Part shown: piece by piece, positions 1 to 55,252 of the stretch | Layout: every line of letters begins with the position of its first letter | Numbering within the stretch: position 1 is the stretch's first letter | Assembly: GCA_026984515.1 (NCBI GenBank) | Contig: JALSRZ010000095.1 | Location: forward strand, 1-55,252 | Length of the DNA stretch: 55,252 nt | Source of the DNA: Thiohalobacter sp. | GTDB lineage: Bacteria > Pseudomonadota > Gammaproteobacteria > DSM-19610 | Direction: 5' to 3' | Position numbers and translations under genes: made by a program | Notes under the pieces: model-generated | Databases searched by the model: none | Told to the model about the DNA's origin: nothing | What the model saw: only the letters and a program-made list of their open reading frames with translations

Positions 1-7
1 CGGTCAC

Positions 8-907
8 TCACTCAAACTCCCCGATAATGCGTACTTCAGTCTGCAGGCGAATACCGTGCCGCTGCTGCACCTGCTCCTGCACATAGCGAATCAGTGCTTC
101 GATATCGGCCGCACTGGCTGCACCCAGGTTGACAATAAAGTTAGCATGCTTGTGCGAAACCCGGGCACCACCGATCTGTTCGCCCTTCAGACCACAGGAT
201 TCAATCAGGCGCGCTGCGTGATCGTCCGGTGGATTCCGGAACACTGAACCACAGCTGGGCTGCCGGGTGGGCTGGGTTGCGGAACGGCGTTCCAGCAGGC
301 TGCGGATACGCGCCTGCGCAGCACTGCTGTCACCGGCCGGTAACTGCAGTTCCGCCGCGACGAACCATTCATTTTCCACGCCGATGACCGAGCGATACCC
401 AATCCTGTACTCCGCACGGCTGCGCCGGTGCAGATCACCGCGGTGATCGAGGGTCTGCACTGACTCGACCAGCGGCCAGGTTTCACCGCCAAATGCGCCT
501 GCGTTCATGGCCAGCGCACCACCCAGGGTGCCCGGTATTCCAGCCAGGAACTCAGCGCCCGTCAGGCCGGCGCGGGCCGCAAAGCGCGCCACCTTTGCAC
601 AGGCCACACCGGCACCGGCCCGCAAGCGCCCTGTTGCCGTGATCTCCAGTGTATCCAGCCCGCCAAAAGGCAGAATCACGGTGCCGCGTATACCACCGTC
701 CCGCACCAGCACGTTGCTGCCCAGCCCGATCCAGGTCACCGGCTCGGCCGGCGCGAGCGTTGCCAGGAACTGCCGCAGGTCCTCCAGGTCGGCTGGCCGG
801 TAACACTGGTCCGCCGGTCCGCCCACACGCCAGCTGGTATGCGCCGACATCGCTTCATTACTGCTCAGCTCACCACGCAATCCGGACATAGACTCGGCCA
901 CCATCAT
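8..907 (-). CDS. murB: UDP-N-acetylenolpyruvoylglucosamine reductase MurB
   Basis: FAD-dependent enzyme that uses NADPH to reduce UDP-GlcNAc-enolpyruvate to UDP-MurNAc, the second committed step of cytoplasmic peptidoglycan precursor synthesis. The 299-residue protein shows the FAD-binding [12 protein letters not shown] motif (61-72), the glycine-rich [20 protein letters not shown] stretch (123-142), the SCGSVFRNP motif with the expected catalytic Ser221, and a C-terminal TEVR with the conserved Glu (about 291). It is shorter than the 342-residue E. coli enzyme, which fits the compact MurB subtype. The ATG start overlaps the murC stop as ATGA, so translation is probably coupled. A second in-frame ATG follows immediately. 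It is the last dcw gene inside the window. Confidence 0.97.
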
Positions 908-2358
908 GATTGATCGTTCCCTGTCGCCATCTGCTGCAGGGTGTGCGGCAGACCCGCTGCAACGGCGCCGATCGAGCCCGCACCCAGGGTCAACACCAGG
1001 TCACCGGCCTGCAATACATCCTTCAGCACCACCGGCAGGGCCTCGATATCCTCTACAAATACCGGGTCAATGCGCCCCCTGCCGCGCACCGCACGACACA
1101 GTGCGCGACCGTCTGCGCCACTGATGGCATCCTCACCCGCTGCGTAGACCTCACTGATCAGCAGCAGATCGGTATTACCCAGCACCTGCGCGAAGTCGTC
1201 GAACAGATCGCGTGTGCGACTGTAGCGGTGGGGTTGAAACACGGTGACCAGGCGCCGTTCCGGCCAGCCGTTGCGCACCGCCTCCAGTGTGGCGGCAATC
1301 TCGCGCGGGTGATGCCCGTAATCGTCGATAAACAGCACCGATCCGCCGGCAATGTCGAGTTCGCCGTTGCACTGGAAACGCCGCCCGATGCCGGCAAAGG
1401 TCTGCAGTGCATGCTGCACACTGCGGTCGTCGACGCCCAGTTCGCGCGCCACCGCCACCGCGGCCAGCGCGTTGAGCACGTTGTGACGACCGGGAAGATT
1501 CAACACCACTTCCAGCGGTTCATGTTCCTCCTGCTGAATACCGAAATGCATCTGTACGCCATCCTGACGCAGGTTCACGGCACGTATATCGGCGTCTTCC
1601 GCATCGATACCGTAACTGCGCACCTGGCGCGTGATATCCGGCAGCACGTCACGCACATTGGGGTCGTCCAGGCACAACACCGCCAGACCGTAGAAAGGCA
1701 GGTGGTGCAGGAACTCCACGAAGGTCTGGCGCAGGCGCTGAAAATCTCCTTCATAGGTCGACAGGTGATCAGCATCGATATTGGTTACGATCGCCAGCAT
1801 CGGCTGCAGATACAGGAACGAGGCATCACTTTCATCGGCTTCCGCAACCAGGTAGCGGCCGGTACCGAGGCGGGCATGGCTGTTGGCGCTGTTGAGCAGG
1901 CCACCGATCACAAAGGTCGGGTCGAGACCCGCTTCGGCCAGCAGGCTGGCGACCAGGCTGGTGGTGGTCGTTTTGCCATGCGTACCGGCGACCGCAATGC
2001 CATAGCGGAAACGCATGATCTCGGCAAGCATCTCCGCGCGCGGCACTACCGGGATACGTCGCTCGCGCGCCACCATCACTTCCGGGTTTTGTTCGTCGAC
2101 CGCACTCGATACCACCACCACGTCGCTGCCTTCCACGTGTGCGGCGTCGTGCCCGATGAAAACCTGTCCGCCCTGCATGGCAAGGCGCCGGGTGACCACA
2201 TTCTCGCGCAGGTCGGAGCCGCTGACCTGGTACCCCAGGTTCAGCAACACTTCAGCAATACCGCCCATACCGGCGCCACCGATGCCGACAAAATGCGCAC
2301 GACGGATGCGCCGCATGCTTTCCGGCTGTTGCGGTGGCTGTTGCTGCACGGCCATCAT
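904..2358 (-). CDS. murC: UDP-N-acetylmuramate--L-alanine ligase MurC
   Basis: ATP-dependent Mur ligase that adds L-alanine to UDP-MurNAc, starting the stem peptide in the cytoplasm. The 484-residue protein has the N-terminal Rossmann-like GIGGAGMGG motif (25-33), the Mur-ligase ATP-binding [10 protein letters not shown] loop (125-134), and central and C-terminal Mur ligase domains (for example DDYGHHP). The first 15 residues are Gln/Pro-rich and probably disordered, so a start at the downstream Met15 cannot be excluded. The upstream start is favoured because its ATG overlaps the murG stop by 4 nt, like the other joints of this operon. Confidence 0.97.
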
Positions 2359-3431
2359 GCCGCCTCCTTCCAGCCGGTGGCATCTATACAGGCACCGGCC
2401 ACGCGCTGCGCTGCGTCAGGCAGCGCCGCCGCGCGCGCGCAGCGCGCCATCGCAGCCAGCCTTTCCGGCTGTTGCAACAGCTGCAGTTCCTGCTGCAGGC
2501 GCGCCGGCGTCACTTCGGCATTCGGCAACAGCACGGCGGCGCCCGCATCGACGAGGTAGCGTGCATTACCGGTCTGGTGATCATCGACTGCGTGCGGGTA
2601 GGGCACCAGGATAGACGCCACACCCACCGCGGCCAGTTCGGCAATCGTCAATGCACCCGCGCGACACAACACCAGGTCCGCCCACTGGTAGGCCGTTGCC
2701 ATGTCATCGATAAAGGCATCCAGCCGCACGTCCATACCAGCGCCCCGGTACGCCTGCCGCGCCTGGTCGATGAGGCGCATACCGGTCTGGTGCCAGACTT
2801 CCGGCCGCTGTCCGGCCTCCAGTCCGGCCAGTGCCGCCGGTACCTGTTCATTCAGAACCGCAGCGCCCAGGCTGCCGCCAACCACCAGCAGGCGCGGTGG
2901 ACGTGATTGCATGTCCGGCTCGTGGAATGGCAGTTCTGCAATGCGGCGACGCACCGGGTTGCCTGTGTGGATCGCATGTTTCAGGCTGCCCGGGAATGCT
3001 TCCAGCACCGGATCGGCCAGTGGCGCCAGCCAGCGATTAGTCATACCGGCGACGGAGTTCTGTTCGTGGATAATCAGCGGCCGGCGCAACAGCCAGGCCA
3101 TCAGGCCGCCTGGCCCGGTGGTGTAACCGCCCATGCCCAGCACAGCCGCGGGCCGTACTTTCAACAGCACCGCAAACGCCTGCAGCAATGCCCAGGCCAG
3201 CATGAAGGGCGCGCTCAACACGCGCAGCAGGCCTTTACCACGCAAGCCCTTGACCCGGATCCAGTGCACCGGGATGCCCGTGGGCGGCACCACGCGCGCT
3301 TCCAGCCCGGCCTGTGTTCCCAGCCAGGCCACCGGCCAGCCCTGCTGTTGCAGCTGTTCCGCCACGGCCAGCGCCGGGAAGACGTGCCCGCCGGTACCGC
3401 CGGCCATGATCAGCACAGGCCGCCTCATCAT
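2355..3431 (-). CDS. murG: UDP-GlcNAc transferase MurG (lipid II synthase)
   Basis: GT28-family glycosyltransferase that moves GlcNAc from UDP-GlcNAc to lipid I at the inner face of the cytoplasmic membrane, making lipid II. The 358-residue protein has the N-terminal [10 protein letters not shown] acceptor loop (11-20), the EQNSVAG motif, and a C-terminal donor-binding region with RAGALTIAE and [10 protein letters not shown]. Length matches the family (about 355). The ATG overlaps the ftsW stop as ATGA, and its own stop overlaps murC. Two consecutive ATG codons leave the exact first residue open by one codon. Confidence 0.97.
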
Positions 3432-4639
3432 CGGCGCGACCTCCGGCGTCGTTTCGCCGCCGTGGTACCGGAGGCCGGTACACTGTTGACCGTGCAGCGC
3501 GTTTCGTAATCGATGCGCAACAGCAATGCGATCGCCATGCAGGTCACCAGCATGCTGCTGCCGCCATAACTCATCAGCGGCAGCGTCAGTCCCTTGGTCG
3601 GCAGCAAACCGGTGTTGACACCAATATTAATCAGCGCCTGCAGGCCCAGCCAGGTACCTATACCGTAGGCCAGGTACGCTGCAAACCGGTTGCCGCCCTG
3701 CTCGGCCACGGCGGCAATGCTGTAGGCGCGGAGCACAATAAAGGCGTACAGGCCCAGCAACACCAGCACCCCGGCCAGGCCCAGTTCTTCCGCCAGCACG
3801 GCAAAGACAAAATCGGTATGTGCTTCCGGCAGGTAAAACAGTTTCTGGATGCTGGCACCCAGGCCAACGCCGAACCATTCACCGCGACCGATGGCAATCA
3901 GCGACTGGGTCAGCTGGAAGCCGCTGTTGAACGGATCGGCCCAGGGGTTGAGGAACGTGGTCAGGCGCTGCATGCGGTATGGCGAGGTCACCGCCAGCAA
4001 CACCAGGCTGCCGCCCGCCGTGGCAATCAGTGCCGCGTATTTCCACAGGCTGACACCGGCCATGAACATCATCACCAGCGCCGTCGCCATCAGTACTACC
4101 GTGGCACCGAAATCCGGCTCCAGCAGCAACAGCACCGCGGCCACGGTCAGCAGACCCAGCGGCCTGATAAAACCGGCTCCGGTCTGGCGCACGTCCTCAC
4201 CATGACGCACCAGGTAACCCGCCATGTACACCAGTGCCAGCAATTTGGCCGGCTCCGATACCTGCAGGCGGAAGACACCCAGGTTGATCCAGCGGGTACT
4301 GCCATTCACCTCACTGCCGACTCCCGGCAACAACACGACCGCCAGCAGGAATATGGCAATCAGGATACACAGCAGACTGCACTGCTCCCACCAGGCCAGC
4401 CGGATACGCAACACCAGCAGCCCCAGTCCCAGCCCCAGCAACAGGTAGATACTCTGGCGAAAAGCAAAATGGAACACGCTCAGCCCCAGGCGTTCCGCGG
4501 TCGGCATGGAAGCGGATGCAACCATGATCAGGCCCAGGGAAAACAGGGCCGTCACCGCCCCGAGCAAGGCAAAGTCCAGCCGCGGGCAACGTTCACCACG
4601 ACGCAGGGGCATATCCGGCAACAGGATCGCCAGGCTCAC
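3428..4639 (-). CDS. ftsW: Septal peptidoglycan polymerase FtsW
   Basis: SEDS-family integral membrane glycosyltransferase that polymerises lipid II at the septum together with FtsI. The 403-residue sequence has about ten hydrophobic segments, the QVSEPAKL motif, the AHTDFVFAVLAEELG region containing the conserved SEDS aspartate, and a C-terminal GLTLPLMSYGGSS signature. A basic tail ([10 protein letters not shown]) ends the protein. Translation appears to start at GTG, overlapping the murD TGA as GTGA. Position between murD and murG is the canonical dcw order. Confidence 0.96.
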   Translation of the reverse strand: MSLAILLPDMPLRRGERCPRLDFALLGAVTALFSLGLIMVASASMPTAERLGLSVFHFAFRQSIYLLLGLGLGLLVLRIRLAWWEQCSLLCILIAIFLLAVVLLPGVGSEVNGSTRWINLGVFRLQVSEPAKLLALVYMAGYLVRHGEDVRQTGAGFIRPLGLLTVAAVLLLLEPDFGATVVLMATALVMMFMAGVSLWKYAALIATAGGSLVLLAVTSPYRMQRLTTFLNPWADPFNSGFQLTQSLIAIGRGEWFGVGLGASIQKLFYLPEAHTDFVFAVLAEELGLAGVLVLLGLYAFIVLRAYSIAAVAEQGGNRFAAYLAYGIGTWLGLQALINIGVNTGLLPTKGLTLPLMSYGGSSMLVTCMAIALLLRIDYETRCTVNSVPASGTTAAKRRRRSRR

Positions 4640-6000
4640 CGGGTCAGCTCCTGCACGGCCTGCATGAACCGTTCGCCACGCTGCCGATAGTCACTGAACA
4701 TATCGAAACTGGCGCAGGCCGGGGACAACAGCACGGTATCCCCGGCAACGGCCAGCGCAGCAGCCTCGCGTACGGCGGTGAACATATCGGCGGCACGCCG
4801 CGTGGCTACCCTGCCCTGCAAAGCGGCTTCGATTTCATCGGCCGCTTCACCCATCAGTACGACAGCCTTGACCCGCGCATCCAGCCCGGCCGCCAGTTCG
4901 GAAAAATCGGCACCCTTTCCCTGGCCTCCGGCCAGTAACACCAGCGGCCCGTCGAAACCGCGCACCGCGGCCAGTGCGGCGCCGATATTGGTCGCCTTGG
5001 AATCGTTGTACCAGCGCACGCCATCGGCCTCGGCCACCCACTGGGTCCGGTGCGGCAAACCCTGGAACTCTCCCAGCACCTGTAACATCGCGGCACGTGG
5101 CAAATCCAGGACATCGCCCAGCGCCAGCGCAGCCAGCGCGTTGGCCAGGTTGTGCCGACCGGGCATGCGTACGGCAGAAGCAGGCAGCCAGGGTTCATTG
5201 CCCCTGGCAAGCCAGCAACCGTCCGCCTGATTCAGCAGACCGAAATCGCCGGCAGCCGGCACACCCAGACCGAACCCGACCGCTGGCGCACGCTCGGAAG
5301 CCAGCGCGAGGGCTACCGCATCATCCCGGTTGACAACCTGTAGCGCGGCGTCTGCAAATACCCGCTGCTTGGCGTGCGCGTACGCAACCATCGAATCGTA
5401 GCGATCCAGGTGGTCGGGACTGATGTTCAATACCGTCGCCGCCCGGCAGTGCAGACTGCGCACGGTTTCGAGCTGAAAGCTGGACAGCTCCAGCACATAC
5501 AGGTCGGGTTCCTGTTCGCCAATCAGGTCCAGCGCCGGGGTACCCAGGTTGCCGCCCACGCGCACATCGATACCGGCCTGTTGTGCCATGGCTCCCAACA
5601 GCGTGGTTACCGTACTCTTGCCATTGGAACCGGTGATGGCAATCACCGGTGCCTGTACGGTGCGCGCAAACAGCTCGATGTCGCCAATCACCTCCACACC
5701 GCGCTGTTGCGCAGCCACCAGCAGCGGTTGCCGGAGTGACACTCCGGGGCTTACCAGGATGCGTTCCGCGCGCGCGAAGACCTCCGCATCGAAACCACCG
5801 GTGAACAGGGCTACGTCCGGCAGTTCGCGTTGCATGTCCACCAGTGCCGGAGGCTGTTCCCGGCTGTCGACCACCGCGACTTCCACACCGCGCCGGCGCA
5901 GGAAACGCGCACAGGACAAGCCGGTTGCACCCAACCCGACAATCAGCGTGCGTGCTGTCTGCAGCGTATCCGGTTCCATGTAATTTGCAGCCGCCAGCAT
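4636..6000 (-). CDS. murD: UDP-MurNAc-L-alanine--D-glutamate ligase MurD
   Basis: Cytoplasmic Mur ligase adding D-glutamate to UDP-MurNAc-L-Ala with ATP. The 454-residue protein shows the N-terminal GLGATGLSCARFL nucleotide-binding motif, the ATP loop AITGSNGKSTVTTLLG, the YNDSKATN motif and a DMFSDYRQRGE-like C-terminal region. The start is ambiguous: the first ATG (6000) lies 2 nt after the stop of the 25-codon ORF upstream and could be translated by coupling. A second ATG seven codons in gives the more usual MurD N-terminus (MEPDTLQTARTLIVG). Neither has a strong independent ribosome binding site. Confidence 0.96.
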   Translation of the reverse strand: MLAAANYMEPDTLQTARTLIVGLGATGLSCARFLRRRGVEVAVVDSREQPPALVDMQRELPDVALFTGGFDAEVFARAERILVSPGVSLRQPLLVAAQQRGVEVIGDIELFARTVQAPVIAITGSNGKSTVTTLLGAMAQQAGIDVRVGGNLGTPALDLIGEQEPDLYVLELSSFQLETVRSLHCRAATVLNISPDHLDRYDSMVAYAHAKQRVFADAALQVVNRDDAVALALASERAPAVGFGLGVPAAGDFGLLNQADGCWLARGNEPWLPASAVRMPGRHNLANALAALALGDVLDLPRAAMLQVLGEFQGLPHRTQWVAEADGVRWYNDSKATNIGAALAAVRGFDGPLVLLAGGQGKGADFSELAAGLDARVKAVVLMGEAADEIEAALQGRVATRRAADMFTAVREAAALAVAGDTVLLSPACASFDMFSDYRQRGERFMQAVQELTR

Positions 6001-6002
6001 CT

Positions 6003-6080
6003 TTACATCAGCACCAGCAGCAGCACGGTAATGACCGCGAAGGTTGCTGCCACCACTGCTATTTGACCTTGTTCGTCCAT
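6003..6080 (-). CDS. Predicted 25-aa single-pass membrane microprotein in the dcw operon
   Basis: A 26-codon ORF (ATG to TAA) fills the only real gap between mraY and murD. The peptide starts MDEQGQ, with acidic and polar residues. It continues as an almost uninterrupted hydrophobic helix (Ile, Ala, Val, Leu, with Thr and Phe) to a C-terminal Met: about 19 residues, enough for one membrane pass. An AGAGGT Shine-Dalgarno sequence sits 4 nt before the ATG. The start is 12 nt after the mraY stop, and the TAA is 2 nt before the murD ATG, so it is spaced like a gene of the operon. I do not recognise a family. Function is unknown; a role alongside MraY or the divisome is only suggested by position. 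Confidence 0.6.
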   Translation of the reverse strand: MDEQGQIAVVAATFAVITVLLLVLM

Positions 6081-6092
6081 TGTTACCTCTGT

Positions 6093-7175
6093 CTAGCGAA
6101 TTTTCAGGGTTGCCAGCCCGAACAGCACCAGGATTACCGTGATAATCCAGAACCGCACGATGACACGCGGCTCCGGCCAGCCCTGCAGTTCGAAATGGTG
6201 ATGCAACGGCGCCATACGGAAGATGCGCCGCCCGGTCAGCTTGAACGATGCCACCTGCAGGATGACGGATACGGTTTCCATCACGAACACGCCGGCCATG
6301 AGAAAGAACACCAGTTCCTGGCGGACCAGGATGGCCACCGTGCCCAGCGCCGCACCGAGTGCCAGTGCGCCGACATCTCCCATGAACACCTGTGCCGGGT
6401 AGGCATTGAACCAGAGAAAACCGAGTCCGGCGCCGACGATGGCTCCACAGAAGACCGCCACTTCCCCCACCTCGCGGATAAACGGAATGTGCAGGTAGCT
6501 TGCAATCAGCACATGGCCGGTCGCGTAGGCGAAGATCGCCAGCGCACCGGCAATCAGCACGGTTGGCAGGATGGCCAGACCGTCGAGGCCGTCAGTAAGA
6601 TTGACCGCGTTACTGGAACCGACCACCACAAAGTAGACCAGCACCAGGTACCAGGCGCCCATGGGCAGGGCGACTTCCTTGAAAAAGGGCACGATCAGTT
6701 CGGTCTCGGCGGGTGACTGCGCCGCGTAGTACAGGTACAGGCCGGTGGCCAGCGCTACCAGTGACTGCCAGCTGTACTTGGCGGCGGCGGACAGCCCCTT
6801 GCTGTTGCCATACACCAGTTTCTTGTAATCATCGACCCAGCCGATGATGCCGAAAGCCAGGGTGACCAGCAGCACCACCCAGACATAGCGGTTGGCCAGG
6901 TCCGCCCACAGCAGGGTGGCGGACACAATCGCCACCAGGATCAGCGCGCCGCCCATGGTGGGCGTACCCGCCTTGGACAGGTGGGATTGCGGCCCGTCAT
7001 CGCGTACCTGCTGACCGATCTGGCGGAAACTCAGGTGGCGGATCATCCAGGGACCCACCACGAACGAAATCAGCAATGCCGTCAGTACGCCGAGGATGGC
7101 GCGCAGCGTCAGGTACTGGAATACGTTAAAGACGCTGTGATACTGACTAAGATAATCGGCAAGATAGACCAGCAT
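6093..7175 (-). CDS. mraY: Phospho-MurNAc-pentapeptide translocase MraY
   Basis: Integral membrane enzyme that transfers phospho-MurNAc-pentapeptide from UDP to undecaprenyl phosphate, making lipid I. It has 360 residues, the same as the E. coli enzyme. About ten hydrophobic helices are visible, together with the Mg-binding GWVDDYKK motif, the [13 protein letters not shown] motif and the C-terminal [11 protein letters not shown] histidine motif. The start codon shares one base with the murF stop (TGATG). It is followed by the small membrane ORF rather than directly by murD. Confidence 0.97.
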
Positions 7176-8566
7176 CAGTGCGTCACCCCGTCCGCCCGCA
7201 ACGCCTCGACCACGCGCTCCATGCGCATGGCGCGCGAACCCTTGACCAGCAGAGTGACGCCCGCGCCCCCCGGGGAGCCCTCTTCAGCTTCGCAATTCAC
7301 CTTGCGTACCTGGCTGCGCAGTTCGGCGTTCAGGCTGTCGACGTCGCTGAATGCCTGCGCGCCTTTGCCGAAGGCCGCTGCGGCCTGCCGGGCCAGCTCA
7401 CCCAGCACAAACAGCCGTTTCACCCCGGCATCGCGCGCTTCTTCACCCACCTTGCGATGCAATCGCTCACCGGCCGGACCCAGTTCGCCCATATCGCCCA
7501 GTACCAGCCAGGTCTCGGCATCGGTCCTGGAAAGCAGGTCCAGCGCAACCTGCAGCGAACCGGGATTGGCGTTATAGGTATCGTCGATCAGGCGGATGCC
7601 ACCGATACCGGGCTGGCTTTCCCAGCGACCGTGTACCGGCCGCACCTGCACCAGGCCGGCGGCGATGTTCTCCAGCGGTATGTCGATGGCCAGCGCGGCC
7701 GCGGTCGCAGCCAGCGCGTTCATGACGCTATGCTGGCCAGGCAGCGCCAGGCGGAAGGAGGCGGCACCGGCCGGTGTCACCAGCTGAATATCGCTGCCGT
7801 CGATGTCACCTTTCCAGCCGGCACGCACATCCGCCTGTGCGTTCATCCCGAAGCCGATCACGGGCCGCGAACCCGCCAGGGAACGCCATACATCCGCGTA
7901 GGCATCATCGGTATTGAGTATGCATACCGTGTCTTTCCCTGCGCGCTCGAACAACTCACCCTTGGCGCGAGCCACACCCGCCAGATCACCGAAACCTTCC
8001 AGGTGCGCTGGCCCGGCGTTGTTGATCAGTGCCACGGTCGGCTGGACGATGTCTGCCAGGCAGGCGATTTCACCGGGGTGGTTGGCACCCAGTTCAATCA
8101 CCGCGTATTCATGTTCGGCGGACAGGCCGAACAGGGTCTGCGGAACACCGATATCATTGTTGAGGTTGCCTTTGGTCACCAGCACCCCGCCGCAAGCGCG
8201 CAGGATGGATGCCAGCATTTCCTTGACCGAGGTCTTGCCGTTGCTGCCGGTGACCGCCAGTACCGGGATATTGAACTGCGCACGCCAGTGTGCGGCCAGC
8301 TCACCCAGGGCAAGCCGGGTATCCTTTACCTGTAACAGCGGCAAGCCGTCACGGGTCTCGTGACTCACGGCAGCTGCTACCGCACCCAGTTGCTGCGCCT
8401 GTTCCAGGTAGTCGTGGCCGTCGAAATTCGGTCCCTGCAAGGCCACGAACAGGTTGCCTTTGGCGAGCGTGCGGGTATCCGTACTGATGCCGTGGAAGGT
8501 CACATCCGAACCCACCCATTTGGCATCCAGTATCTGTGCGGCCTGTGACAGTGGCATGGTCATCAT
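7175..8566 (-). CDS. murF: UDP-MurNAc-tripeptide--D-alanyl-D-alanine ligase MurF
   Basis: Adds D-Ala-D-Ala to the UDP-MurNAc tripeptide, completing the soluble pentapeptide precursor. The 463-residue protein carries the ATP loop [19 protein letters not shown], the GANHPGEI motif and the [10 protein letters not shown] motif typical of MurF. Its ATG overlaps the murE stop by 4 nt, and its stop overlaps the mraY start by 1 nt. Several Met codons at the N-terminus (MMTMPLSQ) leave the exact start open by up to three residues. Confidence 0.97.
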
Positions 8567-10092
8567 TCACCCGCCTCCCGTAACCGGGCCCGCACCTGTG
8601 CCCGGTCGCTGAATGCCAGCCGCTGCGCGCCCGTCTGCTGGTAATCCTCGTGTCCCTTGCCGGCTACCAGCACCAGGTCATCCGGCGCCGCCTCCTGAAT
8701 GGCCGCGGCAATCGCCGCCGCGCGGTCGCTGATACGCACCGCCCGCTGCGGCTGTTCAAAACCCTGCAGGATCTGGTCGAGGATATGCCCGGGATCTTCA
8801 CTGCGCGGGTTGTCACTGGTCAGGATCACACGGTCGGCATAGCGCTCCGCCAGTGCGCCCATCTGCGGGCGCTTGCCCGGGTCGCGGTCACCACCGGCAC
8901 CGAACACGCAGACCAGCTCGCCCTTGCAGTGCGGGCGCAGGGCCTGCAGCGCGGTTTCCAGCGCGTGTGGCGTGTGTGCATAGTCCACTACTACGCGCGG
9001 TGCACCCGTCCTGGCAAACAGTTCCATACGACCGGGTACCGTTGTTACCCGTGCCAGGCGTTCAACCGCGGCCTGCAGGGTCAGTCCGGATGCCAGCAGT
9101 GCACCCAGCGCGGCAAGCAGGTTCTCTGCGTTAAAAGTACCCAGCAGGGCACACTCAAAGCTGGCGGGTCCCTGGCTGGAGTCCAGTTCCAGTGCAATAC
9201 CTTTTTCCAGGGCACGCACCTTCTGCAGTTCGATCCAGTCCGGGTAACTGCGTGCCGCGCCGCCCGGCGCAGCCTGCCAGGCGATGACGTGCAACCGGTG
9301 TTTCAGTTCGGCGGCCAGCCGGCGACCAAAGTCATCTGCAACATTGAGCACAGCACAATCCAGACCCTCGCTGGTGAACAGGCGGCGCTTGGCCTCGGCA
9401 TAGGCCTCGATACTGCCGTGGTAATCCAGGTGGTCACGGCTCAGATGTGTCAATACAGCGGTATCAAAATCGACACCTGCGGTACGCCGCTGGTGCAATG
9501 CATGGGAAGAAACTTCCATCACCACCTGCTGCACACCCCGGTCGCGCAACTGCGCAAACTCGGCGTGCAGGCGCACGGCATCCGGGGTGGTATGCGTCGG
9601 CGTGTGCAAGGCGCCGTAGACGCCATAACCCAGCGTCCCCAGCAAACCACAGGGCTGCTGTGCTGTACTCAGCGCCTCGGCGATAAAATGACTGACCGAG
9701 GTTTTCCCGTCGGTACCGGTAATCCCGATGACGTGCAGGGCACGCGAAGGGTGGGCGTAGAAGCGATCAGCTATGAGACCGGTTTTCTGCGCCAGCCCGG
9801 GGACGGCCACCCTGGGCACGGCGAGACACTCGGCCAGCTGAAGGACCCCCGGATCGTCTACCGGCTCCCAGGCAACAGCGACCGCACCACGCTGCAAGGC
9901 CTGTTCAGCGTACGCAAGCCCGTGGACCCGCAATCCCTGCTCCGCCAGGAACAGGTCGCCCGGCTGTACGCTGCGACTGTCTGTCGCCAGACCGCGGACA
10001 GCGACCTCAGCCACGCTGCTGTGGTCACTGCACAGCCCCTCCAGCAATACGGACAGCGCGACACCCGTCACCCTGGACTCGGCGGCCATCAT
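8563..10092 (-). CDS. murE: UDP-MurNAc-L-Ala-D-Glu--meso-DAP ligase MurE
   Basis: Cytoplasmic Mur ligase adding the third stem-peptide residue. The 509-residue sequence has the ATP loop GITGTDGKTSVSHF, where the common N of GTNGKT is D, and the substrate-selecting motif SDNPRSEDP. In this family DNPR marks specificity for meso-diaminopimelate, so the cell wall should be of the A1gamma type. The HTPHALE and GAGGDRDPGKRP motifs are also present. The ATG overlaps the ftsI stop as ATGA, with a second ATG immediately following. Confidence 0.97.
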   Translation of the reverse strand: MMAAESRVTGVALSVLLEGLCSDHSSVAEVAVRGLATDSRSVQPGDLFLAEQGLRVHGLAYAEQALQRGAVAVAWEPVDDPGVLQLAECLAVPRVAVPGLAQKTGLIADRFYAHPSRALHVIGITGTDGKTSVSHFIAEALSTAQQPCGLLGTLGYGVYGALHTPTHTTPDAVRLHAEFAQLRDRGVQQVVMEVSSHALHQRRTAGVDFDTAVLTHLSRDHLDYHGSIEAYAEAKRRLFTSEGLDCAVLNVADDFGRRLAAELKHRLHVIAWQAAPGGAARSYPDWIELQKVRALEKGIALELDSSQGPASFECALLGTFNAENLLAALGALLASGLTLQAAVERLARVTTVPGRMELFARTGAPRVVVDYAHTPHALETALQALRPHCKGELVCVFGAGGDRDPGKRPQMGALAERYADRVILTSDNPRSEDPGHILDQILQGFEQPQRAVRISDRAAAIAAAIQEAAPDDLVLVAGKGHEDYQQTGAQRLAFSDRAQVRARLREAGE

Positions 10093-11795
10093 GCGGGGCC
10101 CTCCGCATCCCGCCAGCGGGTTTGCAGCAGCGCAGCGTCATCCGGTGCAATGTTCAGCAGCCGCAGCGCACCGGCCATTACACGGGAAAATACCGGGCCG
10201 GCAACGACACCGCCGAAGTGTTGACCGTTGTTCGGCTCATTGATGACCACCACGGCCACCAGGCGTGGATTACTGGCCGGCGCCATGCCGGCGAACACGG
10301 CCAGGTAGCGGTGATCGGCATAGCCCCCGGCAATGGATTTATGCGCGGTACCGGTCTTGCCTGCCACCCGGTAACCCTGCACCGCAGCCAGTGGTGCGGT
10401 GCCTCCCGGCTTGACCACCTCTTCCATCATCCTGCGCACCGCGCGTGCAACCCGTGGGGAGTACACCGCTCGCGCTTTGGCAGCTTCTTCACGCCGCAGC
10501 AGGGTAACCGGCACCCGGTACCCATCATTGGCGAACACGCTGTAGGCCTGTGCCAGCTGCAGAGCCGTCACCGACAGGCCGTAACCATAGGCCATTGTGG
10601 CCCGCTCGATATCGCGCCAGCGATGGAAATCCGACAGGTAACCGTCCGCCTCGCCGGGAAAACCGCTGGCCGTCGCCATGCCCAGGCCGGCACCGGTCAG
10701 CCCTTTCCAGATCACTTCCGGCTCCAGCGACAGCGCGATCTTGCTGGCCGCTACGTTGCTCGACTTGCGGATCACACCGGTCAGGTCCAGCGTGCCGTAA
10801 TTGTGCATATCGCGGATGGTGTTCACGCCCACCTGGAACAGGCCCGGCGAGGTATCGATCCGGGTGTTGACCTGGTAACGGCCGCTTTCCAGCGCCGAGG
10901 CAATCACAAATGGTTTCATGGTCGAACCCGGTTCGAATACATCGGTGACTGCGCGGTTGCGCAGCTTGTCCGGTTTCAGGCGCTTGCGGTTATTGGGATT
11001 AAAGGACGGCTGGTTGACCAGCGCCAGCACTTCACCGGTGCGATTATCCAGCACCACCACCGACCCGGAACGCGCATGCTGCTTGCTGACCGCGGCCTTC
11101 AGCTCCCGGTAGGCCAGGTACTGGATACGCCGGTCGATACTCAGTTTCAACGTCTTGCCCGGGTGCGCGGAGCGGATATTCTCCACGTTGGCAATAGTAT
11201 GACGGCGCCCGTCCTTGAGCACGCGCTTGGAACCCGGCTCACCGCTCAACCAGTCATCGTAGGCCAGTTCCAGCCCTTCCTGGCCGGCATCATCCACGTT
11301 GGTAAAACCCAGCAGGTGCGAGGCCACTTCACCGGCCGGGTAGTAGCGGCGGTACTCCTGCTGCTGGTAGACACCCGGCACCTCCAGCGACATCACCTGC
11401 TGCGCAAGGTCCGGTGCAATGTGGCGCCGCAGGTAGACAAATTCGCGGTTCTGGCGCTGACCCAGCAGCCGTTGCAGCTTGTCGGCACCGAGGTCCAGCA
11501 AACCGGCAATGCGCGACAGGTCTGCCGGCGACGCCACCAGTTCTTTCGGGTTCACCCAGACCGACTGTACCGGTGTACTAATCGCCAGCGGTTCATCGTT
11601 GCGGTCGACGATCATGCCACGATGCGCCGGCACCGGGACCACGCGCAAATGACGCAGGTCACCCTGCCCCTGCAGGAACTCGCGGTCCAGTAGTTGCAGC
11701 TGTCCGCTGCGGCCGACCAGCACGGCAAAGCCGGTCAGCATCAGGCCCACAACCACGTAGTGACGCATACGGCTGATGTGTGCCGGTTTACTCAT
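10089..11795 (-). CDS. ftsI: Septal transpeptidase FtsI (PBP3)
   Basis: Class B penicillin-binding protein that cross-links septal peptidoglycan with FtsW. Numbered from the ATG at 11795 there are 568 residues: a short cytoplasmic tail, one membrane segment (about 12-30), a PBP dimerisation domain containing RGMIVDRNDEPLA, and a transpeptidase domain with the active-site STMK (Ser291-Lys294), SSN (345-347) and KTG (480-482). A TTG lies one codon further upstream, but the ATG is the simpler start. ftsL ends 6 nt upstream. Length is slightly less than E. coli FtsI (588), which carries a longer, processed C-terminus. Confidence 0.96.
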   Translation of the reverse strand: MSKPAHISRMRHYVVVGLMLTGFAVLVGRSGQLQLLDREFLQGQGDLRHLRVVPVPAHRGMIVDRNDEPLAISTPVQSVWVNPKELVASPADLSRIAGLLDLGADKLQRLLGQRQNREFVYLRRHIAPDLAQQVMSLEVPGVYQQQEYRRYYPAGEVASHLLGFTNVDDAGQEGLELAYDDWLSGEPGSKRVLKDGRRHTIANVENIRSAHPGKTLKLSIDRRIQYLAYRELKAAVSKQHARSGSVVVLDNRTGEVLALVNQPSFNPNNRKRLKPDKLRNRAVTDVFEPGSTMKPFVIASALESGRYQVNTRIDTSPGLFQVGVNTIRDMHNYGTLDLTGVIRKSSNVAASKIALSLEPEVIWKGLTGAGLGMATASGFPGEADGYLSDFHRWRDIERATMAYGYGLSVTALQLAQAYSVFANDGYRVPVTLLRREEAAKARAVYSPRVARAVRRMMEEVVKPGGTAPLAAVQGYRVAGKTGTAHKSIAGGYADHRYLAVFAGMAPASNPRLVAVVVINEPNNGQHFGGVVAGPVFSRVMAGALRLLNIAPDDAALLQTRWRDAEGPA

Positions 11796-11801
11796 CAATG
11801 T

Positions 11802-12065
11802 TCATCGCCGCAGTATGACCACCTGTTGCGGGCCGGGTATTTCCATACCCAGGCGTTTACGTGCTGCACTTTCCACCTTGCCATGCGTGGTATGCGTGCT
11901 TTGCTCAAGCTGTAGCTGGCCCCACTCGACATTCATGGCATCGCGTTCCGACTCCAGTGCCTGCAGTTCAACAAACAGCTTGCGGCTTTGGTGCCTGGCA
12001 TAGGCCGCCGCCATGGCAGTCGCAATCACGGCCAGTATCAGCGCCGGTAACAGGAACGACTTCAT
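11802..12065 (-). CDS. ftsL: Cell division protein FtsL
   Basis: Bitopic divisome protein that, with FtsB and FtsQ, activates FtsWI. The 87-residue sequence is recognisable by position and architecture more than by motif: an N-terminal membrane segment (about 3-22), then a heptad-like coiled coil (about 25-58) and a short C-terminal tail ending [16 protein letters not shown], which is typical of FtsL. ATG overlaps the rsmH stop as ATGA. The cytoplasmic tail is only a couple of residues, shorter than in E. coli. Confidence 0.93.
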
Positions 12066-12994
12066 GCGGGCCGCTCCGCGACACGTAACACCGCACTGCG
12101 CGCGCGGGGGTTGCTGCTGATCTCCTGTTCGTCGGCCCGTAGCGCTTTACCCACGGTCCGCAGGCGCGGCCGATAGTGATCCGGCATCACCGGCAAATCC
12201 GGCGGCAGCTGCGGGCCGTGCTGCTGGTCGCGGATGAAACGCTTGACGATGCGGTCTTCCAGCGAGTGGAAACTGATCACCGCCAGCCGGCCACGGGGGG
12301 CAAGCACCTCGACAGCCTGCGGCAGCACTGCTTCCAGCGCATCGAGTTCGCGGTTGATAAAAATACGGATAGCCTGAAAACTGCGCGTCGCCGGGTGCCG
12401 CTTGTGTGCATGACCCGGTACCGCGGCAGCAATCAGTTCGGCCAGCTGTACGGTAGTGGTAACCGGGCTTTCCTCGCGCGCCCGCACCAGCTTGCGGGCA
12501 ATACGGCGCGAGTGGCGTTCTTCGCCGTACTTCCACAGCACATCCGCAATTTCCTTCTCCGTGGCGCCGGCCAGCCAGTCACTGGCGCTTTGCCCGCTGT
12601 GCGGGTTCATGCGCATATCGAGGGGGCCCTCCCGGAGGAAACTGAAACCACGCTGCGCATCGTCCAGCTGTGGTGACGAAACGCCGAGATCCAGCAGGAT
12701 GCCATCCACCTTCCCTTCCCAATTCAGTTCTGACACGACCGCTCCAAGTTGTTCAAAGCTCCCGTGGCGCAAATCCAGGCGCTGCTCCCCACTGAAACGG
12801 TCCGCTGCAAACGCCAGCGCGTCGGAATCCCGGTCAAAAGCCAGCAGCCGCCCGCGTGTTCCCAGCCTGTCCAGCAGCGCTGCCGCGTGACCGCCGCGCC
12901 CGAAGGTGCCGTCTATATACAAACCGTCCGGCCTGACCTGCAGTGCGTCCAGTACCTGATCGAGCAGTACCGGACGGTGTAGTTCATGCACCAA
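12062..12994 (-). CDS. rsmH: 16S rRNA (cytosine(1402)-N4)-methyltransferase RsmH
   Basis: SAM-dependent methyltransferase that N4-methylates C1402 in the 16S rRNA decoding centre; formerly MraW. The 310-residue protein shows the SAM-binding [11 protein letters not shown] motif near the N-terminus, a helical insertion, and the conserved [11 protein letters not shown] and [13 protein letters not shown] motifs. No ATG is available at the start: the frame opens TTG-GTG-CAT, so translation begins at a TTG (12994) or at the adjacent GTG. The mraZ stop is only 2 nt upstream, so initiation probably depends on coupling. Confidence 0.96.
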
Positions 12995-12996
12995 GA

Positions 12997-13449
12997 TCAG
13001 AGCGTCAGCGTTTCGAGTGGATGCGGCCGGTCATCGTTGTCCGCACGACCGCCCATCCAGCTGCTGCCAATCTGTTCCCAGCTTTCCTCGTTCCATATTT
13101 CAAATTTCTTGCCCACGCCGACCAGCGCCACGCTCTTGTCCAGGTGGGCGAAATCACGCAGGCGGGGCGCGATCAGGATGCGGCCGTTGCCGTCCAGCTC
13201 GACTTCGGTGGCATAACCGACCAACATACGCTGCATGTCGCGGGTGCGACGATCCTGGTTGGGGGTACGGATCAGCTGGAGTTCGATATCTTCCCATTCG
13301 GGCTGGGGGTACAGCAGCAGGCAGCCATCGTCGTGCACGGTCAGCACCAGCCGACCGTCGTAGCGTTCGCTGAGCAACGCCCGATAGCGGGTCGGCAAGG
13401 CCATGCGCCCCTTGGCATCGAGCTTGACTGAACTACCTCCGCGGAACAC
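12997..13449 (-). CDS. mraZ: Transcriptional regulator MraZ
   Basis: DNA-binding autorepressor of the dcw operon and first gene of the cluster. The 150-residue protein has two SpoVT/AbrB-type swapped-hairpin domains, each with the family motif: [17 protein letters not shown] (about 7-23) and [17 protein letters not shown] (about 82-98). Translation appears to start at GTG preceded by GGGAG. Family members bind TGGGN repeats spaced by about one helical turn upstream of mraZ; a matching array lies at 13466-13499. Confidence 0.97.
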
Positions 13450-13465
13450 TGGACTCCCGTCGACC

Positions 13466-13499
13466 TCCCATTATTACCACTAATTTCCACTTCACCCCA
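13466..13499 (-). promoter_or_regulatory. MraZ-box operator array upstream of mraZ
   Basis: Four TGGNN boxes on the minus strand lie in helical phase: TGGGG (13499-13495), TGGAA (13489-13485), TGGTA (13479-13475) and TGGGA (13470-13466), at spacings of 10, 10 and 9 bp. This matches the known MraZ operator, direct TGGGN repeats with 5-nt gaps. The array lies between the promoter and the mraZ start, as in E. coli. The two middle boxes are degenerate. Confidence 0.75.
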
Positions 13500-13508
13500 C
13501 TTTTTGAC

Positions 13509-13538
13509 ACTATAGGTAGCAAATCCCCACCTTGTCAA
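13509..13538 (-). promoter_or_regulatory. Sigma70 promoter of the dcw operon
   Basis: On the minus strand a perfect -35 TTGACA (13538-13533) is followed after 18 bp by TATAGT (13514-13509), one mismatch from consensus. Transcription would begin near 13502, just before the MraZ boxes and about 53 nt upstream of mraZ. A further TGGGG (13529-13525) falls inside the spacer. Confidence 0.75.
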
Positions 13539-13706
13539 GGTGAAAACGGAAAATTCCTTCTTTATGGACAGTAACTTAGCACCGACAGGGCAGTGTGTGG
13601 ACGAGGCCGGGCAATCCCGGGCACCCGGTTTAAATTAGAAATCAGTTGCTTGGTGACTGTTGCTATGGAAACGCTTCAACTTGGCTGGTCGACCTGACCA
13701 GGAGTC

Positions 13707-13712
13707 TATAAT
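13707..13712 (+). promoter_or_regulatory. Candidate -10 element for the MBL-fold gene
   Basis: A perfect TATAAT lies in an AT-rich stretch upstream of the plus-strand metallo-beta-lactamase-fold gene, about 76 bp before its chosen ATG. No convincing -35 is seen at 16-18 bp, although TTGGCT lies 20 bp upstream. The rest of the gap between the divergent mraZ and this gene holds no ORF. Confidence 0.35.
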
Positions 13713-13788
13713 TATTTCTATATATTGTTAAATATTAATTATGTTTTTATACTCCCCCAAATCAGACTTTGGGCACGCTGGAGGCCGC

Positions 13789-14694
13789 ATGGACATACAA
13801 CACTTTTACGATGAACGCACAGGCACGCTGACCTACGTGGTATTCGATACCGACAGCAGGGATGCCGTGGTCATCGACCCGGTACTGGATTACGATCCGG
13901 TCGGCTCGCGGATCTGGACCGAATCGGTGCAGAAAGTACTGGACTTTGTCGACCGCAAGCAACTGAAAATCCACTTTATCCTGGAAACCCATGCGCATGC
14001 TGATCACCTGTCCGGTGCACAGATGATCAAGGAACAGCACCCGGGCGCCTGCACCGCCATCGGCGCGCACATCACCAGGGTCCAGGAGATCTTCAAGGCC
14101 TATTTTGACCTGCCGGACGACTTTCCGACCGATGGCAGCCAGTTCGACCGGCTGCTGGAAGACGGCGAGACCGTGCAGGCGGGCAGCTTGTCTTTCCAGG
14201 TCCTCTTCACGCCCGGCCATACTCCGGCGTGCGCAACCTACCGGTTCGACGACGCTGTCTTTACCGGGGACACCCTGTTCATGCCGGACACGGGCACCGG
14301 CCGCTGCGACTTTCCGGGCGGCAGCGCCCGGGACCTGTACCACTCGATCACCGGCAGGCTCTATACGCTGCCGGACGACACGCGTGTTTTTGTCGGGCAT
14401 GACTACATGAAGAACGGACGCGAACTGGCGTTTGAAACCAGCATTGGCGAACAGAAATCCCGCAATGTGCAATTGCGCGCAGACACCGGTGAAGCGGAGT
14501 TCGTAAAATTCCGTACCGGGAACGACCAGACACTGGCCGCGCCCAGACTGCTGTTCCAGAGTGTGCAGGTCAACATCGACGCCGGCGCCCTGCCAGAAGC
14601 TGCTGACAACGAAAAACGGTACCTGAAAATTCCGATCAATATCTTCCGGCCGGAACCAAAGGCGGAAGATATGGCGCTGGAGAAGGTGGGCTAA
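13789..14694 (+). CDS. MBL-fold hydrolase, persulfide dioxygenase/Blh-like
   Basis: Metallo-beta-lactamase-fold protein of 301 residues. Numbered from the ATG at 13789, the metal ligands are visible as THAHADH (His68, His70, Asp72, His73), His144 in TPGHTPACA, Asp161 in FTGDTLF and His204 in VGHDY. The segment TGTGRCDFPGG and the overall spacing resemble the ETHE1/persulfide dioxygenase and Blh branch, which act in sulfide detoxification, rather than true beta-lactamases. The substrate is not proven by sequence. The frame is open a further 16 codons upstream to an ATG at 13741, but GGAGG at 13780-13784 favours the internal start. It stands alone, divergent from mraZ. Confidence 0.85.
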   Translation: MDIQHFYDERTGTLTYVVFDTDSRDAVVIDPVLDYDPVGSRIWTESVQKVLDFVDRKQLKIHFILETHAHADHLSGAQMIKEQHPGACTAIGAHITRVQEIFKAYFDLPDDFPTDGSQFDRLLEDGETVQAGSLSFQVLFTPGHTPACATYRFDDAVFTGDTLFMPDTGTGRCDFPGGSARDLYHSITGRLYTLPDDTRVFVGHDYMKNGRELAFETSIGEQKSRNVQLRADTGEAEFVKFRTGNDQTLAAPRLLFQSVQVNIDAGALPEAADNEKRYLKIPINIFRPEPKAEDMALEKVG

Positions 14695-14728
14695 CGCGGA
14701 AAGCGTCCTTGTTGCCAGGAAACAACCC

Positions 14729-14795
14729 GCAGGAGCGGCCCCCTGACCGCGATCGCCGGCTCAACCACCGCGCCGAAGGCCGGCGGCGCTCCTGC
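14729..14795. repeat. REP-like inverted repeat between convergent genes
   Basis: Perfect 9-bp arms GCAGGAGCG (14729-14737) and CGCTCCTGC (14787-14795) enclose GC-rich secondary palindromes. The head GCAGGAGCG and the following GGCCCCCTGACCGCGATC resemble the GTAGGAGCGG-type REP elements widespread in gammaproteobacteria. It lies between the convergent MBL-fold and PEP-CTERM genes and may serve as a terminator for one or both. A related pair occurs at 38023-38107. Confidence 0.6.
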
Positions 14796-14807
14796 AGAGG
14801 GGTTTGC

Positions 14808-15506
14808 CTAAGCGCGGGAGCGGCGCCTGGACACCCCTGCCAGGGCGAGCAGACCGGAACCGAACAGCCACAGGGCGGCGGGCACCGGAACCGGGTTTAC
14901 GATCAGGCCAACGCCTCCCAGTTTTTTCTGGATAAAGGCTTCTTCACCACCATTCAGAGTGGTGGCGCTCAGGTTGTTCTGAAACGAGATCTGTAACGAG
15001 GTATCGGAACCCCAGCCGGCAGTATCCGCCAGGTTAACACTGGTTCCGCCGGACCAGGCCACGGTTGCGCCGCCCGTATCACCCAGCCCTGCGACATTGA
15101 AAATGCTTGCGTCGTTACATGCCAGGATTCCACAGGTAGTAGTGGTACTGGTAACTCCCAGGCGACCGGAAGCAGCGACGCTGGCATCAACACCCTTCCT
15201 TCTGTAATCCCCCTGTTCCTGCATGGCGAGGGAGGTGATGTCGTAACCCGGGGTAGTGGCCACCACGTCGATGATCAGCGTATCACTCGCGGTCACGGCA
15301 CCCGCGCCGTTCAGGGATTCCGCCTTGAAGGCTGGCGGCTGAAAAACAAGACTGTTACCTACCACGATGCCCGACCCGAACAGAGTAGCGTCATCGAAGG
15401 TAAAGGAAACATCCGTGCCAACCAGCGTAACGATGGTTGCCTGGCCGGATGTGGAAATGCCCAGCAGCAGGGCAGCCGCCGCGAGTTTCAGTCTGGATAC
15501 TTTCAT
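14808..15506 (-). CDS. PEP-CTERM-type secreted protein, paralogue A
   Basis: Predicted exported protein of 232 residues with a signal peptide (MKVSRLKLAAAALLLGISTSGQA), a beta-rich body of Thr/Ser/Gly-rich sequence, and a C-terminal sorting signal VPVPAALWLFGSGLLALAG followed by SRRRSRA. That tripartite tail (VPxP, hydrophobic helix, Arg cluster) is the gammaproteobacterial form of the PEP-CTERM signal, recognised by exosortase for surface attachment or release. The start at 15506 is preferred over 15515 because AAAGGA then sits 10 nt upstream. The ESLNGAG and EQGDY stretches are shared with the neighbouring gene. Biological role unknown; no exosortase is in the window. Confidence 0.75.
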   Translation of the reverse strand: MKVSRLKLAAAALLLGISTSGQATIVTLVGTDVSFTFDDATLFGSGIVVGNSLVFQPPAFKAESLNGAGAVTASDTLIIDVVATTPGYDITSLAMQEQGDYRRKGVDASVAASGRLGVTSTTTTCGILACNDASIFNVAGLGDTGGATVAWSGGTSVNLADTAGWGSDTSLQISFQNNLSATTLNGGEEAFIQKKLGGVGLIVNPVPVPAALWLFGSGLLALAGVSRRRSRA

Positions 15507-15562
15507 GCTGATCATCCTTTAAATTTGCTCCGTGCACCCTGGCCAACCGGGAGCCGCGTGAT

Positions 15563-16261
15563 TTACTTCCGGCGCCGGCAGCGACCGGCGAGCATAACAA
15601 AGCCACTGACAAACAGCCACAGGCTGGCGGGCAAGGGAACCGGTGTCGTGACCACAGTCATCAACCCGCTGCCGACCAGCTTGTTCTGTATACGGGCGCT
15701 TTCGCCGCTAGCGCCGGACGATGCCGTTAACAGGCTGTCCAGTGTCAGATCAATCGAGGTGACGCCGTTCCACATGGGAGTACCGAGATCTACCGAGGCA
15801 GTGCTCGACCAGGGTGTCAGGACGTTCTTCACGGTAAAATCATCACTACTGACCAGAGGGGTCGACACCGTGGTAGCCGGCACGCCGCTGTCGGTCACGT
15901 CAAAGTCCGCACTGGTGCTGACTGCCGTGCTGCCACTGCTCATCTGGTAGTCACCCTGCTGCTCGACCGCAACGGATTTGAACCGGTAACCGCTTTTTGC
16001 CACCACCGTTACCGTCCCCAGGGCAGAAAAGGAGCTGGGGCCGGCACCATTGAGCGACTCCGCGAAAAAATCCGTCGGCTGGGCAATGATGGAATCGCCC
16101 ACTGCGGTCAGCGTGCCATAGGCCGCCATGCCAGGCTGCGCACTGTCATAGTAAAAATCAACCGTTGCGCCCGGGAGGTGAACCAGCACGGCGTGAGCCG
16201 GCAGTGCGCACAACAACAGGGTGGTCGCGAGGGCTCGCCCGACCAGCGTGGAAAACGACAA
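15563..16261 (-). CDS. PEP-CTERM-type secreted protein, paralogue B
   Basis: Paralogue of the gene downstream, also 232 residues from the chosen start. A signal peptide ends at LPAHA, the body shares AESLNGAG and EQQGDY with paralogue A, and the C-terminus is VPLPASLWLFVSGFVMLAG followed by RCRRRK, a degenerate form of the PEP-CTERM signal (GSGLL replaced by VSGFV). No ATG is suitable: a TTG at 16261 lies 5 nt after a strong AAGGAGG and is the likely start. The two genes are 56 bp apart on the same strand and probably arose by tandem duplication. Function unknown. Confidence 0.72.
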   Translation of the reverse strand: MSFSTLVGRALATTLLLCALPAHAVLVHLPGATVDFYYDSAQPGMAAYGTLTAVGDSIIAQPTDFFAESLNGAGPSSFSALGTVTVVAKSGYRFKSVAVEQQGDYQMSSGSTAVSTSADFDVTDSGVPATTVSTPLVSSDDFTVKNVLTPWSSTASVDLGTPMWNGVTSIDLTLDSLLTASSGASGESARIQNKLVGSGLMTVVTTPVPLPASLWLFVSGFVMLAGRCRRRK

Positions 16262-16454
16262 ACTATCCTCCTTGTAATACAACCTGTACCGCTTTCTTTA
16301 TGTTTTTCGCCTGGTGTATATAAGCAACAATCCAGCCAATAGTATTTACTCTTAAAAAACAACAGGCTGCAAATCAGCCCCGGTCGCAGCGTAAAGCATA
16401 CCGACAGCAGCAAAAATCGGACGGCATGCACGACCCCGGTTATTTTCTCTATTT

Positions 16455-16483
16455 ATCATAGGGATACCGAATACCCGTGACAG
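16455..16483 (-). promoter_or_regulatory. Candidate promoter for the PEP-CTERM gene pair
   Basis: On the minus strand CTGTCA (16483-16478) and TATGAT (16460-16455) are separated by 17 bp. The -35 is poor. The site lies about 190 bp before the TTG start of paralogue B, and the 22-bp palindrome at 16492-16513 is placed just upstream of the -35. The stretch 16262-16454 contains no recognisable gene. Confidence 0.25.
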
Positions 16484-16491
16484 GCCCTGGC

Positions 16492-16513
16492 AGTATATTG
16501 ACGTCAATATACT
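16492..16513. promoter_or_regulatory. 22-bp perfect palindrome, possible operator
   Basis: A perfect dyad with no loop, half-site AGTATATTGAC meeting its complement at 16502/16503. It is AT-rich except for the central GACGTC and has no adjacent T-run, so it reads better as a dimeric-regulator binding site than as a terminator. It is in the 500-bp gap between ssb and the PEP-CTERM genes. No candidate regulator gene is adjacent. Confidence 0.45.
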
Positions 16514-16597
16514 CGACAGAAATTCATCGTGTTTACAGTGAGCTATGGACGCCACACCCCGCCCGAGCGGCAGAGTCACTCACCGCAAACCCACCGA

Positions 16598-16617
16598 ACA
16601 GGCTCCCAGGAGCCTGT
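16598..16617. repeat. Short hairpin overlapping the edge of the ssb-proximal palindrome
   Basis: ACAGGCTCC and GGAGCCTGT form a perfect 9-bp stem around a CA centre. Its right arm overlaps the first bases of the 154-bp palindrome at 16613, so the two structures would be mutually exclusive in RNA. Confidence 0.5.
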
Positions 16618-16766
16618 CGGGTTTAGGAACAATCTACTGCGCTGGCGGGAGAGCGGCCCGGATTCCCGCAATTTTTCGTTGCGTAGGTCCACTATGCGCC
16701 TCAAAATTGCGAAAATCCGGACTCGCTCTCCCACCATGCTCGCTACGATTGCCTAAACCCGACAGG
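16613..16766. repeat. 154-bp palindromic (MITE-like) element abutting ssb
   Basis: Terminal arms CCTGTCGGGTTTAGG (16613-16627) and CCTAAACCCGACAGG (16752-16766) are exact complements. The interior continues as an imperfect palindrome: GGGAGAGCG...CCGGATT...CGCAATTTT answers AAAATTGCG...AATCCGG...CGCTCTCCC. It ends 4 bp from the ssb stop and carries no ORF. It has the form of a non-autonomous mobile palindrome and could also terminate ssb transcription. Confidence 0.65.
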
Positions 16767-16769
16767 CCC

Positions 16770-17216
16770 CTAGAAGGGTATATCGTCGTCGAACTCGTCG
16801 GCCGTCGCCGCGGCTGCGGGCGCTTTTGCCGGGGCGGAACGCGAAGCCGAACCACCGCCAAAATCAGCGCTGCCGCCGCCGCGGCCACCCAGCATCTGCA
16901 TTTCGTTGGCGATGATTTCCGTGGTGTAGCGGTCGTTGCCGTTCTTGTCCTGCCATTTGCGGGTCTGCAGCTTGCCTTCGATATAGACCTGCGAACCCTT
17001 TTTCAGGTACTCACCGGCAATCTCGGCAAGCCGGCGGTAGAACACGATGTTGTGCCACTCGGTCTTTTCCTTCTGTTCACCGGTCTGCTTGTCCTTCCAG
17101 GACTCGCTGGTCGCCAGCGTGACGTTGCAGACGGCATTGCCGTTGGACATGTAACGCACTTCCGGGTCCTTGCCCAGGTTGCCGACCAGAATGACTTTAT
17201 TGATGCCTCGTGCCAT
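16770..17216 (-). CDS. ssb: Single-stranded DNA-binding protein SSB
   Basis: Binds and protects ssDNA in replication, recombination and repair, and recruits partners through its acidic tip. The 148-residue protein has an N-terminal OB fold (about 1-110, [22 protein letters not shown] onward), a Gly-, Ala- and Ser-rich linker and the conserved C-terminal tip DDDIPF. It lies downstream of the MFS gene on the same strand, 128 bp away, in the uvrA / MFS / ssb arrangement also seen in Pseudomonas. Confidence 0.97.
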
Positions 17217-17344
17217 GATTTTTTCCCTCGCTCAAAGCCACCTTCCGTGTGACCCTGTGAATGTAGTGTGGATACAGAACCCGGCCATCATAACGACTGT
17301 CGCGGCGACTGCCCAGCCCGGTACGCAAGTGTTTGATTCGTGGT

Positions 17345-18733
17345 TCAGGCATCCTGCACCGCAAGTGCATCCAGCGCCTCCCGGTCCAGCTGGCGCTCGT
17401 CGAGTTTGACGTAGGCAATCTCGTCTTCGGCGATCACCACCGCCTCCGCCACGCCGGGCACGGCGGCCATGCGCAACGCCAGCTGGCGCGCCGCCTCCGG
17501 CTCCAGCCTGCCTACCTTCAACAGTCGGGTGACCAGGTAGCGCGGCTGCTTCATGCTGGCCGCAAACAGCAACCAGGCCAGCGCCGCCAGTGCACTGAAC
17601 AGGAACACCGCGCCCAGGCCGAAACGACCGTGCAGCCAGCCGCCCAGGGTACCGCCGACAAAGGCGCCGAAAAACTGCGAACTGGAATAGAAACCCATCG
17701 CCGTACCCTTGCTGTCCGGGGGCGCCATTTTGGCGATCAGCGAGGGCAGGATCGCCTCCAGCAGATTGAAGGCCGAATAGAAAATAAACAGCCCCGCGGC
17801 AATACCCGTCACCTGGCTGTGGAATTCATACAGCGCCAGTTCCGCCAGCATAATGACGGCAATGGCCCCGACGAACACCGCTTTCATGCGGCGGTGTTTT
17901 TCCGCCTGCAGGATAAAGGGAATGGCCATGGGTAACGACAGTAACAGGACCGGCAGGTACACCTCCCAGTGCCGCGCGGCCTCCAGCCCGGCTTCATCGC
18001 GCAGGGCCAGCGGCAATACCACGAAGCTCGCGGTCAGGATCAGGTGTAGCGAGAAGATACCGATATCCAGGCGCAGCAGCTGGGTATTGCGCAATACGGA
18101 AGCGAACTGTGCCGGCACGGCCTCGGCGTCGCGCCGCACGCGGGTGACCACCGGGTTAGGCACCACCAGCACTACCACCGCAATCCCCAGCAGTGCCAGC
18201 ACCGCTGTCAGCCAGAAGATCCCCGGCACGCCGATCCAGGTATTCAGCACCGGCCCCAGCACCATCGCCAGCGCGAACGAACCACCGATACTCATGCCGA
18301 TAATGGCCATGGCCTTGACGCGGTGCTCTTCGCGCACCAGGTCGGCAGTAAATGCCATCACCGCCGCTGCGATCGCCCCGGCCCCCTGCATGGCACGCCC
18401 GGCAATGACCCCGTAGATACTGTCTGCGCTGCCGGCCATGGCGCTGCCCAACGCAAACACCAGCAGGCCGAAAATGATCACTGGCTTGCGACCAATCCGG
18501 TCAGACACCAAACCATACGGAATTTGCAGGAATGCCTGGGTCAGGCCGTAGATACCGATCGCCAGCCCGGTCAGCGCCGGCGTAACCCCGTCCAGGTGTT
18601 CGGCATAAAGCGCAAATACCGGGAAAATCATGAATAAACCCAGCATGCGTAGCGCATAGATCATCGCCAGGGATGCGGCGGATCGCGCCTCGGTGCGGGT
18701 CATTGCGGCGGCTGCATCCAGATCCTTGCTCAC
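17345..18733 (-). CDS. MFS transporter with C-terminal extra domain
   Basis: Major facilitator superfamily permease of 462 residues. Twelve hydrophobic segments are visible between about 25 and 395, with the loop 2-3 signature GLVSDRIGRKPVI, so it is probably an inner-membrane proton-coupled exporter of unknown substrate. After the last helix a soluble tail of about 65 residues (LEPEAARQLALRMAAVPGVAEAVV and onward) resembles a small ferredoxin-like, HMA-type fold. The start is GTG at 18733 with AAAGGA upstream; an ATG lies ten codons in. It is divergent from uvrA across a 68-bp promoter region. Confidence 0.88.
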   Translation of the reverse strand: MSKDLDAAAAMTRTEARSAASLAMIYALRMLGLFMIFPVFALYAEHLDGVTPALTGLAIGIYGLTQAFLQIPYGLVSDRIGRKPVIIFGLLVFALGSAMAGSADSIYGVIAGRAMQGAGAIAAAVMAFTADLVREEHRVKAMAIIGMSIGGSFALAMVLGPVLNTWIGVPGIFWLTAVLALLGIAVVVLVVPNPVVTRVRRDAEAVPAQFASVLRNTQLLRLDIGIFSLHLILTASFVVLPLALRDEAGLEAARHWEVYLPVLLLSLPMAIPFILQAEKHRRMKAVFVGAIAVIMLAELALYEFHSQVTGIAAGLFIFYSAFNLLEAILPSLIAKMAPPDSKGTAMGFYSSSQFFGAFVGGTLGGWLHGRFGLGAVFLFSALAALAWLLFAASMKQPRYLVTRLLKVGRLEPEAARQLALRMAAVPGVAEAVVIAEDEIAYVKLDERQLDREALDALAVQDA

Positions 18734-18748
18734 GAAACGCTTTTCCTT

Positions 18749-18778
18749 TTGGTCAGAATTTGGGAAACCCCGTATAGT
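18749..18778 (+). promoter_or_regulatory. Candidate uvrA promoter
   Basis: TTGGTC (18749-18754) and TATAGT (18773-18778) are separated by 18 bp on the plus strand, 24 bp before the uvrA start. No LexA-type CTGT-N8-ACAG box is seen between uvrA and the divergent transporter gene, unlike the E. coli uvrA-ssb region. Confidence 0.45.
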
Positions 18779-18801
18779 AGCAGGTTCGATGTTTAGCCGG
18801 A

Positions 18802-21657
<2,856 letters not shown>

Positions 21658-21842
21658 TACCAGGATACCGGTCACGATCGTCACGCGCTGGCAACTGCCG
21701 CCGGCATCCACGGCACCATTGCTGTCCCGTTAACCTGTAAGCAGTGCAGATAAAAACTGGCATCGGGTACATTTTGAACGATATGGAGCGACCCGGACAT
21801 GGAACCGGTACAGCAGTGGTACCGTGCCTTCGCCTCCTGAAA

Positions 21843-22568
21843 CTACCGGTGCTGTTTATACAGGCGGTTTACCCAGGCCAGCTTTTCCGACTGCGCTTCG
21901 ACAAATTGCGCCAGCGGTTCGGGATAGCCCGGCGGCCAGTCCAGTCCGTATCCGGCGGGCCGGCACAGGGGTGCCAGCAGGGAGGCAACCGCCAGGTCGG
22001 CACGCGAAAACCGGTCGCCGACAAAATACATTTTACCCTGGAGATGTTCGTGCATCTTGTCGAGGACCTGTACCAGGTGTTCCTGTCCCTGTTGCGCGGA
22101 TGCTGCATTGATGTTCATCAACTTGCGCATTTTCCTGCTCAGGGAAGGAAACAGGGGGCGCAGCACCCAGGGCCCGTACCAGGGACCGCCAAGGGTAAAG
22201 AAAGGGATCACCAGCGCAGGGTACTCCAGCAAGGTGTGGTAACAGACACGCCTGACGTAAGGCCCGATCTCCATGTCGGCAAACCGCTCCCACCCAAGGG
22301 CCTCCTGTTTTTGTTGCTCGTCAGCCGGGGTCAGCGAATGCCCGGGAAAAGTCGTGTCGAGGTAATTGATGATATCGCTGGAGTTGCGGATAACCTTATC
22401 GTCATGTGCGAGAATCGGCACACTGGTTCGTCCCGCCAGTTTCTTCGCTTTGGCCACATGGAAACCCGGCAGGAAATTCACCACACGGTAATCCAGCTGT
22501 TTGTGATCCAGCGCCCAGCGAATTTTTTCGCAGTAGTGGGATATTGGAAACTGGTAGAGCAATAACAT
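21843..22568 (-). CDS. Glutathione S-transferase-like protein
   Basis: A 241-residue protein with an N-terminal thioredoxin-like GST domain: YQFPISHYCEKIRWALD (about 5-21) offers a Ser/Cys near the expected catalytic position, and RTSVPILAHDDKVIRNSSDIINYLD contains the cis-Pro and the Ser that binds glutathione in this superfamily. A helical C-terminal domain follows, including VGDRFSRADLAVASLLAPL. Substrate unknown. The gene stands alone, converging on uvrA. The 185 bp between them show no terminator I would call and no supported gene. Confidence 0.85.
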   Translation of the reverse strand: MLLLYQFPISHYCEKIRWALDHKQLDYRVVNFLPGFHVAKAKKLAGRTSVPILAHDDKVIRNSSDIINYLDTTFPGHSLTPADEQQKQEALGWERFADMEIGPYVRRVCYHTLLEYPALVIPFFTLGGPWYGPWVLRPLFPSLSRKMRKLMNINAASAQQGQEHLVQVLDKMHEHLQGKMYFVGDRFSRADLAVASLLAPLCRPAGYGLDWPPGYPEPLAQFVEAQSEKLAWVNRLYKQHR

Positions 22569-22688
22569 GGCGTGTTTTCCGGTCCGGTCGGCGGGGTTAA
22601 ATGCAACCGTTCCAGCCTACACCACAACGCTCAAAAGCGCCAAATGCGGCCGGTGCGGTTCCGGTCAGGATGAAAAGGTTAATCACAT

Positions 22689-23261
22689 GTGGAGAACAGG
22701 TACTTGATCCGTTATCACCCTGGACTGCTGTTATGTCTGCCGCTTGCGCTGTCAGCCGGGGAGGTGCGGCAACACACGGATCCGGATACCGGCCTGTTGT
22801 CGTGGCAGGTTCATGAGCCGGGCTTCAGTATGCAGCTGCTGCAACTATTGCCTGACTATGTTCGGGCGACTTACATCGCACGCGGGCTGCCACCCGACCT
22901 GGTTGAGGCCGTTGCGGGTTATTGTGTGTTCGGTACTATTGTCACCAATGACTCACAGCAGCAGCTTTCTTACCGTGTAGCAGACTGGCGTTATGTCACA
23001 GCGGACGGCAAGGCACACCCGCTGAAGACCAAGACGCAGTGGGTCTCTGAATGGAAGGAGCGCGGGGTGGCTTTCCGCTGGTCGATGCTGCCGGACGACC
23101 AGACCTTCGAGCCGGGCGACTGGAGCCAGGGCTTTACCACGATTGCCCTGCCGCCCGGCAGTACGTTTGATCTTGTCTATTCATGGAGGTACCGGGGTGA
23201 AACCCATGAAGGAAAACTGGAGGGTCTGCGTTGTGCGCCTGCTGAACTGCCGGATGCCTGA
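22689..23261 (+). CDS. Predicted exported protein of unknown function
   Basis: I do not recognise the family. The 190-residue frame begins at GTG (22689); a TTG at 22703 is an alternative with GGAG upstream. A hydrophobic segment (about 10-22) looks like a signal peptide. The mature part is beta-rich (VTNDSQQQLSYRVADWRYVT, GFTTIALPPGSTFDLVYSWRY), suggesting an immunoglobulin-like sandwich, and holds two cysteines (Cys79 and Cys182) that could form a disulfide. Its stop overlaps the preferred start of the thioredoxin gene by 8 nt, so the two are probably co-translated and may work together in the periplasm. Confidence 0.65.
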   Translation: MENRYLIRYHPGLLLCLPLALSAGEVRQHTDPDTGLLSWQVHEPGFSMQLLQLLPDYVRATYIARGLPPDLVEAVAGYCVFGTIVTNDSQQQLSYRVADWRYVTADGKAHPLKTKTQWVSEWKERGVAFRWSMLPDDQTFEPGDWSQGFTTIALPPGSTFDLVYSWRYRGETHEGKLEGLRCAPAELPDA

Positions 23262-23829
23262 ACGTCGGCGTTGTCTTGTGCTGTTGTGCGCGGTCCTGTT
23301 GCCGGTCGGACTTGTGCAGGCACAGTTACCGGTACCGGAACTCAATCATCAACTGACCCAACTGGCGACACCCGTTGCGGCGCCGGACTTCATCCTGAAG
23401 GATATGGATGATGAATCCCATTCGCTGAGTAGCTACCGGGGCAAGGTAGTTATGGTGAATTTCTGGGCGACCTGGTGCCCGCCGTGCCGGCGTGAACTGC
23501 CATCGATGGAGGCGCTGTACCAGACATTCAAAGATGATGCTTTCACAGTCCTGGCGATTAACCAGTGGGAGTCGCCGGACCATGTGTTTGCCTACATGGG
23601 ACAGCTTGATGTCGAACCGTCGTTTCCCATTCTGTTTGACCGGGACAGTGCGGTGTCACAACTCTATGGTGTTAAAGGATTGCCGACCACGGTGCTGATC
23701 GACAGGCGCGGGCGCGTGGTGTACCGCGCGGTGGGCGGCCGGGATTTCAACCACCCGGAGGTGCGCGCCATTATCCGCGGACTGATCGATGCGGATGTTA
23801 CGGAGTCCTCCGCGACGCCTTCACGCTGA
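23254..23829 (+). CDS. TlpA/ResA-type periplasmic thioredoxin
   Basis: Periplasmic thiol-disulfide oxidoreductase of the TlpA/ResA family, usually acting in cytochrome c maturation or in keeping specific periplasmic thiols reduced. From the ATG at 23254 it has 191 residues: a clear signal peptide (MPERRRCLVLLCAVLLPVGLVQA), then an AhpC/TSA-like redoxin domain with WATWCPPC (active-site Cys75 and Cys78) and the cis-Pro loop GLPTTVLID. The frame is open upstream to 23143; an ATG at 23206 is an alternative. The chosen start gives an ATGCCTGA overlap with the preceding gene. The last 9 nt overlap the convergent DUF62 gene. Confidence 0.85.
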   Translation: MPERRRCLVLLCAVLLPVGLVQAQLPVPELNHQLTQLATPVAAPDFILKDMDDESHSLSSYRGKVVMVNFWATWCPPCRRELPSMEALYQTFKDDAFTVLAINQWESPDHVFAYMGQLDVEPSFPILFDRDSAVSQLYGVKGLPTTVLIDRRGRVVYRAVGGRDFNHPEVRAIIRGLIDADVTESSATPSR

Positions 23830-24558
23830 GCCGGCTTCCACTCGTACAGCATTACCCGTTTCGAGGCCGAGCACGCGGACTGCGTTTCCCTCTGCCAGGG
23901 CAATCTCTACCAGTCCGTTCGAATTCTCATACCAGAACGGTTGGCCGGGTTCGGCTTCGCCGAAGGTACGCCTGAACTCGCAGCGTTTTCCTGCCACTTC
24001 AATGCGTTGACTTGTGCCCAGCCCTGCCGCGCGCAGGCCGGTTACCGCGTTGCCGAAATGGTCGAGGTATACAATTTCCGCCAGGTCCTGCGGCCAGTCG
24101 GACGTGACCAGCCGGGCCGGGTCCAGTGCTTTGCCGGGCGGTGGTTCGCCGCGGGCCAGTCGTGCCGCTACGGGGGCGAACAGGTCGCGGCCGTGGAAGC
24201 TGCTGGACAATTGTTCCGGGCGCCAGTCGACGCTGAAGGCCTGCGCGTCGCTGTTGCGGCGGATCAGAACAGAAAACAGGCCGTTGTCAGGGCCGACGTA
24301 CCAGCGGCCGCCACACCGAGCCACCGTTGCTCCCCGCGCGGTGCCGACGCCGGGATCGACGACGCAGAGGCATACAGTGTTTTCCGGCAGGTACTGGCTG
24401 TAGGCCGGCAGCAGGTAGGCAGCGGCCCTGACGTTGAACGCGGGCAGGTCGGGGAAAATGTCCACCACCGGGATACCGGGTGCATCACGATAGAGTGCTG
24501 CACGCACCTGGCCAAGGTAGGGACCGGTTCCGCCAAAATCAGTGAAGGTCGCAATCAT
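23821..24558 (-). CDS. SAM hydrolase / SAM hydroxide adenosyltransferase (DUF62)
   Basis: Member of the DUF62 (SAM_adeno_trans) family, which uses water or hydroxide to split S-adenosylmethionine into adenosine and methionine; relatives are the fluorinases and chlorinases. The 245-residue protein keeps the family motifs FTDFGGTGPYLGQVRA, VVDPGVGTARG, YVGPDNGLFS, FHGRDLFAPVAA and LDHFGNAVTGL. Asp68, Arg75 and His122 align in order with the catalytic Asp-Arg-His triad described for archaeal homologues. The halogenase-specific insertion is not evident, so SAM hydrolysis is the likely activity. Physiological role is unclear. It is convergent with the thioredoxin gene. Confidence 0.88.
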   Translation of the reverse strand: MIATFTDFGGTGPYLGQVRAALYRDAPGIPVVDIFPDLPAFNVRAAAYLLPAYSQYLPENTVCLCVVDPGVGTARGATVARCGGRWYVGPDNGLFSVLIRRNSDAQAFSVDWRPEQLSSSFHGRDLFAPVAARLARGEPPPGKALDPARLVTSDWPQDLAEIVYLDHFGNAVTGLRAAGLGTSQRIEVAGKRCEFRRTFGEAEPGQPFWYENSNGLVEIALAEGNAVRVLGLETGNAVRVEAGSA

Positions 24559-24578
24559 ATGGTAACCCCTGATGGATA

Positions 24579-24662
24579 GTCATTGCGAGCATAGCGCGTC
24601 AATCTCCCGCAGTCTGGCACCGGACCAGAGAGATTGCCACGGCGCTACGCGCCTCGCGATGA
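24579..24662. repeat. CATTGCGAG palindromic repeat, copy 1
   Basis: About 84 bp. The left arm GTCATTGCGAGCATAGCGCG with TCAATCTC and the right arm GAGATTGCCACGGCGC with TACGCGCCTCGCGATGA are imperfect inverted complements. It lies between the DUF62 gene and the rplQ terminator. The same family, in the same orientation, occurs at 38486-38571. Confidence 0.7.
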
Positions 24663-24698
24663 AACCGGCGTACCACCTGCATGCCGGTACCCGCTCAC

Positions 24699-24728
24699 AA
24701 AAAAGCCGGGCATAGCCCGGCTTTTTTT
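24699..24728. terminator. Bidirectional Rho-independent terminator after rplQ
   Basis: GCCGGGC-ATA-GCCCGGC hairpin (24705-24721) flanked by A6 on one side and T7 on the other, so it can terminate in both directions. It closes the alpha operon 23 bp past the rplQ stop. Confidence 0.92.
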
Positions 24729-24751
24729 GCTTGTTCAGTTGTGGCCCGGGC

Positions 24752-25147
24752 CTATTCGTCGACGGCCTCGAAGTCGTCGCCTTCAGTCTGCGGACGGTCG
24801 ACCAGCTCGACCAGCGCCATCGGTGCCTTGTCGCCGGTGCGAAAGCCCGTCTTGAGGATGCGCAGGTAACCGCCGGGGCGATCCTTGTAACGCGGGCCAA
24901 GCTCGTTGAACAGCTTGGTGACCACTTCGCGGTCACGCAGGCGCGAGAATGCCAGGCGACGCTTGTGGACACTGTCGGTCCTGGCCATGGTGATCAGGGG
25001 TTCAGCGACACGACGCAACTCCTTGGCCTTGGGCAAGGTCGTCTGGATCACTTCGTGGCGCATCAATGAAGCAGCCATGTTACTGAACATCGCTTTACGA
25101 TGGCTGCTGTTGCGATTGAGTTTTCGCCCACTTTGACGGTGACGCAT
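24752..25147 (-). CDS. rplQ: Ribosomal protein L17
   Basis: 50S subunit protein near the peptide exit tunnel and last gene of the alpha operon. The 131-residue sequence begins [20 protein letters not shown], the universal L17 N-terminus, and contains [12 protein letters not shown] and [24 protein letters not shown]. An acidic tail ([10 protein letters not shown]) ends the protein. It follows rpoA by 17 nt and is followed by a strong terminator. Confidence 0.97.
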
Positions 25148-25164
25148 GCTGTTTTCCTATTTTC

Positions 25165-26178
25165 CTAAATGCCGACGACGGATTGCTTGTCACTTTCCTT
25201 GAGCCCTGCCGGCGGCCAGTTTTCCAGGCGCATGCCCAGCGACAGGCCGCGAGATGCCAGGACATCCTTGATTTCGGTGAGCGACTTTTTACCCAGGTTC
25301 GGGGTTTTCAGCAGCTCGACTTCGGTGCGCTGGATCAGGTCACCGATGAAGTAAATACTTTCTGCCTTCAGACAGTTGGCGGAACGCACGGTCAGCTCCA
25401 GGTCGTCGACCGGGCGCAGCAGAATCGGGTCGATATCCGCTTCCGGACTTTCCGGCTCGGCTTCTTCCTTGCCTTTCAGGTCGACGAATACCGACACCTG
25501 GTCCTGCAGGATGGTGGCAGCGCGACGAATCGCTTCTTCCGGGTCCAGCGTACCGTTGGTTTCGATTTCGATAATCAGCTTGTCGAGGTTGGTGCGCTGT
25601 TCGACACGTGCGGCATCCACGTTGTAGGACACACGCGATACCGGCGTAAAGCTGGCATCCAGCTGCAGTGAGCCAATCGGTTTGCTTTCGTCTTCCCGGT
25701 CGGCAGCACGTACGGTAGCCGGTTCGTAGCCACGACCCATTTCCACTTTCAGGGTCATATTGAGCTCGCCGTCCTCGGTGAGGTTGGCAATGACATATTC
25801 GGGGTTGATTACTTCGATATCGTGGTCCAGCACGATATCACCCGCCGTAACCTGGCCCGGGCCCTTCTTGCTTAGCCGCAGGGTGGCTTCGTCGCGGTTG
25901 TGCATCTGCAGCGCAACCCCTTTCAGGTTGAGCATGATTTCCATGACGTCTTCCTGCACACCTTCGATGGCGGAATACTCGTGCAGCACGCCCTCGATTT
26001 CCACACCCGTGACCGCGCAGCCCGGCATGGAAGACAGCAGGATACGACGCAGCGCGTTGCCCAGCGTGTGGCCGAACCCGCGTTCCAGCGGTTCCAGAAC
26101 GACTTTCGCGGTACGTTCGTTGACCTTCTGGACGTCTACAATACGTGGTTTCAGAAACTCGTTGACCTTGCCCGGCAT
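25165..26178 (-). CDS. rpoA: RNA polymerase alpha subunit
   Basis: Dimerises to nucleate RNA polymerase assembly and contacts UP elements and activators. The 337-residue protein has the N-terminal assembly domain (about 1-230, with [23 protein letters not shown]), an acidic linker ([15 protein letters not shown]) and the C-terminal DNA-binding domain (about 250-325, with [14 protein letters not shown] and [16 protein letters not shown]). Length is close to E. coli RpoA (329). It lies between rpsD and rplQ as in the standard alpha operon. Confidence 0.98.
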
Positions 26179-26201
26179 GAAATGTCCTCTTACCTGTTGG
26201 C

Positions 26202-26828
26202 TTACTTGGAGTACAGCTCGACGACGAGATGCTCGTTAATCTCTGCGGGGAGATCCGAACGCTCGGGACGCGCCTTGTAGGTACCTTCCAGTTTCTTCGG
26301 ATCGACTTCTATCCAGTCGACAAAGCCGCGCTGTTCGGCAACTTCCATCGCGGACTGCACGCGCAGCTGCTTGCGTGATTTCTCGGCAATGCTCAGGCTG
26401 TCATTCGGCTGAACCTGGTAGGAAGGAATGGTGACACGCTTGCCATTGACCATGATGGCATTGTGACGCACCAGCTGACGCGCCTCGGGACGCGAAGCGG
26501 CAAAGCCCATACGGTACACAACGTTGTCCAGGCGCCCTTCCAGCAACTGCAGCAGGTTCTCACCGGTGGAACCCTTGCGCTGGGCCGCACTCTGATAATA
26601 GTTACGGAACTGACGTTCCAGCACACCGTAAATGCGGCGCATCTTCTGCTTTTCACGCAGCTGCGCGGCATAATCGGACAGGCGCCCGCGACGCTGACCG
26701 TGCTGTCCCGGCGGGAAGGCGCGGTTCTCTACCGAACATTTACTGGTGTAGCACTTCTCGCCCTTGAGGAATAACTTGGTGCCTTCCCGGCGACACTGGC
26801 GACACTTGGGTCCAACGTACTTTGCCAT
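26202..26828 (-). CDS. rpsD: Ribosomal protein S4 (zinc-binding form)
   Basis: Primary 16S rRNA-binding protein that helps start 30S assembly and, in E. coli, represses the alpha operon. It has 208 residues from the ATG at 26828, chosen because GGCGGAGGAG lies just upstream; the frame is open 15 codons further. The S4 RNA-binding domain is at about 97-160 ([22 protein letters not shown]). Cys9, Cys12, Cys26 and Cys31 form the C-x2-C-x13-C-x4-C zinc site that E. coli S4 has lost. Confidence 0.97.
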
Positions 26829-26842
26829 TTTCTCTCCTCCGC

Positions 26843-27235
26843 CTAAACGCGCCGCTTCTTGGGCGGACGGCAACCGTTGTGCGGAATCGGGGTCACATCG
26901 GTAATGTTAGTGATCTTGTAGCCGGCATTGTTCAGTGCGCGCACGGCAGACTCGCGGCCCGGTCCGGGGCCCTTGACCTCGACCTCGAGGTTTTTCAAGC
27001 CGTATTCCTTTACCATCTCGCCCACGCGTTCGGCAGCGACCTGCGCGGCAAACGGCGTGCTCTTGCGTGAACCGCGAAAACCGGAACCGCCGGCGGTCGC
27101 CCACGCCAGTGCATTACCCTGACGATCGGTAATGGTCACGATGGTGTTGTTGAAGGAAGCATGAATATGGGCGATCCCGTCGACCACATTCTTTTTGACC
27201 TTCTTGCGCTTGGTGCCTGAAGACGGCTTAGCCAT
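26843..27235 (-). CDS. rpsK: Ribosomal protein S11
   Basis: 30S platform protein located near the E site and the Shine-Dalgarno helix. The 130-residue sequence has the family core [43 protein letters not shown] and the C-terminal [19 protein letters not shown]. The N-terminus is basic and probably disordered. It sits between rpsM and rpsD in the alpha operon with 14-23 nt spacers. Confidence 0.98.
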
Positions 27236-27258
27236 GTTGAATACCTGTTTCCAGCAAT

Positions 27259-27615
27259 TTATTTACGAATCGGGCGCCGCGGACCCTTGCGGGTGCGCGC
27301 ATTGGTGCGGGTACGCTGGCCGCGCAGCGGCAAACCGCGACGGTGGCGCATACCGCGGTAGCAACCCAGGTCCATGAGGCGCTTGATGTTCATCGACAGG
27401 GTGCGGCGCAGATCGCCCTCTACCGTGTATTTGGCAACCTCACCACGGATAGATTCGACCTCCGGTTCGGAAAGATCCTTGATCTTGGTGGCCGGATTGA
27501 TGCCGCAGGCATCGCAGATCTTGCGCGCAGAGGTCGCACCGATACCGTAGATGGCGGTCAGCGCAATGACTGCGTGTTTCTGGGGTGGAACGTTAATTCC
27601 GGCTATACGAGCCAT
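27259..27615 (-). CDS. rpsM: Ribosomal protein S13
   Basis: 30S head protein that contacts the 50S subunit and P-site tRNA. The 118 residues start [26 protein letters not shown] and end with the basic tail [25 protein letters not shown], both diagnostic. It is the first protein gene of the alpha operon; a 98-nt spacer without a gene separates it from rpmJ. Confidence 0.98.
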
Positions 27616-27713
27616 GAATCCTATCTCCTCAGCGAGGCATACCGGTCGCGAGTTATCGAACCCGCTACAATACCGGATAAAGCCCCATATTTCAAACTAA
27701 AAACCGACAATGG

Positions 27714-27836
27714 CTACTTGCAGGCGCCCTGGCGCTGCTTGTGGCGGCCGTCCTTGCAGATGACCCGAACCACGCCCTTGCGACGGACGATTTTGCAGTT
27801 GCGACAAATGCGCTTTACCGATGCACGTACTTTCAT
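27714..27836 (-). CDS. rpmJ: Ribosomal protein L36 (zinc-binding form)
   Basis: Smallest 50S protein. The 40-codon ORF begins [19 protein letters not shown] and continues with [17 protein letters not shown], the L36 signature. Cys11, Cys14, Cys27 and His32 make up the classical zinc ribbon. The usual 38-residue form ends at or near RQG; here three residues (ACK) follow, adding a fifth potential thiol. It lies 32 nt downstream of secY, its canonical place between the spc and alpha operons. Confidence 0.95.
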
Positions 27837-27868
27837 GATCTCACCTGTTTAACTCAGTACCGGGGTCC

Positions 27869-29218
27869 CTAGCGCAGCAATCCCGGGCGGCCGTGTCCTT
27901 TCAGATTGGCCTTTTTCATCAACCCTTCGTACTGGTGCGAAACCATCAGCGACTGCACCTGGGCCATGAAATCCATGACCACGACCACGATGATCAGCAG
28001 GGATGTGCCGCCGAAATAGAAGGGCACATTCCAGTACAAAATCAGAAACTCCGGCAGCAGGCAGACCGCTGTGATGTACAGGGCGCCTGCCAGTGTCAAC
28101 CGCGTCATGACCTTGTCGATATAACGCGCCGTCTGCTCACCGGGCCGGATGCCGGGAATAAAGGCGCCGGATTTCTTCAGGTTGTCCGCCGTCTCCTTCG
28201 AATTGAAGACGATGGCAGTATAGAAAAAGCAGAAAAAGATAATCGCCATCGCATAGAACATAATATACAAGGGCTGACCGGGTGACAGGGAGGATGAAAT
28301 ATCTTTCAGCCAGCCCATGCCTTCATTACTGCCAAACCACTGCCCGGCAGTGGCCGGGAACAGAATAATACTGGACGCGAATATCGGCGGGATAACACCG
28401 GCCATATTCAGTTTCAGCGGCAAATGCGTACTCTGCGCCGCATACATCTTGCGGCCCTGCTGCCGCTTGGCGTAGTTTACCGTGATACGCCGCTGTCCAC
28501 GTTCCACGAATACCACGAAAGCGGTAACCGCCAGCGCCATGGCAAACAGGAACAGGATGCTCAGGGTATTCATTTCACCGGTACGCACCAGTTCCAGGGA
28601 ACCGCCGATGGCCGCCGGCAGGCCCGCGATTATACCCGAGAAGATAATGATCGATATGCCATTACCGATACCGCGCTCGGTTACCTGCTCGCCCAGCCAC
28701 ATCAGGAACAGGGTCCCGGTCACCAGGCAGGCCACCGATGAAATCACGAACGGCATGCCCTGCAACATCACCAGCGGAGAGCCACCAACTACCTGCCCCT
28801 GCAGGGCGGTTGAAATGCCGATCGCCTGGAACGTAGCCAGTATCACCGTACCGTAGCGCGTGTACTGGGTAATCTTGTGGCGCCCAGGCTCACCTTCTTT
28901 CTTCAACTGCTCCAGCGCGGGCACCGTAAACGACAGCAGCTGCATGATGATCGATGCCGATATGTAGGGCATGATCCCCAGCGCAAACAGGGACAGGCGT
29001 TTCAGCGCGCCGCCCGAGAACATGTTGAACATGTCCAGTATGGTGCCTTTCTGCTGTTCGGCCAGCGTTTCCAGCACCACCGGGTCGATGCCCGGCAGCG
29101 GAATAAAAGAGCCGATGCGGAATACGATAATGGCGCCGAGCACGAAAAAGATGCGCTGACGCAACTCTGTCAGCTTACTCATCTCGCCAAGCCCTGCACC
29201 CATGCCCGGAGCAGCCAT
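27869..29218 (-). CDS. secY: Protein translocase subunit SecY
   Basis: Central channel of the SecYEG translocon in the inner membrane. From the ATG at 29218 it has 449 residues with ten transmembrane segments, the plug and TM2 region, and signatures such as [32 protein letters not shown] and the cytoplasmic basic loops. The frame extends four codons upstream to a GTG; the ATG is preferred. It is the last large gene of the spc operon, followed by rpmJ. Confidence 0.97.
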
Positions 29219-29239
29219 CAGAACACCCACCCGGTCACG

Positions 29240-29674
29240 TTAGTCTTCTACCTTGCCGCCGGCAGCTTCGATCGCCGCGCGCGCACCCTTGCTGACACCA
29301 ATACCACTGACCGTGACGGCCTTGCTGATCTCGCCGGACAGCATGATTTTGGCAAACAGCGTGTTCTGCTTGATGATCCCCGCGGCCTTCAGTGCCGCCA
29401 GGTCGACCGTATCGCCGTCCACCAGCGCCAGTTCGCCAAGGCGCACCTCTTCCGTCACCCGGGAAACGCGCGAGCTGAAGCCGACTTTCGGCAATCGCCG
29501 CTGCAGGGGCATCTGGCCGCCTTCGAAACCGATCTTGTGGAATCCGCCGGAACGGGACTTCTGACCCTTGTGGCCACGCCCGCCGGTCTTGCCCAGGCCC
29601 GAACCGATGCCGCGTCCGCGGCGCTTGCCTTCGGGCCGGCTGCCAGCCGGGGATCTCAGTGTATTCAGTCGCAT
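29240..29674 (-). CDS. rplO: Ribosomal protein L15
   Basis: Late-assembling 50S protein. The 144-residue sequence has the family's Gly/Arg-rich N-terminal half ([32 protein letters not shown]) and a globular C-terminal domain with [27 protein letters not shown]. It starts 1 nt after the rpmD stop, so the pair is probably translationally coupled, and is followed by secY. Confidence 0.98.
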
Positions 29675-29675
29675 G

Positions 29676-29861
29676 TCAGGCGCCCTCTACCTGTACCAGG
29701 TAATAAATCTTGTTGATCATGCCGCGGTTCTCGGGGGTATCCGCGACCTCGACCGTATGGCGAATGCGGCGCAGACCAAGGCCGGCCGCACACGCCTTGT
29801 GGGATTTGAGTCGTCCACTGGTGCTTTTGACCAGGGTTACTTTCAGTGTCTTGTCAGCCAT
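29676..29861 (-). CDS. rpmD: Ribosomal protein L30
   Basis: Small 50S protein of 61 residues with a ferredoxin-like fold. It shows the typical [33 protein letters not shown] core and a C-terminal [12 protein letters not shown]. It lies 3 nt after rpsE and 1 nt before rplO in the spc operon. Confidence 0.97.
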
Positions 29862-29864
29862 GGC

Positions 29865-30371
29865 TTACCCCAGGATCTCTTCAACCTTTTTGCCGCGCTT
29901 GGCAGCGATCATTTCCGGCGAACTCATTTCGGAGAGGCCTTTCATGGTTGCCCGCACCACGTTGATCGGGTTATTGGTGCCGATGCACTTGGCCAGCACG
30001 TCGCGCACACCCACCACTTCGAATACCGCACGCATGGCACCACCGGCGATGATCCCGGTACCTTCCGAGGCCGGCTGCATGTATACCCTGGCCGCACCGA
30101 AGTCCGCCATGATCGGGTACTGCAGGGTGCCGTCTTTCAGGGCCACCTGTTGCATGTTCTTGCGGGCGTTTTCCATGGCCTTCTGGATGGCAACCGGCAC
30201 TTCACGCGCCTTGCCACGGCCAAAGCCGACCTTGCCTTCCCCGTCACCAACGACCGTCAGGGCTGCAAAACCGAACTGGCGACCGCCCTTGACTACCTTG
30301 GCGACGCGGTTGATACCGATCAGCTTTTCCTGCAGACCATCTGAATTCTGTTGATTGTCGAATTGCGCCAT
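29865..30371 (-). CDS. rpsE: Ribosomal protein S5
   Basis: 30S protein at the mRNA entry site, important for decoding accuracy. The 168 residues contain the N-terminal dsRNA-binding-like domain ([43 protein letters not shown]) and the C-terminal S5 domain ([39 protein letters not shown]). It lies between rplR and rpmD with short spacers. Confidence 0.98.
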
Positions 30372-30386
30372 AGTGCAAACCCTTGA

Positions 30387-30740
30387 TTAGAATTCCAGAC
30401 CGTTTTCACGCGCGGCATCCGCCAGCGCCTTCACACGGCCGTGATATTTAAAACCGGAACGGTCAAAAGCGACCTGGCTGATGCCGGCGGCCCTGGCACG
30501 CTCTGCCACCGCCTTGCCAATCGCGGCGGCTGCGGCACTGTTACTGGTGCTGCTGATATCCTTGCGCAGTTCCTTGTCCAGCGTCGACGCACTCGCCAGC
30601 ACCCTGTCGCCGCTGCTGTCGATGACCTGTGCATAAATATGACGCGGTGTACGGTTGACGCACAGACGCACCCTGCCCAGTTCCCGGATCCTGGCGCGGG
30701 CTTTCCTCGCGCGGCGCAGTCGTGATGCTTTCTTGTCCAT
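30387..30740 (-). CDS. rplR: Ribosomal protein L18
   Basis: Binds 5S rRNA in the central protuberance. It has 117 residues from the ATG at 30740 ([40 protein letters not shown]). The frame is open for 20 more codons, but those overlap the end of rplF and do not resemble L18. The C-terminus [26 protein letters not shown] is diagnostic. Confidence 0.97.
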
Positions 30741-30762
30741 ACTGAATACCTTCGAATCTGAC

Positions 30763-31296
30763 CTATTTCTTCTTGGCTTCCTTACGCACGATGACTTCAT
30801 CGGCGTATTTCACACCCTTGCCCTTGTAGGGTTCCGGCGGACGATAGGCGCGGATTTCGGCCGCGACCTGTCCTACCTGCTGCTTGTCTGTGCCCTTGAT
30901 CACGACTTCCGTCTGGCTGGGCGTCTCTACGCTGACGCCTTCCGGCACCACGTAGTCCACCGGGTGCGAAAAACCCAGCGTAAGGTTCAGTTTCTGACCC
31001 TGCGCCTGGGCGCGGTAACCAACGCCAACCAGCTCCAGCTTCTTTTCGAAACCCTGGCTGACACCCACCACCATATTATTCACCAGCGCCCGGGTGGTTC
31101 CTGTCAGCGCCATCGCTGTCTTTGAGCCGTCTTTAGGCGCAAAGCTCAGCACATTATCATTCTGCGAAACATCCACCGATGCGTGAATATCCCGCGACAG
31201 GGAACCCTTGCCACCCTTGACAGTAATCGCCTGACCATTGATGCTGATTTCAACACCCTTTGGCAACTCAACCGGTTTTTTTGCAACTCTGGACAT
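30763..31296 (-). CDS. rplF: Ribosomal protein L6
   Basis: 50S protein near the factor-binding site, contacting the sarcin-ricin loop region. The 177 residues contain two L6 repeats and the C-terminal signature [24 protein letters not shown]. It starts [19 protein letters not shown], as expected, and lies between rpsH and rplR. Confidence 0.98.
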
Positions 31297-31310
31297 GATC
31301 TGTACTCAAT

Positions 31311-31703
31311 TCAGGATACGTAGCACAACACTTCACCACCCTCGCCGGCGGCGCGTGCGGCCCTGTCACTCATAACACCCTTGGATGTCGATACAATCGC
31401 AACACCCAGTCCGCCCTGCACTTTAGGCAATTCATCACTGCCCTTGTAGATACGCAGACCCGGGCGACTGATGCGCTTCAGCATATCGATGACAGGCTGA
31501 CCTTCGTAATACTTGAGCGCCACACTCATAACCGGCTTGCCGTTTTCCTCGCTCACCTGGAAATCCGCGACATAGCCTTCGTCCTTCAGCACACTGGCGA
31601 TGGACTGCTTGAGTTTTGAAGCCGGCATGGATACCGCCACCTTGCCTGCGCGCTGGCCGTTACGAATGCGCGTCAGCATATCGGCGATTGGATCGGTCAT
31701 CAT
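31311..31703 (-). CDS. rpsH: Ribosomal protein S8
   Basis: Primary 16S rRNA-binding protein of the 30S platform; in E. coli it represses translation of the spc operon. The 130 residues begin [17 protein letters not shown] and end with [33 protein letters not shown]. Either of two adjacent ATG codons could start it. It lies between rpsN and rplF. Confidence 0.98.
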
Positions 31704-31732
31704 AGTTCTGTACCTCTGTCCTGTCTCTGCGG

Positions 31733-32038
31733 TTACCAGCTGGCCTTGACCAGGCCCGGGATATCACCCTGCATGGCGTGTTCGCGCAACTTGTTGCGCG
31801 CCAGTCCGAACTTGCGGTAGTAACCGTGCGGCCGACCCGTTATCCGGCAACGATTGCGCTGGCGGCTGGGACTGGCATCGCGCGGCAACGCCTGCAATTT
31901 CAGCTGTGCGTCATAACGTTCTTCATCCGACTTGTTGACATCACCGATGATAGCCTTCAGTTCGGCACGCTTCCTGGCGTACTTTTTCACCATTTTTGCG
32001 CGCTTGATTTCACGCTGGATCATGCTGCTCTTTGCCAT
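31733..32038 (-). CDS. rpsN: Ribosomal protein S14 (zinc-free form)
   Basis: 30S head protein. The 101 residues match the long, cysteine-poor proteobacterial form and end with [39 protein letters not shown]. The CxxC zinc motifs of the short S14 type are absent, in contrast to the zinc-binding S4 and L36 encoded nearby. It lies 12 nt downstream of rplE. Confidence 0.98.
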
Positions 32039-32050
32039 GAAGTCTGTTCC

Positions 32051-32590
32051 TCAGTTCTTGAACGGAAAGTTGAACGCCGCCAGCAGCGCGCGCCCTTCCT
32101 CGTCGGTTTTTGCCGTGGTGGTTATGGCGATATCCAGCCCACGTAACGCATCAATCTTGTCGTAATCCACTTCCGGGAAAATAATCTGTTCCTGGACGCC
32201 CATGTTGTAGTTGCCGCGCCCGTCGAACGATTTCGGGCTCATGCCGCGAAAGTCACGTACGCGCGGAATCGCGATATTGATCAGGCGATCCAGGAATTCG
32301 TACATACGCTCGCTGCGCAGCGTCACCTTGCAGCCGATGGGCCAGCCTTCGCGCACCTTGAAGCCGGCAACCGACTTGCGCGCCTTGCAGACAATCGCCT
32401 TCTGCCCGGAGATCTTCTCCATATCGCTGACGGCGTGCTCCATGACCTTGCGATCACCCAGCGCTTCACCGACACCCATGTTCAGGGTCACCTTGGTAAT
32501 GCGCGGCACTTCCATCACATTCTGGTAGCCGAACTGCTCGGTGAGCTTGCCGACTACTTCACTTTGATAAATATCTTTTAACCTGGCCAT
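32051..32590 (-). CDS. rplE: Ribosomal protein L5
   Basis: 5S rRNA-binding protein of the central protuberance that contacts P-site tRNA and bridges to S13. It has 179 residues, the same length as E. coli L5, with signatures [19 protein letters not shown] and [33 protein letters not shown]. It lies between rplX and rpsN. Confidence 0.98.
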
Positions 32591-32605
32591 CTCAGCGATT
32601 CACCC

Positions 32606-32926
32606 TCAAACGTCCACGACTTCGTCGTTGGACTTGAATACGCGCACCTTGCGCCCGTCTTCCAGAATCTTGAAGCCGACGCGGTCACCCTTTTTGGTGT
32701 GCGGGTTGTACAACATGACGTTGGACACGGCGACCGGCATTTCCTTTTCGACGATGCCACCCGGGACACCGGCCTGCGGGTTCGGCTTGGTGTGCTTCTT
32801 GACGATATTCACGTTTTCCACCACCAGCTTGTCCACGTCCGGCAGTACACGCAGCACGGTTCCGCGCTTGCCGCTGTCCTTGCCTACCTTGACGATGACG
32901 TCATCACCTTTTTTGATCTTGCGCAT
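32606..32926 (-). CDS. rplX: Ribosomal protein L24
   Basis: Early-assembly 50S protein at the tunnel exit. The 106 residues contain the KOW motif near the N-terminus ([24 protein letters not shown]) and the family motif [25 protein letters not shown]. It lies between rplN and rplE with 15-nt spacers. Confidence 0.98.
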
Positions 32927-32941
32927 AATCCTGTCTCCCGC

Positions 32942-33310
32942 CTAGAGCACTTCCGGCGCCAGAGAAATAATTTTCATAAACCGCTCACTGCGCAGCTCGC
33001 GCGTAACCGGGCCGAAGATACGGGTACCTATGGGCTCGAGTTTGGTATTCAGCAGCACAGCGGCGTTACCGTCGAACCGGATCAGCGAACCGTCAGGACG
33101 ACGCACACCCTTGGCGGTACGTACCACCACGGCGTTATAGACCTCTCCCTTTTTCACCTTGCCGCGGGGAATCGCCTCTTTCACGCTGACCTTGATAATG
33201 TCGCCGATATTCGCATAACGGCGGTGCGAACCACCCAGCACCTTGATGCACTGCAGACGACGCGCTCCGCTGTTGTCTGCCACATCGAGTTTGGTTTGCA
33301 TCTGTATCAT
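32942..33310 (-). CDS. rplN: Ribosomal protein L14
   Basis: 50S protein at the subunit interface, close to bridge B8 and the RsfS-binding site. The 122 residues start [33 protein letters not shown] and end with [13 protein letters not shown], both characteristic. It is the first gene of the spc block, 38 nt after rpsQ. Confidence 0.98.
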
Positions 33311-33348
33311 GACTTAATTCCCGTTCAAGCAACTTCAATAAGGTTCAA

Positions 33349-33612
33349 TCAGCCTGCCGGCCGTTCAACAACTTCCAGCAGCTGCCAGGACTTGGTTTTC
33401 GAGATCGGGCGGCACTGCCGTATCGTCACCGTGTCACCCTGCCTGCATTCGTTGTTCTCGTCATGAACATGCAGCCTGGTGGAACGGCGGATATATTTTC
33501 CATACAGCGGATGGCGCACCTTTCTCTCAACCATCACCACGGCGCTCTTGTCCATCTTGTCGCTCACCACGCGGCCCGTGAGGGTGCGCACCAGCTTGCT
33601 GTCTTCACTCAT
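33349..33612 (-). CDS. rpsQ: Ribosomal protein S17
   Basis: Primary 16S rRNA-binding OB-fold protein. The 87 residues include [54 protein letters not shown], the S17 signature. Its start overlaps the rpmC stop by 4 nt. It is the last gene of the S10 block. Confidence 0.98.
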
Positions 33613-33815
33613 GCCGCTTCACCTGCTTTGCTCTTCTCGTTCAGTACCGTCTTGATGCGCGCGATGTCACGACGCACCTTTTTGACCTGGTCCGGCCGGC
33701 TCAGCTGCCCGCTGCCTTTCTGCATACGCAGGTTGAACTGTTCCCGCAGCAGGCCATCGAGTTCGAGCTTCAGTTCGTCGCTCGATTTCTGACGAAGTTC
33801 ACTGGCATTCATCAC
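33609..33815 (-). CDS. rpmC: Ribosomal protein L29
   Basis: Small helical 50S protein at the tunnel exit, part of the docking site for SRP and trigger factor. The 68 residues show [33 protein letters not shown] and the helical [14 protein letters not shown]. It overlaps rplP upstream and rpsQ downstream by 4 nt each, so the three genes are probably translationally coupled. Confidence 0.98.
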
Positions 33816-34225
33816 ATCACCGTCCGTGCTACAAAAGTGGTGCGTACCGGCAGTTTGGCCGCGGCCAGCTTGAACGCCTCGCGCGCCAGTTCTTCCGACA
33901 CACCCTCGATTTCATAGATCACGCGGCCTGGCTGGATTTTTGCCACCCAGTACTCGACGTTACCCTTGCCCTTGCCCTGGCGTACTTCGATCGGCTTCTT
34001 GGTGATCGGCACATCAGGAAACACTCGAATCCACAGCTTGCCGCCACGCTTGACCTTGCGCGTGATGGTCCGGCGTGCGGCCTCGATCTGGCGTGCGGTA
34101 ATCTGGCCGCGCGTCGTGGATTTCAGCGCAAACTCGCCGAAACTGACTTTACTGCCGCTCAGCGCCAGACCACGGTTGCGGCCTTTCTGCTGTTTGCGGA
34201 ACCTGGTTCTCTTGGGCTGTAACAT
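33812..34225 (-). CDS. rplP: Ribosomal protein L16
   Basis: 50S protein that positions A-site tRNA and supports assembly of the peptidyl transferase centre. The 137 residues start [24 protein letters not shown] and contain [36 protein letters not shown], with the conserved Arg of the hydroxylation loop region. It lies between rpsC and rpmC. Confidence 0.98.
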
Positions 34226-34237
34226 CTCGCGCTTCCC

Positions 34238-34921
34238 TTATTTTCCGCCAGCTGCTTTCTTGGCAGCTTCGGGCTCGACTTTCTGTTCGTCGCGGTCCAG
34301 GATCTCGCCTTTGAACACCCAGACCTTCACACCAATCACACCGTAGGTCGTGCTGGCTTCGGTAACACCGTAATCAATATCGGCACGCAGCGTGTGCAGC
34401 GGCACCCGGCCTTCGCGGTACCATTCGGTACGGGCGATTTCCGCACCGTTCAGGCGCCCGGCCACCATGATCTTGATGCCCAGTGCACCGAGACGCATGG
34501 CATTACCGACCGCGCGCTTCATGGCACGACGGAACATGATGCGTCGTTCCAGCTGCTGGGCAACACTTTCCGCGACCAGTTGTGCCTCGATCTCGGGCTT
34601 GCGGATCTCTTCGATATTGATGTGCACCGGCATACCCATCTTGCGCGATACTTCTCCGCGCAGGCGCTCGATATCCTCACCCTTCTTGCCGATCACGATA
34701 CCCGGCCGTGCCGTGTGTATGGTAATCGCCGCATTGTTGGCGGGACGCTCGATGCTGATTCGGCTCACCGAGGCGTGCTTCAGCTTGCGCTTGATGAAGT
34801 CACGCACTTCCAGGTCGAGATTCAGGAAATCTGCAAACTTGTCCGAATCCGCGTACCAGGTGGAGGTCCAGTCCTTCACGATGCCGAGGCGAATACCGAT
34901 TGGATGTACTTTTTGGCCCAT
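34238..34921 (-). CDS. rpsC: Ribosomal protein S3
   Basis: 30S protein lining the mRNA entry channel, with helicase-related function. The 227 residues start [25 protein letters not shown] and contain the KH domain motif [18 protein letters not shown] and the C-terminal domain with [22 protein letters not shown]. The C-terminal tail is Lys/Ala-rich. It lies between rplV and rplP. Confidence 0.98.
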
Positions 34922-34951
34922 GCCGTGCTCTCTTTAATCTCTCAAATCGGG

Positions 34952-35284
34952 TTACTGTTCAGCAACAGTAACCTGGATGTGACTGGTTCGTTTCAGGATC
35001 TGGTTGGCACGGCCTTTGGCCCGGGCTCTCCAGCGCTTGAGGGTCGGCCCCTCGTTGACACATATTTCGGCTATTTTCAGCTCGTCGACGTCCGCACCTT
35101 CATTGTGCTCGGCGTTGGCAATGGCCGACTCCAGCACCTTGCGGACCATGTGTGCCGCCTTTTTCTTGCTGAAGGTCAGTACTTCCAGCGCGCGTTCCAC
35201 CGGCAGACCACGCACCTGGTCAGCGACCAGGCGGCATTTCTGCGCTGAAATGCGTGCATGACTCAATTTTGCAGACGCTTGCAT
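34952..35284 (-). CDS. rplV: Ribosomal protein L22
   Basis: 50S protein whose beta hairpin lines the exit-tunnel constriction. It has 110 residues, as in E. coli, with [61 protein letters not shown] and no hairpin insertion or deletion of the type linked to macrolide resistance. It lies between rpsS and rpsC. Confidence 0.98.
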
Positions 35285-35296
35285 ATCGATAACCCT

Positions 35297-35569
35297 TTAC
35301 TTGGATTTCCTGTCCGCGGCGTGCCCCTTGAAGGTACGCGTAACGGCGAACTCACCCAGCTTGTGACCAACCATGTTCTCGTTGATCAGCACCGGCACGT
35401 GCTGGCGGCCATTGTGAATAGCAATCGTGAGACCCACCATGTCCGGCAGCACCATGGAACGGCGCGACCAGGTCTTGATCGGCTTGCGACTGTTACTGCT
35501 CACGGCTTCATCGACCTTCTTCGCCAGGTGAAGATCAACAAAAGGTCCTTTTTTTACTGAACGTGGCAC
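35297..35569 (-). CDS. rpsS: Ribosomal protein S19
   Basis: 30S head protein that forms a complex with S13 and the 16S rRNA. The 90 residues start [22 protein letters not shown] and include [56 protein letters not shown], diagnostic of the family. It lies between rplB and rplV. Confidence 0.98.
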
Positions 35570-35587
35570 TGTTCTAACCTCTATCGT

Positions 35588-36415
35588 TTACTTCTGATTG
35601 CGACGACGCACAATCATGTTATCGGTGCGTTTGTTTTTGCGGGTCTTGTAACCCTTGGTCGGCATGCCCCAGGGGGATACCGGGTGACGGCCACCCGAGG
35701 TACGGCCTTCACCACCACCGTGCGGGTGATCAACCGGGTTCATGGCGACACCGCGAACCGTAGGCCGCACACCGCGCCAGCGGGTTGCACCCGCCTTGCC
35801 CAGGGAACGCAGGTTGTGCTCGGAGTTACCGACCTCCCCGATGGTGGCACGGCAATCGGCCGGCACCTTGCGCATTTCACCGGAACGCAGACGCAGTGTG
35901 GCGTGTACACCTTCACGTGCAACCAGCTGCACACCACAACCTGCACTGCGGGCGATCTGTCCGCCCTTGCCCGGTTTCATTTCCACGTTGTGTACCATGG
36001 TGCCCAGCGGAATGTTGCGCAGCGGCATGGCGTTACCGGGCTTGATCGGCGCCTCGATACCGCTGTGAATCTCTGCATCGGCATAGATCCCGCGTGGTGC
36101 CAGGATGTAACGGCGCTCGCCGTCCGCATACAACACCAGAGCAATGTGTGCGCTGCGGTTCGGATCGTACTCGATACGCTCCACCTTGCCCGGCACGCCG
36201 TCCTTGTCGCGCTTGAAATCGATTACACGATAACGTTGCCGATGACCACCACCGCGATGACGCGTGGTGATACGACCCTTGTTGTTACGCCCGCCGTTCT
36301 TGTTCTTTTTTTCCAGCAACGGCGCGTGTGGCGCACCCTTGTGCAGCCGGGCCTCCACGACCTTGACGACGAAGCGACGCCCGGGAGAAGTGGGTTTGGA
36401 CTTGACGATAGCCAT
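35588..36415 (-). CDS. rplB: Ribosomal protein L2
   Basis: 50S protein essential for subunit association and the peptidyl transferase centre. The 275 residues include [13 protein letters not shown] near the N-terminus, the [15 protein letters not shown] core and the functionally important loop [29 protein letters not shown]. The ATG shares one base with the rplW TAA (TAATG), so the pair is translationally coupled. Confidence 0.98.
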
Positions 36416-36708
36416 TATTCTGCGCCTGCGAAATCGATGTCTGAACCTTCAGCCAGGGTCACGTACGCCTTCTTCCAGTCGGAACGGCGGCCCATGGTCT
36501 GACCGAAACGCTTGATCTTGCCCTTGACGTTGCTGACCTGTACCTGCGTCACCGTAACGTCAAACATTTTCTCGACAGCCTTGCGTATCTCCGGCTTGCT
36601 GGCATCGCGCAGCACCTTGAAGACAAACTGCCGGTTTGCATCGGCGGCGCGGGTGCTCTTTTCAGAGACCACCGGGCCAACCAGTATTCTGCTTAAACGC
36701 TCGTTCAT
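36415..36708 (-). CDS. rplW: Ribosomal protein L23
   Basis: Tunnel-exit protein of the 50S subunit and main docking site for trigger factor and SRP. The 97 residues include [58 protein letters not shown]. Its start overlaps rplD by 4 nt and its stop overlaps rplB by 1 nt. Confidence 0.98.
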
Positions 36709-37352
36709 GCGAGCTTCTCCTCGAACTTGCGCAAGGCGGCAACCGTGATCAGCACCTTGTCGAATCCAACCAGGCTCACCGGGTCGGCAATATCCGGATC
36801 GACTACGTCGATATGCGGCAGGTTACGCGCTGCCAGGTACAGGTTCTCGTCCGGGTCGTCGTGCACAATCAGCGCGTTGTACCCCAGGGCACCCTCTCTT
36901 CCGCCTCCGGCGGAATTCACCTTGTTCAGACCCAGTTCCCCGAGCTTGCCGAGCAGCTCCCTGGTTTTCGCAGCCTTAACAGCGAATTCCTCGACCACCA
37001 CCAGCCGGTCCTGCCGCAGCAGTTCCGAAAAAATGGAGCGAATGGCCGCACGATAGGCCTTCTTGTTGACCTTCTGCGAGTAATCCCGGGTGGTGGCCGC
37101 AAAGGCTTTGCCGCCACCGCGCCAGATCGGGCTGCGTATTGTACCAGCACGCGCGCGCCCCGTCCCTTTCTGGCGCCACGGTTTGGCACCGCCGCCACTG
37201 ACCGCTGAACGGTTTTTCTGTGCGTGGGTGCCGGCCCGGCCTGCGGCCCGGTAGGCCACCACGACCTGGTGCACCAGTGTCTCGTTGAAATCCTGCCCGA
37301 ATACGGCATCGGAGACATCCATGCTTGCACCACCATGCATATTAATGTTCAT
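36705..37352 (-). CDS. rplD: Ribosomal protein L4 with a short insertion
   Basis: 50S protein whose loop lines the exit tunnel; in E. coli it also represses the S10 operon by transcription attenuation and translation control. The 215 residues contain [28 protein letters not shown] in the tunnel loop. Compared with E. coli L4 (201), about 14 extra residues ([14 protein letters not shown], roughly 146-159) interrupt the globular domain just before the conserved [11 protein letters not shown]. Other Met codons near the N-terminus (5, 11) are possible starts. It overlaps rplW by 4 nt. Confidence 0.96.
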
Positions 37353-37366
37353 AATCCGTTCCCCTG

Positions 37367-38005
37367 TCAGGCCTTGACCGCCGGCGTGACGATCACATCG
37401 CCGCCTTTGGCGCCCGGCACCGAGCCCTTGATCAACAAAAGGTTACGTTCGGTATCGACACGCACGACTTCCAGGTTCTGTGTAGTGCGGCGCACTGCCC
37501 CCATGTGCCCGGCCATTCTCTTGCCCTTGAACACACGACCCGGCGTCTGGCACTGGCCGATCGAACCGGGCGCACGGTGCGAAATCGAGTTGCCGTGCGT
37601 GGCATCCTGCATGTGGAAATTGTGTCGCTTGACGCCACCGGCAAAACCCTTACCGATAGTGGTGCCGGCTACATCGACTTTCTGTCCTGCCTCGAACAGA
37701 TCAACACTGAGCTGCTTGCCTACTTCAATATCGTCGCCTTCACCGTCCGCCAGGCGGAATTCCCACAGGCCGCGGCCCGCTTCGGTACCGGCTTTGGCGT
37801 AGTGACCCGCCAGTGGCTTGCTGACGCGCGATGCACGGCGCTTGCCGGTGGTTACCTGAAAAGCGCGGTATCCGTCCGTCTCTTCGGTGCGCACCTGGGT
37901 CACGCGGTTCGGGTCCACTTCGACCACGGTGACAGGTATGGAAGCACCCTCGTCCGTAAAGACGCGTGTCATACCTGCTTTTTTACCTATTAATCCGATC
38001 GCCAT
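37367..38005 (-). CDS. rplC: Ribosomal protein L3
   Basis: Early-assembly 50S protein reaching toward the peptidyl transferase centre. From the ATG at 38005 it has 212 residues ([28 protein letters not shown]), with [17 protein letters not shown] and the Gln-methylation site region [33 protein letters not shown]. The frame stays open 20 codons upstream, but that part is a repeat element, not L3. AAGG lies about 9 nt before the start. Confidence 0.97.
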
Positions 38006-38022
38006 TTTATTTACCTTAACCC

Positions 38023-38107
38023 GTAGGAGCGAGCTTGCTCGCGAACCACAACGTTCGCAAACCATTCTGTTCCCGTTTTATCGTGTTCGTGGGCAAGCCC
38101 GCTCCTG
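38023..38107. repeat. Head-to-head REP pair between rpsJ and rplC
   Basis: Two REP-like units face each other: GTAGGAGCGAGCTTGCTCGC with GAACC (38023-38047), and the inverse unit at about 38083-38107 reading GCAGGAGCGGGCTTGCCCAC with GAACA on the other strand. Each has its own small stem (GAGC/GCTC or GGGC/GCCC), and together they form a BIME-like structure inside the S10 operon. The family is common in gammaproteobacterial intergenic regions. Confidence 0.75.
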
Positions 38108-38117
38108 CACATCACTC

Positions 38118-38429
38118 TCAGTTCAGTTTGATTTGCACGTCAACGCCGGCCGCAAGATCCAGCTTCATGAGCGCATCAACGGTTTTGTCTGTGGGGTCCA
38201 CAATGTCCATCAGACGTTTGTGGGTACGGATCTCGTACTGATCGCGGGCGTCCTTGTTGACGTGCGGCGAAATCAAAACGGTAAACCGCTCCTTCCGGGT
38301 AGGAAGCGGTATCGGACCACGCACCTGCGCGCCGGTACGGCGGGCAGTTTCGACAATTTCACGCGCCGACTGATCGATCAGGCGATGATCGAACGCTTTC
38401 AAGCGAATGCGGATATTCTGATTTGCCAT
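38118..38429 (-). CDS. rpsJ: Ribosomal protein S10 / NusE
   Basis: 30S protein that also acts as NusE with NusB in antitermination and links NusG to the ribosome. The 103 residues from the ATG at 38429 start [51 protein letters not shown] precedes it by 4 nt. The frame is open 27 codons upstream into repeat DNA. It is the first gene of the S10 operon; downstream, a REP pair separates it from rplC. Confidence 0.97.
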
Positions 38430-38485
38430 GTCAACCTCTAAAGAACGGGAGCAGTATTCAATCCACCCCGAAAATCTGTGTATCC

Positions 38486-38571
38486 CGTCATTGCGAGCGT
38501 AGCGTGGCAATCTCGTAACGTGGCAACAGCCATTTGGAGATTGCAGCGGCGCTACGCGCCTCGCAATGACG
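38486..38571. repeat. CATTGCGAG palindromic repeat, copy 2
   Basis: About 86 bp between tufA and rpsJ. The left arm reads CGTCATTGCGAGCGTAGCG then TGGCAATCTC, and the right arm GAGATTGCAGCGGCG then CTACGCGCCTCGCAATGACG. The arms are near-complementary over about 28 bp. It is the same family and orientation as 24579-24662. Confidence 0.75.
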
Positions 38572-38588
38572 AACTGGTCGTGCTTTCC

Positions 38589-39779
38589 TTACTCGATAAT
38601 CTTCGAGACCACGCCGGCGCCGACCGTGCGTCCGCCTTCGCGGATCGCAAAGCGCAGCCCTTCTTCCATCGCAATCGGCGCAATCAGCGACACCGTCATC
38701 TTGATGTTGTCGCCCGGCATCACCATCTCCACGCCTTCCGGCAGGTCAACGGCCCCCGTTACGTCCGTGGTGCGAAAATAAAACTGCGGCCGGTAGTTAC
38801 TGAAAAACGGCGTGTGCCGGCCACCCTCGTCCTTGCTCAGCACGTACACTTCCGCTTCAAACTTGGTGTGCGGCGTAATGGAACCCGGTACACACAGCAC
38901 CTGGCCGCGCTCCACTTCTTCCCGCTTGGTGCCTCGCAGCAGCACGCCCACGTTGTCGCCCGCCTCGCCCGAATCCAGCAGCTTGCGGAACATCTCCACT
39001 CCCGTGCACGTCGTCTTGGCGGTGTCCTTGATCCCGACAATCTCGATCTCGTCGCCAACCTTCACTACACCGCGCTCGATGCGACCCGTCACCACCGTGC
39101 CGCGACCCGATATCGAAAATACGTCCTCGATCGGCATCAGGAACGGCTGGTCCACCGGGCGCTCCGGTACCGGGATGTAGCTGTCCAGCGCGTCCAGCAG
39201 CTTCAGAATCGACGGCACACCGATATCACTGGTGTCGCCTTCCAGCGCCTTCAGCGCCGAACCGGTGATGATCGGGGTGTCGTCGCCCGGGAAATCGTAG
39301 CTGTCCAGCAGCTCGCGAATCTCCATCTCGACCAGTTCCAGCAGCTCTTCGTCGTCCACCTGGTCAGCCTTGTTCATGTACACCAGGATGTACGGTACGC
39401 CCACCTGGCGCGCCAGCAGAATGTGCTCGCGCGTCTGCGGCATCGGACCGTCCGCTGCACTCACCACCAGGATCGCACCGTCCATCTGCGCCGCACCCGT
39501 GATCATGTTCTTCACGTAGTCCGCGTGCCCCGGGCAGTCCACGTGCGCGTAGTGCCTCGTCTCCGTCTCGTACTCCACGTGCGCGGTCGCTATCGTGATG
39601 CCCCGCGCACGCTCTTCCGGCGCATTGTCAATCTGATCGTAGGCCTTGAACTCGCCACCCTGCTTCTCCGCCGCTACTTTCGTCAGCGCCGCCGTCAGCG
39701 TCGTCTTGCCGTGGTCTACGTGACCGATCGTTCCTACGTTTACGTGCGGCTTCGTACGTTCAAATTTTTCCTTGGACAC
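38589..39779 (-). CDS. tufA: Elongation factor Tu
   Basis: GTPase that delivers aminoacyl-tRNA to the ribosomal A site. The 396-residue protein has G1 GHVDHGKT (19-26), [10 protein letters not shown], the NKAD motif (YMNKADQ), and beta-barrel domains 2 and 3 ending VSKIIE. It closes the str operon after fusA. A second tuf copy begins at the right edge of the window; the 127 bp visible there are identical to the end of this gene. Confidence 0.98.
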
Positions 39780-39822
39780 GACTACTACCCTCTTGCTGTT
39801 CTGTTAGTGTCTGATAACAAAG

Positions 39823-41925
39823 TCAGGATGCTTTCTTGATAACCGTTTCTGCAACGCTGTTTGGCGCTTCCGCGTACTTGGCGAATTCCATCGAGTAGGT
39901 AGCACGACCCTGGGTCGCGGAACGCAGGTCGGTGGCATAACCGAACATCTCCGCCAGCGGTACCTCGGCACGAATAATCTTGCCGGCCGCACTGTCTTCC
40001 ATGCCCTGCACCTGCCCGCGACGACGATTCAGATCGCCCATCACGTCGCCCATGTTTTCTTCCGGCGTAACCACTTCCACTTTCATAACCGGTTCAAGCA
40101 ACACCGCGTCACCCGCCAGCGCGCCCTGCCTGAAACCCATGGAACCGGCGATCTTGAACGCCATTTCCGAGGAATCGACATCGTGGTAGGAACCGTCGTA
40201 CAGGGTTACCCTGACGTCCACTACCGGGTAGCCGGCCAGTACGCCGCCTTCCATCTGTTCCTGTATGCCCTTGTCGACCGCATTGATATATTCCCGCGGG
40301 ACCACACCACCAACAATCGCGTTGACGAACTCGTAACCGGTGCCCGGCTCCTGCGGCTCCAGCTTGAGCACCACGTGACCATACTGGCCGCGACCGCCGG
40401 ACTGCCGCACAAACTTGCCCTCGGCTTTTTCCACCACCTTGCGGATGGTCTCGCGGTAGGCCACCTGCGGCGCACCCACGTTGGCCTCTACACCGAACTC
40501 GCGCTTCATCCGGTCGACAATGATATCGAGGTGTAACTCACCCATTCCCGAGATGATGGTCTGACCGGATTCCTCATCCGTTTTTACGCGGAATGACGGG
40601 TCTTCCTGTGCCAGCTTGCCCAGTGCGATACCCATCTTTTCCTGGTCGCTCTTGGTGCGCGGCTCCACGGCCACCGAAATCACCGGCTCGGGGAACTCCA
40701 TGCGCTCCAGGGTGATCACGTTATCCATGTCACACAGCGTGTCACCGGTGGTGACGTCTTTCAGGCCAACCGCGGCAGCAATATCACCGGCGAGCACTTC
40801 CTTGATCTCCTCGCGGGAGTTGGAGTGCATCTGCACGATGCGTCCTACCCGTTCCTTCTTGCCCTTGACCGGGTTGTACACAGTATCACCGGACTTCAGC
40901 CTGCCCGAGTAGACACGAAAAAATGTCAACGTGCCCACAAAGGGGTCGGTGGCAATCTTGAACGCCAGCGCCGCAAACGGGGCATCGTCATCCGCCGGTC
41001 GCGTGGCCTCGGTCTCGTCCCTGTCATCCAGGTGCCCCGTAATGGGCGGCACATCCACCGGCGACGGCATGTACTCGACCACCGCATCGAGCATGGCCTG
41101 CACACCCTTGTTCTTGAACGCCGAGCCACACAGGGCCGGTACAATTTCATTCGCAAGCGTTCGCCGCCGGATACCCTGGCGGATTTCACCTTCGCCGAGG
41201 TCACCTGTCTCCAGGTACTTGTCCATCAGCTCTTCGCTGGCCTCGGCTGCCGCCTCGACCATCGTCTCGCGCCACTTCTGACACAGCGCCTGCATATCCT
41301 CCGGGATTGCCCTGGCTTCGTAGGTGGCACCCATGTCGCTTTCGTTCCAATAGATGGCCTGCATGCGAATCAGGTCTACTACACCGGCAAAACTGTCTTC
41401 CGCGCCAATGGGCAACTGCAGCGGCACCGGGTTGGCACCGAGGCGCTCCCGGATCTGCTCCACCACGCGCAGGAAATCGGCGCCGGCCCGGTCCATCTTG
41501 TTGACGAAGGCCATGCGCGGCACCTGGTACTTGTTACCCTGGCGCCATACCGTCTCGGACTGCGGTTCTACGCCGCCCACTGCGCAGAACACGGCCACTG
41601 CCCCGTCGAGTACACGCAGGGAGCGCTCCACCTCGATCGTGAAATCCACGTGACCGGGGGTATCTATAATGTTGATACGGTGCTGCTCGTACTGCTGGTC
41701 CATGCCCTGCCAGAAGCAGGTCGTGGCGGCGGAGGTGATGGTTATACCACGCTCCTGCTCCTGCTCCATCCAGTCCATGGTCGCTGCACCGTCGTGCACT
41801 TCACCGATCTTGTGGGAAATACCGGTGTAATACAGCACGCGCTCGGTCGTTGTCGTCTTGCCGGCATCGATGTGCGCCATGATGCCGATATTCCGGTAAC
41901 GATTGATTGGAGTCTTGCGTGCCAC
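39823..41925 (-). CDS. fusA: Elongation factor G
   Basis: GTPase catalysing translocation and, with RRF, ribosome recycling. The 700-residue protein has G1 AHIDAGKT (17-24), [19 protein letters not shown] and the C-terminal domains with [23 protein letters not shown] and [15 protein letters not shown]. Length is as in E. coli (704). Translation starts at GTG. It lies between rpsG and tufA in the str operon. Confidence 0.98.
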
Positions 41926-41954
41926 TTGCCGTCTTTCCTGAACAGTTCCGTGCC

Positions 41955-42431
<477 letters not shown>

Positions 42432-42464
42432 CTACGTCTCGCCTGAAAACCTGAAACAAAAACC

Positions 42465-42839
42465 TTACGACTTCGGTCGCTTGGTACCGTACTTGGAACG
42501 ACCCTGGCGACGACTTTCCACACCCTGGGTATCCAGGTTGCCGCGCACCGTGTGGTAGCGCACACCCGGTAAATCCTTGACACGACCACCGCGGATCAGG
42601 ACCACCGAGTGTTCCTGCAGGTTATGTCCTTCACCACCGATATACGTGGTTACCTCGAAACCGTTGGTCAAACGCACACGGGCCACCTTACGCAGGGCCG
42701 AATTCGGTTTCTTCGGTGTTGTGGTATATACGCGCGTACACACCCCGCGCTTCTGGGGACATGCCTCCAGCGCCGGGACGTTGCTTTTCACCTGTTTGCG
42801 CGAGCGTGGCTTGCGCACCAGCTGGTTAATCGTGGCCAT
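42465..42839 (-). CDS. rpsL: Ribosomal protein S12
   Basis: 30S protein at the decoding centre. It has 124 residues, as in E. coli, with [22 protein letters not shown] and [16 protein letters not shown]. The lysines at which streptomycin-resistance substitutions occur (in TPKKPN and GRVKDLPG) are the wild-type residues. It is the first gene of the str operon, downstream of the rpoC terminator. TATAAA on the minus strand about 50 bp upstream is a possible -10 without a good -35. Confidence 0.98.
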
Positions 42840-42894
42840 CAGTCGTTACTCCACCCTCAATCACTCAGGGGTGCTGAAAATTTATAAAGTACTG

Positions 42895-42929
42895 AAAACA
42901 AACGACAGGCCGGGTGGCCCGGCCTGTCG
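42895..42929 (-). terminator. Rho-independent terminator after rpoC
   Basis: CGACAGGCCGGG and CCCGGCCTGTCG (42903-42929) form a perfect 12-bp stem with a 3-nt loop, followed on the minus strand by TTTGTTTTC. It lies about 100 bp past the rpoC stop and before rpsL, separating the rpoBC and str transcription units. The rest of 42840-43029 shows no gene. Confidence 0.85.
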
Positions 42930-43029
42930 AAGGAGGCGCATTGTAGGTATTCCACCCGAACCTGTCAAGGGAATTCTACGGCGCCGGCGGGGACTTACGC
43001 GCGTCCCACAGGGTTTACATCATCAGGCG

Positions 43030-47238
<4,209 letters not shown>

Positions 47239-47248
47239 AGTATCTCCC

Positions 47249-51397
<4,149 letters not shown>

Positions 51398-51485
51398 CGG
51401 TGTTCCTCTCTAAGTAATTCTGTATGTAGCTAACGGGAAAAGGCCGGCAGCGAAAATCCGCTACCAGCCACTCCCGGACATCGGA

Positions 51486-51499
51486 ATGCCTGCAGGCAT
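51486..51499. other. Hairpin between rplL and rpoB
   Basis: ATGCCTG/CAGGCAT is a perfect 14-bp palindrome 8 nt beyond the rplL stop. There is no T-run after it. In E. coli this spacer carries an attenuator and an RNase III site; whether this small palindrome plays that part is unknown. Confidence 0.3.
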
Positions 51500-51507
51500 C
51501 AAGGTCG

Positions 51508-51888
51508 TTATTTGACCTCGACGGATGCGCCGGCTTCTTCCAGTTGCTTCTTGATGTCTTCGGCCTCGTCCTTGGACGCGCCTTCCTTGACCGGTGAAGG
51601 TGCACCTTCGACCAGTTCCTTGGCTTCCTTCAGACCCAGGCCGGTGATGCTGCGCACAGCCTTGATCACGGACACCTTGTTGGAACCGAAGCTCGTCATC
51701 ACCACGTCGAACTCGGTCTTCTCTTCGGCTGCAGCCCCGGCATCACCACCGGCAGCTGCCGGGGCGGCTGCCACAGCGGCGGCTGCGGATACACCGAATT
51801 TTTCTTCCATTGCGGAGATCAGATCGACGACCTCCATCACACTCATGTTGGAAATTGATTCCAGGATGTCTTCTTGAGACGCTGCCAT
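51508..51888 (-). CDS. rplL: Ribosomal protein L7/L12
   Basis: Stalk protein of the 50S subunit that recruits translational GTPases as dimers on L10. The 126 residues comprise an N-terminal dimerisation helix region (about 1-35), a flexible Ala/Gly-rich hinge (about 36-55), and the C-terminal factor-binding domain with [47 protein letters not shown]. It lies 36 nt downstream of rplJ. Confidence 0.98.
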
Positions 51889-51924
51889 AATTGCTTACTC
51901 CAAAAAAATAGTTACGTAAAAAGT

Positions 51925-52452
51925 CTAGGCTGACTGTTTCTGGTCGCGGATCGCGGCCACCGTACGAACCAGTTTGCCGGGCACCTCGTTGAGGGTGCGG
52001 ACAAACTTTTCGGTCGGGGCTTTCATCACGGCCATGAGCAGGCTGATTGCCTGGTCGCGGGTCGGCATCTTCGCCAGACGATCCAGATCAGCTGCTGCGA
52101 GCATTTCACCGCCAAACGACACCAGCTTCGGCACCAACCTGTCATGCTCTTTGGCAAAGTCCTTCACCAGTCGCGCAGCTGCACCCGGCTCTTCCCGGGA
52201 AAAAGCCAGCAACAGCGGGCCGGTCAGACCGTCCTGCATGCATTCAAAGTCAGTACCTTCAACGGCACGTTTGGCCAGCGTGTTCTTGACCACCCGAAGA
52301 TAGACCCCGCCATCGCGCGCCTTCGCACGCAGCTCGGTCATCTCTTCAACGGTAAGACCACAATACTCGGCAGCAACGGCTGAATGCGCCTCGGCGGCGA
52401 TTACAGCAACCTCGGAAACTACAGCCTTTTTCGCTTCAAGACTTAGTGCCAC
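51925..52452 (-). CDS. rplJ: Ribosomal protein L10
   Basis: Base of the L7/L12 stalk and, with L7/L12, autorepressor of its own operon through the leader RNA. The 175 residues from GTG (52452) begin MALSLEAKKAVVSEVAVIAAEAHSAVAAEYCG, with MTELRAKARDGGVYLRVVKNTLAKRAVEGT in the rRNA-binding part. The GTG start is chosen because a perfect GGAGGT lies 6 nt upstream; the frame extends to a TTG five codons earlier. An 86-bp inverted repeat ends 17 bp upstream of this start. Confidence 0.97.
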   Translation of the reverse strand: MALSLEAKKAVVSEVAVIAAEAHSAVAAEYCGLTVEEMTELRAKARDGGVYLRVVKNTLAKRAVEGTDFECMQDGLTGPLLLAFSREEPGAAARLVKDFAKEHDRLVPKLVSFGGEMLAAADLDRLAKMPTRDQAISLLMAVMKAPTEKFVRTLNEVPGKLVRTVAAIRDQKQSA

Positions 52453-52469
52453 CTGATTACCTCCCAATG

Positions 52470-52555
52470 TTAAAAGGGGACAGATTTATTTTTCAAACCT
52501 GTCCGGTTGAACAAACGCAAACACACGACAGAAAAATAAATCTGTCCCCTTTTAA
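52470..52555. repeat. 86-bp inverted repeat of the GGGGACAGA family before rplJ
   Basis: Two perfect 25-bp arms face each other. The left arm (52470-52494) starts TTAAAAGGGGACAGATTTAT and the right arm (52531-52555) is its exact complement, separated by 36 nt. The element lies in the rplJ leader between the L10-binding RNA and the Shine-Dalgarno sequence, where the transcript would fold into a long hairpin. It belongs with the GGGACAGAA elements at 53962-54032 and 54961-54983. Confidence 0.8.
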
Positions 52556-52568
52556 CCGTTACAGCGCC

Positions 52569-52586
52569 TGAACCCGGTCGGGTTCA
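52569..52586. other. Hairpin in the rplJ leader
   Basis: TGAACCC and GGGTTCA form a 7-bp stem with a 4-nt loop, between the L10-binding motif and the 86-bp inverted repeat. It may be part of the leader structure. No T-run follows. Confidence 0.35.
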
Positions 52587-52624
52587 GAACACCGGTTGCG
52601 GTGGCCTCGAACAGGACAGAACCT

Positions 52625-52705
52625 TGTCGGGGCGTCACCATCTGCGCAGGTTACCGGGTTCCCCGGTCATTAAGCCTTGCGGCACCTGCGGTCTTTGACG
52701 GCTTC
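52625..52705 (-). ncRNA. Ribosomal protein L10 leader
   Basis: Cis-regulatory RNA bound by the L10-(L7/L12) complex to repress rplJL translation. On the minus strand the conserved kink-turn strands are visible: AAGACCGCAGGTG...GCAAGGCTTAAT on one side and CCTGCGCAGATGGTGACG on the other, closely matching the E. coli L10 leader. It lies about 170-250 nt upstream of the rplJ start, further than usual because an inverted repeat has been inserted downstream of it. Confidence 0.85.
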
Positions 52706-52734
52706 CCGAACGTTCCGGGCAGCGTCAAAACAAT

Positions 52735-52764
52735 CGGGCATACCGTAAAGCCACGGCATGCCCG
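52735..52764 (-). terminator. Hairpin after rplA, possible weak terminator or attenuator
   Basis: On the minus strand CGGGCATGCCG pairs with CGGTATGCCCG around a short loop and is followed by ATTGTTTTG. It lies 12 nt past the rplA stop. The T-run is interrupted, so partial termination or RNA processing between rplKA and rplJL is more likely than full termination. Confidence 0.45.
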
Positions 52765-52776
52765 GGATTCCGGAAG

Positions 52777-53472
52777 TTACGCTTCCAGCGTTGCCTGGTC
52801 GACGACCAGGCCCGGCCCCATCGTCGACGAGACCGTCACTTTCTTCATGAACACGCCTTTGGCCGAGGCCGGTTTCAGCTTGTTCAGGTCAGTAATCAGC
52901 GCCTGCAGATTTTCTTTCAGGTCGGCCGGTTTGAAATCCACCTTGCCGATAGAACAGTGAATAATACCGGCCTTGTCGGTGCGGTAACGCACCTGGCCGG
53001 CCTTGGCATTCTTTACTGCAGTGGCCACGTCCGGGGTTACGGTACCTACTTTCGGGTTGGGCATCAGGCCGCGCGGACCCAGGATCTGGCCCAGCTGGCC
53101 GACCACGCGCATGGCGTCGGGGCTTGCAATCACAACGTCGAAGTCCATGTTGCCTTTTTTGACTTCCTCCGCCAGGTCATCCATACCGACGATGTCCGCG
53201 CCAGCCTCTTTGGCGGCATCCGCGTTGGCGCCCTGCGTAAAGACCGCAACGCGCACGGTTTTACCGGTACCGTTGGGCAACACGGTAGAGCTGCGCACGA
53301 CCTGGTCGGATTTACGTGGATCCACGCCGAGATTGATACTGACATCGACGGATTCCCTGAATTTGGGCGAGGCCACCTCGCTCAACAGCGCCAGCGCCTC
53401 CTCGACCGGATACTGCTTGCCGGGCTCGACTTTTTCGCTGATCATTTTGGCTCGTTTGCTCAGTTTGGCCAT
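52777..53472 (-). CDS. rplA: Ribosomal protein L1
   Basis: Mobile L1-stalk protein involved in release of E-site tRNA; in E. coli it represses the rplKA operon. The 231 residues start [27 protein letters not shown] and contain [43 protein letters not shown], the family signature. It starts 2 nt after the rplK stop. Confidence 0.98.
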
Positions 53473-53474
53473 GA

Positions 53475-53909
53475 CTAGTTCACCCCTTCGGTATCCAGAC
53501 CCATGCTGCGCGCAGTACCCGCAACGGTCCGCACGGCGGCGTCCATATCGGCCGCGGTCAGGTCAGGCATCTTGATATTGGCGATTTCTTCCAGCTGGGC
53601 ACGGTTCACCTTGCCCACCTTGACGGTGTTGGGCGTACCCGAGCCCTTGGCGATACCGGCCGCCTTCCTCAGCAGCACGGCTGCCGGGGGGGTTTTGGTG
53701 ATAAAGGTGAAACTGCGGTCACCGTAGACGGTAATAACCACCGGCACCGGCATGCCTTTCTCGAGACTCTGCGTCTGCGCATTGAACGCCTTGCAGAATT
53801 CCATGATATTGACGCCGTGCTGGCCCAGCGCGGGGCCGACCGGTGGACTGGGGTTGGCGTCCTGGGCCGGCACCTGCAGCTTGATATACGCCTCGATTTT
53901 CTTAGCCAT
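53475..53909 (-). CDS. rplK: Ribosomal protein L11
   Basis: GTPase-centre protein of the 50S subunit that binds the 1070 region of 23S rRNA and is needed for RelA activation. The 144 residues include the N-terminal [37 protein letters not shown] with the thiostrepton-region prolines, and the C-terminal [17 protein letters not shown]. It is coupled to rplA by a 2-nt spacer. Confidence 0.98.
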
Positions 53910-53961
53910 GAATCATACTCCTGATGGGTACAAACGCCTCGCGGCTCCCCATTAAAACACC

Positions 53962-54032
53962 GGGGACAGAATTTAATTCTGTCCCCCTACCTTATTTGGG
54001 ACAGAATTTAATTCTGTCCCCCTACCTTATTT
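53962..54032. repeat. Two tandem 35-bp palindromic repeats between nusG and rplK
   Basis: A 35-bp unit is present twice without interruption (53963-53997 and 53998-54032). Each unit carries the palindrome GGGACAGAAT-TTA-ATTCTGTCCC followed by CCTACCTTATTT. The first copy has an additional G in front. The second unit runs into the nusG stop codon. It is the same family as the elements before rplJ and near tRNA-Trp. Confidence 0.85.
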
Positions 54033-54564
54033 AACCTTTCTCGACCTGGCCAAATTCCAGGTCAACCGGCGTGGAACGACCGAAAATCATCACTGCGACC
54101 CGCAGCTTGCTCTTTTCGTAGTTGACTTCTTCCACCACACCGTTGAAATCATTGAAGGGTCCGTCGGTAACCCGCACCACTTCACCCGGCTCGAACAGTA
54201 CTTTCGGCCGCGGTTTCTCGGTGCCTTCCTGGATACGCTGCAGGATGGCATCGGCTTCCCGGTCGGTAATTGGCGCCGGGTGGTCGGTGGTGCCGCCGAT
54301 AAAACCCAACACCTTGGGCACGTCCTTCACCATGTGCCAGGTGTCGTTATCCATCTCCATCTGCACCAGCACGTAACCGGGGAAGAACTTGCGCTCGCTA
54401 CGGCGTTTTTGCCCTTCGCGCATCTCCACGACTTCTTCGGTGGGAATCAGGATTTCACCGAACCTGTCCTGCATCCCGTTACGCTCGATGCGATCGAGCA
54501 GGGACTGTTTGACCCGATTCTCGAACCCGGAATAGGCGTGCACTACATACCAACGCATCGCCAT
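54031..54564 (-). CDS. nusG: Transcription elongation/antitermination factor NusG
   Basis: Binds RNA polymerase through its NGN domain and Rho or S10 through its KOW domain. The 177 residues start [26 protein letters not shown]; the NGN domain spans about 1-120 and the KOW domain about 125-177 ([48 protein letters not shown]). ATG codons at residues 1 and 3 are both possible. It begins 4 nt after the secE stop. Its TAA (54033-54031) lies at the edge of a tandem repeat. Confidence 0.98.
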
Positions 54565-54568
54565 CTGT

Positions 54569-54940
54569 TCAGCCTCCCTGTCCAGTCAGCAAGCGAATTG
54601 CCCACAAAAGAACCATGTCCATCAGCCACAGCACGATACCCATCAGCACCACCACAAACAGGACGGCCAGCGTGGTCTGCACAGTCTCGGCCCGGGTAGG
54701 CCAGACTACCTTGCGGACTTCCGTGCGCGTATTCGCGATAAAGGCCCAGGTCGAACGGCCCAACGCGGTCTGCGATGCCACGAACACGGAAAGACCGGCA
54801 ATCGCCAGCAAACCCAGTACGCGCAACAGCAGCGACTGGTCCGCAAACCAGTAGAAAGCCACTACGCCGCCACCGAGCAGGGCCAGCGCCAGCGTCAATT
54901 TTACGGTATCCAGGCTGGATGCCTGTGCTTCTGTATTCAT
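54569..54940 (-). CDS. secE: Protein translocase subunit SecE
   Basis: Essential SecYEG subunit that clamps SecY in the inner membrane. The 123 residues show three hydrophobic segments (about 16-32, 38-56 and 92-114), as in the long E. coli type (127), and the conserved amphipathic motif [21 protein letters not shown] just before the last helix. It lies between tRNA-Trp and nusG, its usual place. Confidence 0.97.
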
Positions 54941-54960
54941 ACGTCCTGTCTAAAAGGCTT

Positions 54961-54983
54961 GGGACGGAATTCAATTCTGTCCC
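54961..54983. repeat. Diverged GGGAC-type palindrome between secE and tRNA-Trp
   Basis: GGGACGGAATT-C-AATTCTGTCCC is an imperfect palindrome with one G/T mismatch pair, followed by CCGTC. It matches the core of the nusG-rplK repeats with a few substitutions and lies 20 bp upstream of the secE start. Confidence 0.65.
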
Positions 54984-54994
54984 CGTCTTTACTA

Positions 54995-55070
<76 letters not shown>

Positions 55071-55083
55071 AACTAACACAAGG

Positions 55084-55114
55084 GGCAGGGACGGCGCCTG
55101 GCGCCATCCCTGCC
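55084..55114 (-). terminator. Strong hairpin between tuf and tRNA-Trp
   Basis: GGCAGGGA-GGCGC arms form a 14-bp stem with one wobble position and a 3-nt loop. On the minus strand it is followed by CCTTGTG rather than a T-run, so it may be an RNA-processing or partial-termination structure between tuf and the tRNA. Confidence 0.4.
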
Positions 55115-55125
55115 TGCAAACAAAA

Positions 55126-55252
55126 TTACTCGATAATCTTCGAGACCACGCCGGCGCCGACCGTGCGTCCGCCTTCGCGGATCGCAAAGCGCAGCCCTTC
55201 TTCCATCGCAATCGGCGCAATCAGCGACACCGTCATCTTGATGTTGTCGCCC
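55126..55252 (-). CDS. tufB: Elongation factor Tu, second copy (3' end only)
   Basis: The frame from the window edge to TAA at 55128-55126 encodes the EF-Tu C-terminus ([20 protein letters not shown] and onward, ending VSKIIE). All 127 bases visible match the end of the tufA gene exactly, as expected for duplicate tuf genes kept identical by gene conversion. Position before tRNA-Trp-secE-nusG is that of tufB. The rest lies outside the window. Confidence 0.95.

Follow-up and report, generated by a model that had tools for sequence, protein, structure and literature searches.

The mraY-murD junction

The window, by which we mean the whole 55,252-nt stretch of Thiohalobacter sp. DNA analyzed here, contains a dcw cluster in which mraY (phospho-MurNAc-pentapeptide translocase, 360 aa; positions 6093..7175, reverse strand) lies directly upstream, and murD (454 aa; 4636..6000, reverse strand) directly downstream, of a short ORF on the same strand. 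The mraY product was named from its own sequence and aligns with the mraY of the relatives. Between ftsI and murB, the neighboring genes overlap by 1 to 4 nt at ftsI-murE, murE-murF, murF-mraY, murD-ftsW, ftsW-murG, murG-murC, and murC-murB, and the mraY-murD junction is the sole gap, at 92 nt. The microprotein CDS in this gap (6003..6080, reverse strand) runs from an ATG at 6080-6078 to a TAA stop and encodes the 25-residue product MDEQGQIAVVAATFAVITVLLLVLM. It begins 12 nt after the mraY stop, is preceded by the Shine-Dalgarno (SD) sequence AGAGGT (6085..6090, reverse strand), and ends 2 nt before the first murD ATG (6000). A preliminary description of the locus had given the same coordinates, start, stop, product, SD sequence, and spacings, together with the pattern of short overlaps broken by a single 92-nt gap, and all of these agree with the sequence and with the coordinates of the neighboring genes. 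The window's genome has one copy of the microprotein gene, and we saw no sign that it is mobile.

Two further features of the window deserve mention. A second in-frame murD ATG lies at 5979, 21 nt from the first (5979-6000, reverse strand); such paired ATGs are seen in most of the window's relatives within its family, and murD may start at either one. Farther along, two adjacent genes (14808-15515 and 15563-16282, reverse strand) encode similar secreted proteins with the C-terminal tail PVPxPAxLWLFxSGxxxLAGxxRRR, which looks like a putative PEP-CTERM (exosortase) sorting signal.

Distribution among relatives

A DNA search of relatives, many of them draft or metagenome assemblies, yielded mraY-murD junctions from 20 genomes of the window's family (f1, Thiogranum-like Gammaproteobacteria) and 10 of other families. 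The former comprise the window's own genome, 16 others of its genus, and 3 from two other genera. The ORF is present at the same site in all 20, always starting with ATG, 24 to 27 codons long, and 7 to 17 nt behind mraY; it is absent from all 10 junctions of the other families. When 369 genomes of the class were searched with a profile, only one family besides the window's own, f122, had convincing matches; 10 of its 11 genomes carry the ORF (L121 does not), also between mraY and murD. The f122 products include MDLRIQMKIVGLTFLLMSLLWLVL and similar sequences as well as two diverged ones, MDLRWQFGVVAILFLGMGLVFWVM and MDFRWQFGVVAILFLGMGLVFWVI. Across both families the order mraY-ORF-murD is kept, and the ORF lies 7 to 27 nt behind mraY. 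When the profile was extended to both families and run against the class again, only f1 and f122 reached E values of 2e-10 or better; the next matches, at about 1e-3, were partial and inside larger ORFs and were disregarded. Across 389 genomes of the phylum, the window alone matched at E 0.001.

In a further sample of the class, comprising 84 genomes outside f1 and f122 counted by hand from their loci after removal of duplicate loci, none has a hydrophobic ATG-started ORF of 14 to 80 aa in the mraY-murD gap; one (L091) has a hydrophobic TTG-started ORF there that overlaps the murD start. In a tree of MraY and MurD, the carriers and five non-carriers (L085, L095, L099, L106, and L121) form one clade with a support of 0.989, within which the order is weakly resolved. 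The simplest reading of this clade would therefore be one gain of the microprotein followed by a few losses. Three of the non-carriers (L095, L099, and L106, family f153) have long mraY-murD gaps of 97 to 217 nt, that of L106 being about 120 nt longer than those of the other two. No microprotein remnant is recognizable in these gaps, which are possible sites of loss.

Sequence conservation and selection

The products, 24 to 27 aa in length, have the consensus MDEKSQIAxVGVTFAVIAVLLVxL. In the 20 genomes of the window's family, Met1, Gln6, Thr13, Ile17, and Leu21 are invariant, and Gln6 is shared without exception by the 30 carriers. The most diverged homologues, at L118:2234-2308 (reverse strand) and L120:1178-1252 (forward strand), read MD[LF]RWQFGVVAILFLGMGLVFWV[MI]; they have lost Thr13 and kept Gln6, Val10, and Phe14, and this retention marks the latter three as putative core positions.

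The preliminary description had proposed an unannotated single-pass membrane microprotein and had named internal stops, frameshifts, or a lack of third-position bias in relatives as observations that would speak against it. Internal stops and frameshifts are absent from every copy. By parsimony, codon positions 1, 2, and 3 have undergone 48, 14, and 109 changes in the window's family (chi-square p 2e-18, in a test that treats changes as independent) and 27, 15, and 47 in f122 (p 1.5e-4), a third-position bias in both. The pooled pairwise pN/pS is 0.24, with pS, at 0.69, near saturation. In 3000 neutral simulations along the MraY and MurD tree at the observed third-position divergence, a mean of 0.88 of 20 copies retained the start without a stop, with a maximum of 10; these runs allowed substitutions only, and indels would worsen survival. 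Conservation of the SD sequence, also put forward as a check, extends to all 30 carriers: every start is preceded by one, with a mean anti-SD pairing energy of -8.9 kcal/mol compared with -3.0 kcal/mol at random places in mraY, only 0.7% of which reach the carriers' median pairing with the 16S tail. The proposal of a membrane microprotein is thus strongly supported by retention in 30 of 31 genomes of the two families, purifying selection, and a hydrophobic helix, and we regard it as nearly certain from these sequence comparisons that the ORF is a genuine protein-coding gene.

Helix shape and known families

Residues 7-25 (6006..6062, reverse strand) form a predicted transmembrane helix with a best 19-residue mean hydropathy of 2.9 (Kyte-Doolittle); in the two f122 members for which it was computed, this value is 1.9 to 2.2. 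Pro is absent from all 30 sequences. The few charged residues precede the helix or lie at its beginning. The N-terminus had been described as acidic, which is true of the window's family and does not extend to f122, where mostly Arg or Lys is found nearby. By the positive-inside rule, these Arg and Lys residues suggest that the N-terminus would lie inside, in the cytoplasm. Conservation along residues 6-22 has an α-helix-like periodicity peaking at 100 degrees per residue, with permutation P values of 0.0009 for all 27 distinct sequences, 0.0076 for f1, and 0.09 for f122 alone. Gln6, Val10, Thr13, Phe14, Ile17, and Leu21 lie in an arc of about 100 degrees and so share one helix face, suggesting that this conserved face may pack against a membrane protein partner.

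No match to the microprotein fell below E 0.001 in Pfam (best 0.02), NCBIfam (0.0025), or PHROGs (0.02). The NCBIfam value comes from the MgtR model (NF033229), which the window's protein does not match and which 1 of 24 members reaches at E 0.0025. The PDB contains no fitting family, its match to the ErbB-4 transmembrane segment having an E value of 0.53; we rejected this match and those in Pfam (DUF7396, NS4a, and others) as chance resemblance between hydrophobic helices. Rfam has no match for the mraY-murD gap, and the open-licence papers searched contain no relevant account of a small protein encoded near mraY, murD, or the other dcw genes. The earlier statement that no described family covers the ORF consequently holds across all of these sources. 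A short ORF under purifying selection that encodes one hydrophobic helix belongs to the functional class of small single-pass membrane proteins, and on these sequence features we take the microprotein to be a new family within this known kind.

Discussion

We propose that the mraY-murD microprotein is a single-pass inner-membrane protein of 24 to 27 aa that would be expressed with the other genes of the dcw operon from a ribosome-binding site of its own, with its short polar N-terminus probably in the cytoplasm, and that its conserved face (Gln6, Val10, Thr13, Phe14, Ile17, and Leu21) would pack on an integral membrane protein of the same operon. MraY is the first candidate, because the ORF lies directly behind mraY and has a face suited to packing. 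The preliminary description had considered a modulator of MraY or of divisome assembly conceivable, a role that the place in the operon and the conservation of a single helix face would suit. As the most likely partner, MraY would have its stability, dimer state, or activity tuned by the peptide, which would adjust the output of lipid I. We infer translation in the cell, topology, partner, and effect from the sequences, and the partner and function from position and helix shape only; for the whole explanation, a genuine gene whose product is a single-pass accessory subunit or regulator with MraY as its partner, we estimate a probability of roughly 40%. Its position directly downstream of mraY in 20 of 20 f1 and 10 of 11 f122 genomes argues for this partnership, as do precedents for membrane-based control of MraY, including control through a transmembrane helix. 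The five members of the clade that have MraY and not the microprotein indicate that MraY as such does not require it. Residues of MraY or MurD that might separate carriers from non-carriers of the same clade gave no convincing candidate, and none tracks the losses. An AlphaFold model, run with 9 sequences, of MraY continued across its TAG stop (taken as Gln) into the peptide had a mean pLDDT of 39, too low to interpret. Read-through of the mraY stop as a natural route to the peptide was rejected, since the gap varies from 7 to 27 nt and the frame is not kept.

One precedent is protein E of phage phiX174, whose transmembrane helix binds the MraY groove at helix 9 and whose transmembrane domain, within a 37-aa peptide, inhibits the enzyme (PMC11812184). 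A cavity between the subunits of the MraY dimer also mediates feedback control of the enzyme (PMC10914600). Protein E controls MraY within the membrane by a single transmembrane helix, and the microprotein likewise has a single predicted one, its binding to MraY being putative. However, protein E is a phage-encoded inhibitor of 91 aa with a Pro in its helix, and it recruits SlyD, whereas the microprotein is encoded on the chromosome, has a helix free of Pro, and is retained beside the mraY of its own host. We speculate, a little more tentatively than for the partnership itself, that a chromosomal transmembrane peptide might bind MraY and set the rate of lipid I synthesis in the manner of protein E, here for the benefit of the cell. 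Among small single-pass regulators of bacteria, MgrB, MgtR, KdpF, CydX, YohP, and DinQ are similarly under 50 aa with one hydrophobic helix and a short polar end, and several of them work through the packing of this helix on a larger membrane protein. The microprotein differs from them in having no sequence family match and, in the case of MgtR, in its genomic setting, between mraY and murD instead of in the mgtCBR operon. None of the six is known to lie in the dcw cluster. FtsL, FtsB, and other small dcw or divisome proteins are also single-pass inner-membrane proteins, acting in cell division and wall synthesis; FtsL and FtsB, though, are about 100 aa with a periplasmic coiled coil, whereas almost none of the microprotein would extend beyond the membrane.

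The same conservation and helix-face evidence would also be explained by a real single-pass microprotein with a different membrane partner in the operon or divisome (FtsW, FtsI, FtsL, or MurJ) or with a membrane protease, for example FtsH, as its partner. A site of action other than the neighboring gene's product is common among known microproteins, ftsW is only one gene further down, and on operon membership alone FtsW, MurG, and divisome proteins would be equally possible partners. Against this, the conserved mraY-ORF-murD order, with the ORF 7 to 27 nt behind mraY, favors co-translation with MraY, and we consider a partner other than MraY somewhat unlikely. Less probable again is that the ORF mainly serves translation, coupling mraY to murD or tethering the polysome to the membrane, with the peptide as a by-product. 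That it fills the only large gap of a tightly overlapping operon, and that murD in the window starts 2 nt past its stop, would suit such a role; however, anywhere from 2 to 55 nt separates the ORF stop from the first murD ATG, other families manage without such an ORF, and the amino acids are conserved beyond what openness of the frame would require, with one Gln never replaced and conservation concentrated on one side of the helix. The size and hydrophobicity of the microprotein resemble those of DinQ or YohP (PMC3567139, PMC7549839) and might point to the insertion into the operon of a DinQ/Hok-like peptide, a small toxin or stress peptide active on membranes. We think this very improbable: the gene has a good SD sequence and shares its operon with essential genes, Rfam found no known antisense RNA family, and the sequence shows steady purifying selection at one fixed location instead of patchy exchange. 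An RNA element such as an attenuator or small RNA, for which a short conserved stretch between genes might speak, was rejected as scarcely credible, given that third codon positions vary freely, the junction folds no better than shuffled sequence (z-score -0.15), the consensus structure of 13 relatives comprises just 6 pairs at -1.7 kcal/mol, and nothing in Rfam matches. The caveat of the preliminary description that an ORF of only 25 codons might be hydrophobic by chance, the least probable reading of all, is refuted by its retention in 30 of 31 genomes despite near-saturated synonymous divergence, by the neutral simulation, and by the absence of a hydrophobic ATG-started counterpart from all 84 sampled genomes of other families.

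The dcw cluster is among the best-studied bacterial operons, and the open-licence papers searched describe no protein gene between mraY and murD. The conserved membrane protein encoded there, below the size that ordinary annotation picks up, shows that even an essential operon may contain an overlooked gene. If control of MraY by the microprotein is true, it would be a natural case of regulating an antibiotic target through a transmembrane helix, and the peptide would serve these bacteria as a built-in subunit, or a governor, of a target that is essential.
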